A DNA stretch of 35,014 bases from a virus. Below are positions 1-35,014 of this stretch, in pieces. The notes beneath the pieces are model-generated. The model was not told the DNA's origin. It worked only from the letters and a program-made list of their open reading frames with translations, and searched no databases. The stretch lies in IMG/VR virus record IMGVR_UViG_3300044620_000972, positions 1 to 35,014 of that record. The stretch is one strand, 5' to 3'. Numbering within the stretch: the first letter of the stretch is position 1; each line of letters opens with the position of its first letter. A program made the position numbers and the translations under genes.

Positions 1-766
1 CTAAACCTTTACCATATACATCATTTCCAAACTTTATTTCATAAAAACCGTTCTCATTTAAACGTTTTTCGTAAACTTCACTAATTGTTTTAGTCAAAAA
101 CAGTGTTGAAACCTCTTGCCATTGCTTCCATGTATTAGTTTTAACGCTTTTTACATAAATATGTATGTTATTTCCATCTATAAACTTATTACTATCAGTA
201 GCATAAGATACATTTAATGTAAATTGTTCAAATTTCTCACCAATAGCAACATATGTTGGATAAGATTTGAATGTTCCTTGATATAAAACATTATTTTCTC
301 CAATAGAATCAATTCCTTCGTCTAAACCATCAAGTAATTTTTGAAATGTTACGTCATTAACAAAGCTATAATTGTAATTATCACTAATTACATAAGAATA
401 TCTTTTAAGACTATAAGTATTTTTCGGCAATTTTTGATTAGCAGATACTGTTATGTTTAAAGAAGATGTCGATAAACCATTTGGTTTATATCCAATCAAT
501 GAAACAAGCTTATTCATGTTCTCATACAACTCTGCATGAGAAAATGTTGATTCAGAAGATGTTTGGTTGAGATAAAATAATAAAACGTGATAAGAATAAG
601 CTAATATATCTATGATTCCAGACATATTACTAGCTTCAAAGTCAACATCTTGAAACAATCCACTCTCTTTTAGTCGATTTATGAGTAATTGCTTCATGCT
701 TAATGCATCAAAAGCTGCATAAGCATTTCTTGGGAGATTAAATTCTGTGTAATTTGATATACTCAT
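1..766 (-). CDS. 6: Baseplate wedge protein gp6-like, partial (3' end outside window)
   Basis: Only the N-terminal 255 residues are in the window; the frame is open to the left edge. The product begins MSISNYTEFNLPRNAYAAFD and continues with an N-terminal region typical of T4 gp6, including the stretch DVDFEASNMSGIIDILAYS and a helix ending in YLNQTSSEST. In T4, gp6 is the dimeric core of the baseplate wedge and helps trigger the change from hexagon to star during infection. The start at 766 lies 2 bases beyond the gp25 stop (768-770), so the two are almost certainly co-transcribed and the gene has no late box of its own. Family assignment rests on the N-terminal pattern and on the gp25 neighbour, the usual gp25-gp6 pairing. 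Confidence 0.8.
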   Translation of the reverse strand, partial: MSISNYTEFNLPRNAYAAFDALSMKQLLINRLKESGLFQDVDFEASNMSGIIDILAYSYHVLLFYLNQTSSESTFSHAELYENMNKLVSLIGYKPNGLSTSSLNITVSANQKLPKNTYSLKRYSYVISDNYNYSFVNDVTFQKLLDGLDEGIDSIGENNVLYQGTFKSYPTYVAIGEKFEQFTLNVSYATDSNKFIDGNNIHIYVKSVKTNTWKQWQEVSTLFLTKTISEVYEKRLNENGFYEIKFGNDVYGKGL

Positions 767-767
767 A

Positions 768-1250
768 TTATGAATTGTTTACAACATAGCCATTACTATT
801 CAATGTTCCTAATAAAGACACGTCTTTTATATTTAGAGAAGGAACATCAAACAAGATATCTATTTCGATTTCATTTTGATCTTCATATATAGTAATGTTT
901 ACACTAGTAAGTAGTATTCTAGTCTCATATCTGTTAATTACAGTATATATATCGTTCCTAATTTGATTAGCAACCTCCTCAGTTGCTGGTAAAAATAAGT
1001 ATCTTCTTAAATCTAACCCAAATTCTGGTTCTAATAACTTCTGAAGAGGTGCTGTAGTCAATAAATTTACCAAGGCATTCCTAATTGCAGCTACATCATA
1101 GTCAATTTTGATGTCATTTAGCTTATTTTTAGAGAAAGCATATGGGTTATCTACAGACTTATACTCTAAATCTAGATGAATATCAGTAAATTTATAGTTT
1201 TTATTCTCAACAGGTCTAGTTGGAAGACCATTTATTAAAACATTACCCAT
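768..1250 (-). CDS. 25: Baseplate wedge protein gp25 (GPW/gp25 family)
   Basis: This 160-residue protein is slightly longer than T4 gp25 (132). Residues about 52-90 carry the family signature: a helix AIRNALVNLLTTAPLQ, then PEFGLDLRRYLF, followed by a helix with Glu-Glu and Arg, and a C-terminal sheet rich in Ile and Val. Gp25 is the wedge component that contacts the sheath initiator and starts sheath contraction. The ATG at 1250 is set by a late box exactly 5 bases upstream (1256-1263). The gene is divergent from the plus-strand gene at 1283, with 32 bases between them, and leads a gp25-gp6 unit. Confidence 0.88.
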   Translation of the reverse strand: MGNVLINGLPTRPVENKNYKFTDIHLDLEYKSVDNPYAFSKNKLNDIKIDYDVAAIRNALVNLLTTAPLQKLLEPEFGLDLRRYLFLPATEEVANQIRNDIYTVINRYETRILLTSVNITIYEDQNEIEIDILFDVPSLNIKDVSLLGTLNSNGYVVNNS

Positions 1251-1255
1251 ATAAT

Positions 1256-1263
1256 TATTTAGA
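1256..1263 (-). promoter_or_regulatory. Late promoter of gp25 (TCTAAATA)
   Basis: The 8-mer TCTAAATA lies 5 bases before the ATG of gp25. By analogy with T4 late promoters, transcription would start at the A of the ATG. It is back to back with the promoter at 1270-1277. Confidence 0.75.
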
Positions 1264-1269
1264 AACAGA

Positions 1270-1277
1270 GCTAAATA
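1270..1277 (+). promoter_or_regulatory. Late promoter of the gene at 1283 (GCTAAATA)
   Basis: GCTAAATA is 5 bases before the ATG at 1283. This choice of start removes an upstream in-frame TTG (1220) that would lie inside gp25 on the other strand. Confidence 0.75.
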
Positions 1278-1282
1278 ATGGT

Positions 1283-1777
1283 ATGATTAAGAAAAAATTT
1301 GATTCACTATTAGAATCTAACCTCTCAAGACTTAGCAGAGGTGGTTATTTGGCTGGAGACTTCGTTGTAATCAAGAAAGGACTACAAAGTTCAAAGGAAT
1401 TTAAAGAATATATCAGTACAAATAAAGATCTAGAAGCTAAAATCAAAGAATGGCAGGATGGAGACTGCTATATTAGAGTAAAAAGTGTAGACGATTTATT
1501 CCCAGTTAAGTCTGGAGCGTTTTCACAGAACTCAAATGGTCTTTTTACCGTAAAATTAGCTAAAGATTACGGTGGAGGTCGCTTAAGTCAGGAAGAAATT
1601 GTACTTCCTATCTCATTTATTGATAAAGATGAGCGTGTAACTGATAATAATTACTATCCAGCATGGCCAGCATCAGCTACAATTGACTCTAAACAAACAT
1701 TAAAGCCAGTAGAAGTTGACTTTTCGGGGTCAAACAACACTGGCTTTAAGAATGGAGACTACAATCTCCCTAGTTAA
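1283..1777 (+). CDS. Hypothetical late protein
   Basis: This 164-residue protein is not recognised. It begins MIKKKFDSLLESNLSRLSRG, a short basic helix, and continues with GGYLAGDFVVIKK, a mixed alpha/beta middle (GDCYIRVKSVDDLFPV) and a Gly/Asn-rich C-terminus. No membrane segment or signal peptide is visible. The ATG at 1283 is chosen because a late box ends 5 bases upstream; the frame is open back to a TTG at 1220 inside gp25. The late promoter suggests a virion or assembly role, but this is inference. The stop shares the four bases TTAA with the convergent clamp loader gene (1774-1777). Confidence 0.7.
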   Translation: MIKKKFDSLLESNLSRLSRGGYLAGDFVVIKKGLQSSKEFKEYISTNKDLEAKIKEWQDGDCYIRVKSVDDLFPVKSGAFSQNSNGLFTVKLAKDYGGGRLSQEEIVLPISFIDKDERVTDNNYYPAWPASATIDSKQTLKPVEVDFSGSNNTGFKNGDYNLPS

Positions 1778-2706
1778 TTCAATATCTTACTCAAAGTAAG
1801 CATACAAGCATAACAATTGATCTCTTGATCAATCACAAAAGCTTGTCTATAGATGTATTCTGACAAAACTAGGATCATTTCTCGCTTTTTATTCTGATCT
1901 AGATTCATTTTATATACAAAATCTAGTATATTCTTGAGTAAAAGCGTGTAATCTCTATTAAAAGCTAACTCTCTATTCAAAATAAATGAACGTATCTCGT
2001 TTATTTTGTTAGAATTAACCATAGATAGTAGTTCTCCAACAAAAGAATTGTCCACACCAGACTTATTCAGCACCAATTTACCATTAAAAACGTTAAATTG
2101 GATGTCATTAATAGCTTTTCTAAGGTCTGGATAGTTATCTTTAACCAAATTAATGATATCTGGGAGTTGTTCCTTAACTATTTGAACCTTTTCCTTGGTT
2201 AAAATGCCTAAAATGTGCTTTACAGCAGAGTTTAAAGGGTAATTGAAGTCTAAAGTTTGACATCTTGACTGAATAGCAGGTATAATTTTATGTTTATAAT
2301 TAGCTGTGAGGATGAATCTTGTGTTAGAAGCGTATTCTTCCATGACATTTCTCAATGCACGCATACCTTCAATGCTAATACCATCAGCTTCATCACAAAT
2401 AATGACTTTCATCTTACCATCAGATGATTTAGTCATCGCAAACTGTACTACTTTGGACCTAATTGTATCAATACCAGCCTCATCCGAGGCATTAATGTAC
2501 AAATAATCGCAATCAAGTACCTCTTTAACGATGATTTTAGCTGTAGAAGTCTTACCAGTACCCGGAGAAGAGACAAATAACAGGTGAGGGATCTCCTTTT
2601 TCTTATCAAACTCACCAAGTTTAGCCAATGTTTCTGGGTTTAAAACCAGTTCTGACAGTGTTTTAGGTCTATATTTCTCACACCAAAGAGAATTAAATGC
2701 ATTCAT
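1774..2706 (-). CDS. 44: Sliding clamp loader large subunit, gp44-like AAA+ ATPase
   Basis: This 310-residue protein is close in length to T4 gp44 (319). The AAA+ core is complete: Walker A SSPGTGKT at residues 46-53, Walker B VIICDEAD at 101-108, sensor-1-like LTANY near 133-137, and the clamp-loader SRC motif at 147-149. The N-terminus LWCEKYRPKTLSELV is the usual start of clamp loader ATPases. With a small subunit (gp62 in T4, not seen in this window) it loads the gp45 clamp onto primer-template junctions. The ATG at 2706 overlaps the dUTPase stop region by a few bases, so it is the second gene of a dUTPase-clamp loader unit. It has no late box, in keeping with early expression. Confidence 0.95.
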   Translation of the reverse strand: MNAFNSLWCEKYRPKTLSELVLNPETLAKLGEFDKKKEIPHLLFVSSPGTGKTSTAKIIVKEVLDCDYLYINASDEAGIDTIRSKVVQFAMTKSSDGKMKVIICDEADGISIEGMRALRNVMEEYASNTRFILTANYKHKIIPAIQSRCQTLDFNYPLNSAVKHILGILTKEKVQIVKEQLPDIINLVKDNYPDLRKAINDIQFNVFNGKLVLNKSGVDNSFVGELLSMVNSNKINEIRSFILNRELAFNRDYTLLLKNILDFVYKMNLDQNKKREMILVLSEYIYRQAFVIDQEINCYACMLTLSKILN

Positions 2707-2709
2707 ATG

Positions 2710-3153
2710 TTATTTTCCAGAAGAACCAAAGCCTTTATCTCCACGGTCAGTCAATTCTTTCGTATCAGACCATGAAATATCAGCAGTTTCTAGTTTATAG
2801 AGCACTAACTGTGCAATCCTGTCTCCAGCCATGACAGTATAATCAAAATTTGTGTTATTGATTAGTGCAATACCCAACTTTCCTCTATATGGACAGTCAA
2901 TAACACCATTGAAAGCTGTAATACCGTTCTTAAAAAACAATCCAGACCTCGATTCAACTCTAATCCAGTAGTTTGGAGTGATGTGTGCAATCTCTAAACC
3001 GATATCAACATTAGTTGTTGAGTGTTTTGGAATCAATTTATTCTCAACAGCATACACATCATACCCACTATCCCCACATGTAATATGATTATTGTTCCTA
3101 GCTGGTAATTTTGCCAGTTCATGAGCCTTGATAAACTTAACTTGTGCTGCCAT
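2710..3153 (-). CDS. dut: Deoxyuridine triphosphatase (dUTPase)
   Basis: The enzyme cleaves dUTP to dUMP and pyrophosphate, keeping uracil out of phage DNA and supplying dUMP. From the ATG at 3153 the protein has 147 residues, normal for the trimeric all-beta family. All five motifs are present in order: DSGYDVYA (1), RSGLF (2), GVIDCPYRGKLG (3), GDRIAQLVL (4) and the C-terminal RGDKGFGSSGK (5), which closes over the active site of the neighbouring subunit. An in-frame TTG at 3189 would add 12 residues but would run past the promoter, so 3153 is preferred. The gene heads a two-gene early unit with the clamp loader. Confidence 0.95.
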   Translation of the reverse strand: MAAQVKFIKAHELAKLPARNNNHITCGDSGYDVYAVENKLIPKHSTTNVDIGLEIAHITPNYWIRVESRSGLFFKNGITAFNGVIDCPYRGKLGIALINNTNFDYTVMAGDRIAQLVLYKLETADISWSDTKELTDRGDKGFGSSGK

Positions 3154-3161
3154 AATCCACA

Positions 3162-3189
3162 ATCTTAACAAAAAAATCGTTGATGACAA
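3162..3189 (-). promoter_or_regulatory. Sigma-70-type early promoter for dUTPase and clamp loader
   Basis: A -35 element TTGTCA (3184-3189) and a -10 element TAAGAT (3162-3167) are separated by 16 bases. The -10 ends 8 bases before the ATG, so the leader would be only one or two bases. The -35 matches the consensus in 5 of 6 positions and the -10 in 4 of 6. Confidence 0.55.
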
Positions 3190-3199
3190 GAAAAATGTC

Positions 3200-3207
3200 G
3201 CTAAATA
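3200..3207 (+). promoter_or_regulatory. Late promoter of the gene at 3213 (CGCTAAATA context)
   Basis: GCTAAATA ends 5 bases before the ATG at 3213. It decides the start over three upstream in-frame candidates (TTG 3180, ATG 3183, ATG 3195). Confidence 0.7.
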
Positions 3208-3212
3208 CAGTA

Positions 3213-3689
3213 ATGAATGATGATCAAACCAATAAAGATGAAAATCTTAATGTAGATTCATTATTAGATCAATTAAAAACAATACCAATGCTAGGACAAA
3301 AGATAGAAGAACAGTCGGATGAGATCACAAAGAACAATTTAGAAGATTTTGTGATGAAATATGCTGGTAAACTCATCAAAAATGCTTCAGAATCAGTAGA
3401 TTATGTTAAAGAAATAGTACAATCTGCTCCAACTCCTGATGATGTTCTTGCTTTAGCTGAATTAGTTAAGTCAACTTCAAGTGCTTTAGACATCTTAAAC
3501 AAGATTATCATTAATGATAAGAAGATGGATACATCAATCAAGATAAAAACGATGGATGTAGAGAGTAGAAAAGAAGAATTGGAGACAAAAGTTGATGCAG
3601 CATTCGCTTTAACTAGAGACGAAATGCTTAAACGACTAATTGCTGACTCAAAAATTATTGAAGCTAATGTAGTTGATAATGAAAAGTAA
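3213..3689 (+). CDS. Candidate terminase small subunit, gp16-like
   Basis: The protein has 158 residues, predicted almost wholly helical, close to T4 gp16 (164). The central region is reminiscent of gp16: DFVMKYAGKLIKNASESVD, then a spacer with ALAELVKSTSSALDILNKII and KKMDTSIKIK, matching the gp16 layout of a helix with an Ala-rich face, an E/A-L-x-x-hydrophobic helix and a Leu/Lys-Asp-Met-Lys helix. Gp16 rings recognise phage DNA and activate the gp17 motor. Here the gene is about 18 kb from gp17 and on the other strand, whereas in T4 they are adjacent; no other gp16 candidate lies beside gp17. The start is fixed by the late box. The assignment is an inference from pattern and length, not a motif match. 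Confidence 0.5.
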   Translation: MNDDQTNKDENLNVDSLLDQLKTIPMLGQKIEEQSDEITKNNLEDFVMKYAGKLIKNASESVDYVKEIVQSAPTPDDVLALAELVKSTSSALDILNKIIINDKKMDTSIKIKTMDVESRKEELETKVDAAFALTRDEMLKRLIADSKIIEANVVDNEK

Positions 3690-5495
3690 TTAACAGCCAC
3701 TATTATTAATAAATTTCTGATTTAATGCTGAATCAGGATTCCATTTAACATACTTTATATATTCAGTATCAAATTTTGGATAATGCGATTTCCAATCTTT
3801 ACTATTTTGACTGAATTTTTTTGCTCTTTCAAAATCATTTCTATTAAAAAATATTGGAGCATGTTGAGAAGCTTCTTGAACATTCCATTTAGGTAATGGC
3901 TCTTTAGTATCTGCAATCGTAATAGTTAATTTTAATTCAGCAGATCTTCCAGCCAATTTAGATTTAAATATTTTTTTATCAGGTAAATATTCATCTATTA
4001 AAAATTTATATTTTCCACCTTTATTCAATAATCCGGGACCAGATGAGTCACCAACTTGCCTTCTTTCTGTCCATTTATTACCTGCTTTATCTTCACATTG
4101 AATTATCAATACATCTCCACGTTTTACTAGACCTTGTTTATATGCTTCAGGATTAACTGCTACTGTTCTTAATGGAACTATCATATTTCCAGCATTACCA
4201 TACCCAAGTTCACTACCAGTATCAGGACATTCATCCATTTGATATCCATAAGATGTTAATTTTACTTCACCAAAATTAAAGTTTAATGTTTTACCATTAG
4301 TTGGAACATTATCTAATGAAGTATTTGTCTCTACACCAGCCGCAACTGCTGGATTAATTTGTGCAGCACCACCAGTTACTACAGATTCACCTCCAGCGGA
4401 AGGACTTTCATAGTTATCATACTTCTTAGCTACCTTAGAATCACCATATTTCATATAATCTTTATTAGTTGGTATGTCTAAAGCTTTTTTATATGTATTA
4501 TTGGTAGCATAATGTCCCGGTGCTAGTGCTCCATTTATATCAATTAGTGATTTAACATTAGATGTTTTAACACCCAAATACTTTCTTTTTGAATAAGAAG
4601 TATTCATTGTTGGATCATATGGATTAAATCGCATCAAATGATCAAATCTTCTATGACAATCACCTAATGTTTGCTTAATTTTACCAGCAATTTCTGAATG
4701 TGACTCTGTAACTGCATTATATGTAGAGTTATCAGACATAAAAGGAAGCTTCAAACCCAATTTATCTAATGCAGTCCCTGCATTTACAGCAGCTTGTATC
4801 TTAACTTTTTGCTCTGAACTATATGCTGGCATGGCTCCAGCTGCCATAGTCATGCTAGTCGATACACTAAGTGAGTTAAAAACGCCCCTAAATGCTGGAG
4901 AAATTTTATTATATAAGTATGTTGGTATATTTGTTGGAGGTTGAACATTCATTCCACCACTTCCAGCAAAATTAAAAAATGAATTGTCTGTAATTCCTCT
5001 AGCAAAGTCTGTTAAAGTTCCTATAGAATCAGACATTGGAGTAAAATAATTACAAGATGGACTACATCCCTGTAAACCTTTTGCTAAAGAATTTAAAAAA
5101 TTTCTATCATTATTTGGTGAAGAATCCTCTTCAATTAAATCTACAACTTCAATATCAACAGTCCATTGTTGGGCTTTATCAAAAGCTTCTGTAATTTCTG
5201 CTTTAACTGGTTCTGTATAATAATCTGGAAATCCATCGAATCTTTTAATGAAGAAATTCAAAGTAGCTGTATCTAATTCTGGACCATATAATACAATTTT
5301 CTTCGAAAGATTCCTCAAAGCTTTCAATGGATTTGAAGATTTTTTGGCATTTTTTAAATCATACATCAATTCTACTTCTTTTGGAAATTCATCAGCAAAT
5401 TCACAATTAGTTGTATTCTTTTTCATGAATTCTGGATTCGGTCCAATTGCAATGGCTTCCAAAAACTCTGCGAAATTATTATTATATAACAACAT
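3690..5495 (-). CDS. Baseplate hub protein with predicted 3D-type cell-wall lytic domain
   Basis: The protein has 601 residues. Residues about 411-525 look like a 3D-type double-psi beta barrel, the fold of MltA/Sps-like lytic transglycosylases: RTVAVNPEAYKQGLVKRGD (compare VAVDPxxIPLGxxLxI) followed by VGDSSGPGLL and FLIDEYLPDKKIF (compare ADTGGAIKGxxIDxYF). The N-terminal half (about 1-200) is helical and unrecognised; residues 360-400 are a Gly/Ala/Asn linker. The gene follows the gp27-like hub gene, where T4 has its tail lysozyme gp5, so a role in piercing the peptidoglycan is inferred. The start at 5495 lies 5 bases from the stop of the gp27-like gene. Another possibility is a structural hub protein with a non-catalytic barrel. 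Confidence 0.55.
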   Translation of the reverse strand: MLLYNNNFAEFLEAIAIGPNPEFMKKNTTNCEFADEFPKEVELMYDLKNAKKSSNPLKALRNLSKKIVLYGPELDTATLNFFIKRFDGFPDYYTEPVKAEITEAFDKAQQWTVDIEVVDLIEEDSSPNNDRNFLNSLAKGLQGCSPSCNYFTPMSDSIGTLTDFARGITDNSFFNFAGSGGMNVQPPTNIPTYLYNKISPAFRGVFNSLSVSTSMTMAAGAMPAYSSEQKVKIQAAVNAGTALDKLGLKLPFMSDNSTYNAVTESHSEIAGKIKQTLGDCHRRFDHLMRFNPYDPTMNTSYSKRKYLGVKTSNVKSLIDINGALAPGHYATNNTYKKALDIPTNKDYMKYGDSKVAKKYDNYESPSAGGESVVTGGAAQINPAVAAGVETNTSLDNVPTNGKTLNFNFGEVKLTSYGYQMDECPDTGSELGYGNAGNMIVPLRTVAVNPEAYKQGLVKRGDVLIIQCEDKAGNKWTERRQVGDSSGPGLLNKGGKYKFLIDEYLPDKKIFKSKLAGRSAELKLTITIADTKEPLPKWNVQEASQHAPIFFNRNDFERAKKFSQNSKDWKSHYPKFDTEYIKYVKWNPDSALNQKFINNSGC

Positions 5496-5499
5496 ATCT

Positions 5500-6963
5500 T
5501 TATGATTTTAATAAACTTGTTAAACTTTCTTCTTTACCTTTTCCTTCTGTAGCAACTTTATATGGTTTTATCGTTTCGATATCATTCATATATGTCGAAT
5601 CAATAAAAACATGCTTAACATTTACTATAAAATGTCTACCATACGTATTTAATTCCCAATCATTCGGTTCCATACCATCACTTTCATTTAAACCAGCCAC
5701 AACATCTATAAATTTAGCACATTTTCTGTGTGACATCCCTTTCATAGTAAATTTATAAACATCATTCATAAACAATAATGACATTAATTTCTGATTTAAA
5801 AATCTTTTCTCATCTAATATAGGTGGTAAAGCTCCTTTAAATGAATCATAATTGTTATCTTTATTTGGATTTAAGTCAAAGTTTGGTTCTAAAGTATAAT
5901 TTGAAAATAAATTTTCAAAAGGTTGAATGAATAAATTTTTAAAATCTTCAATAAATGATTCCGAATTCAATGATAATGTGTTAAATATCATAGTTTTAAA
6001 TCCGGGAGATGATGATAATACTGAAGAATTTCTTAATAAATCAACAGTATGTTTAGATGATGCAGAATCCAAATAATATTCCATTATTTTGGAATCTTCA
6101 AAGTGAATGGAACTAAATGGATACTTGAAAGTTCTTTTAGAGTTACCAGCTTTAGTTTTTTTGTCAGATTGTGCTGCAAATATTAATGTTTCTAATACTT
6201 CTTCTGTATGTTTTTTAAAAATTGTCGAATAAGCTGTCAATTTAAACTTCTGATTGTGAGCGTCATATGATAAATATGTTGGAGATTTTTGATATGCATG
6301 AAAAGACATAACATAATTTAAAACATCCATATAAGTCATTACTCCATATGGAGTGAGATTGACTTCAGAAGATCCATCAGTATCAAATTGTGTAGTATCT
6401 ATAATGTCAGACGTTTTATATGCAGATTCTAATATTTTTTTAATCAGATCGCCAGTTTCCATAGCATTACCAGCATTTGTATCTAGATAACTATTAGGAG
6501 TTTTAGGTTGATTTACTCCAAATAAATTGAAAATACTTTCAGCTAATATATGCTGTGCCCACTCAACGAATGTAACTTTTTTACAAACGTATCCTTCATA
6601 TACAATATCTATACATTCAGTAACAAAAAATTTATGTTTTATAGCTAAATGTTCTTGCAGATTGTCATCATTTAAATCGGACTCTTCACCATTAGTAATA
6701 GGAAATATATTAATTGTAATTAAATCTCTTCCATTACCTAAAAACTCATAAGGAGCATCAGATTTTTCTAAAAAATTCAAATCATTATTAATAATCATCA
6801 TTCCATTGTTAAATGGATTAAAAATGTTATCTTCAACTTCCAGATAACGAACCATTGATCGATTTATTATGAAAAATTTATCGTTTTCAGTATTTTCCAA
6901 CATGATAAAGAAATGGTATTCTTTATCATTAAACTTCGCTTTAAATGATCCATCATTAGACAT
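5500..6963 (-). CDS. Baseplate hub protein, gp27-like
   Basis: The protein has 487 residues. The N-terminal 110 residues look like the first beta barrel of a gp27/gpD-type hub: NRSMVRYLEVEDNIFNPFNN followed by GMMIINNDLNFLEK and ITINIFPI, and then the conserved-looking helix-strand VTFVEWAQHIL. The rest is mixed, with a helical middle (GVMTYMDVLNYVMSFHAYQ) and a C-terminal sheet. Gp27 trimers join the tail tube to the spike. The position between gp53 and the lytic hub protein fits. The ATG at 6963 is 2 bases past the stop of gp53, so the gene is translated from the same message. Identity as gp27 is by pattern and order and could instead be another hub component. Confidence 0.6.
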   Translation of the reverse strand: MSNDGSFKAKFNDKEYHFFIMLENTENDKFFIINRSMVRYLEVEDNIFNPFNNGMMIINNDLNFLEKSDAPYEFLGNGRDLITINIFPITNGEESDLNDDNLQEHLAIKHKFFVTECIDIVYEGYVCKKVTFVEWAQHILAESIFNLFGVNQPKTPNSYLDTNAGNAMETGDLIKKILESAYKTSDIIDTTQFDTDGSSEVNLTPYGVMTYMDVLNYVMSFHAYQKSPTYLSYDAHNQKFKLTAYSTIFKKHTEEVLETLIFAAQSDKKTKAGNSKRTFKYPFSSIHFEDSKIMEYYLDSASSKHTVDLLRNSSVLSSSPGFKTMIFNTLSLNSESFIEDFKNLFIQPFENLFSNYTLEPNFDLNPNKDNNYDSFKGALPPILDEKRFLNQKLMSLLFMNDVYKFTMKGMSHRKCAKFIDVVAGLNESDGMEPNDWELNTYGRHFIVNVKHVFIDSTYMNDIETIKPYKVATEGKGKEESLTSLLKS

Positions 6964-6964
6964 A

Positions 6965-7309
6965 TTATCTTATTGAATCTAAAATTTCATTAATATATTC
7001 TGGCTTAATAATCTTTAATACTGATCCAGCTTTTATCATTTTAACAGGATTTTTAATATTATTAAATCTAACTATAACCCACCATAAAGTTTGATTACCA
7101 TATATTATGTGAGATAGTGTTGTGTAGGCCATAGAAGAATCTATAGTATAATAATCATATGCAGACCTATCTATTTCAGATGGGAATTTTACAGTATTAG
7201 ATATATTATAAAAAACATAAGAAGATTTGCCTTCTTCTTCTATTTCATACATATTAAATATGTTTTCATATCTACTAGGATTATGATATATATCTATTTT
7301 CCTTATCAT
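6965..7309 (-). CDS. 53: Baseplate wedge protein gp53-like
   Basis: This 114-residue protein has the gp53 family core AYTTLSHIIYGNQTLWWVIV followed by RFNNIKNP, then a beta strand GSVLKIIKPEYI. The pattern (start-up helix, YGN, WW, Asn-x-Ile-x-x-Pro) is also shared with LysM-like segments. In T4 gp53 clamps neighbouring wedges together around the hub. T4 gp53 is 196 residues, so this copy is short. A weak late-like box (TTTAATATAAT) precedes the ATG. The stop region abuts the gp27-like gene. Confidence 0.72.
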   Translation of the reverse strand: MIRKIDIYHNPSRYENIFNMYEIEEEGKSSYVFYNISNTVKFPSEIDRSAYDYYTIDSSMAYTTLSHIIYGNQTLWWVIVRFNNIKNPVKMIKAGSVLKIIKPEYINEILDSIR

Positions 7310-7320
7310 ATTATATTAAA

Positions 7321-8595
7321 TTAAAAATCTGCTCCACCACCAGTGCTACCTTTTTTTATTATAGCATTTCTATTTAATGTTTTGAAGCTGTCTCCAGTTT
7401 GCATTCTAATAAAATTCGAAGCGTCCATAACTAATGACTCAAAAGTTATTGATATTTTAAAAGCGTCTGGAACGATTGCTTCTTTTCCATTATTTAATTT
7501 TAACATTCTTCTAGTACCAACATGATCTACCTTCATTTCACTAACGAATGTATAAGGATGAAACGCTTTTCCCGGAATAGTCAATTCATATATAACTGGA
7601 GGATTCGATAATATTCTATTTTCTCTAGCAGGACTATTTGCAATTGCAAATCGATTAATCATATCGCAATTAGCTTTATAAGAATCAGGATTTATTGTAT
7701 TATATAATAAAAATGATACTTCAATTCTTTCTCCGTTTCTTTTAAAATCATAAAATTTAGGACGTTCTATAAATGAACCGGGAGCAACTAACGTTACTGG
7801 ACTAGCTATATATGAAGATGCTACTTCCATACCTTTAGAAATTTCTCCAACTGTTTTAGATAAATTATCTCCTTCCGTTCCACCAGCATCTTCAAATTTT
7901 TGTTGAAAATTATAAAATGAATCAGAAAAATAAGGAAACTTATAACTAATATTTGTAGCTTCTCTCAAATATAGATACTTATAAGGTTTTAATAAAGGAT
8001 TCTGCCAATCTGAATTGTCTGCTGTTTTATCTTCTTCTTTAATTTTATTAATAATATCTCCAGCTACATCCATCATCTTGTCGCCCATTTTCTTAACTCC
8101 AGCACTTTCCAAAGCATTTTTACCTGCTTTAGCTGAAGATTTCAATTTATCTAAAACATCTTTAAAAACAGAACTATCTGATTTACTAATAGCATCACTA
8201 ATTTTATTTGCAGCTGCTTTAGCAGCACCAGCACCTACAGCTATAGAATCAGCTAATATATTATATGAATTAAAAAGAGATGCTATGTGTGAACTGTATT
8301 TTATTCTATATTCATTTATAAATATGTATGGAACATTATTATCTCTAAATGTTGAAGTAGTCCAATCATAACTAGCAATAATATCTATGACTTTAGCTGT
8401 TTCAACTTTAGGAGTTCCAGATATACTAATCCCTTCACTTTGATCTCTTGCTGATCCTTTTGATACATCATTATACTGATCTTGCGTCCCACTATAATTA
8501 GATCCATCAACTTTATTTGAATTAGGATATTGATCAGATGTTTGTCCTGTTGTTCTAAAATCTCCAAAAGGAGTGTTTGTATTTACATCAGCCAT
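7321..8595 (-). CDS. Tail-tube-associated baseplate protein, gp48/gp54-like
   Basis: The protein has 424 residues. The first 70 are Ser/Thr/Gln/Asn-rich and look disordered. Residues about 105-195 are an Ala/Lys-rich helical region. The C-terminal half has the strands YKFPYFSDSFYNF, PGSFIERPKFYDF, VSFLLYNTI, PPVIYELTIPGKAFHPYTFV and DAFKISITFESL, an arrangement common in proteins that cap the tube at the baseplate. It follows the tape measure and precedes gp53; T4 also places gp48 and gp54 after gp29. The assignment to gp48 or gp54 cannot be settled by eye. A weak late-like box CTTAATA sits 6 bases before the ATG at 8595. Confidence 0.55.
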   Translation of the reverse strand: MADVNTNTPFGDFRTTGQTSDQYPNSNKVDGSNYSGTQDQYNDVSKGSARDQSEGISISGTPKVETAKVIDIIASYDWTTSTFRDNNVPYIFINEYRIKYSSHIASLFNSYNILADSIAVGAGAAKAAANKISDAISKSDSSVFKDVLDKLKSSAKAGKNALESAGVKKMGDKMMDVAGDIINKIKEEDKTADNSDWQNPLLKPYKYLYLREATNISYKFPYFSDSFYNFQQKFEDAGGTEGDNLSKTVGEISKGMEVASSYIASPVTLVAPGSFIERPKFYDFKRNGERIEVSFLLYNTINPDSYKANCDMINRFAIANSPARENRILSNPPVIYELTIPGKAFHPYTFVSEMKVDHVGTRRMLKLNNGKEAIVPDAFKISITFESLVMDASNFIRMQTGDSFKTLNRNAIIKKGSTGGGADF

Positions 8596-8601
8596 ATATT
8601 A

Positions 8602-8609
8602 TATTAAGT
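8602..8609 (-). promoter_or_regulatory. Weak late-like box before the gene at 8595
   Basis: The box reads CTTAATA, one mismatch from TAAATA, and stands 6 bases before the ATG. The 6-base spacer TAATAT is identical to that of the tail tube promoter at 16241-16248. Confidence 0.35.
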
Positions 8610-11600
8610 TATAGACATATTCATTAATTTTAAATTATTTAGATATGTCTCTTTGGTTCTAAATGAAGTTTTTGAATTTTGTGGTGGAGTTGGTAAAGAG
8701 GATGGAACTACAGTAGGTGCATTAGACCCAGCTGATGGTATCTGATAGACTCCATCTCTAATCTGTTGAAGAACATCACCATTAATTCTTAATTGATCAA
8801 GCTGACTTTGTAGTACACTCATCTCAGCATCATGTGCTTTAGATATCATTTTTGCTAATTCCGCATTCTCATAATTTACATTTGTAATAGAATTTAATGA
8901 AGATTCACCAGCTACATCTTGAAAATTTTTATATGAGTCAGTCAATTTGTTCAAAGATTCTGCTAAAGAATCTACTGAATTCTTCATGTCAAAAAATTTA
9001 GTATTAAAAATGTCAGTATTCAACATCTCAATAGCTTCATTAAATCCAGTTATTATAGAATATATGTCCATTTCATGATATGCATTCCTAAATGCATCAA
9101 TATACCATATCATGGTCTCAAACTTATCAACAAATGGTTCTATATTTGTCATGTATCCAATATCATTCAATCCAACAATAATATTATATACATCTATCAA
9201 ATCATATGATTTCTTAAATTCATCCAATTTTAAAATCATTTGACTAAATTTTTCTACAAATAATTCACTTTCAATCATATATGTCATATCATTGAAACCA
9301 GTTATTATTCCGTATACATCTAATAAATCATATGATTCTTTAATCTTATCAAAAGACCATTGAATTCCATACATGTTTTCATTAAAAAGTGTTGAATCTA
9401 CACTGTCTAATAAACTAGTAATACCAAATATTACAGAATATACATCCAAGTTATCATAAGATAGTTTTACATTATCTAATGACTCACTAACTAAAGAAAA
9501 ATTAAGTAAAAATGTTTCAAAATCAACAACATTAAAAATATCAAACAACTCGTATAGTTCATTATTAAATGATTCTAAAGATAAAGCATATTCTACTAAT
9601 GGATCAAAAACTGAAAATATTTCAGATACATCAGAAAATGCTTGTTTTATTGGATCTAAATTCAAATCTTTCATTTGTTCTAATGAAAGAATAGCACTTA
9701 TAAATGTTTTAACTCCATCCGCGCCAACTTCTTGCATATCTTTATATGCAGTAACGAATTTGGTAAGACCTTCTCCTAATATATCTAATAAAAATGAAAC
9801 TTCTGTTAACTTAGCGACATCTAAATCTAATAATTTTTTAATAGACTTTGTAACATCCGCTTTAAAAAATGCTTCAAATACATTTGGACCAACATTAATT
9901 GCTTTAACGAACGCCAACAATCCAGAACCAAGAATTTCTAGACTATTTCCTACACTTTCTATAGCTGAAGAATCTAAATCTTCAAATTTTCTTATATGAG
10001 ATACAACGTCTAAACCAAAGAATTCTCCCAAAGTAGCTATAGCAGCACCAGCTAAAGCTGCAACCATACCTACGGTAAATGAAATTAATCCGACTCCCAA
10101 TTCCTTCAAACCTATTCCGACTTCTCTTAATTTTTTACCATCTATTTTATTAAATTTTACTAATTGAAGAGATAAAACTTGAATTATATAACCAATACTA
10201 TTAATTGCCAAGATTCCAACCAACATAAATGGTAAGAATAAAGTAAACATAACACCTAAAACCAATACTAAACCAACTAAAGCAGTAACTGCTGATGCAG
10301 CAGCTTGCATATTATTTTCAGCTTTCTTCCAATTTACTTTAGTAAATTTCATGAAACTATCAGCTAAAACTCCAACAACTAAACTCAATGCTAATATAGT
10401 AACAAGACCTATAGCTAAAAATGGTGCTGCAAAGGTCACTAGAAAGCCTACTCCAGCCACGAAAAGACCAAATGCTAATATTGCCACACTAGCAACTGCT
10501 AATCCATTCATTATAGCACCCCATTCAAGTTTAGCTAACTTCATCAAGTTATCTGCAAGATAACCGATTGTGAAAGATAATGCAATTAATACTAACATTC
10601 CTTTCAAGATTTCCATCAATGGAGCTTTAGCAACTAAAATCAATGCTCCAATTAATATCCCAATAACCAACATGAACATCAAAGTAGATTTTAAATACGG
10701 TGTTTTGTTTAACTCATTTAAACTATCAAACATCGGAATTAAAATAAATTTAACTAATAATCCAGCAACAGCCAGTGATACAAATATCTTTAATAAATCT
10801 ATTGGCGATGGCATTTGCTTACTTACTAGTTTCAAAACAAATGAGAAGGTTATCATCAATACACTCAACTTCAATAATCCACTTAAATATGTTGCAATCG
10901 GCATTGCAGATATTTTTTCCATCAATGGAATAATAATAAAAGCTATTACTAAAGAAAATAAACCAAAAGATGCAACCATTTTTATAAGATCACCTTGTTT
11001 TACTGATTTACTAATTAGTGACACAATCAATCCAACAGTAGTTCCAATAATTAAAAACTTAATCAAACCATTCAAAATAGTTCCAAAAGATAATTCACTT
11101 AAAAATAGTAAAGTAGGAATTATTAAAAATGATATTATTAATGAAAATAAACCAAAACTTTTCATTAATTTCATCAAATCTTTATCATCTAAAAACTTAT
11201 TTGCCACTTTAATTAAACCACCAATACTTGCCATAATTATGGCCAAGTAACCAAGAGCAAATAAGAAATCCAAGAAATTAATTTTAGCCAAAGCTTGTAT
11301 TGCTGGTATAATACCAAGTAATATAATTGCTGTGAATGCACCAAACCATGTCATGGTTTTTTTGAGTTCTTTATTATCTAAGAATTTATTAGCAGCTTTA
11401 ATTAATCCACCAATACTTACCATTGTTATAGTAAGATATGAAAGAGCTAATGCAAACTCTGTGAATTTTATTCTAGCTAAAGCTTGTATAGCTGGTATGA
11501 TACCAAGCAATATAATTGCTGTGAATGCACCAAACCAAGCCATGGTCTTCATTAAATTTTTATTTTTAGAAACATCTTCCATTTTTCTAATGAGATGACT

Positions 11601-13175
11601 CATTGATTCTACAATAAAATATAGACCAACTAATGAATATACAAAATCAAAGAAATTAATCCTAGCAATACTTTGCAACGTTGGTATAACAACCATTAAT
11701 ATTAAAAATCCAAATATACCAAATGTTTTTGTTGCTTCTGTTAAGTTTCCTTTATTAGAAGCTAATTTATTAAACAAGTAAACAAATGCTCCAACAGCAA
11801 CAACAGCTTTTAAGATAGCACCAGCATCTATAGATTTCGTTTCTACTATAGATTTTATAACGAAAAACATTCCCAACCCAAATGCTAAAAGATTCCCAGA
11901 ACCTCCAAGTTTATCAAACAATGTAGAAATTCCAGTCTTTTTATTTCTCTCAGAAGCATATTGATTTTGCAATGCAATTAACTCTTCTAATCTAGTAATA
12001 ATCGCAGCATTTTGAAAAGATGATACCTTATACTGAAGAACATTGAACTTTAATAAATCATTCCATTGCAACAAACTTAATAATTTTTCAAAAGACTTTT
12101 TACTAACATTAATTTCTTTCTGTGAATTAATAGAAGAATTTAATGAATTTAACGAAGCTTTCTGTGCTTTACCACTATCTACAAACTTATCATACAACTT
12201 CTGTATTGGTTTACCAATATCATTTTTTAAAGTAATTATAATATCTCTAGAAATAGATTTCAAATCCTTCAACAAATCTATTTGCACCAAACTCCTTGTG
12301 AAAATTTTTCCTAATGCTCTAGTTTGTTCAAGAACATCTAATTCTCTTCTCAAATCTTTAACTAGATTTTTATTGCTAGATAATGGCTTCAATAAATCTA
12401 CTTTCAATAAATTAATAGCATCTATATTTTCTTTTAATAATGAATTAGTCCAATCTCTTAAATCAGTAATAGCATTTACTATATCCAGTGGTGAACCTTC
12501 AGAAGAATCTGGCTTATTAGAAATAGCAGTCAATATTTCAGTTCTCAATAAATTAATTGCTTCTATATTATCTGTTAATAGCGAATGCGTCCAATCTCTT
12601 AAATCAGTAATAGCATTTACTATATCTAATGGCGAACCTTCAGGAGTTTCTTTATTAAAAGATTCGATACCATCTAATATTTCAGTTCTCAATAAATTGA
12701 TAGCATCTATATTTGAATAGAATAAAGCTTCATTAGAGTTTTTTAAATCAGTAATAGCATTTACTATATCTAATGGTGAACCTTGTTGTATTTTAGATTC
12801 ATCTTCGAATTCAACATCTAAATTTTCATTCGACGATACTGATTGTAAAAAAGAATTAATAGCTGAATTTAAAAGTAATAATTGATCACCAATTAAACTT
12901 TTAATATTAAATTCTTTTGCGTATAATTTAGCAGATTTAGAAATCTTTTTCTCATCAAATCCCAACCCTAAAATTTCTTTGTATATTTTAGCAGCTTCAG
13001 TAGCTCTAACTTTCTCCTTACTTATTTCCTGCGCCGTCATTTTAGATTCAGACGAATTGACTACAGAATTACCTTTTCCTTTTGGTTGATTTTGTGCAGC
13101 AGGAAACTTATCAGACAACCCTTTAAGTTTGTCGATTAATGTTTCTAATTTCTTTAAAATCTTTTCTTCCACCAT
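8604..13175 (-). CDS. Tail tape measure protein with three internal repeat arrays
   Basis: At 1523 residues this is by far the largest gene and its length would set the tail length. It has a Lys/Glu-rich coiled-coil-like N-terminus, then three or four copies of a 47-48-residue unit (each with SPLDIVNAITDL and AINLL), a long hydrophobic middle with about eight copies of a roughly 63-residue membrane-hairpin unit (the best pair reads WFGAFTAIILLGIIPAIQAL in both copies), and a C-terminal array of four exact 42-residue units ((S/A)Y-x3-D-(V/I)-Y). Tape measures of other phages also carry hydrophobic segments thought to enter the host membrane during DNA ejection. A late box stands close upstream; the ATG at 13175 is only 3 bases from it, and the next codon, GTG at 13172, would fit the usual spacing better. 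Confidence 0.85.
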   Translation of the reverse strand: MVEEKILKKLETLIDKLKGLSDKFPAAQNQPKGKGNSVVNSSESKMTAQEISKEKVRATEAAKIYKEILGLGFDEKKISKSAKLYAKEFNIKSLIGDQLLLLNSAINSFLQSVSSNENLDVEFEDESKIQQGSPLDIVNAITDLKNSNEALFYSNIDAINLLRTEILDGIESFNKETPEGSPLDIVNAITDLRDWTHSLLTDNIEAINLLRTEILTAISNKPDSSEGSPLDIVNAITDLRDWTNSLLKENIDAINLLKVDLLKPLSSNKNLVKDLRRELDVLEQTRALGKIFTRSLVQIDLLKDLKSISRDIIITLKNDIGKPIQKLYDKFVDSGKAQKASLNSLNSSINSQKEINVSKKSFEKLLSLLQWNDLLKFNVLQYKVSSFQNAAIITRLEELIALQNQYASERNKKTGISTLFDKLGGSGNLLAFGLGMFFVIKSIVETKSIDAGAILKAVVAVGAFVYLFNKLASNKGNLTEATKTFGIFGFLILMVVIPTLQSIARINFFDFVYSLVGLYFIVESMSHLIRKMEDVSKNKNLMKTMAWFGAFTAIILLGIIPAIQALARIKFTEFALALSYLTITMVSIGGLIKAANKFLDNKELKKTMTWFGAFTAIILLGIIPAIQALAKINFLDFLFALGYLAIIMASIGGLIKVANKFLDDKDLMKLMKSFGLFSLIISFLIIPTLLFLSELSFGTILNGLIKFLIIGTTVGLIVSLISKSVKQGDLIKMVASFGLFSLVIAFIIIPLMEKISAMPIATYLSGLLKLSVLMITFSFVLKLVSKQMPSPIDLLKIFVSLAVAGLLVKFILIPMFDSLNELNKTPYLKSTLMFMLVIGILIGALILVAKAPLMEILKGMLVLIALSFTIGYLADNLMKLAKLEWGAIMNGLAVASVAILAFGLFVAGVGFLVTFAAPFLAIGLVTILALSLVVGVLADSFMKFTKVNWKKAENNMQAAASAVTALVGLVLVLGVMFTLFLPFMLVGILAINSIGYIIQVLSLQLVKFNKIDGKKLREVGIGLKELGVGLISFTVGMVAALAGAAIATLGEFFGLDVVSHIRKFEDLDSSAIESVGNSLEILGSGLLAFVKAINVGPNVFEAFFKADVTKSIKKLLDLDVAKLTEVSFLLDILGEGLTKFVTAYKDMQEVGADGVKTFISAILSLEQMKDLNLDPIKQAFSDVSEIFSVFDPLVEYALSLESFNNELYELFDIFNVVDFETFLLNFSLVSESLDNVKLSYDNLDVYSVIFGITSLLDSVDSTLFNENMYGIQWSFDKIKESYDLLDVYGIITGFNDMTYMIESELFVEKFSQMILKLDEFKKSYDLIDVYNIIVGLNDIGYMTNIEPFVDKFETMIWYIDAFRNAYHEMDIYSIITGFNEAIEMLNTDIFNTKFFDMKNSVDSLAESLNKLTDSYKNFQDVAGESSLNSITNVNYENAELAKMISKAHDAEMSVLQSQLDQLRINGDVLQQIRDGVYQIPSAGSNAPTVVPSSLPTPPQNSKTSFRTKETYLNNLKLMNMSIT
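8958..9461 (-). repeat. Four tandem 42-residue (126-base) repeats in the tape measure
   Basis: Four protein units of exactly 42 residues begin SYDNLDVYSV, SYDLLDVYGI, SYDLIDVYNI and AYHEMDIYSI, and each has a Phe-x3-Phe pair near its position 26-30. The DNA has diverged, so the array is old. A degenerate fifth unit may precede it. Confidence 0.85.
11169..11546 (-). repeat. Two near-identical 63-residue membrane-hairpin repeats
   Basis: Two units of exactly 63 codons (189 bases): 11546-11358 and 11357-11169. Both start TM(A/T)WFGAFTAIILLGIIP and end in NKFLD(N/D)K. Neighbouring segments on both sides are weaker copies (for example SFGLF and IIPTL), giving about eight units between roughly 10030 and 11910. 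Confidence 0.85.
12390..12790 (-). repeat. Three 47-48-residue repeats near the tape measure N-terminus
   Basis: The DNA word beginning AAATCAGTAATAGCATTTAC occurs at 12460, 12601 and 12745, spacings of 141 and 144 bases (47 and 48 codons). It encodes SPLDIVNAITDL. The strong DNA identity marks these as a more recent duplication than the C-terminal array. Confidence 0.9.
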
Positions 13176-13178
13176 TAT

Positions 13179-13186
13179 TATTTAAT
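13179..13186 (-). promoter_or_regulatory. Late promoter of the tape measure gene (ATTAAATA)
   Basis: ATTAAATA is 3 bases before the ATG at 13175 and 6 bases before an in-frame GTG at 13172. It lies 8 bases downstream of the terminator of the preceding unit. Confidence 0.65.
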
Positions 13187-13194
13187 GGGAAAGC

Positions 13195-13235
13195 AAAAAA
13201 TCCCGACAAACTCTCGTCTGTCGGGATTTTCTTTT
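13195..13235 (-). terminator. Rho-independent terminator, likely bidirectional
   Basis: A perfect 10-bp stem AATCCCGACA / TGTCGGGATT (13199-13208 and 13219-13228) with a 10-base loop. On the minus strand it is followed by six T; on the plus strand by a T-rich run. It closes the unit from 16234 to 13248, directly before the tape measure promoter. Confidence 0.9.
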
Positions 13236-13247
13236 ATTTTACTATGT

Positions 13248-14003
13248 CTACTTATCAGTTTCTTTCGCAAACAATCTAGCATCTACTGGTAAAATTTCAT
13301 CATTTACAGTAACATATTCCATTTCAGTCTTCCTAAAAGACTGAATATAATCTAAAATTTTGTTATTAAGATAAGCTGGGATACTTTCAATTACAGATAC
13401 TCTATCCTTAAACTGTAAGGATGTCAAATCCATCTCTTCTCCACCAACTTTAACCTTATTTACAAACTTAGCAATCTCAAAAATAAACAAAGACCCAACT
13501 GTATCACTAATTTCAGCATCTTTATTCTTCTTAAATGAAGAAATTTGCTGCTCATTTGCTTTGATATCCACCTTCAAAGAAGGTACAGATAAACTAATTT
13601 CCAATTCTTCTTCTTTAAATGATAAAGTTTTAGAAAAATCATCATCAAATGTAAGATTTTTTTCCAAAATTTCAGAAAGATTAAATGTAATTTCCTTATC
13701 ATTATCTTTAACCTTCACATTATCACCAAAAGATACTTTACGAAGAGCTAAAATAATAGGAAATTTGTCTACTGTAAGGAAATCATATTGATCTACAGAG
13801 TTATCCAATATGATTTGCGACATAATATTGCTAATCGTAACACCAGAAATAGCTCCATCCAAACCAGTTTTAATCAATTCTTTCTGTTGTTTCACAGAAA
13901 GTTGTGTAAATTCCATGATTTTATTTGCAGAAGGTACAAAAACTTTAACAAGATTGTTGTTATTAAGCTTTTGCAGTTTTGAAATTACTGAATTAATAGA
14001 CAT
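13248..14003 (-). CDS. Baseplate protein, gp26/gp51-like
   Basis: The protein has 251 residues from the ATG at 14003 (MSINSVISKLQKLNNN). The pattern FTQLSVKQQKELIKTGLDG, then VDQYDFLTVDKFPIILALRK and VSFGDNVKVK resembles the T4 baseplate protein family that includes gp26 and gp51, small hub or hub-assembly proteins. The next gene upstream has the same core motif (DKFSIMLYKREMSLGND), so the two are likely paralogues. An in-frame TTG at 14039 would overlap the upstream stop and is less likely. No late box is present; the gene is read from an upstream promoter and is ended by the terminator at 13195-13235. Confidence 0.6.
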   Translation of the reverse strand: MSINSVISKLQKLNNNNLVKVFVPSANKIMEFTQLSVKQQKELIKTGLDGAISGVTISNIMSQIILDNSVDQYDFLTVDKFPIILALRKVSFGDNVKVKDNDKEITFNLSEILEKNLTFDDDFSKTLSFKEEELEISLSVPSLKVDIKANEQQISSFKKNKDAEISDTVGSLFIFEIAKFVNKVKVGGEEMDLTSLQFKDRVSVIESIPAYLNNKILDYIQSFRKTEMEYVTVNDEILPVDARLFAKETDK

Positions 14004-14035
14004 ATACAGAAAATTTATCAGAAATATTAAAATTG

Positions 14036-14923
14036 TCAACGCCTAAATGATGGCATCGTAGGCATCTTAGGCATACTTGGCATAGAACTGCTAGATTTTG
14101 AAGCTTCTTCTTGACGTTTCATGTCTTCATTGTAGAATTTTATGTAAAATTTACACTCTTGCATCGTACTATTACGAAACCACTCATAATCCATCCTCAA
14201 TTTATTGAACAATACAAATTGTAATTCGTAAAAATTTAACAATTTATCTCCAAATATAGACTTTATAAATAACAAAAAAGTTCTGTCAAACAAATTTATA
14301 TTAACTCCTTCAAATTGAAAGGTACTATTAGGTGATAATATATAATTATTATTACAAAAATTCTTCATTTCATCCAAATATACTAATAAATTATCAGTAA
14401 GATTTGCTGGTATAAGATCAATTATACTATTGTATTCTTCATTTGTCAAATCATTTATTGAAATCTTCTCATCTTCAATAATTATATTATTAATAACATT
14501 CTTATAGATATCATCTAAATCATTAATTATAAATTGCTTAGGTATACTCAAATTTAATATAATATTATTATATTTATAAGATCTTAATACGGAATAATTT
14601 GCAAAAATATTATTTAAATTTGTTATCAATGAATTAATATTATAATTAATAGTTGATCCTTCTAAAGATAATGTCATATCATTACCTAATGACATTTCTC
14701 TTTTGTATAACATGATTGAAAATTTATCTAGATTTGTTAAATTTTCATAAACTGAAGAGTCATTAATATCTTCTTTTATTAAATTTTCAATGAAATCATT
14801 TAACGATATTTCATCATTTAATGAAATTACATTCAACATTTGTGAATATATTTCATTATTGATTTTCGAGATATAAACTTCTTTAGGATATAAAGGTAAT
14901 TTACATCTCTTCTTATAAGTCAT
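14036..14923 (-). CDS. Baseplate protein, gp26/gp51-like paralogue
   Basis: The protein has 295 residues from the ATG at 14923. It begins MTYKKRCKLPLYPKEVYISK and shares with its downstream neighbour the core LTNLDKFSIMLYKREMSLGN. The C-terminus is a distinctive low-complexity tail, with Ser run and repeated Met-Pro pairs (PSMPKMPTMPS). It is very rich in Asn and Ile. The start is supported by a late-like box (CATAAATC) 5 bases upstream; an upstream TTG at 14941 lies inside the preceding gene. Role in baseplate hub assembly is inferred from the family resemblance and position before the tape measure. Confidence 0.55.
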   Translation of the reverse strand: MTYKKRCKLPLYPKEVYISKINNEIYSQMLNVISLNDEISLNDFIENLIKEDINDSSVYENLTNLDKFSIMLYKREMSLGNDMTLSLEGSTINYNINSLITNLNNIFANYSVLRSYKYNNIILNLSIPKQFIINDLDDIYKNVINNIIIEDEKISINDLTNEEYNSIIDLIPANLTDNLLVYLDEMKNFCNNNYILSPNSTFQFEGVNINLFDRTFLLFIKSIFGDKLLNFYELQFVLFNKLRMDYEWFRNSTMQECKFYIKFYNEDMKRQEEASKSSSSMPSMPKMPTMPSFRR

Positions 14924-14928
14924 AAAAA

Positions 14929-14936
14929 GATTTATG
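14929..14936 (-). promoter_or_regulatory. Late promoter of the gene at 14923 (CATAAATC)
   Basis: CATAAATC stands 5 bases before the ATG; one mismatch from the consensus at the last base. It overlaps the end of the upstream gene. Confidence 0.5.
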
Positions 14937-15612
14937 TACAATTAGTAAATACCCATTCTACTGTTTTAACATCTATTCTTTCTCCATCATAATTCAATTC
15001 GGAATCACTAATTGAATATGGGACACAACCAAAAAATTCGAATAATTTTCTTCTAGGTTTTCTTTCAAAACCTTTAGCTTTTGTATATTGAGAAACTCTA
15101 ATAGTAGCTTTAATTGAAGAATTACTTAGAGCAATAAGTCCTTCATAAGATGCTGTAATAATCCAAGGTTTAATGATACCATCATTGAAGTCTAAGTTGG
15201 TTTCCAAGAATCCTAAACTTAAGGATTTCTCACTCATTCCTATTCTATCACCTCCTACAGCAGATTTTAAATATCCACCCATGTTTTCCACAGATGCTGT
15301 ATTAATAGAAAAGGATTCTTTTGGTAATTTCATATTCTGAACAAAAAATAATCCAGAAGCATCTGGATCTGAAATTACTCCTCTAGTAGTTGAATTATAT
15401 AATTTATCCAACTGTTTCTGACCTAAAATAATACCATTATCTTTATAAATTCCTGATGAATCTCTTCCATTTAATTTACTCATTAAATAAGATTCATTCT
15501 CAGGAGTAATAGTAACAAACCATTGAGTAGTAAGTGGGACATCATATTCCCACTTACTAATCAAATCTAAAAATCTACTGGCGGGGCTATAGGTTTCTAA
15601 AGCTGTAGCCAT
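14932..15612 (-). CDS. Tube-fold tail structural protein
   Basis: The protein has 226 residues. The segment LETNLDFNDGIIKPWIITAS, then YEGLIAL, IKATIRVSQYTKAKG, RRKLFEFFGCVPYSI and a final strand VKTVEWVFTNCT follow the layout of gp19-like tail tube domains (a D-x-x-I-x-P-W segment, then sheet strands and a terminal strand with Val and Phe). It directly follows the tail tube gene with 16 bases between. It may be a tube initiator, a tail completion protein or a second tube protein; which one cannot be decided here. No late box precedes it, so it is probably co-transcribed with the tail tube gene. Confidence 0.5.
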   Translation of the reverse strand: MATALETYSPASRFLDLISKWEYDVPLTTQWFVTITPENESYLMSKLNGRDSSGIYKDNGIILGQKQLDKLYNSTTRGVISDPDASGLFFVQNMKLPKESFSINTASVENMGGYLKSAVGGDRIGMSEKSLSLGFLETNLDFNDGIIKPWIITASYEGLIALSNSSIKATIRVSQYTKAKGFERKPRRKLFEFFGCVPYSISDSELNYDGERIDVKTVEWVFTNCT

Positions 15613-15628
15613 TTAAAATTTTTATTAA

Positions 15629-16234
15629 TTAACGTAAACCAACTCCAGCGCGTGGTAGAGTTGCACGGAATGCATCTTGGAAGAAATGGTATGCTACTGA
15701 AACAGCAAATGTTTTAATCGCACCAGTTCCTTCAGCAATTTCAAATGCAACATCACCAACGTTTCTAATTGAAACGCCAACTAATTTAAATGCTCTTACA
15801 GGATTTAATCTTTTATCTAATTGAGTAACCATCATATATGATGTTGGGCCAGCAATTGTTCCTAATGGATAACCAGTTCCATTATTACTAAAACCAGCTT
15901 GACCAGTGAAGGCATCAAAGGTTCTTCTACTTTCATCTAAAAATAGATCTCTAATGTTTGAACTTTCTGAGCAATAAAATTCCATTTCATAGTTTTCACT
16001 TCCAGTAAATTCAACGGAACCGGGAAGATTAAATGTTTGGCCAGCATATTTTACGGTTTGATTAACAATGCTTCTTGCTGGTAATTTACCAGCTTTAGCA
16101 TAGACTAATTGATCCGCGCCAAACACAATTGGATTCCCGCCAAATTGTAATTCTTGCAATCTGAAATGATAATCTCTAGTAAAGTCATTTGATACTGCTT
16201 GCTGGAAAAACTTTTCAATTATTTGTTCTGTCAT
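15629..16234 (-). CDS. 19: Tail tube protein, gp19-like
   Basis: The protein has 201 residues. It has the all-beta layout of the tube: LPARSIVNQTVKYAGQTFNL (the loop and strand preceding the tube hexamer contact), EFTGSENYEMEFYC, an internal helical stretch (IRDLFLDESRRTFD) and the C-terminal strands FKLVGVSIRNVGDVAFEI and FAVSVAYHFFQDAF. Gp19 hexamers stack to make the inner tube through which DNA passes. It lies next to the sheath gene, as in T4. It has its own strong late promoter (16241-16248), consistent with high-level expression. Confidence 0.85.
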   Translation of the reverse strand: MTEQIIEKFFQQAVSNDFTRDYHFRLQELQFGGNPIVFGADQLVYAKAGKLPARSIVNQTVKYAGQTFNLPGSVEFTGSENYEMEFYCSESSNIRDLFLDESRRTFDAFTGQAGFSNNGTGYPLGTIAGPTSYMMVTQLDKRLNPVRAFKLVGVSIRNVGDVAFEIAEGTGAIKTFAVSVAYHFFQDAFRATLPRAGVGLR

Positions 16235-16240
16235 ATATTA

Positions 16241-16248
16241 TATTTAGT
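16241..16248 (-). promoter_or_regulatory. Late promoter of the tail tube gene (ACTAAATA)
   Basis: ACTAAATA is 6 bases before the ATG at 16234. It is in the 34-base gap after the sheath stop. Confidence 0.75.
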
Positions 16249-16268
16249 TAATTGTTTAATTTAAATTA

Positions 16269-19082
16269 TTATCCACCAATTAATTCACTAAATGATGTAG
16301 CAGTTGATGTAGCATAGAAGTTCACCAAGATGAATTCTGATGTTCTTACAGGCTTGATATAAATATCAACAACCAACTCATTTTGATCAACTACTGATGG
16401 TGTATTGTTTCTATCGTCACAAACGATCTCATATTCATTAATACCACTATCATTTCTAGCAATATCAAAGATTGGTTTCAATGTATTGACTAATCTAGAA
16501 CGTGTAAATGCTGTATTAGGTTCGAATACAAAGTATCTTGTAGTTCTCTTAGTAGCTTTTTGTAAGAAGATAAACAATCTACGAACATTGATACGATCGA
16601 ATGCACTTGGTTGTCTTAACATTGTCTTCTGACCGAAGATATTAAATCCATCACCGGGGAAGAATGCTACTGGATTTACTGCAATCTTATACAGTGAATC
16701 ACGTTCTTTTTGTTTTGGCATCAATGCTATGTCTAATACATTTGTAACTTTACCTCTTGTAAACCCTGCTGGGGCATACCAAGGCTGGAAGTTTTGATCC
16801 ATAGCTGCCATATCAGCAGCTGCCCATGCAGAGAATGGAACCCATACTCTTGTGCTTGAGAAAGGATCTGAAACTTTTACCCAGTTTGCATATGTACAAA
16901 CATAACTTGAATTTGCAGCAGCAAATAAATTCTTCAAAGGATTGTATACATGTGATGAGAATGTCTTTGTCTTATCATCTAATGTTTTACTATTAGATCC
17001 TGTAACAAATATATGTCTCAAAGGATCTGCAATAAACATACAATCTTTTCTTAATGAAGAACAGAACCCATCAAACTTATTGTAAATTGTTCTATAATAA
17101 TCAGTGACCTTATTAGAAGTGAATGAATCACCAGCTAGAGCAGCTAATTCGCTCTTAAATGTAGTGCTCATTTGATCATCATCGAAGAATGATTTAGATT
17201 CATCAATTACACCAAGATTATTTTCAGCATTTAATCTTGAAGCTGTATATACAGTAGTTAAACCAGCATCAAGAACTAAGCTTACATCGAATAGTTCTTC
17301 GTTTTCAATCTTTCTTAATACTCTATCTAATTTGTAATCAAGAGCACCAATAGTCTTCTTGCTATTGCTCAATGAAGAATATACACCAATTGGGAATACA
17401 TAATCAGCATTAGCATATTTTAATTGGTTTGCTCCAAGTACTACAGTACTTGATGATTGAATTAATTTTTGACGAATTAGATCAACTTCTTGTGTAGTAA
17501 ATCCAACTCTAGCAGCAATAGCATTTGAGCTTGCACTTAATCTATTAACTAGTGAATTACCGATTACACGAACTTTTTTCTTAGGAACGTTTTGTGCATC
17601 TGTCCATGGTCCTTGATTCTTACCATTAACATATGAGTTTGTCATAATCACAACATTATTTGATTGTGATGCAACATTATCTAAATAGAAGGATCTTGGT
17701 AAACCACCAGTAATTGAATTGATTTGTCTATGGAAGTCTAAAGAAGCTACATAATACTCTTCAGTAAAGTAATCTAATTGAACTGAAGTTGGAGCATATG
17801 GACTTGTTCTAAGTTTGAATAGACCAAAACCTAAAACATCATCGAATGTATTTTCAACTAAGTCGCTGAATTGGAATGATAGATTTTCTAAGGTTTCTGA
17901 TAATGATTTAGTACCACCTCTATTAGATGAATCAGAAACTTTAAATGCTAACTTAGTATCAACAACAGGAGTAAGAGCACTTGCTGGCGCGCCTAAAGTT
18001 CCTAATTCTGTAATATTTGTATAGATACCACCAATAGTATCATGATTAGTAGAGGGTTGTAAATTAGTATTATCAATTAATCCAAGATAATGACCTTCCC
18101 ATCTACCATTAATTGTAGATTGAATTTTATTTAATATAATTAAACCAGCACTTCCGAAATCTGAAACTCCATTAATTTCATTGACACCTTTTGCACTTGA
18201 AGACCAATCGCCACCACTGAATGCAGAACGATCAACAACACTTTGATATTCATCAATAGTGAGTTCGAAGAATTTAGGAGCACCTAAAACGTATGTGCAT
18301 TTATCATTTTCTAAATCCACATTTAAATTTTGGTGTACTTCAACATCATCTGATAACCAATAATCTTTAATTCTTGTATATAATGTATTTAAATCGTCAA
18401 CCCATTCATTTAAGTCTGTTAATGCAGCACCAGTTGGTAATGATCCAGAAGTATAATATGTTGCATCTTGAAGATTATCTCTTAAGTTTTTAACAGCCAG
18501 TTCAAGAAGACTACCATCACTAAAACCAATCTTTCTAGTACTAGCAACAATACCGTTTGTTACTAAATCTGTTGAGGAATTTAAATCTGTTACAGTAATA
18601 GTATTTAAATCTCCATCAAAATCAATCATCAGCTTAGATACTGTTGGAACAGTAGGATCAGGTAAAAGTAAACCAGTAAGAGATGTTGGGATTGTAAAAA
18701 CTGATTTATCTACATCATATAATCTATAAACTTTAGTAGATTTCTTCTCAGCAACAACAACTGGATATACTAATGCACCATATTTTGAACCATAACCTTC
18801 TCCTGTACCTTCACCGTAAGGTAATCTGGTTGTATATAAAGTTCCAGCTGGAACACTTAAAATTTGTCTAGCACTATGATAGAAATATCTTTCTGCTGAA
18901 TTAGTTGGTGTACCATACACTTGCTCTAATTCTTGTACTGATGTTACTTGTAAAATTTCATCTGTAGGACCTTTCGCAGCAAAACCAGCCATGAAAATGT
19001 TTGTTCCTGCTGGAATTGATGGAGATAATGATAAATCCTTTTCTGTAATTTCTACTCCGGGTGATTGAATTGATCTTGCCAT
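16269..19082 (-). CDS. 18: Contractile tail sheath protein, gp18-like
   Basis: The protein has 937 residues, much larger than T4 gp18 (659). The N-terminus MARSIQSPGVEITEKDLS, then AGFAAKGPTDEILQVTS and the segment up to SAERYFYHSARQIL are classic for sheath proteins. The C-terminal domain is also typical: RINVRRLFIFLQKATKRTTR, FVFEPNTAFTRSRLVNTLKP and a final FILVNFYATSTA strand, the arms that weave neighbouring subunits. The extra length is in the middle, probably outward-facing insertion domains. The start is fixed by a late box 5 bases upstream. It follows the tube-fold gene at 19120 and precedes the tail tube. Confidence 0.93.
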   Translation of the reverse strand: MARSIQSPGVEITEKDLSLSPSIPAGTNIFMAGFAAKGPTDEILQVTSVQELEQVYGTPTNSAERYFYHSARQILSVPAGTLYTTRLPYGEGTGEGYGSKYGALVYPVVVAEKKSTKVYRLYDVDKSVFTIPTSLTGLLLPDPTVPTVSKLMIDFDGDLNTITVTDLNSSTDLVTNGIVASTRKIGFSDGSLLELAVKNLRDNLQDATYYTSGSLPTGAALTDLNEWVDDLNTLYTRIKDYWLSDDVEVHQNLNVDLENDKCTYVLGAPKFFELTIDEYQSVVDRSAFSGGDWSSSAKGVNEINGVSDFGSAGLIILNKIQSTINGRWEGHYLGLIDNTNLQPSTNHDTIGGIYTNITELGTLGAPASALTPVVDTKLAFKVSDSSNRGGTKSLSETLENLSFQFSDLVENTFDDVLGFGLFKLRTSPYAPTSVQLDYFTEEYYVASLDFHRQINSITGGLPRSFYLDNVASQSNNVVIMTNSYVNGKNQGPWTDAQNVPKKKVRVIGNSLVNRLSASSNAIAARVGFTTQEVDLIRQKLIQSSSTVVLGANQLKYANADYVFPIGVYSSLSNSKKTIGALDYKLDRVLRKIENEELFDVSLVLDAGLTTVYTASRLNAENNLGVIDESKSFFDDDQMSTTFKSELAALAGDSFTSNKVTDYYRTIYNKFDGFCSSLRKDCMFIADPLRHIFVTGSNSKTLDDKTKTFSSHVYNPLKNLFAAANSSYVCTYANWVKVSDPFSSTRVWVPFSAWAAADMAAMDQNFQPWYAPAGFTRGKVTNVLDIALMPKQKERDSLYKIAVNPVAFFPGDGFNIFGQKTMLRQPSAFDRINVRRLFIFLQKATKRTTRYFVFEPNTAFTRSRLVNTLKPIFDIARNDSGINEYEIVCDDRNNTPSVVDQNELVVDIYIKPVRTSEFILVNFYATSTATSFSELIGG

Positions 19083-19087
19083 AATTT

Positions 19088-19095
19088 TATTTAGC
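19088..19095 (-). promoter_or_regulatory. Late promoter of the tail sheath gene (GCTAAATA)
   Basis: GCTAAATA is exactly 5 bases before the ATG at 19082, in the 37-base gap downstream of the tube-fold gene. Confidence 0.8.
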
Positions 19096-19119
19096 TTATT
19101 TCGATTAAAAAATTCAATT

Positions 19120-19695
19120 TCATAGCAAAATCGTTTCTAAACTTCTAAATACGAAAGTCATTTCCGATTCTATTTCATCTGGAGATCTGTAATTATAAGT
19201 GATTTCGCCAAGATCAGTAGGGAATGCAGATTTATAAACCCATTTAATTATATCTTTATTAAATTCATCTTTACCGACTATTTCAAAATCTGTAGAATAA
19301 TGCCCCAAACCTTTATCATTAGGTCTTAATTGTCCTTTATAAACATCTGTGTCTTGATCCCTCAATAAATCTAACCAAGAAAATATTACCCAATAATTAT
19401 TAAACATATTGTCAATAGTAAATTTTACTGTAACTGGCTCATAAGACGGTTTAGCATGGCTTGAAACATAGATATTACTTCCACTATACTTTGCATCTAT
19501 TGCTGGTACTTGTATCTTCGGTACTACAGTTCCAAAAACAGAAAATTGAAACGCAGTAATGTCAAAAGTATTATTATTTCTTTGAAATCTTTTATTTCTT
19601 TCAATCAAATCAAGAGGAATATTAAATCTCAAAGAAAACTTATCAGACCTTGCTTTGTTTAATGATGCCTGATCGTAGTATGTTGTATGGCTCAT
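19120..19695 (-). CDS. Tube-fold tail or neck protein between terminase and sheath
   Basis: The protein has 191 residues. Strand pattern VTVKFTIDNMFNNYWVIFSW, then LGEITYNYRSPDEIESEMTF and a final VFRSLE resemble the tail tube fold. In T4 the neighbouring genes around the terminase encode tail completion proteins such as gp15, so a tail terminator or sheath stabiliser is plausible, but this is inference. The start codon overlaps the terminase stop as ATGA (19692-19695), a sign of translational coupling, so it is read from the terminase message. Confidence 0.5.
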   Translation of the reverse strand: MSHTTYYDQASLNKARSDKFSLRFNIPLDLIERNKRFQRNNNTFDITAFQFSVFGTVVPKIQVPAIDAKYSGSNIYVSSHAKPSYEPVTVKFTIDNMFNNYWVIFSWLDLLRDQDTDVYKGQLRPNDKGLGHYSTDFEIVGKDEFNKDIIKWVYKSAFPTDLGEITYNYRSPDEIESEMTFVFRSLETILL

Positions 19696-21392
19696 AATGG
19701 TTTATATCCCATATTTAGTAATTCAGAATAGTCTGGATTATCTTGTACTCCACCAATCCCACCGAAAATTGTAGGCATAGCATCTCCAGCAGCACCGTCC
19801 TTTTCATTTCTATACATTGAATGTGGATTTGAAAAATATTTTATACCATAATCAATAGGTTGAATTGAATATGGTTTTCTATTATCATCCCTTTGAATAA
19901 CATCAAAATATCTTTCTACAAGATCATCATGTAATATCATTAATGCCCAAAATAATGCCATAACTCTATCATCATGACTTCCAGATTTAGCACCCCAAAG
20001 ATTTCCTTTTATTCTTACGAAATCTTTTAATTCATTAACAGTATTAACATCTTTAATTCTTATTGCTCTAGAAACATTAATCCAATATCTTTGATTTTGT
20101 ATAGCTTCAAATTTAGTATTAGTATGACAAATCATACCTAATCTCTTATTTGTTACTGTATTAACTTTAGATTCACCATAAGATACTATATTTTCGTAAT
20201 TGAATTCTCTTCTTAAGTTATCTACAACTTGTGCCCCACAGTTATTTCTTTCTATTAATACTAATGGTTTACCCCAGTGTTGTAATATTTCATCCAACTT
20301 AGGTGTAAATTCCATAGGACTAATAGAATTAGATCTATATATTGCAACTTGATTAATACTTCGAACATCAGTTATATCTAATATTTGTATTACCGAAGAA
20401 TCTTTCATGATACCTTCTGATACATCTACTCCAGCAACGTAAATTCTATCCGGTTGTGGTGTATCCCATAACAAATACTTTCCTTCATCATATACATATA
20501 AAGGATCTTCTAAATCCTTTTTAAGTTCTTCCATCAGAACAGCATCAATAGTAGAATCACCAATTTGCTGGAATTCACATTCGAACTCTTGAGCAAATTT
20601 AGTAGGATCATCCATACCTAACTTCGTTTCCTTTACCCATTCTTCATCTCTACCGGGAATATCATTCCACTTAATCACCATCGACTTCCAAACACTATTA
20701 GTATCATCTATAGACTTTTTATATAACCTATAAAAAATACCAGAAGTATCTCTAGGCGTTGATGCCATAATAATTTTAGACTTCTTAGAAGAAGAAATAA
20801 TTGGATAAACTGCTGACCAGAAAGAGTTTAATAGATTGTGTTCAATGTGATCAGCCTCATCTATAAACAATACATTACAAGAACTACCACGACCAGCAGA
20901 ACTAGTTGTAGTAGTAATTTTTATTTTACTACCATTAGATAATTCCATCGATTCTTTACCATACTCTTTTACACCCGGTTTCAACCAATTTGGTAAACCT
21001 TCGAAAGCCATACGCATCCTAGAAAATATTTCCTTAGCTGTATCTTCTTTGTTAGCAACAATTAATACAGATTGATAATCATTAAAGATAGCGTGCCATA
21101 ATAAAAATATGGTTGAACATGTAGTCTTTCCACTCTGACGAGAAAACAATAAAATACTAAAACGATTATCTCTCATCAATCTTAATGCCTGTCTTTGATA
21201 ATTATGAAGTTTAATTTTTTCTTTACCTTTATCCAAGTAAATGATATCAAAATAATTTTCTGCAAAATATAAAACATTCATTTTACATTTTCTTAATTCC
21301 TTCGCCATTTCTGGTGAATATTCGAAAGTTGCATTTGCTGATGGCAAATTTGGATTATTCAAGTAAATATCCTTTGAAGAGGGTTTAGGCAT
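19692..21392 (-). CDS. 17: Terminase large subunit, gp17-like packaging ATPase/nuclease
   Basis: The protein has 566 residues (T4 gp17 has 610). The ATPase domain has Walker A SRQSGKTT at 84-91, Walker B VLFIDEAD at 174-181 and coupling motif STP at 211-213. The C-terminal RNase-H-like nuclease has its acidic residues in GVDVSEG (321-327), LIERNN (379-384) and GSHDDR (471-476). The motor pumps DNA into the prohead and the nuclease cuts the concatemer. It is first in the long minus-strand structural unit, with a late-like box (TAAGTA) 5 bases before the ATG at 21392. No small terminase gene lies beside it. Confidence 0.96.
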   Translation of the reverse strand: MPKPSSKDIYLNNPNLPSANATFEYSPEMAKELRKCKMNVLYFAENYFDIIYLDKGKEKIKLHNYQRQALRLMRDNRFSILLFSRQSGKTTCSTIFLLWHAIFNDYQSVLIVANKEDTAKEIFSRMRMAFEGLPNWLKPGVKEYGKESMELSNGSKIKITTTTSSAGRGSSCNVLFIDEADHIEHNLLNSFWSAVYPIISSSKKSKIIMASTPRDTSGIFYRLYKKSIDDTNSVWKSMVIKWNDIPGRDEEWVKETKLGMDDPTKFAQEFECEFQQIGDSTIDAVLMEELKKDLEDPLYVYDEGKYLLWDTPQPDRIYVAGVDVSEGIMKDSSVIQILDITDVRSINQVAIYRSNSISPMEFTPKLDEILQHWGKPLVLIERNNCGAQVVDNLRREFNYENIVSYGESKVNTVTNKRLGMICHTNTKFEAIQNQRYWINVSRAIRIKDVNTVNELKDFVRIKGNLWGAKSGSHDDRVMALFWALMILHDDLVERYFDVIQRDDNRKPYSIQPIDYGIKYFSNPHSMYRNEKDGAAGDAMPTIFGGIGGVQDNPDYSELLNMGYKPL

Positions 21393-21397
21393 AAAAA

Positions 21398-21405
21398 TAC
21401 TTATC
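21398..21405 (-). promoter_or_regulatory. Late promoter of the terminase gene (GATAAGTA)
   Basis: GATAAGTA is one mismatch from the consensus, 5 bases before the ATG. It diverges from the promoter at 21454-21461. Confidence 0.55.
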
Positions 21406-21453
21406 TAAAAAAGAAGTTTTTATATGTCACCCTAGAAAAATTACATAACATAA

Positions 21454-21461
21454 TATAAATA
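21454..21461 (+). promoter_or_regulatory. Late promoter of the acidic protein gene (TATAAATA)
   Basis: TATAAATA, a perfect match to the T4 late promoter, 5 bases before the ATG at 21467. Confidence 0.85.
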
Positions 21462-21466
21462 GTTTT

Positions 21467-22072
21467 ATGGCTAAAAATTCATTATTCGATCAATTATTCA
21501 ATCAAGTTATCAGCGAACAGTCTGGTTTAGGTGCAGATATGGGTGGTGGTGCTCCCGATATGGGTGGTGCTCCTTCCATGGAAGATGATGCAGCTGAATT
21601 AGGTGTAGATACTGAAGGCGGTGAAGGTGATGAAGGTGGCGATGACACCGTTACACTCACTCTTTCAAAAGGTCTTGCTCAAGAACTCATGGAAGTATTA
21701 AAGGGTGTAGTAGGTGAAGGAGAAGGTGAAGAAGAAGGTGGGGAAGAAGAAATGGGTGGAGAAGAAGGTGGCGAAGAAGGCGGTGAAGGAGAAGGTGAAG
21801 AACAAGGTGGCGCAATGGGAGAATCTCCAGCAGTTGAAACAATGGAAGAACTTCCTGTAGATAAGTATGTTAAGGCTATGCAAAGCAGAAATCAAAGAGT
21901 ACAAGGTTCAGCAACTAATGCAACCAATGCTCATGGAACTGCTAGTGGCGAAGTTACCAAGCCACATGGTCTCCAAAAAATGAATATGTCATATGATGAT
22001 GGTAAGAGCATGAAAGCTAAGACCACTGAGTATGGTGTTTCTGGAAAAGGTAAAAATATTCTCAATCGTTAA
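21467..22072 (+). CDS. Acidic Gly/Glu-rich late protein, candidate prohead core or internal protein
   Basis: The protein has 201 residues. The N-terminus MAKNSLFDQLFNQVISEQSG is an amphipathic helix. Residues about 22-60 are Gly/Asp-rich; a short helix with LSKGLAQELMEVLKGVV follows; then about 35 residues of almost only Gly and Glu; and a basic Gly/Lys-rich C-terminus ending GKGKNILNR. Very acidic low-complexity proteins occur in T4-type prohead cores (gp67 and gp68) and this might be such a scaffold, but there is no sequence proof. It has a perfect late promoter and is followed by a strong terminator, so it can be expressed on its own. Confidence 0.65.
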   Translation: MAKNSLFDQLFNQVISEQSGLGADMGGGAPDMGGAPSMEDDAAELGVDTEGGEGDEGGDDTVTLTLSKGLAQELMEVLKGVVGEGEGEEEGGEEEMGGEEGGEEGGEGEGEEQGGAMGESPAVETMEELPVDKYVKAMQSRNQRVQGSATNATNAHGTASGEVTKPHGLQKMNMSYDDGKSMKAKTTEYGVSGKGKNILNR

Positions 22073-22097
22073 GTAAAAAAAAATCCATATGCAAACT

Positions 22098-22125
22098 AAG
22101 GGATGTCGAAAGACATCCCTTTTTT
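22098..22125 (+). terminator. Rho-independent terminator with GAAA tetraloop
   Basis: A 10-bp stem AAGGGATGTC / GACATCCCTT (22098-22107 and 22112-22121) closed by a GAAA tetraloop and followed by TTTT. It ends the acidic protein gene and lies two bases before the next late promoter. Confidence 0.93.
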
Positions 22126-22133
22126 GTTAAATA
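22126..22133 (+). promoter_or_regulatory. Late promoter of the gene at 22139 (GTTAAATA)
   Basis: GTTAAATA lies directly after the terminator and exactly 5 bases before a GTG at 22139. This decides the start over an in-frame ATG at 22103 inside the terminator hairpin and over a later ATG at 22175. Confidence 0.65.
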
Positions 22134-22138
22134 ATATT

Positions 22139-22513
22139 GTGCAAACATTTTTAGAATACTTTTATTCAGAACAAATGAATCCCTTCATATCACCAGAAGG
22201 GAATAAAAAATTATTGAATAAAAGAAAAGCAGAAACTCCTCATCATAGAACTGATAGAAGATTAACAAATAGAGGTGTAGAAGTTAGAAATGGTAAACCA
22301 GAAGGAAATAATATTATAGCTAATAGATATAAACAAGGCGATCATAATTATCAATTAAATCTAGCTTCTGGAGTTATACCAACACAAAAAGCTATTGAGA
22401 TGGCTACAAAAGCTAACGTTAAATTACCAGAAAACGGACAGAGTGTTCGATTAAGAAAAGGTCAATACGAAATATCGAATAATAACGGAATTTATAATCT
22501 AAGAAAAATTTAG
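22139..22513 (+). CDS. Hypothetical late protein with predicted GTG start
   Basis: The protein has 124 residues and is not recognised. From the GTG at 22139 it begins with QTFLEYFYSEQMNPF, then a basic, Asn-rich section (LLNKRKAETPHHRTDRRLTN) and ends with strands QSVRLRKGQYEISNNNGIYNL. The composition (Lys, Arg, Asn) suggests binding to nucleic acid or to an acidic protein, but that is only a guess. It precedes the neck protein gene by 13 bases. If the late-box rule fails, the start would move to the ATG at 22175, losing 12 residues. Confidence 0.65.
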   Translation: MQTFLEYFYSEQMNPFISPEGNKKLLNKRKAETPHHRTDRRLTNRGVEVRNGKPEGNNIIANRYKQGDHNYQLNLASGVIPTQKAIEMATKANVKLPENGQSVRLRKGQYEISNNNGIYNLRKI

Positions 22514-22521
22514 ATTAAATA
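22514..22521 (+). promoter_or_regulatory. Late promoter of the neck protein gene (ATTAAATA)
   Basis: ATTAAATA is 5 bases before the ATG at 22527, immediately after the stop of the preceding gene. Box and spacer (ATTAT) match those of gp25. Confidence 0.75.
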
Positions 22522-22526
22522 ATTAT

Positions 22527-23456
22527 ATGCCTTGCTATTTTTATTCTGGTGCTGGAAATGGGGGACAATGTGCTGAATTATATGATAAATTGAGTTTAGC
22601 ACCTGATTTGCAAGTCATTAAATCTGCTGCTCAAGAAATGATTCAACTTCTTGGACAGAAAGTTAATTACTATGTTAACATGACAACTCCATTAAGTTCT
22701 GATACTTTCTATGGAGAACAACCAACTGCTGGTTTTCATGGTCCAAAACAGATGAAAATGATGATTGAACTTAATGAATCAGCTTTATCATTGAGTAATT
22801 ATGGATTCAATCAAGATGATGAAATTACAGCATACTTAACTTATGAAACTTTCGTAAGTTCTTTTTCTGGTGATGGTATTTATATGGCATTAAACCAAAA
22901 TATGGAACCTAAAAGTGGTGATGTATTTTGTATGTTTGAGTATGGTAATGACAGAGTAAATGGTAGAGGTGGAAACTTTTTCGAGATTACTCAAAGAAGA
23001 GATCAAGATGTTGGTGGAAATAATTTAAATCCATTAGGTGGACATTATGGATGGGAAATTAAAGCCAAACGTATGGAATACTCATGGCAACCCGGTTTAC
23101 CACAAGAAGCTGTAAATCAACAAATGACAGAAGATACTTTCTATGGAAAACTCATGAGCGAAATTCCAATGGAAGAAAAATCTGGTGGTAAATTCTATGC
23201 TGGTAGTGCTGATCAATTCAGTAAACAAAATATTATTGATATGAACTTCAATGATACACATGTTTATGGTACTTATGACTTAAGTACATCTGATGAAGAT
23301 CCAGTACCTGCAAGACCAAAACGTTTGATTGATATTGTCGATAACGAAGAATTACTTGGTAAGTATATTGAAGGAGAAGTTAAGGAAGCAATTCTAGAAA
23401 TTGATGATAGCTTCATTATTAAGGGTGTGGATCAAATTGATTCTGGTAGCTTCTAA
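22527..23456 (+). CDS. 14: Neck protein, gp14-like
   Basis: The protein has 309 residues (T4 gp14 has 256). The pattern of gp14 can be followed: helix AAQEMIQLLGQKVNYYVNMT, then DTFYGEQ, then SLSNYGFNQDDEITAYLTYE, a conserved EPKSGDVFCMFEYG strand, FFEITQRRDQD and GHYGWEIKAKRMEYSWQPG. Gp14 with gp13 closes the head and joins it to the tail. The C-terminus is acidic and Asp-rich. It is on the plus strand with its own late promoter, separate from the tail genes. The stop shares four bases with the convergent Ig-like gene. Confidence 0.72.
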   Translation: MPCYFYSGAGNGGQCAELYDKLSLAPDLQVIKSAAQEMIQLLGQKVNYYVNMTTPLSSDTFYGEQPTAGFHGPKQMKMMIELNESALSLSNYGFNQDDEITAYLTYETFVSSFSGDGIYMALNQNMEPKSGDVFCMFEYGNDRVNGRGGNFFEITQRRDQDVGGNNLNPLGGHYGWEIKAKRMEYSWQPGLPQEAVNQQMTEDTFYGKLMSEIPMEEKSGGKFYAGSADQFSKQNIIDMNFNDTHVYGTYDLSTSDEDPVPARPKRLIDIVDNEELLGKYIEGEVKEAILEIDDSFIIKGVDQIDSGSF

Positions 23457-23752
23457 AGTGTAACAGTAAAAGAAGAAGATGTAGTAGTATATCTATAATT
23501 AGATACATCACATCTATATACTCCAGTTGTTGCTGAAGTTAAAGAATTAATATACAATGTTGGTCTATTATTACCAGCAATAAGAAAACCGTTTCTATAC
23601 CATCTATATTGAAGTGGTGTTATACTAAACGTTTCAATAGCAGCTGATACAGGTAAATTTAAAATAAAATTACTAGGAAACCTTTCTTTAATGATAGGTT
23701 TTTGAACGCCATAAAAAGCGCATAATTTAAAATATTTGCATTTTAAATACAT
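23453..23752 (-). CDS. Small Ig-like domain protein
   Basis: The protein has 99 residues. Residues about 33-99 form an I-set-like Ig domain: YRWYRNGFLIAG (Trp51), RPTLYINSLTSATTGVYRCD (the Y-x-C with Cys81) and a final strand SSFTVTL. The strand-B cysteine that usually pairs with Cys81 is missing. Ig domains on phage virions (for example T4 Hoc) are thought to help weak attachment to surfaces or mucus. The N-terminal 30 residues are unrelated and basic with several Cys. The start codon lies next to the stop of the fibre gene, so it is translated from the fibre message. Confidence 0.7.
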   Translation of the reverse strand: MYLKCKYFKLCAFYGVQKPIIKERFPSNFILNLPVSAAIETFSITPLQYRWYRNGFLIAGNNRPTLYINSLTSATTGVYRCDVSNYRYTTTSSSFTVTL

Positions 23753-23753
23753 A

Positions 23754-25124
23754 TTAGAATACTAACCAAGTTGTTCCGTTCCAAATAAATTCATACTTTT
23801 GATATTGATCTACTGTCTGCATAAGACTTCCATTATAATGAACATGGAAATGATTATTAGTAGTTGTATTATTTTTAATTGTAAATGTTAAACCTAAACC
23901 AGATGAATTCAATCCTGTTGGAAGATTTAATTGTTCTACTCCAGTAGCATTAGTTACTGAAATAAATGATGGAGTTGTTGCACTTAAGTTAACATTTGCT
24001 GCTGCTAAAACAATACTAGTAACTGGATTATAAATTGTTTGTCCAGATGAAAGTATTACTGTTTTTATTGATGAAGATTGATGATTTAATGTAGAATCAC
24101 CACTTAACCATGCTGCTGAACTATTTGTAACTGTTGTATAAGTTAAATTCCAATTAGCTGAATTACTAGTTAAATTAGTAAATGAAGCATTCCAATTAGC
24201 AGATGTTGAAGTTAAAAGAATATAGGAAGATATCCAGTTAGCTGAATTCGCCGTAGTAACAGTATATGAAGCATTCCAATTAGCTGAATTACTTGTTAAA
24301 TTAGTATAAGATGTATCCCAAAAACTTCTACTAAAGTTTACTATATTATATGCTGATAACCAGAATCCTGAAAATTGATTTACAATTGTTCTAGTTTCGT
24401 TCCAATTTGAAGATGTTGATTGTAAAAGTGAAATATTAGTTCCAATTACATTACCAGATGCTGAAACATTACCATTAAAATCTACTACAAATTTATCTAC
24501 AGAATTTCCTTTTAATACAATTAATGGGTTAATATTAGAAACAGCACTTAATTGATTTACAAATATACTTGTTTGAGTTCCACTATTATCAGCTGTTAAT
24601 CCTCCTAATAAATTTAATTTGTTAGAAGTTAAACTTCCTGTCATATTAACATTTCCACCAACTCTAACATTTCCATCAATATTAGCATTATCATTAATAA
24701 TAATATTATCTACTACTAAAGATTTTGCTTCAATACCAGAAGCACAATATACGTTAGATGCAATATTTACAACATTTTTAAAATAACAACCATTTAAGAA
24801 ATCTATAGTTAATGTTCTTAAACCGTTACCAATTGTTAAAGGACTATCACTTAATATACTTTCAGTAGTTTCACCTGAAAGGTAATCCATTTTGACTATA
24901 CCATCAAAAATAGCATTATTAGCAGTAATATTTCCAACAATTACTGATTCTGGAATAATAATTCCACCATTTGCACTCAATGTACCATTAATATGGAAAT
25001 CTCCTTGAAATGGATTAGATGGTGATGCAATAGGATCGGAAGCACTATCAGCGTATCCTATCGTAGGAGACGTATGATGGTTTTTACTGTGAAACTTGTC
25101 GTGAAATCTTGCATTACCAGCCAT
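23754..25124 (-). CDS. Tail fibre-like protein with 14-residue Trp repeats
   Basis: The protein has 456 residues, Ser/Asn/Thr-rich with few charges. The N-terminus MAGNARFHDKFHSKNHHTSP is His-rich. Residues about 45-230 are beta-strand-rich with Gly-Asn-Val-type motifs typical of fibres (GNITANNAIFDG, GGNVNMTGSL). Then eight tandem 14-residue units follow, each with Trp at its fourth position. The C-terminus (about 350-456) looks like a compact binding or trimerisation domain ending in YEFIWNGTTWLVF. A virion fibre or fibril is inferred. A late box stands 5 bases before the ATG. The Ig-like gene is directly downstream. Confidence 0.7.
   Translation of the reverse strand: MAGNARFHDKFHSKNHHTSPTIGYADSASDPIASPSNPFQGDFHINGTLSANGGIIIPESVIVGNITANNAIFDGIVKMDYLSGETTESILSDSPLTIGNGLRTLTIDFLNGCYFKNVVNIASNVYCASGIEAKSLVVDNIIINDNANIDGNVRVGGNVNMTGSLTSNKLNLLGGLTADNSGTQTSIFVNQLSAVSNINPLIVLKGNSVDKFVVDFNGNVSASGNVIGTNISLLQSTSSNWNETRTIVNQFSGFWLSAYNIVNFSRSFWDTSYTNLTSNSANWNASYTVTTANSANWISSYILLTSTSANWNASFTNLTSNSANWNLTYTTVTNSSAAWLSGDSTLNHQSSSIKTVILSSGQTIYNPVTSIVLAAANVNLSATTPSFISVTNATGVEQLNLPTGLNSSGLGLTFTIKNNTTTNNHFHVHYNGSLMQTVDQYQKYEFIWNGTTWLVF
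24078..24413 (-). repeat. Eight tandem 14-residue (42-base) repeats in the fibre gene
   Basis: Eight consecutive units start at 24413: SSNWNETRTIVNQF, SGFWLSAYNIVNFS, RSFWDTSYTNLTSN, SANWNASYTVTTAN, SANWISSYILLTST, SANWNASFTNLTSN, SANWNLTYTTVTNS and a decayed SAAWLSGD unit. Trp is invariant at position 4. Confidence 0.9.
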
Positions 25125-25129
25125 GTTAT

Positions 25130-25137
25130 TATTTAAC
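25130..25137 (-). promoter_or_regulatory. Late promoter of the fibre gene (GTTAAATA)
   Basis: GTTAAATA is 5 bases before the ATG at 25124, divergent from the promoter at 25162-25169. Confidence 0.75.
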
Positions 25138-25161
25138 TAAATTGCAATGAATTCTCCGAAG

Positions 25162-25169
25162 TATAAATA
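25162..25169 (+). promoter_or_regulatory. Late promoter of the lectin-like gene (TATAAATA)
   Basis: TATAAATA, a perfect T4 late box, 6 bases before the ATG at 25176. Confidence 0.8.
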
Positions 25170-25175
25170 TGAGTT

Positions 25176-25847
25176 ATGGCAGACATATGCATAAATTTTA
25201 CAGTACCGATAAATTTGAATCCAAAATTTGATATTATATGGTCTTTTGAATATTCAATTGTTGGTGGAGAAGAAGCGTCTGCTGGATTCACTACGTTCTT
25301 ATACCAAACTGGAGGGAACTTATTAAATGGTGGAGAATACTCTTCTTTAGGTTATGGACCAAAAGGTTCTAGATCTGGAATATCTGAAGGTTATATTTGT
25401 ATTGGATTAGATTCAGATGGAGAATTCTCCAAACAATATTTGATGAATACTGGAGTTAATTATAACAATAGTGATACATTAACTGTACGTTCAAAAAAAT
25501 CTACTGATCCATTTTATTTGATAGATTCGTTTCCTCTATCTTCTTATGAAATACCAGTCGTAACTCAATCAGAAATTTATAATAGATTAAAGTTTTGTCT
25601 TACAGATTCTGGTAATACATTACATATGTATTGCTTAGATAAAGCAAGTAATGAATATTTTCTAGTTAAAACAGTAAAACCCAATCTGAATATAGCATAT
25701 AATCCAAGTAATCCAATTATGCTAAATGTTGGGTTTAGTTATGCATCCCCAGTAAAACCGGGGATGCCAAAAGCTATTTTTAATATTAAAAATGTAAATG
25801 TTCAAGGAGTATCTACATCAATCATGTCTGTAGCCTCCGCGACTTAA
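25176..25847 (+). CDS. L-type-lectin-like (concanavalin A fold) late protein
   Basis: The protein has 223 residues. The strand order resembles an L-type lectin or concanavalin A-like jelly roll: GFTTFLYQTGGNLLNGG, GYICIGLDSDGEFSKQYL (compare GVGFDSxGxF), NSDTLTVRS, RLKFCLTDSGNTLHMYCL, then IMLNVGFSYASPVK and a final FNIKNVNVQG (compare the lectin F-x-I-x-N-x-x-V). Such domains bind carbohydrate. It lies beside the fibre and Ig-like genes on the other strand and has a late promoter, so a virion-borne adhesin is inferred. There is no signal peptide. The 3' end overlaps the convergent gene at 25822 by 26 bases. Confidence 0.6.
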   Translation: MADICINFTVPINLNPKFDIIWSFEYSIVGGEEASAGFTTFLYQTGGNLLNGGEYSSLGYGPKGSRSGISEGYICIGLDSDGEFSKQYLMNTGVNYNNSDTLTVRSKKSTDPFYLIDSFPLSSYEIPVVTQSEIYNRLKFCLTDSGNTLHMYCLDKASNEYFLVKTVKPNLNIAYNPSNPIMLNVGFSYASPVKPGMPKAIFNIKNVNVQGVSTSIMSVASAT

Positions 25848-26064
25848 ATTCACATTTAATATCATGTAACATTGCTGGATATCTTTCTTCAATATATTTC
25901 AAGAAAGCCTTCTGCTTCATCCAAATATTTGAGGATGACTCCATTTTATCATTAGCGAATTGATTAACATAATCAACTGCTTCCAGTAAGCAACCCCATC
26001 TACAGAATTCTTCAAGAGTCATTGAATCTGATTGCTTATTCTTTAAGTTAATAGAAATGTTCAT
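25822..26064 (-). CDS. Hypothetical small protein
   Basis: The protein has 80 residues from the ATG at 26064 and is not recognised. It is charged and probably helical: LEEFCRWGCLLEAVDYVNQF, then a Lys/Glu-rich helix with WMKQKAFLKYIEERYP. The start at 26064 overlaps the stop of the preceding gene as ATGA, so translation is probably coupled; an ATG at 26082 in frame would add six residues. The 3' end overlaps the lectin-like gene on the other strand by 26 bases. Confidence 0.6.
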   Translation of the reverse strand: MNISINLKNKQSDSMTLEEFCRWGCLLEAVDYVNQFANDKMESSSNIWMKQKAFLKYIEERYPAMLHDIKCEFKSRRLQT

Positions 26065-26462
26065 TTTAGATGATTTTTGCATAAAAATCCAAGTAATGCC
26101 GCAGCTACTTCTGATGAACGTGTATTACAACCCATCAAGTTTATGGCTTCAACATCTGCTATCATACTATCAAAAATCTTCTTAATCGTCAACTTTTTAA
26201 TCGCATTCGTATCTCCATTTATGTTGTCTGAAATTAAATCTTTGCAAAGCTTTAAAATAGATTTCAATAAATCAGTACCATTTGTAGCCTTACTATGATT
26301 AATTCTACCATAATTATAAGAAGACATTAAAGTTTTATCTTGAGATAAAACGAATGTTTGAATAGCATCATCTATGTTGATCGTTTCTACTTTCTGATCA
26401 GTAATAGTAATAGATGATGGCACTTCAATAGCATTATTAAGTTCTGATGATTTAAATTCCAT
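26061..26462 (-). CDS. Hypothetical protein
   Basis: The protein has 133 residues and is not recognised. The N-terminal 35 residues contain strands (SSITITDQKVETINI). The rest is helical, with LLKSILKLCKDLISDNI, TIKKIFDSMIADVEAINLMG and a C-terminal helix EVAAALLGFLCKNHLK. No catalytic motif or membrane segment is visible. It is the middle gene of a three-gene unit (26895 to 25822): its start lies 2 bases past the stop of the membrane protein gene and its stop overlaps the next start. Confidence 0.65.
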   Translation of the reverse strand: MEFKSSELNNAIEVPSSITITDQKVETINIDDAIQTFVLSQDKTLMSSYNYGRINHSKATNGTDLLKSILKLCKDLISDNINGDTNAIKKLTIKKIFDSMIADVEAINLMGCNTRSSEVAAALLGFLCKNHLK

Positions 26463-26463
26463 A

Positions 26464-26895
26464 TTATTGATTTTGTTGAAGTCGATTAATTAATTTAGAA
26501 TAGACCTCAGCGAATTTTTCGTCTTCTTTTTCTAGATTCACTGGGTCCGTTGATAAAAAACTTTTTACCTGAACATCTACAGCAATTTTTCTATCACAAT
26601 CTTGACATGTATAAGAGTTATCTCCATTCAATTCAATAGGTATAAAATGTCTACAAGCTCTATCACAAGGACAAGAAATTTCACAACCTTGTTTAGAATA
26701 TTCTTTCAATCTTTCATTATAAACCTTCTCAAACTTTTGCTTGAGATAATCTTTATAAACATTATAAATTACAGTTTGTACTACTGTAGTAAAAACAAAA
26801 TATTTTATAAAACCAATCCAATCATTTGAAAATAAAAACGCGACACTGCTACTTATAGTAAGTAGAGTTAATAAAGATTTCACGACATTAGTCAT
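26464..26895 (-). CDS. Membrane protein with a cysteine-rich, zinc-ribbon-like domain
   Basis: The protein has 143 residues. Two hydrophobic segments are visible at about 5-23 (LLTLLTISSSVAFLF) and 28-46 (GFIKYFVFTTVVQTVIY), a likely membrane hairpin. A basic linker follows, then six cysteines: C71-x3-C75-x-C77-x3-C81-x-H83 and C97-x2-C100, a layout that could bind one or two zinc ions. The C-terminal 40 residues are a charged helix. Function unknown. It leads a three-gene unit and has a late-like box (TATAAAATA) 5 bases before the start. It might act at the host inner membrane late in infection, which is inference only. Confidence 0.65.
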   Translation of the reverse strand: MTNVVKSLLTLLTISSSVAFLFSNDWIGFIKYFVFTTVVQTVIYNVYKDYLKQKFEKVYNERLKEYSKQGCEISCPCDRACRHFIPIELNGDNSYTCQDCDRKIAVDVQVKSFLSTDPVNLEKEDEKFAEVYSKLINRLQQNQ

Positions 26896-26900
26896 GTATC

Positions 26901-26909
26901 TATTTTATA
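26901..26909 (-). promoter_or_regulatory. Late-like promoter of the membrane protein gene (TATAAAATA)
   Basis: The box has one extra A compared with TATAAATA and ends 5 bases before the ATG at 26895. Confidence 0.5.
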
Positions 26910-26930
26910 ACAAATATCTATATAGTCAAT

Positions 26931-27296
26931 CTATTTTTTAGGATCTAACTCATCCAATAAAGTTATTAATCCGATAAGATCTCTAAGTAAATTATCTAAT
27001 TGTTCTTTAGATTTTTCTATTACTATTTTTCCTGTACGTTTCAGAGATTTATTGGATTCTGCCTGTTCATACTTCTTTCTAAGTTGAAGGGCAGCAGCAT
27101 AAATATCACCTACGTCTTTTACTACGAAATTCAATTCGTGTGGTAATAATGTAGTGTTAACAGATACGAAATCAGCATCACTAGTAGGAACTTTAATTTT
27201 CTGTAATGGATCATCTTTAGAACCCGGTCCAATACCACTTACTGAACGATTAGCGTCCATCATCTGTTGATCTTCTGACAAAATTCTTCTCTTCAT
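26931..27296 (-). CDS. Hypothetical protein
   Basis: The protein has 121 residues and is not recognised. It begins MKRRILSEDQQMMDANRSVS, followed by a Gly/Asp/Pro-rich stretch, then VNTTLLPHELNFVVKDVGDI and a helical C-terminal half (AALQLRKKYEQAESNKSLK, LDNLLRDLIGLITLLDEL) that could form a coiled coil. The late box lies 8 bases before the ATG, looser than elsewhere. It is divergent from the gene at 27335, with 38 bases between, so both are probably late and possibly act together. Confidence 0.65.
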   Translation of the reverse strand: MKRRILSEDQQMMDANRSVSGIGPGSKDDPLQKIKVPTSDADFVSVNTTLLPHELNFVVKDVGDIYAAALQLRKKYEQAESNKSLKRTGKIVIEKSKEQLDNLLRDLIGLITLLDELDPKK

Positions 27297-27304
27297 TATG
27301 AAAT

Positions 27305-27312
27305 TATTTAAT
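27305..27312 (-). promoter_or_regulatory. Late promoter of the gene at 27296 (ATTAAATA)
   Basis: ATTAAATA is 8 bases before the ATG, the longest spacing in the set; the leader would be about three bases. Confidence 0.55.
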
Positions 27313-27320
27313 CTAAATGT

Positions 27321-27328
27321 GCTAAATA
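27321..27328 (+). promoter_or_regulatory. Late promoter of the gene at 27335 (GCTAAATA)
   Basis: GCTAAATA is 6 bases before the ATG, back to back with the box at 27305-27312. Confidence 0.7.
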
Positions 27329-27334
27329 AAGTAT

Positions 27335-27775
27335 ATGAGTATTAATGCGTATGAATCCGCTTTCTTAAAGATTTTAAGAGAAGAACCAGAAGTTTCGCCA
27401 GAAGAAATTAGCGACAGAGAAGCCATGGCTCAAACATTAGACGATGGTACTTCTCCAGAAGATTTTGATGTTGAAGGTGCTGATACAGCGCAAAAGCATA
27501 TCGAAGCTACAACTCAAATGCAACAAAAGATGGTAGGAGAATTGCAAAGTTGGATTGGTGAACTAGAGAAGTTCTCCAAATTCTTAAATGATCCAAGTAA
27601 TCCATCTTCTATGCAATCAAGACTTAGAAATGCTGTACCAGATACAATTTTCGATAAGATCAGAGTAGCAGAAAATAAAAAGATTGCACGTGTTTCGATG
27701 GAAGTAACTTCTCTTAACGAAATGTTAAAGGGTTACTTATCATCCTCACAAGATCCTAAGTTCAAAGGAGTCTAA
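27335..27775 (+). CDS. Hypothetical acidic late protein
   Basis: The protein has 146 residues and is not recognised. The first half is acidic (LREEPEVSPEEISDREAMAQ, DFDVEGADTAQ). The second half is helical with LQSWIGELEKFSKFLNDP, then KIARVSMEVTSLNEMLKGYL. The acidic, helical make-up would suit a scaffold or core protein but there is no motif to prove it. The stop shares four bases (27772-27775, CTAA) with the convergent primase gene. Confidence 0.65.
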   Translation: MSINAYESAFLKILREEPEVSPEEISDREAMAQTLDDGTSPEDFDVEGADTAQKHIEATTQMQQKMVGELQSWIGELEKFSKFLNDPSNPSSMQSRLRNAVPDTIFDKIRVAENKKIARVSMEVTSLNEMLKGYLSSSQDPKFKGV

Positions 27776-28797
27776 CGACATCCACTAAGACTAACCATTC
27801 CTCTCAATCCAGTTTGAGAGTTATCTAGAATATACTTATAAGGTATTTCTATACCAGTCTTTGAACGCATAATAATATCATTAAAGTCTTTAAAACACTT
27901 TCCTAAATCTTTAGGCCAGATAAAAACGGTTTCATTCATCTCTAGTAATTTTTTAGTTTTACTATGAGATGCTGAATCAATCCATTGAGAATCTAGAACC
28001 CAAATTCTTTTCTTAAAGTCTAAACTATTAATTTGTTCTTTTTGTTTTTGATTGAACAAAACATAAGACTTCTCTTGAATTCCTCCAACAGCTACACCAT
28101 TCTTACAAAAGAATGAATTGATTGGACCTTCAAACACGAATACATAATCTGAATTAGGATCAACTCTATCAAAGTTAAATAAGCTTTTTTCGCCATTCTG
28201 TTTTGAAATATACTTAGGCAATTTATCAGATGATAGTAATGTTCTACTTTGGTAAAAAACTACTTTACCGTCATCATCATAAAATGGTAATACTAATCTA
28301 TTTTTATGAACTCTATCAGTTAATGAGATATAAAGAGCTTTTGGCTTATTAATAGCTACATCCAACTTTCTATCCTTAACATATTTTAAGGCTACAGAAA
28401 CGATAGCATTAGATTTATAATAATCTACTTGTATAGGATCAAATAAATTGATAGAGTCTTCTGGTAATGAAGGCGTCTCAGACTTTTGTATATTGTTTGT
28501 ATTATCTTGCTGAAGAATGTCGTACTTATTATTCTCAAGATCTTTGATTAGTTCTCTGGGAGACATTCCAGTAATTTCAACTAACCAATTAAATGTATTT
28601 TTTTTGTAACCGCAATTATGACAATACAAAAGATTTTTATCAGGTATGTAGAAAAATCTCTGTTTCTTATTCCAAGAATTTCCCTCTCTACAATGAGGAC
28701 AAGCTGCTTGGTACTTGTTAGTGCCGACAACCCTCTTAGCTCTTCCACCATATTGGAAGAACTTACAAACAACATATTCTTCTGGCACTAAGATCAT
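27772..28797 (-). CDS. 61: DNA primase, gp61-like (zinc finger plus TOPRIM)
   Basis: The protein has 341 residues, the length of T4 gp61 (342). An N-terminal zinc finger has C33-x2-C36 and C59-x2-C62, with RFFYIPDKNLLYCHNCGY between and around. The TOPRIM domain has the catalytic Glu in VFVFEGPINSFF (Glu223) and acidic residues in IWVLDSQ (Asp269). The enzyme makes RNA primers for lagging-strand synthesis together with the gp41 helicase, encoded about 4 kb away. The gene has no late box; a consensus-like sigma-70 promoter lies directly before the ATG and a long inverted repeat spans the start. Confidence 0.93.
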   Translation of the reverse strand: MILVPEEYVVCKFFQYGGRAKRVVGTNKYQAACPHCREGNSWNKKQRFFYIPDKNLLYCHNCGYKKNTFNWLVEITGMSPRELIKDLENNKYDILQQDNTNNIQKSETPSLPEDSINLFDPIQVDYYKSNAIVSVALKYVKDRKLDVAINKPKALYISLTDRVHKNRLVLPFYDDDGKVVFYQSRTLLSSDKLPKYISKQNGEKSLFNFDRVDPNSDYVFVFEGPINSFFCKNGVAVGGIQEKSYVLFNQKQKEQINSLDFKKRIWVLDSQWIDSASHSKTKKLLEMNETVFIWPKDLGKCFKDFNDIIMRSKTGIEIPYKYILDNSQTGLRGMVSLSGCR

Positions 28798-28829
28798 ATA
28801 AGAATCTTAACAGCACCAGAAGAATATGT
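28772..28829. repeat. Inverted repeat spanning the primase promoter and start codon
   Basis: A perfect 14-bp inverted repeat (ACATATTCTTCTGG at 28772-28785, its complement at 28816-28829) encloses a second 6-bp stem (TAAGAT / ATCTTA, 28789-28794 and 28804-28809). The 9-base inner loop (28795-28803) contains the primase ATG. One outer arm is coding (codons 5-9); the other lies in the promoter spacer. Confidence 0.9.
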
Positions 28830-28832
28830 CAA
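28804..28832 (-). promoter_or_regulatory. Sigma-70-type promoter of the primase gene
   Basis: A perfect -35 TTGACA (28827-28832), a 17-base spacer and a -10 TAAGAT (28804-28809), which ends 6 bases before the ATG. Transcription would start at or next to the A of the ATG. Confidence 0.75.
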
Positions 28833-28839
28833 TGATTTC

Positions 28840-29049
28840 TTATACGCTTCTGAATTGATAAGTAACGTCTTCTCTAGTTTTAGCGTCTAAAACTTTAACA
28901 ATACCTTTCTTTAAAAAAGTACCGCTACTTGGATCAATCCAAACAGCTTCTACATGAATTTTATCTCCAACTACAGTTTCTGTAATCCTTGGTTGAACTG
29001 GATTACCAGAAATTTGTGATGTGATTATTTTTGGTTGTACTAGGTTCAT
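28840..29049 (-). CDS. Hypothetical small protein
   Basis: The protein has 69 residues and is not recognised. It is predicted to be mostly beta: VQPKIITSQISGNPVQPRIT, then DKIHVEAVWIDPSSGTFLKK, a GIVKVLDA strand and a final TYQFRSV. The small beta-barrel look might suit a binding or accessory subunit. It has a late box (AATAAATA) exactly 5 bases upstream, although it sits inside the replication block, so it may be expressed late. The box overlaps the stop of the preceding gene. The stop is 42 bases before the primase start. Confidence 0.65.
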   Translation of the reverse strand: MNLVQPKIITSQISGNPVQPRITETVVGDKIHVEAVWIDPSSGTFLKKGIVKVLDAKTREDVTYQFRSV

Positions 29050-29054
29050 AGATG

Positions 29055-29062
29055 TATTTATT
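29055..29062 (-). promoter_or_regulatory. Late promoter of the gene at 29049 (AATAAATA)
   Basis: AATAAATA is 5 bases before the ATG. It is the only good late box inside the helicase-to-primase block. Confidence 0.65.
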
Positions 29063-29489
29063 AAAATGAATCACTTCCTCCCTTATTAGGATTATTATTA
29101 CTCATAAAAATTCTATTCAATAATGTAGCTAAACCATCAGCTTGTAATTGATTCTTCGCATTTAAAATAACGACTGGTTCATTGTCTACATCATATCCAA
29201 GTAAAACGAATGCTCCAAGATATTCTTCAATCATTGATACCAAAGCTTGGTTTTCAACTCTCTTAACCTTTTGTTCTTCTATAAAAGCTTCTTCTAAAGA
29301 CTCTTTCATAATCTTCTCCACATAATCCATATATGCTTTATCCAAAGCATCTTGTTTAGATTGAGTCTTTTTCTTTTTAATCGGAGCCTTCTTCTTTTTA
29401 GGAAGATTCTTACTCGGTTCTTTATCGTTAGGGATTGTCATTTGAAGTGGCTCTTTCCGGTTTTTGTTTGTAGTATTTGTTGGTTTCAT
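29061..29489 (-). CDS. Hypothetical protein with Lys-rich N-terminus
   Basis: The protein has 142 residues. The first 45 are strongly basic with several Lys runs (KKKKAPIKKKKTQ), then a charged helix (YMDYVEKIMKESLEEAFIEE) and a compact C-terminal part with ALVSMIEEYLGAFVLLGYDV and VVILNAKNQLQADGL. Not recognised; the basic tail suggests nucleic acid contact. The start could be the ATG at 29489 (62 bases inside the preceding gene) or the ATG at 29441 (overlap of 14 bases); the latter is the more usual spacing, and 29489 is given as the longest form. Confidence 0.6.
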   Translation of the reverse strand: MKPTNTTNKNRKEPLQMTIPNDKEPSKNLPKKKKAPIKKKKTQSKQDALDKAYMDYVEKIMKESLEEAFIEEQKVKRVENQALVSMIEEYLGAFVLLGYDVDNEPVVILNAKNQLQADGLATLLNRIFMSNNNPNKGGSDSF

Positions 29490-29811
29490 TGACTGTAGGT
29501 ATTCCTTTTTCTACTAATATTTGAACTATAACTTCAATTGACTCTGTACTAACAGAATAATTCTTTTGGAAATAATTTCCACCATCGTTAAATTCAAACA
29601 TTACTTGGTTATTAAAATCTTTATTATGATAGCATGTTAAAAATATTGAAGCTCCACCGGGATCAATTAATACAACCCATTTTCTAGGGTCGATAATATT
29701 AAACTGCTGAAATACTCTCAAGACACAGTATCCAGAATCTCTCATTCTTTTAATGAAATATCCGGGTGTCTTAATCTTATTTTGCTGACGTTTATTAATT
29801 GTTAATTTCAT
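29428..29811 (-). CDS. Hypothetical protein downstream of the sliding clamp
   Basis: The protein has 127 residues and is not recognised. It starts with a basic region (MKLTINKRQQNKIKTPGYFI), followed by RMRDSGYCVLRVFQQFNIID, strands KWVVLIDPGGASIFLTCY and VMFEFNDGGNYF and a C-terminal helix IEVIVQILVEKGIP. No motif for a known activity is visible. Its ATG overlaps the stop of the sliding clamp gene as ATGA, so translation is likely coupled to the clamp. A replication or clamp-linked role is only suggested by this position. Confidence 0.65.
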   Translation of the reverse strand: MKLTINKRQQNKIKTPGYFIKRMRDSGYCVLRVFQQFNIIDPRKWVVLIDPGGASIFLTCYHNKDFNNQVMFEFNDGGNYFQKNYSVSTESIEVIVQILVEKGIPTVNETNKYYKQKPERATSNDNP

Positions 29812-30548
29812 TGTTCGTGAGCAGAAGCTACATATTTCAAAATATAGTTATTATCAAAAATATCGATTGCAATAACACCTACATTAGTATTTATAGAAAC
29901 ACCAACATCATTGGTTTTGTGTCCTGTAATCATTTTAAATAGATCGAATGGGAATGGAACAGATTTTACATTACTACCATCATACGTTTCTGCAATCTTC
30001 ATACTAAAAGTATCCACATTTCTCTTAGTCTTATCATCCAATTCAGCACTGACTCCAACACCATCAGTAGAAATATAAATCTTATTACTATTAGTAATAA
30101 ATGCAGATGATTTAATCAATGATGTAAACACATCAGACTTTACCAAGAACTTAGTATCATACTGAAATTCCATTAACTTTTTAATAGAAACTTTTGGAAG
30201 TGGAATGTTTGATTCATCTGTTAAGAAGATTTTAAACTTATTATTCGTACCAATATATTCAATATTGTTGGAATTCACAATCAGATCTACTGATGGTTCT
30301 TGAATCATATCAAGTGCCTTAATGAGCTTTTTAATGTCAGAAAAACCTAGGTTTAGGTTATCACCACTATATGTAATGTCATCACATTTTGCATATAACT
30401 TAATATTATTCTCAGCATTAACCAAAGAAAAAACGTGTCCGTCACGTAAAGTGAGCAGACACGTTTCTTGTATTCTAGAGATTGGTGTTAAAAACTTGCT
30501 TACAAAATTATTCTTGTTTTGTAGAGTTATTTTTCGAAAGGTTTCCAT
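29808..30548 (-). CDS. 45: Sliding clamp (DNA polymerase processivity factor), gp45-like
   Basis: The protein has 246 residues from the ATG at 30548 (T4 gp45 has 228); an in-frame ATG at 30569 would add seven. The clamp layout shows an N-terminal helix and strands (NFVSKFLTPISRI, CLLTLRDGHVFSLV), LNLGFSDIKKLIKALDMI, a long linking strand (IEYIGTNNKFKIFLTD), a second domain starting DTKFLVKSDVFTSLIK and the final sheet IAIDIFDNNYILKYVA. The trimeric ring tethers polymerase to DNA. In T4 the clamp also activates late promoters, relevant here because late boxes are numerous. The gene overlaps the preceding one by 41 bases and lies in the gp32-to-primase block. Confidence 0.75.
   Translation of the reverse strand: METFRKITLQNKNNFVSKFLTPISRIQETCLLTLRDGHVFSLVNAENNIKLYAKCDDITYSGDNLNLGFSDIKKLIKALDMIQEPSVDLIVNSNNIEYIGTNNKFKIFLTDESNIPLPKVSIKKLMEFQYDTKFLVKSDVFTSLIKSSAFITNSNKIYISTDGVGVSAELDDKTKRNVDTFSMKIAETYDGSNVKSVPFPFDLFKMITGHKTNDVGVSINTNVGVIAIDIFDNNYILKYVASAHEQ
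30431..30466. repeat. Intragenic hairpin in the sliding clamp gene
   Basis: A 9-bp stem AAACGTGTC / GACACGTTT (30431-30439 and 30458-30466) with a second inner 4-bp stem TCAC / GTGA (30442-30445 and 30451-30454) around a GTAAA loop. It falls near codons 27-40 of the clamp. Confidence 0.7.
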
Positions 30549-30879
30549 ACTGTTGTGAGAGCATATCATATATGCCTTTCAACGTATTGTCAATACCAAT
30601 AACAGCATTAACCAATTCTTTAGGAAACGATACACCACTACCAGACATCTGTTCATTAGCAGTAGCTTGCTCTGCGATCGTAGGACGAGAAATAAAGTTT
30701 TCAGGATTATTTTTAATATCCTCAACAGCACGCTCAGCTAATCTAGTGAACTCCTCTCTCTTAGGTTGTAGGTGCGGTTTAGCACCTACAATATTACTAT
30801 CTACTTGCGATACTTCCCTGTAAATATTTCCTAAGAAATTAAGTACAGCCGATCTTGTTTCGAATTCTTCTCTTGTCAT
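30508..30879 (-). CDS. Hypothetical protein between gp32 and the sliding clamp
   Basis: The protein has 123 residues and is not recognised. It is charged and helical: MTREEFETRSAVLNFLGNIY, then REEFTRLAERAVEDIKNNPE, a Ser/Gly/Gln linker and a C-terminal helix LVNAVIGIDNTLKGIYDMLS. The start is 4 bases after the gp32 stop and the end overlaps the clamp start by 41 to 62 bases. The tight packing between gp32 and the clamp suggests a replication-linked role, without direct proof. Confidence 0.65.
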   Translation of the reverse strand: MTREEFETRSAVLNFLGNIYREVSQVDSNIVGAKPHLQPKREEFTRLAERAVEDIKNNPENFISRPTIAEQATANEQMSGSGVSFPKELVNAVIGIDNTLKGIYDMLSQQYGNLSKNNSTKQE

Positions 30880-30883
30880 ATTA

Positions 30884-31765
30884 TTACTTGCTCTTAATTA
30901 CATCTTCAATCAGTTCATCGATTCCAAAATCATCAATCTCAACATCAGAAACAACATCTAAGTCATCCTTTTTGCTGATAGATTCTAGAACTTCATCCTC
31001 TTCAATCTCTCTCTTAGCTTGTGATGATTGCTTAGAAGATTCTTGCTTTTCAGTCTGAGAGTTTACACAAAGGAAATGTGTATTCCAGAACTCCTTAATT
31101 TCTTCTTCAGTCTTGGTTTGAATGATAGTTGTAAGATCAAATACAGAATTTTGAATCTGTTCAACCTTCTCCTTAGACAATCCAAGATCTGATGGTGGAG
31201 AGAAACGACTGCTAGTATAAACAGTATACGGACCTTGCTTTTCTGCCTTCAACTTGAAGTTTACTCCACCTTCACCAAGATCAAATACACGCTGACCAAA
31301 TTCATCACTATCTTCACCATCTACAGCAGCTTCAATAATTTTGTTCAACTGACGACCATAACGAAGAATCTTTACAGTTCCATTGTTTTCTGGATTTTCT
31401 GGATCATCAACTACATAAACATTAACAGCCCAATACTCATTCCACTTTACCTTCTCTGCCTTTTCCTTAAGAAGTTGATTGTCACTCTTCTTAATCTTTA
31501 AACGCTCAGTTCCGATTGGATCTCTCTTACCAAAGGTTTGAAGAGAAATAATAGAAACATAATCTCCAGTGCTAAAACTGTCCCATCCATGAGAATAGTA
31601 ATGAAAGAAAGTAGAACTACCGTCCTTAATATTTGGTACAAGACGAAGAACATATGTCTTACCAGCCTTTGGTTTGAGAATGTTCTTATAAACACTATTA
31701 CCACCATCACCAGATGCCTTACTAAGTGATTCCCTAATTGATTTGAATATTTCAGATGTATACAT
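30884..31765 (-). CDS. 32: Single-stranded DNA-binding protein, gp32-like
   Basis: The protein has 293 residues (T4 gp32 has 301). The OB-fold core shows KPKAGKTYVLRLVPNIKDGS, FFHYYSHGW, EYWAVNVYVVDDPENPEN, KILRYGRQLNKIIEAA and GGVNFKLKAEKQGPYTVYTS, the order seen in gp32. The C-terminal 50 residues are acidic (EIEEDEV, VSDVEIDDFGIDELIED), the tail that recruits partners. Unlike T4 gp32, the core region between about 55 and 90 has no cysteine, so the zinc site seems to be lost. The start codon follows a 71-base G-free, repeat-rich leader that resembles the autoregulatory operator of T4 gene 32. Confidence 0.9.
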   Translation of the reverse strand: MYTSEIFKSIRESLSKASGDGGNSVYKNILKPKAGKTYVLRLVPNIKDGSSTFFHYYSHGWDSFSTGDYVSIISLQTFGKRDPIGTERLKIKKSDNQLLKEKAEKVKWNEYWAVNVYVVDDPENPENNGTVKILRYGRQLNKIIEAAVDGEDSDEFGQRVFDLGEGGVNFKLKAEKQGPYTVYTSSRFSPPSDLGLSKEKVEQIQNSVFDLTTIIQTKTEEEIKEFWNTHFLCVNSQTEKQESSKQSSQAKREIEEDEVLESISKKDDLDVVSDVEIDDFGIDELIEDVIKSK

Positions 31766-31836
31766 AATTAATTGATTTTATTGATATTATTGATTTTATT
31801 GATTATTAATGATTTTAATTTTATTGATTTGTTAAA
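31766..31836 (-). promoter_or_regulatory. G-free AU-rich leader, candidate gp32 autoregulatory operator
   Basis: The 71 bases directly before the gp32 ATG contain no G on the coding strand (no C on the plus strand), so the RNA there can form almost no structure and has no Shine-Dalgarno site. It consists largely of 9-base repeats of the type AAAATCAAT / AATATCAAT. T4 gp32 represses its own translation by coating an unstructured AU-rich leader; the match is by layout only. Confidence 0.6.
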
Positions 31837-32409
31837 CTTGAATTGAGCTTTTGATAAGACTTCAAAAAAATTATCGTCAAACCAAAGACCTATCAAGTCT
31901 TCACTCATTGACTTTACCACCTTCTCACCGTCTTTCAAGCAAAAAATGAAATAAATCGGAATTTTCCCATCTTTTAAATGTAATAGGATCGAATGTGATA
32001 AACCTTCACAATGATGAGCATAGTCATCAATGTTTATCCCCTTTTCAGAGATAAATTGTTCTACAAACTTAAAAGATTCTTCTGCCTTCTCTAACATCAT
32101 ATCAGAGTCTGGTTCAGAACTTAAAAGTTGTTTTAAATATAGATCATAAGCCTTAATAGCTCTTCTAGTAAGATAAAATTTTAAATCGAAATATTGTTCG
32201 TCTTTAAAAACTATATAAGGTGCTGATAAAAAATCTTTTACACTAATGTTTTTAAACTCTTCAAAAAAAGTATTAAGCCTTTTTAGCGTTTCTACCTTTT
32301 CCTTTTCCAGTCCTTGGAACTCTTGCCGCAACCTGAACGGTTTTCCTCGTAGTTTTCGTGATAACGACAGGTGTTCGTTGTATAGATATTTTTCGAAATT
32401 CGTGAGCAT
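31768..32409 (-). CDS. Hypothetical protein upstream of gp32
   Basis: The protein has 213 residues and is not firmly recognised. It begins MLTNFEKYLYNEHLSLSRKL, followed by RGKPFRLRQEF, an acidic-basic helix and VKDFLSAPYIVFKDEQYFDL, then YLTRRAIKAYDLYLKQL and DGKIPIYFIFCLKDGE. The C-terminal dozen residues are low-complexity (NKINNINKIN) and are encoded by the same 9-base repeats that form the gp32 leader. T4 has the helicase loader gene 59 (217 residues) at the same place, but I see no convincing sequence match. The start overlaps the preceding gene by 137 bases. Confidence 0.65.
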   Translation of the reverse strand: MLTNFEKYLYNEHLSLSRKLRGKPFRLRQEFQGLEKEKVETLKRLNTFFEEFKNISVKDFLSAPYIVFKDEQYFDLKFYLTRRAIKAYDLYLKQLLSSEPDSDMMLEKAEESFKFVEQFISEKGINIDDYAHHCEGLSHSILLHLKDGKIPIYFIFCLKDGEKVVKSMSEDLIGLWFDDNFFEVLSKAQFKFNKSIKLKSLIINKINNINKIN

Positions 32410-32686
32410 TTTTCTTAATAATAGTTCCTTTAGGTGAATTTAAAAATTTTGAAATGTACTTACTTTTTGCAATTGTTGGATCGTAATCGATAATAAATTT
32501 AAGAAGTTCATAATCTGTATCAATACATATAAGATCTTTTAAAATATTTTTATAATTTTCATTCTTAATAAGTTCAAGAAATATATTTGCTATATTCAAT
32601 CTTTTACCATTAATGATACACAGAAAACTACAAAAACATAAAAACTTGTGCTCTATCAACTTTTTATCGATAACATGATGGATCAT
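32273..32686 (-). CDS. Hypothetical protein with basic C-terminal tail
   Basis: The protein has 137 residues and is not recognised. The first 90 are helical with several Cys (FLCFCSFLCIINGKRLNIAN, KNENYKNILKDLICIDTDYE). The last 50 are strongly basic and end in TGKGKGRNAKKA, suggesting contact with nucleic acid. The basic tail is encoded in the 137 bases that overlap the next gene in another frame, so either both frames are used or one start is wrong. A weak late-like box (TAACTA) stands 5 bases before the ATG. Confidence 0.5.
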   Translation of the reverse strand: MIHHVIDKKLIEHKFLCFCSFLCIINGKRLNIANIFLELIKNENYKNILKDLICIDTDYELLKFIIDYDPTIAKSKYISKFLNSPKGTIIKKNAHEFRKISIQRTPVVITKTTRKTVQVAARVPRTGKGKGRNAKKA

Positions 32687-32716
32687 TAAAATAGTTAATC
32701 ACCCATCATAAAAAAT

Positions 32717-34048
32717 CTACTCCGATAAATCTTCCAACGATTCTTCTTCTTCACTATCTTCAATAGTACACATAGTATTATTGAATTCATCATCTTCAAT
32801 TAATGTTAATGTATCTGTATCTAACTTGAATGCATATTCACCATAGTTAGCACCCCAACGATTCTTTAACATTTTAAATCTCATTACAGGTAATGATTTC
32901 TCTCCAGTTTTCTTATATACACCAAAGATAAAATCACAAGTAGCAGCAATATTAATAGATTCCGATAGATTTGCCAACTCTGGCCCATTATCTTCATCAA
33001 ATCCACCACGATTAATTTGTGTAGCTGTAATAAAAGGACAAGCAAATACATATGATAACGCCCTTACTTGTTCTGTAACATACTTTAATCTTTCATAAGA
33101 ATTGTTACCAACTTCTCCATGTAAAAGATTCAAATAATCAATTACTACAGCATCGACTTTAAATCCACTATCATTTACAGACTTAATATATGCTTCCAAT
33201 TGACTTGGGGTAATTTTACTTGGGGGAAATTCTTTAATCATCAACTGGCCAATATTACTTCTGGTTTTATAAATCTCCATTGCTTCTGCAATCTCATCAG
33301 CTTTCTCTTTTAATTTATAAATTGGAATCTTTATCATCCCAGAAGTAATCCTAGATGCATACATCATCTCAGACATTTCCAATGATATAAGTAAAACATT
33401 CTTACCATTCTCTACAATATTTTTAGCCAGATTACCAAGTACAATACTCTTTCCCACATTTACTTGACCCACAACAAGATACAAAGCTTTTCCTTCAGCC
33501 CTAAATCCTCCATCCATAATATTATCCAACCAATTAAATTTGGATTTCAAAAAGCTTTCTTTTAGCTTCAAAGATTCTACTAACAAGTCATAATCTTTAG
33601 TAATATTAAAACCACCTTTATTATCTAGATTTATTTTACAACGCTTTTCAAATGAATCCAGAATCTTAGAAGAATCAATATTACCAGATTGAATATCATC
33701 AACGACACTAATCATTGCTTTATAAATGCCACGTTCTTTTAAGAATCTTTCAGTACAATTATAAAGCTCAGTATCATTAAATGATTTATCAAGAATTTTG
33801 AAGTCATTCAAAATCTTTACAAAAGATTCAGACAATTCTTTTGAATTGATATAGTTTTTAACTTCAGTTAAATTTGGAAAGATATTCTTTTCTGAAAAGA
33901 TTTTTTGAACGAGAGAAATGATATTCTTTCGATCTTTATCATGAACATAATCCAATTCAAAAAATGGATTAATCCTAGAAAAATAATTCTTATCAGTAAG
34001 CATCTTATAGCAAAAGATGCTTTCAAAATTATCCAAATTCAAAGTCAT
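32717..34048 (-). CDS. 41: Replicative DNA helicase, gp41-like (DnaB family)
   Basis: The protein has 443 residues (T4 gp41 has 475). The RecA-like motor shows Walker A GQVNVGKS at 194-201, the downstream helix EMSEMMYASRITSGM, Walker B AVVIDYLNLL at about 300-309 and the sensor ATQINRGGF at 342-350. The N-terminal domain (1-150) is helical, as in DnaB helicases. The hexamer unwinds DNA ahead of the fork and works with the gp61 primase, encoded downstream. The C-terminus is very acidic (EDSEEEESLEDLSE). The gene follows the glycosyltransferase gene by 15 bases and has a possible sigma-70 -10 element of its own. Confidence 0.95.
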   Translation of the reverse strand: MTLNLDNFESIFCYKMLTDKNYFSRINPFFELDYVHDKDRKNIISLVQKIFSEKNIFPNLTEVKNYINSKELSESFVKILNDFKILDKSFNDTELYNCTERFLKERGIYKAMISVVDDIQSGNIDSSKILDSFEKRCKINLDNKGGFNITKDYDLLVESLKLKESFLKSKFNWLDNIMDGGFRAEGKALYLVVGQVNVGKSIVLGNLAKNIVENGKNVLLISLEMSEMMYASRITSGMIKIPIYKLKEKADEIAEAMEIYKTRSNIGQLMIKEFPPSKITPSQLEAYIKSVNDSGFKVDAVVIDYLNLLHGEVGNNSYERLKYVTEQVRALSYVFACPFITATQINRGGFDEDNGPELANLSESINIAATCDFIFGVYKKTGEKSLPVMRFKMLKNRWGANYGEYAFKLDTDTLTLIEDDEFNNTMCTIEDSEEEESLEDLSE

Positions 34049-34057
34049 ACTCTCAAG

Positions 34058-34063
34058 ATTATA
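34058..34063 (-). promoter_or_regulatory. Possible -10 element of the helicase gene (TATAAT)
   Basis: A perfect TATAAT ends 9 bases before the ATG at 34048. A poor -35 (TTGCAA) lies 15 bases upstream, so the promoter is uncertain. Confidence 0.4.
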
Positions 34064-34756
34064 CTATTGAGCGTATTCTTGCAAGAACTTTTGATTACTA
34101 TCTTTCCACAATTTATCTTCCATCGACAATAAACCCGGAGATTGATGGATAACATGAATCGGATAAACTCCAATCTTTAATCCTTTTCTGTTAGCATCAA
34201 TACAAGATGCAAGATCATAATGATGGAATGTATAATTCTCATTAAATCTCCAACCCTTATCAAGAATAGATGGTAAATGAATTGCCATAAATAATCCATC
34301 AATTAATGCTACTCTAGATGGTGTTGGACCAAATGCTGTCATATATGTCTGATTACTATCTTTAGATGCTGGATGAGCTACTTGGCCTCTATGATCCTTT
34401 CTCTCAGACATAATATGCCATAATGCTGGATTATTCAATCTAGGATTAAGACATCCAGCTAATCCTACAATATCATAACCTAATTGCTTTTTTGCATACA
34501 TGATCTTTTCCACCAACTTCAAATCATCAATATATACATCATCATGACAAAACACCAGATAATTTATGTCTAGATTTTTATACTGCTCTATTTTTTCATT
34601 ATATACTTCAGGTAAACCTTTTGTATTTTCATAAACAAAATCAAATATAATATCTCCTCTATACTTAAAATCATCCATACATCTATACAATGAAGAATTT
34701 TTAGATTCTTCTTCGGTGTGTCTTGTACAAGAAATAACAGCTAAATTAATGCTCAT
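34064..34756 (-). CDS. Glycosyltransferase, GT-A fold (StrF-like GT2 type)
   Basis: The protein has 230 residues. The N-terminus has a strand-helix start (INLAVISCTRHTEEESKNSS). A strand followed by His-Asp-Asp (YLVFCHDDVYI, residues 67-75) looks like the metal-binding DxD motif, and the second half has LIDGLFMAI, GWRFNENYTFHHYDLA (His178, Asp181) and IHVIHQSPGL, the layout of StrF-like glycosyltransferases. It transfers sugar from a nucleotide sugar to an unknown acceptor: phage DNA, a virion protein or host surface sugar are all possible. A late-like box (TAGATA) precedes the start by 5 bases. The gene is upstream of the helicase. Confidence 0.65.
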   Translation of the reverse strand: MSINLAVISCTRHTEEESKNSSLYRCMDDFKYRGDIIFDFVYENTKGLPEVYNEKIEQYKNLDINYLVFCHDDVYIDDLKLVEKIMYAKKQLGYDIVGLAGCLNPRLNNPALWHIMSERKDHRGQVAHPASKDSNQTYMTAFGPTPSRVALIDGLFMAIHLPSILDKGWRFNENYTFHHYDLASCIDANRKGLKIGVYPIHVIHQSPGLLSMEDKLWKDSNQKFLQEYAQ

Positions 34757-34761
34757 ACAAA

Positions 34762-34769
34762 TATCTATT
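34762..34769 (-). promoter_or_regulatory. Late-like box of the glycosyltransferase gene (TAGATA)
   Basis: TAGATA, one mismatch from TAAATA, is 5 bases before the ATG at 34756, divergent from the box at 34777-34784. Confidence 0.4.
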
Positions 34770-34776
34770 CAAAAAA

Positions 34777-34784
34777 GATAAATA
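34777..34784 (+). promoter_or_regulatory. Late promoter of the gene at 34791 (GATAAATA)
   Basis: GATAAATA is 6 bases before the ATG at 34791. Confidence 0.7.
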
Positions 34785-34790
34785 GTAAAT

Positions 34791-35014
34791 ATGAGAATTT
34801 TAAGAAGACCCGGTTTTGCGGATTATATTTTAAACGAAGGTAGAATTCATACAGATATTCTTAAGAAAAGAATCGCAGATTGCTTGGATAGAAATACTCT
34901 TGGCAAATCTCCAGTTTATGTAGTTCAAAAAATTGCAGAAGAACTTAAATTAAAGTATGGTGAAAACTTCGATTTATCAATATTAAAAGCTGATGAAATC
35001 GTTCAAATCGCTAA
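34791..35014 (+). CDS. Hypothetical late protein, partial (3' end outside window)
   Basis: Only the first 74 residues are in the window. The product begins MRILRRPGFADYILNEGRIH and continues with helices (TDILKKRIADCLDRNT, VYVVQKIAEELKLKYGENFD). It is not recognised. It has a good late box, so it is likely a late gene on the plus strand, divergent from the glycosyltransferase gene. Confidence 0.7.
   Translation, partial: MRILRRPGFADYILNEGRIHTDILKKRIADCLDRNTLGKSPVYVVQKIAEELKLKYGENFDLSILKADEIVQIA

Follow-up and report, generated by a model that had tools for sequence, protein, structure and literature searches.

A T4 gp61-type primase gene in a stretch of DNA of 35,014 bases from a T4-like phage (IMG/VR virus record IMGVR_UViG_3300044620_000972, positions 1–35,014; the window) has its start enclosed by a 14-bp perfect inverted repeat with a nested 6-bp stem, which places the ATG in a 9-nt apical loop and the gene's own promoter within or over the 5′ arm. 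This anatomy, put forward in a preliminary description of the DNA, was confirmed by reading the sequence. Our preferred reading, held tentatively, is that the structure is quite possibly a start-codon-sequestering RNA hairpin, the spacer arm of which was made by template switching and then kept. RNA from the primase promoter would start at the AUG without the 5′ arm, would form no hairpin and would be translated as a leaderless mRNA. Read-through RNA from the upstream gene, which carries a late-type promoter motif, would contain both arms and form a stem some 20 pairs long with the AUG locked in the apical loop, and primase would not be made from it. The spacer arm would most likely have arisen by a one-step template switch copying codons 5–9 in reverse complement, and may later have been kept by selection, further templated correction, or both. 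The anatomy, the promoter spacing, the upstream late-like motif, one compensatory change and an excess of complementarity across relatives were shown from sequence; the transcription start, read-through and translational silencing we infer.

Primase gene, promoter and upstream gene

The assignment of the downstream gene as primase was borne out by a profile match to phrog_47 DNA primase (E 1.7e-34) and by tblastn against 1866 phage records, in which the best rows were annotated DNA primase or gp61. Among the 20 matches listed, similarity to gp61 was approximately full-length (92–98% query coverage) at 27–30% identity. A gp32-like protein and a DnaB-like helicase are encoded near the primase; no close nucleotide relatives were found among annotated phages. 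Coordinates are collected in Table 1.

Table 1. Features at the primase start of the window
Feature	Position	Strand	Remarks
DNA primase, T4 gp61-type, 341 aa	27772..28797	-	phrog_47 match and tblastn
3′ outer arm in mRNA	28772..28785	-	primase codons 5–9, CCAGAAGAATATGT on the - strand
3′ inner arm	28789..28794	-	codons 2–3, ATCTTA in mRNA (TAAGAT on the + strand)
Apical loop, 9 nt	28795..28803	-	holds the primase ATG (28797–28795)
5′ inner arm	28804..28809	-	-10 box TAAGAT (ATCTTA on the + strand)
5′ outer arm	28816..28829	-	promoter spacer and ACA of the -35 box
-35 box TTGACA	28827..28832	-	17 nt from the -10
69-aa upstream gene	28840..29049	-	AATAAATA precedes the start, late-promoter-like, gap 5 nt

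The outer arms are complementary at 14 of 14 positions with 30 nt between them, and the coding arm encodes the conserved protein stretch PEEYV. When G-U pairs are allowed, the stem on the mRNA strand comprises 20 consecutive pairs, with a predicted folding energy of -30.1 kcal/mol compared with -22.3 kcal/mol for the antisense strand.

The primase promoter is sigma-70-like (TTGACA-17-TAAGAT) and ends 6 nt ahead of the ATG, so that the primase mRNA should be leaderless. The promoter is thus positioned as had been proposed, for RNA starting at the ATG, with the start point estimated from the spacing. An SD-like sequence was present ahead of 1 of the 37 gene starts in the window, and phage transcripts are described as often leaderless (PMC5312081). 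A promoter abuts the start codon in the majority of the listed gp61 relatives, and the gap between -10 and start was 6 nt in 41 of 61 nonredundant relative loci; this common gap suggests that RNA would begin at the start codon in the relatives as well. The start-abutting promoter is a family trait, whereas the exact hairpin is not.

Similar arrangements were observed at other genes. The 143-aa gene at 26464–26895 (-) has a strong sigma-70-like promoter (TTGACT-16-TAAAAT-6-ATG), and in many relatives the corresponding place downstream of primase holds a gene of about 140 aa with the same leaderless-type promoter. A putative sliding clamp (29808–30548, -) was assigned by size and position, with no convincing family match; at the matching place in relatives, promoters of genes of about 243 aa likewise abut the start codon.

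The 69-aa upstream gene gave no match in Pfam or PHROG. The late-like motif before it is AATAAATA in the window and in the relative L005 and TATAAATA in the relative L004; late promoters are given in PMC2984593 as NATAAATA for T4-like cyanophages and TATAAATA for T4. Many starts in the window have a TAAATA-type motif 5–6 nt upstream. Across the loci, TAAATA-N5-ATG was found 56 times and TAAATA-N6-ATG 44 times, with all other spacings from 0 to 24 found 2–29 times each, hinting that late genes may also be expressed as leaderless mRNAs. No terminator was predicted between the 69-aa gene and primase, the nearest one lying inside the upstream gene. With a late-like motif upstream and no predicted terminator between the genes, late read-through is plausible, and the suggested upstream source of read-through RNA is upheld to that extent.

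Hairpins at primase starts

The repeat is the sole perfect inverted repeat in the window with arms of at least 13 and a loop of at most 60. Repeats with arms of at least 14 were contained in 2 of 40 whole-window dinucleotide shuffles; taken alone, the 14-bp repeat is rare but not impossible by chance. Folding of the site gave z -6.06 on the + strand (0 of 200 shuffles as extreme) and z -5.86 on the mRNA strand from -40 to +40 (0 of 200 upstream shuffles as extreme). The primase start was the most extreme of the 37 gene starts, the other 36 averaging z -0.06. By MFE prediction and against upstream shuffles, the start region lies within a stable helix of upstream-initiated RNA. The predicted probability of the AUG being unpaired in the window was not lower in read-through RNA (0.67) than in leaderless RNA (0.65), because the AUG occupies the loop.

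Rfam returned mir-137 (27.8 bits, gathering threshold 56.7) and mir-29 (22.4 bits, gathering threshold 46.7), both sub-threshold; these matches to animal microRNA precursors were put down to the chance resemblance that any long hairpin may show. Two further perfect inverted repeats of the window contain GC and have arms of 11 and 12 nt; the first lies between genes (1700–1749), the second inside the gene at 14932–15612 (15528–15559). Long terminator-like hairpins are located at 13197–13230 and 22098–22121; the latter, with a GAAA loop and a T run, overlaps the ATG listed for the gene at 22103, a start that may therefore be wrong.

Conservation of the pairing with compensating changes, named as a check in the preliminary description, held in one close relative and failed in another and in most of the more distant ones. 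The primase protein of L003 is identical to that of the window. L004 (86% aa identity) retains the hairpin: in the outer stem a T-A pair has become C-G by one compensatory pair of changes, a synonymous one in the coding arm (GAA to GAG) and a single one in the 5′ outer arm that restores pairing, and in the inner stem TTA to TTG turns a U-A into a U-G pair. L005 (77% aa identity) has the promoter at equal spacing but has lost the hairpin, its start region folding no better than upstream shuffles (z +1.02, p 0.86); the -10 box TAAGAT is kept in both. Comparison of the window with L004 showed differences at 35 of 83 fourfold sites of the primase gene (0.42) but at 1 of 17 spacer bases, the latter difference being compensated (binomial P about 0.001–0.003 under neutrality). 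A dyad at the aligned start of the gp41 helicase gene was not seen in L152 and L153, contigs of L004 and L005.

For the survey of distant relatives, 17 of 76 listed relatives were omitted, being near-duplicates or having no visible promoter (L085, L087, L096, L100, L104), and the window, L004 and L005 were added, giving 62 loci. Fourteen loci (L013–L024, L026, L027), in which the upstream gene runs into the primase start, were unused, as were L106 and, for too little upstream DNA, L046 and L065. From the pooled tests, L040, L122, L135 and L136 were excluded for a wrong -10 call or no promoter, and L164 as a repeat of L033. Individually, 14 of the 62 loci reached p ≤ 0.05 against upstream shuffles. 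In two sets added later the same level was reached by 1 of 19 and 0 of 9 loci, some rows repeating earlier contigs (the set of 19 includes L110, L113 and L128 from the 62-locus survey).

Hairpins in the distant relatives are sporadic, mostly of 5–10 bp, and differ in shape and sequence. Three shapes were distinguished: around the -10 (L036, L038, L059, L062, L094); around the -10 and start codon, with codons 4–9 as the 3′ arm (the window, L004, L009, L081); and around the ATG (L071, L082, L142, L149). Between L071 and L082, a change in one arm of the stem is matched in the other, and the hairpin of L009 is absent from its closer relatives. In L035 (near 5899, -) and L045 (near 4946, -; both positions strand-specific), the -10 of a 139-aa gene similar to the 140-aa gene is covered by a palindrome, AGATTATATTATATAATCT.

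Complementarity across relatives and alternative explanations

Complementarity was assessed by a swap test, in which each phage's upstream part was joined to the downstream parts of the others (20000 permutations); near-identical upstream regions were collapsed beforehand, except in those duplex tests run on all loci. With the split after the -10, swapped pairs were as good as own pairs in 9 of 20000 permutations with the window (n = 69) and in 77 of 20000 without it (n = 68); with the split at the start codon and the window left out, the count was 159 of 20000. Duplexes of spacer and discriminator gave 0–1 of 20000 (0 of 20000 for 51 nonredundant loci), and the mirror and complement controls stayed at chance level. 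Pairing of the spacer with codons 4–10, the outer-arm geometry of the window, was at chance level in nonredundant loci (9827 of 20000) and was therefore given up as a family-wide feature. The antisense strand scored at least equally well (0 of 20000) and Watson-Crick pairs alone gave the strongest family signal, so RNA, DNA and mutational causes are not separated by these tests. An asymmetry of G-U pairs, promising in single phages as proof of an RNA element, was dropped because the unbiased antisense test was equally strong. A fixed-register covariation map of 35 loci gave no clear helix. At clamp promoters the swap test gave 504 of 20000 and the mirror control 1285 of 20000; as the control was also low, complementarity is not claimed there.

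The coding arm is homologous across relatives, whereas the spacer arm is not and equals the exact reverse complement of its own coding arm; a templated copy is therefore probably the simplest origin. The same observation suits the main rival of the preferred reading, a serious one that we nevertheless consider rather unlikely, namely that the palindrome is a neutral by-product of template switching: a replication slip copied codons 5–9 into free promoter spacer and later switches keep the arms matched, with no function. Perfect stems can arise and persist through such switches (PMC8794818), the hairpins are gained and lost between relatives, and the strongest signal comes from Watson-Crick pairs alone. 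The window also holds 17 perfect inverted repeats with arms of at least 10, many of them within genes, compared with 5.9 in shuffles, and 14 relatives pooled hold 26 long perfect inverted repeats compared with 13. This excess of about 2–3-fold fits a mutational tendency and fits terminators and other functional hairpins equally. Against neutrality, the excess complementarity at the primase start is absent from the promoters of the neighbouring 140-aa genes, where the swap test gave a chance-level result (9904 of 20000). The spacer conservation between the window and L004 is also what concerted evolution by template switching would produce, but the conserved stretch extends beyond the arm to the 6 nt before the -10, two of which pair only as U-G or G-U on the mRNA strand and have stayed uncorrected.

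A DNA-level element, a dyad operator or cruciform spanning the -10 and regulating the primase promoter, is improbable in our estimate. It would account for the dyads on or near the -10 in the five relatives of the first shape, for the equal signal on both strands and for the strength of Watson-Crick pairs, but the dyad has no fixed register across relatives and its arms vary between phages. A sequence-specific operator, raised in the preliminary description, is disfavoured by these differences, which in L036 and L009 extend to the two promoters of one phage (in L036, GCTTTG at primase compared with GTGG at the 140-aa gene). As the promoters of one phage have different arms, an operator shared by several promoters was rejected as the main reading. 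Equally doubtful is an RNA processing or 3′-end element, in which the stem would serve as a substrate for a double-strand RNase or protect the upstream transcript at its 3′ end. The 20 consecutive sense-strand pairs just past the upstream stop codon are in keeping with it, as is the lack of a T run after the stem, for which reason the hairpin is not an intrinsic terminator (none was predicted at this site); the hairpins of the relatives, however, are mostly too small to fit, 5–10 bp being short for RNase III.

A broader form of the preferred reading, in which a group of SD-less T4-like phages would time its genes by leaderless mRNAs from two promoter classes abutting the start codons, appears unlikely at present. 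In it, hairpins arising again and again by template switching at the primase start would let early leaderless RNA be translated and block late read-through RNA, the T4 lysozyme switch in reverse.

Comparison with known systems

A hairpin over the start that forms in read-through RNA and is absent from RNA of the inner promoter is known from the IS10 and IS50 transposase genes. Those cases differ from the primase case in that the repeat is a transposon end, the gene is SD-led and no phage replication gene is involved.

The closest known mechanism is that of T4 genes e, soc, 49 and I-TevI, for which start sequestration by a hairpin containing the promoter is established (PMC3014915); the likeness is one on paper, with function inferred for the window. 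As described there, and as predicted here, the start region lies in a helix of a longer, upstream-initiated RNA, and the sequence of the 5′ strand contains or adjoins the promoter, so that the inner RNA escapes. In the T4 class a late inner promoter (TATAAATA) is combined with silencing of early RNA, whereas the window combines a sigma-70-like inner promoter with a late-like one upstream. The T4 hairpins hide an SD and/or AUG of lysis, capsid or homing genes; in the window there is no SD, the AUG is probably leaderless and the gene is a replication gene. With its timing reversed and no SD, the primase hairpin would be a variant of this class and not a member.

The RNA hairpins attributed to template switching in PMC8794818 likewise have a perfect stem, matched changes and an origin in one reverse-complement copying event; as described there, they were shown for RNA genes, whereas the present case is a promoter-coding junction. 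Among the titles and opening parts of abstracts listed from the open-licence literature, none reported a primase-start hairpin or leaderless primase in T4-like phages. Should the proposed silencing be wrong, the site would still provide a clear-cut case of a promoter with a templated palindrome. Should it be right, a single templated mutation could make a regulatory hairpin from a coding stretch, a phage would shut off an early gene through the start point of the RNA, and the T4 lysozyme switch would be mirrored at a replication gene of phages that seemingly rely on leaderless mRNAs.

Follow-up and report, generated by a model that had tools for sequence, protein, structure and literature searches.

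A G-free, unfolded leader before a viral gp32-family gene: a possible variant of the T4 self-control element within the coding end of a putative helicase loader gene

In the window (the whole 35,014-nt stretch of viral DNA analysed here), a minus-strand gene of the gp32 family is directly preceded by 71 nucleotides that contain no G, are predicted to be unfolded, and double as the last codons of the gene upstream, a putative gp59-type helicase loader. Comparison with about 170 relatives suggests that the run is a variant of the known self-control element of T4 gene 32 and not an invention grown out of repeats. We would give about an even chance to the reading in which it forms the 3' part of a T4-like translational control leader of gp32 that lies inside the protein-coding 3' end of the loader gene. 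The features under discussion are collected in Table 1.

Table 1. Features at the gp32 locus of the window
Feature	Position	Strand	Remarks
gp32-family ssDNA-binding protein gene	30884..31765	-	293 aa, acidic C-terminal tail
G-free unfolded leader run, also last codons of upstream gene	31766..31836	-	ends at gp32 ATG
Stop codon of loader gene	31768..31770	-	2 nt before gp32 ATG
Upstream gene, putative gp59-type helicase loader	31768..32409	-	213 aa; predicted fold and gene order
9-nt-period repeat array	31771..31830	-	AATCAATAA-type units, 6.9 copies; Tandem Repeats Finder, score 76
Predicted folded element, bulged hairpin	31831..31904	-	directly 5' of G-free run, slightly overlapping

The gp32-family gene and its upstream neighbour

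The product of the downstream gene, called gp32 in the initial annotation, indeed belongs to that family of ssDNA-binding proteins, as judged by matches to phrog_224 (E 1.5e-37) and PF08804 (E 1.1e-16; 61.9 bits for the core domain, against a curated cut-off of 26.8), so that the run stands before the kind of gene that T4-type operators control. At the alignment columns where T4 gp32 has the cysteine cluster of its zinc site, Cys is missing from the window protein and likewise from the proteins of relatives L010 and L119 and of cyanophage S-RSM4; T4 biochemistry would therefore apply to the window protein by analogy.

Sequence searches assign the upstream ORF to no family convincingly, and its profile finds neither a match nor any detectable similarity to T4 gp59. 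The AlphaFold2 model of its product (pLDDT 91) has an all-helical fold, and the top three matches of this model in BFVD are helicase loaders of T4-like phages (E 2.2e-3, 1.2e-2 and 0.19), the best of them with probability 1.00 but a TM-score of only about 0.38. PDB fold searches with the same model gave low-Z partial matches, none of them usable, and T4 gp59 was absent among the matches listed. The ORF sits between an ORF in the position of gene 33 and gp32, in agreement with the T4 gene order 33, 59, segG, 32. Because of this synteny and the predicted fold, the latter with modest TM-scores, we label it a putative gp59-type helicase loader. Searches of isolate phage genomes gave no match to it. 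The neighbouring ORF at the place of gene 33 encodes 137 aa with a basic C-terminus and overlaps the loader gene in another frame by an unusually long 137 nt (32273-32409).

The G-free run

The run, read on the minus strand from 31836 to 31766, is TTTAACAAATCAATAAAATTAAAATCATTAATAATCAATAAAATCAATAATATCAATAAAATCAATTAATT; its length grows to 73 nt when the AT of the gp32 ATG at 31765 is counted. Runs of this length were reached on the minus strand in 0, 0 and 3 of 200 simulations under Markov models of order 1 to 3. It ranks second among minus-strand G-free runs; the longest (21689-21771, 83 nt) lies opposite a long Gly/Glu-rich, C-free coding repeat tract in the plus-strand ORF 21467-22072, of which it is the antisense. 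Elsewhere in the window, two minus-strand ORFs (15629-16234 and 19120-19695) both match the tail-tube family phrog_45 and flank a 937-aa tail-sheath protein.

Among the 38 gene starts of the window, gp32 has the fewest G in positions -70 to -1, namely none, the next lowest count being 5 and the mean 10.3. The predicted minimum free energy (MFE) of the 71-nt RNA is 0 kcal/mol. The initial annotation had described a 71-base leader of gp32 without G and unable to fold, and both properties hold. Like T4-type operators, the run is unstructured, rich in A and U, longer than 40 nt, and carries short repeats up to the start codon; a Shine-Dalgarno (SD) site, which T4-type operators include, is absent from the 71 nt. 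The spacing of the loader stop and the gp32 start makes translational coupling of the two genes possible.

Repeats and the origin of the loader tail

The run shares its reading frame with the 3' end of the loader ORF, which ends in IINKINNINKIN and a stop, and the repeat of period 9 reported there earlier was recovered. The excess of lag-9 periodicity in the DNA over synonymous recodings of the same I/N/K-rich peptide is only marginal (P 0.08). The initial annotation had proposed that the operator grew by repeat expansion and doubles as the low-complexity C-terminus of the upstream protein. We reject the expansion for the window: the loader tail IKLKSLIINKINNINKIN aligns to KIKPLSIKLIKTINKILK of relatives without internal gaps, its NKINNINKIN segment matching their TINKILK-type tails, even though the gp32 proteins of these relatives are only about 43% identical to that of the window, and the tail is therefore ancestral. 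In the nearest distinct relative, L002, 65 of the last 80 nt are identical and the differences are substitutions only. The leader does double as coding sequence, as had been claimed; the tail that it encodes is a predicted helix, and a disordered low-complexity tail is likewise rejected.

Genuine tandem repeats stand before gp32 in other lineages, with AAACTA units in L112 and AAACT units in L119, both in non-coding leaders; these two and the window are the three most periodic of 170 gp32 leaders. Overall, the enrichment is modest, about twofold (12 of 170 gp32 starts vs 22 of 698 other starts, Fisher p 0.03).

Selection against G at the RNA level

Across 132 distinct gp32 leaders and 652 other starts, gp32 leaders hold 3.5 G per 40 nt vs 6.1 at other starts (p 4e-21) and have an MFE of -1.1 vs -3.1 kcal/mol; the relatives are uncultivated contigs, and kinship inflates these counts. 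The last 15 codons of the loader genes contain 51 G, where 72 would be expected from their amino acids and codon usage (Stouffer z -4.1; 18 representatives, not fully independent); in eight control windows placed elsewhere in these genes, z ranges from -1.6 to 0.2. For the window alone, the synonymous avoidance has P 0.022. These comparisons support the view that G-poverty before gp32 recurs among the relatives and is selected at the RNA level; codon choice in the terminal helix of a protein thus seems to be constrained by an RNA element. Strict freedom from G, the loss of which in relatives with this gene pair would have told against the initial annotation, decays fast: the G-free run persists over 66 nt in L002 and is interrupted by two G in L003, which keeps the pair. 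Judging from these alignments, the conserved feature is G-poverty, and not the strict absence of G on which the initial annotation had relied.

A folded element 5' of the run

A structured element before the G-poor run is the part that the earlier reader missed. In the window, the stretch from 31904 to 31831 has a predicted fold of -17.6 kcal/mol (z -2.4). The consensus structure of the window clade scores better than 995 of 1000 recodings, the other 5 being as good, and three pairs are changed on both sides among the three sequences. The boundaries were chosen after looking and the clade has only three distinct members; these figures are no more than suggestive. In three relatives, synonymous recodings also fold less well than another stretch of the loader gene (32011-32094, minus strand, about -327 to -243 from gp32; z about -4), which outscores the 31904-31831 element in the recoding test.

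RNAalifold applied to long alignments of clades A and B returned almost nothing, and hairpins were afterwards tested by counts for named structures. In clade A (L007-L079), a hairpin at about -88 to -48 is made of rare loader codons that are frozen (TTG in 32/32 against 5% usage, TCG in 32/32 against 4%). Its cells are 93% paired, vs 53 +/- 10% in synonymous recodings that keep the relatedness of the sequences (0/5000 reach this value), and compensatory pairs are present. If every recoding is allowed its own optimal structure, 10 of 500 score equally well, and for this reason we regard the alignment evidence for the clade A hairpin as strong without being extreme. The leader of clade C (L247-L280 and L057) is non-coding; in it, a hairpin of the form GGTAAC-loop-GTTACC is 98.7% paired, shows compensatory UA to CG and CG to UA changes, and is followed by an AACTAA-type run. 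The loader ends of clade B (L061, L071, L075) may form a long stem at about -95 to -45, CTATAATA..TATTATAG, around CCTTG/CAAGG; it takes in the -10 box, and is strong in L061 (z -5.3) and weak in L063. Rfam has no family at gathering score in the five loci searched, T4 included, and the sole sub-threshold match in the window is to a plant snoRNA.

Promoters and leader length

Sites matching the sigma70 consensus in at least 10 of 12 positions occur within 130 nt of the start in 84% of 177 gp32 upstream regions vs 12% of 705 other starts. In clades A, B and C and in L112 and L119, some 65-98 nt separate the -10 box from the gp32 ATG; in 81 of the 177 leaders the box is within 30 nt of it. The latter gp32 messages are therefore perhaps nearly leaderless, and a long gp32 leader would not be universal. 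In L171-L220, L004, L080 and L225-L246, the box ends about 6-25 nt before the ATG, often overlapping the loader end. Long leaders are poorer in G than short ones, but few clades underlie this difference, the p value of 1e-11 without collapsing becoming a non-significant 0.36 by cluster. No dedicated sigma70-like promoter of gp32 was found in the window, where the best match, 9/12, is at chance level; gp32 of the window clade is therefore probably transcribed from the upstream genes.

Proposed mechanism and its alternatives

In the operator model, the folded element is followed by the G-free, A/U-rich unfolded run, which leads up to the SD-less start of gp32. As long as free gp32 is scarce, the open A-rich run would admit ribosomes to this start, and ribosomes ending the loader gene 2 nt upstream would assist initiation. 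Once gp32 exceeds the available ssDNA, it would coat the unfolded run cooperatively, probably nucleating at the folded element, and block initiation. T4 gp32 covers roughly 7 nt per protomer, at which spacing the run would have room for about ten. That gp32 binds and represses here, and that the upstream structure takes part, is drawn by analogy with T4. We favour this model because gp32 leaders are G-poor and unfolded and the last loader codons avoid G synonymously; because hairpins precede the run in clades A and C and the consensus structure of the window clade beats nearly all recodings; because simple repeats of differing unit stand before gp32 in L112, L119 and the window; and because the operators of T4 and RB69 have a matching layout. 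Counted against it are the relatives with perhaps almost leaderless messages, the missing SD site and the missing zinc cysteines, as well as the three-sequence basis of the window's folded element, the higher score of the other stretch of the loader gene, and the loss of the contrast between long and short leaders on clustering.

The main competing account is that the run is only an open start region, where an A-rich, unfolded stretch and coupling to the loader gene give strong SD-less initiation, with no feedback by gp32, to serve a high demand for the protein in a host that translates without SD sites; we see it as a minority reading of considerable probability. SD-like motifs are found at 52 of 698 other starts and at only 1 of 170 gp32 starts, the loader stop overlaps or abuts the gp32 start in the window clade and in clade A (as ATGA among clade A relatives), and synonymous avoidance of G together with an MFE near 0 is what such a site would need. 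By itself it leaves unexplained the simple repeats of several clades and the conservation of hairpins before the run, although these hairpins could serve message stability, and the G-free length far exceeds a ribosome footprint.

Coding constraint alone, that is, a conserved K/I/N/L-rich C-terminal helix of the loader in an AT-rich genome with no selection on RNA, is improbable in our estimate. The tail is indeed conserved and helical, and 23 such codons at window-wide usage would hold only about 3 G, with at most one G in 15% of cases by chance; this account is already disfavoured by the z of -4.1 in the last 15 codons of the 18 representatives, with none of the eight control windows below -1.6, and by G-poor runs in the non-coding leaders of clade C, L112 and L119. 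The hairpin and the run might also be a message-processing or stability element (such as a 5'-end hairpin that protects from decay, or a site of nuclease cleavage) and not a translational operator. A promoter-like site does stand shortly before the hairpin in clades A and C, and the gene 32 messages of T4 undergo processing and have unusual stability (PMC3014915, PMC535899); such a site is absent at that place in the window clade, and we consider this explanation very unlikely.

Comparison with known systems

gp32 of T4 and RB69 represses its own translation: it nucleates at a pseudoknot and from there spreads along a leader of UUAAA repeats that is unfolded (PMC535899, PMC3014915). In the window, as in these phages, a gp32-family gene is preceded by a folded (here, predicted) 5' element and then by a leader that stays unfolded for more than 40 nt up to the AUG, is rich in A and U and carries repeats, with a helicase-loader gene (putative in the window) nearby upstream. 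Both overlap an upstream frame: the T4 pseudoknot lies partly within segG (PMC535899), whereas the window leader lies wholly within the loader gene. The window differs from T4 and RB69 in having neither an SD site nor any G in the run, in its 9-nt AAUCAAUAA-type units in place of UUAAA (UUAAA occurs in it once and UAAA four times), and in a predicted bulged hairpin in place of the pseudoknot, and repression would be by analogy. The pseudoknot has been reported absent from RB49. The window loader resembles gp59 of T4-like phages in size (213 vs 217 aa) and in its place directly before gp32, and differs from T4 gp59 in having no detectable sequence similarity and no PDB fold match.

The independent design proposed in the initial annotation is doubtful: a structured element is predicted just before the run, and sister clades combine a hairpin with a G-poor run, the layout of T4 and RB69. 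We found no description of the gp32 leaders of these lineages in the open-access literature. From the alignments come candidate operators of several uncultivated lineages, which differ in repeat unit and in whether they overlap coding sequence; relatives whose gp32 messages look almost leaderless provide a contrast set. We propose tentatively, at somewhat under an even chance, that self-control leaders of gp32 in T4-like phages are a recurrent layout, a 5' hairpin followed by a G-free, unfolded and often repetitive run, that can re-evolve from whatever sequence adjoins the gene on its 5' side. On this view, some lineages would have placed it wholly within the codons of the loader's last helix, where the RNA would serve as operator and encode a protein domain, with no SD site to occlude. 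Like the window, clades A and C, L112 and L119 all have an SD-less ATG that follows an A-rich, G-poor run; a covarying hairpin stands before this run in clades A and C, and tandem repeats occur in L112 and L119. Unlike the window clade, they carry a sigma70-like promoter 65-98 nt upstream, and in clade C, L112 and L119, again unlike the window, the leader is non-coding.
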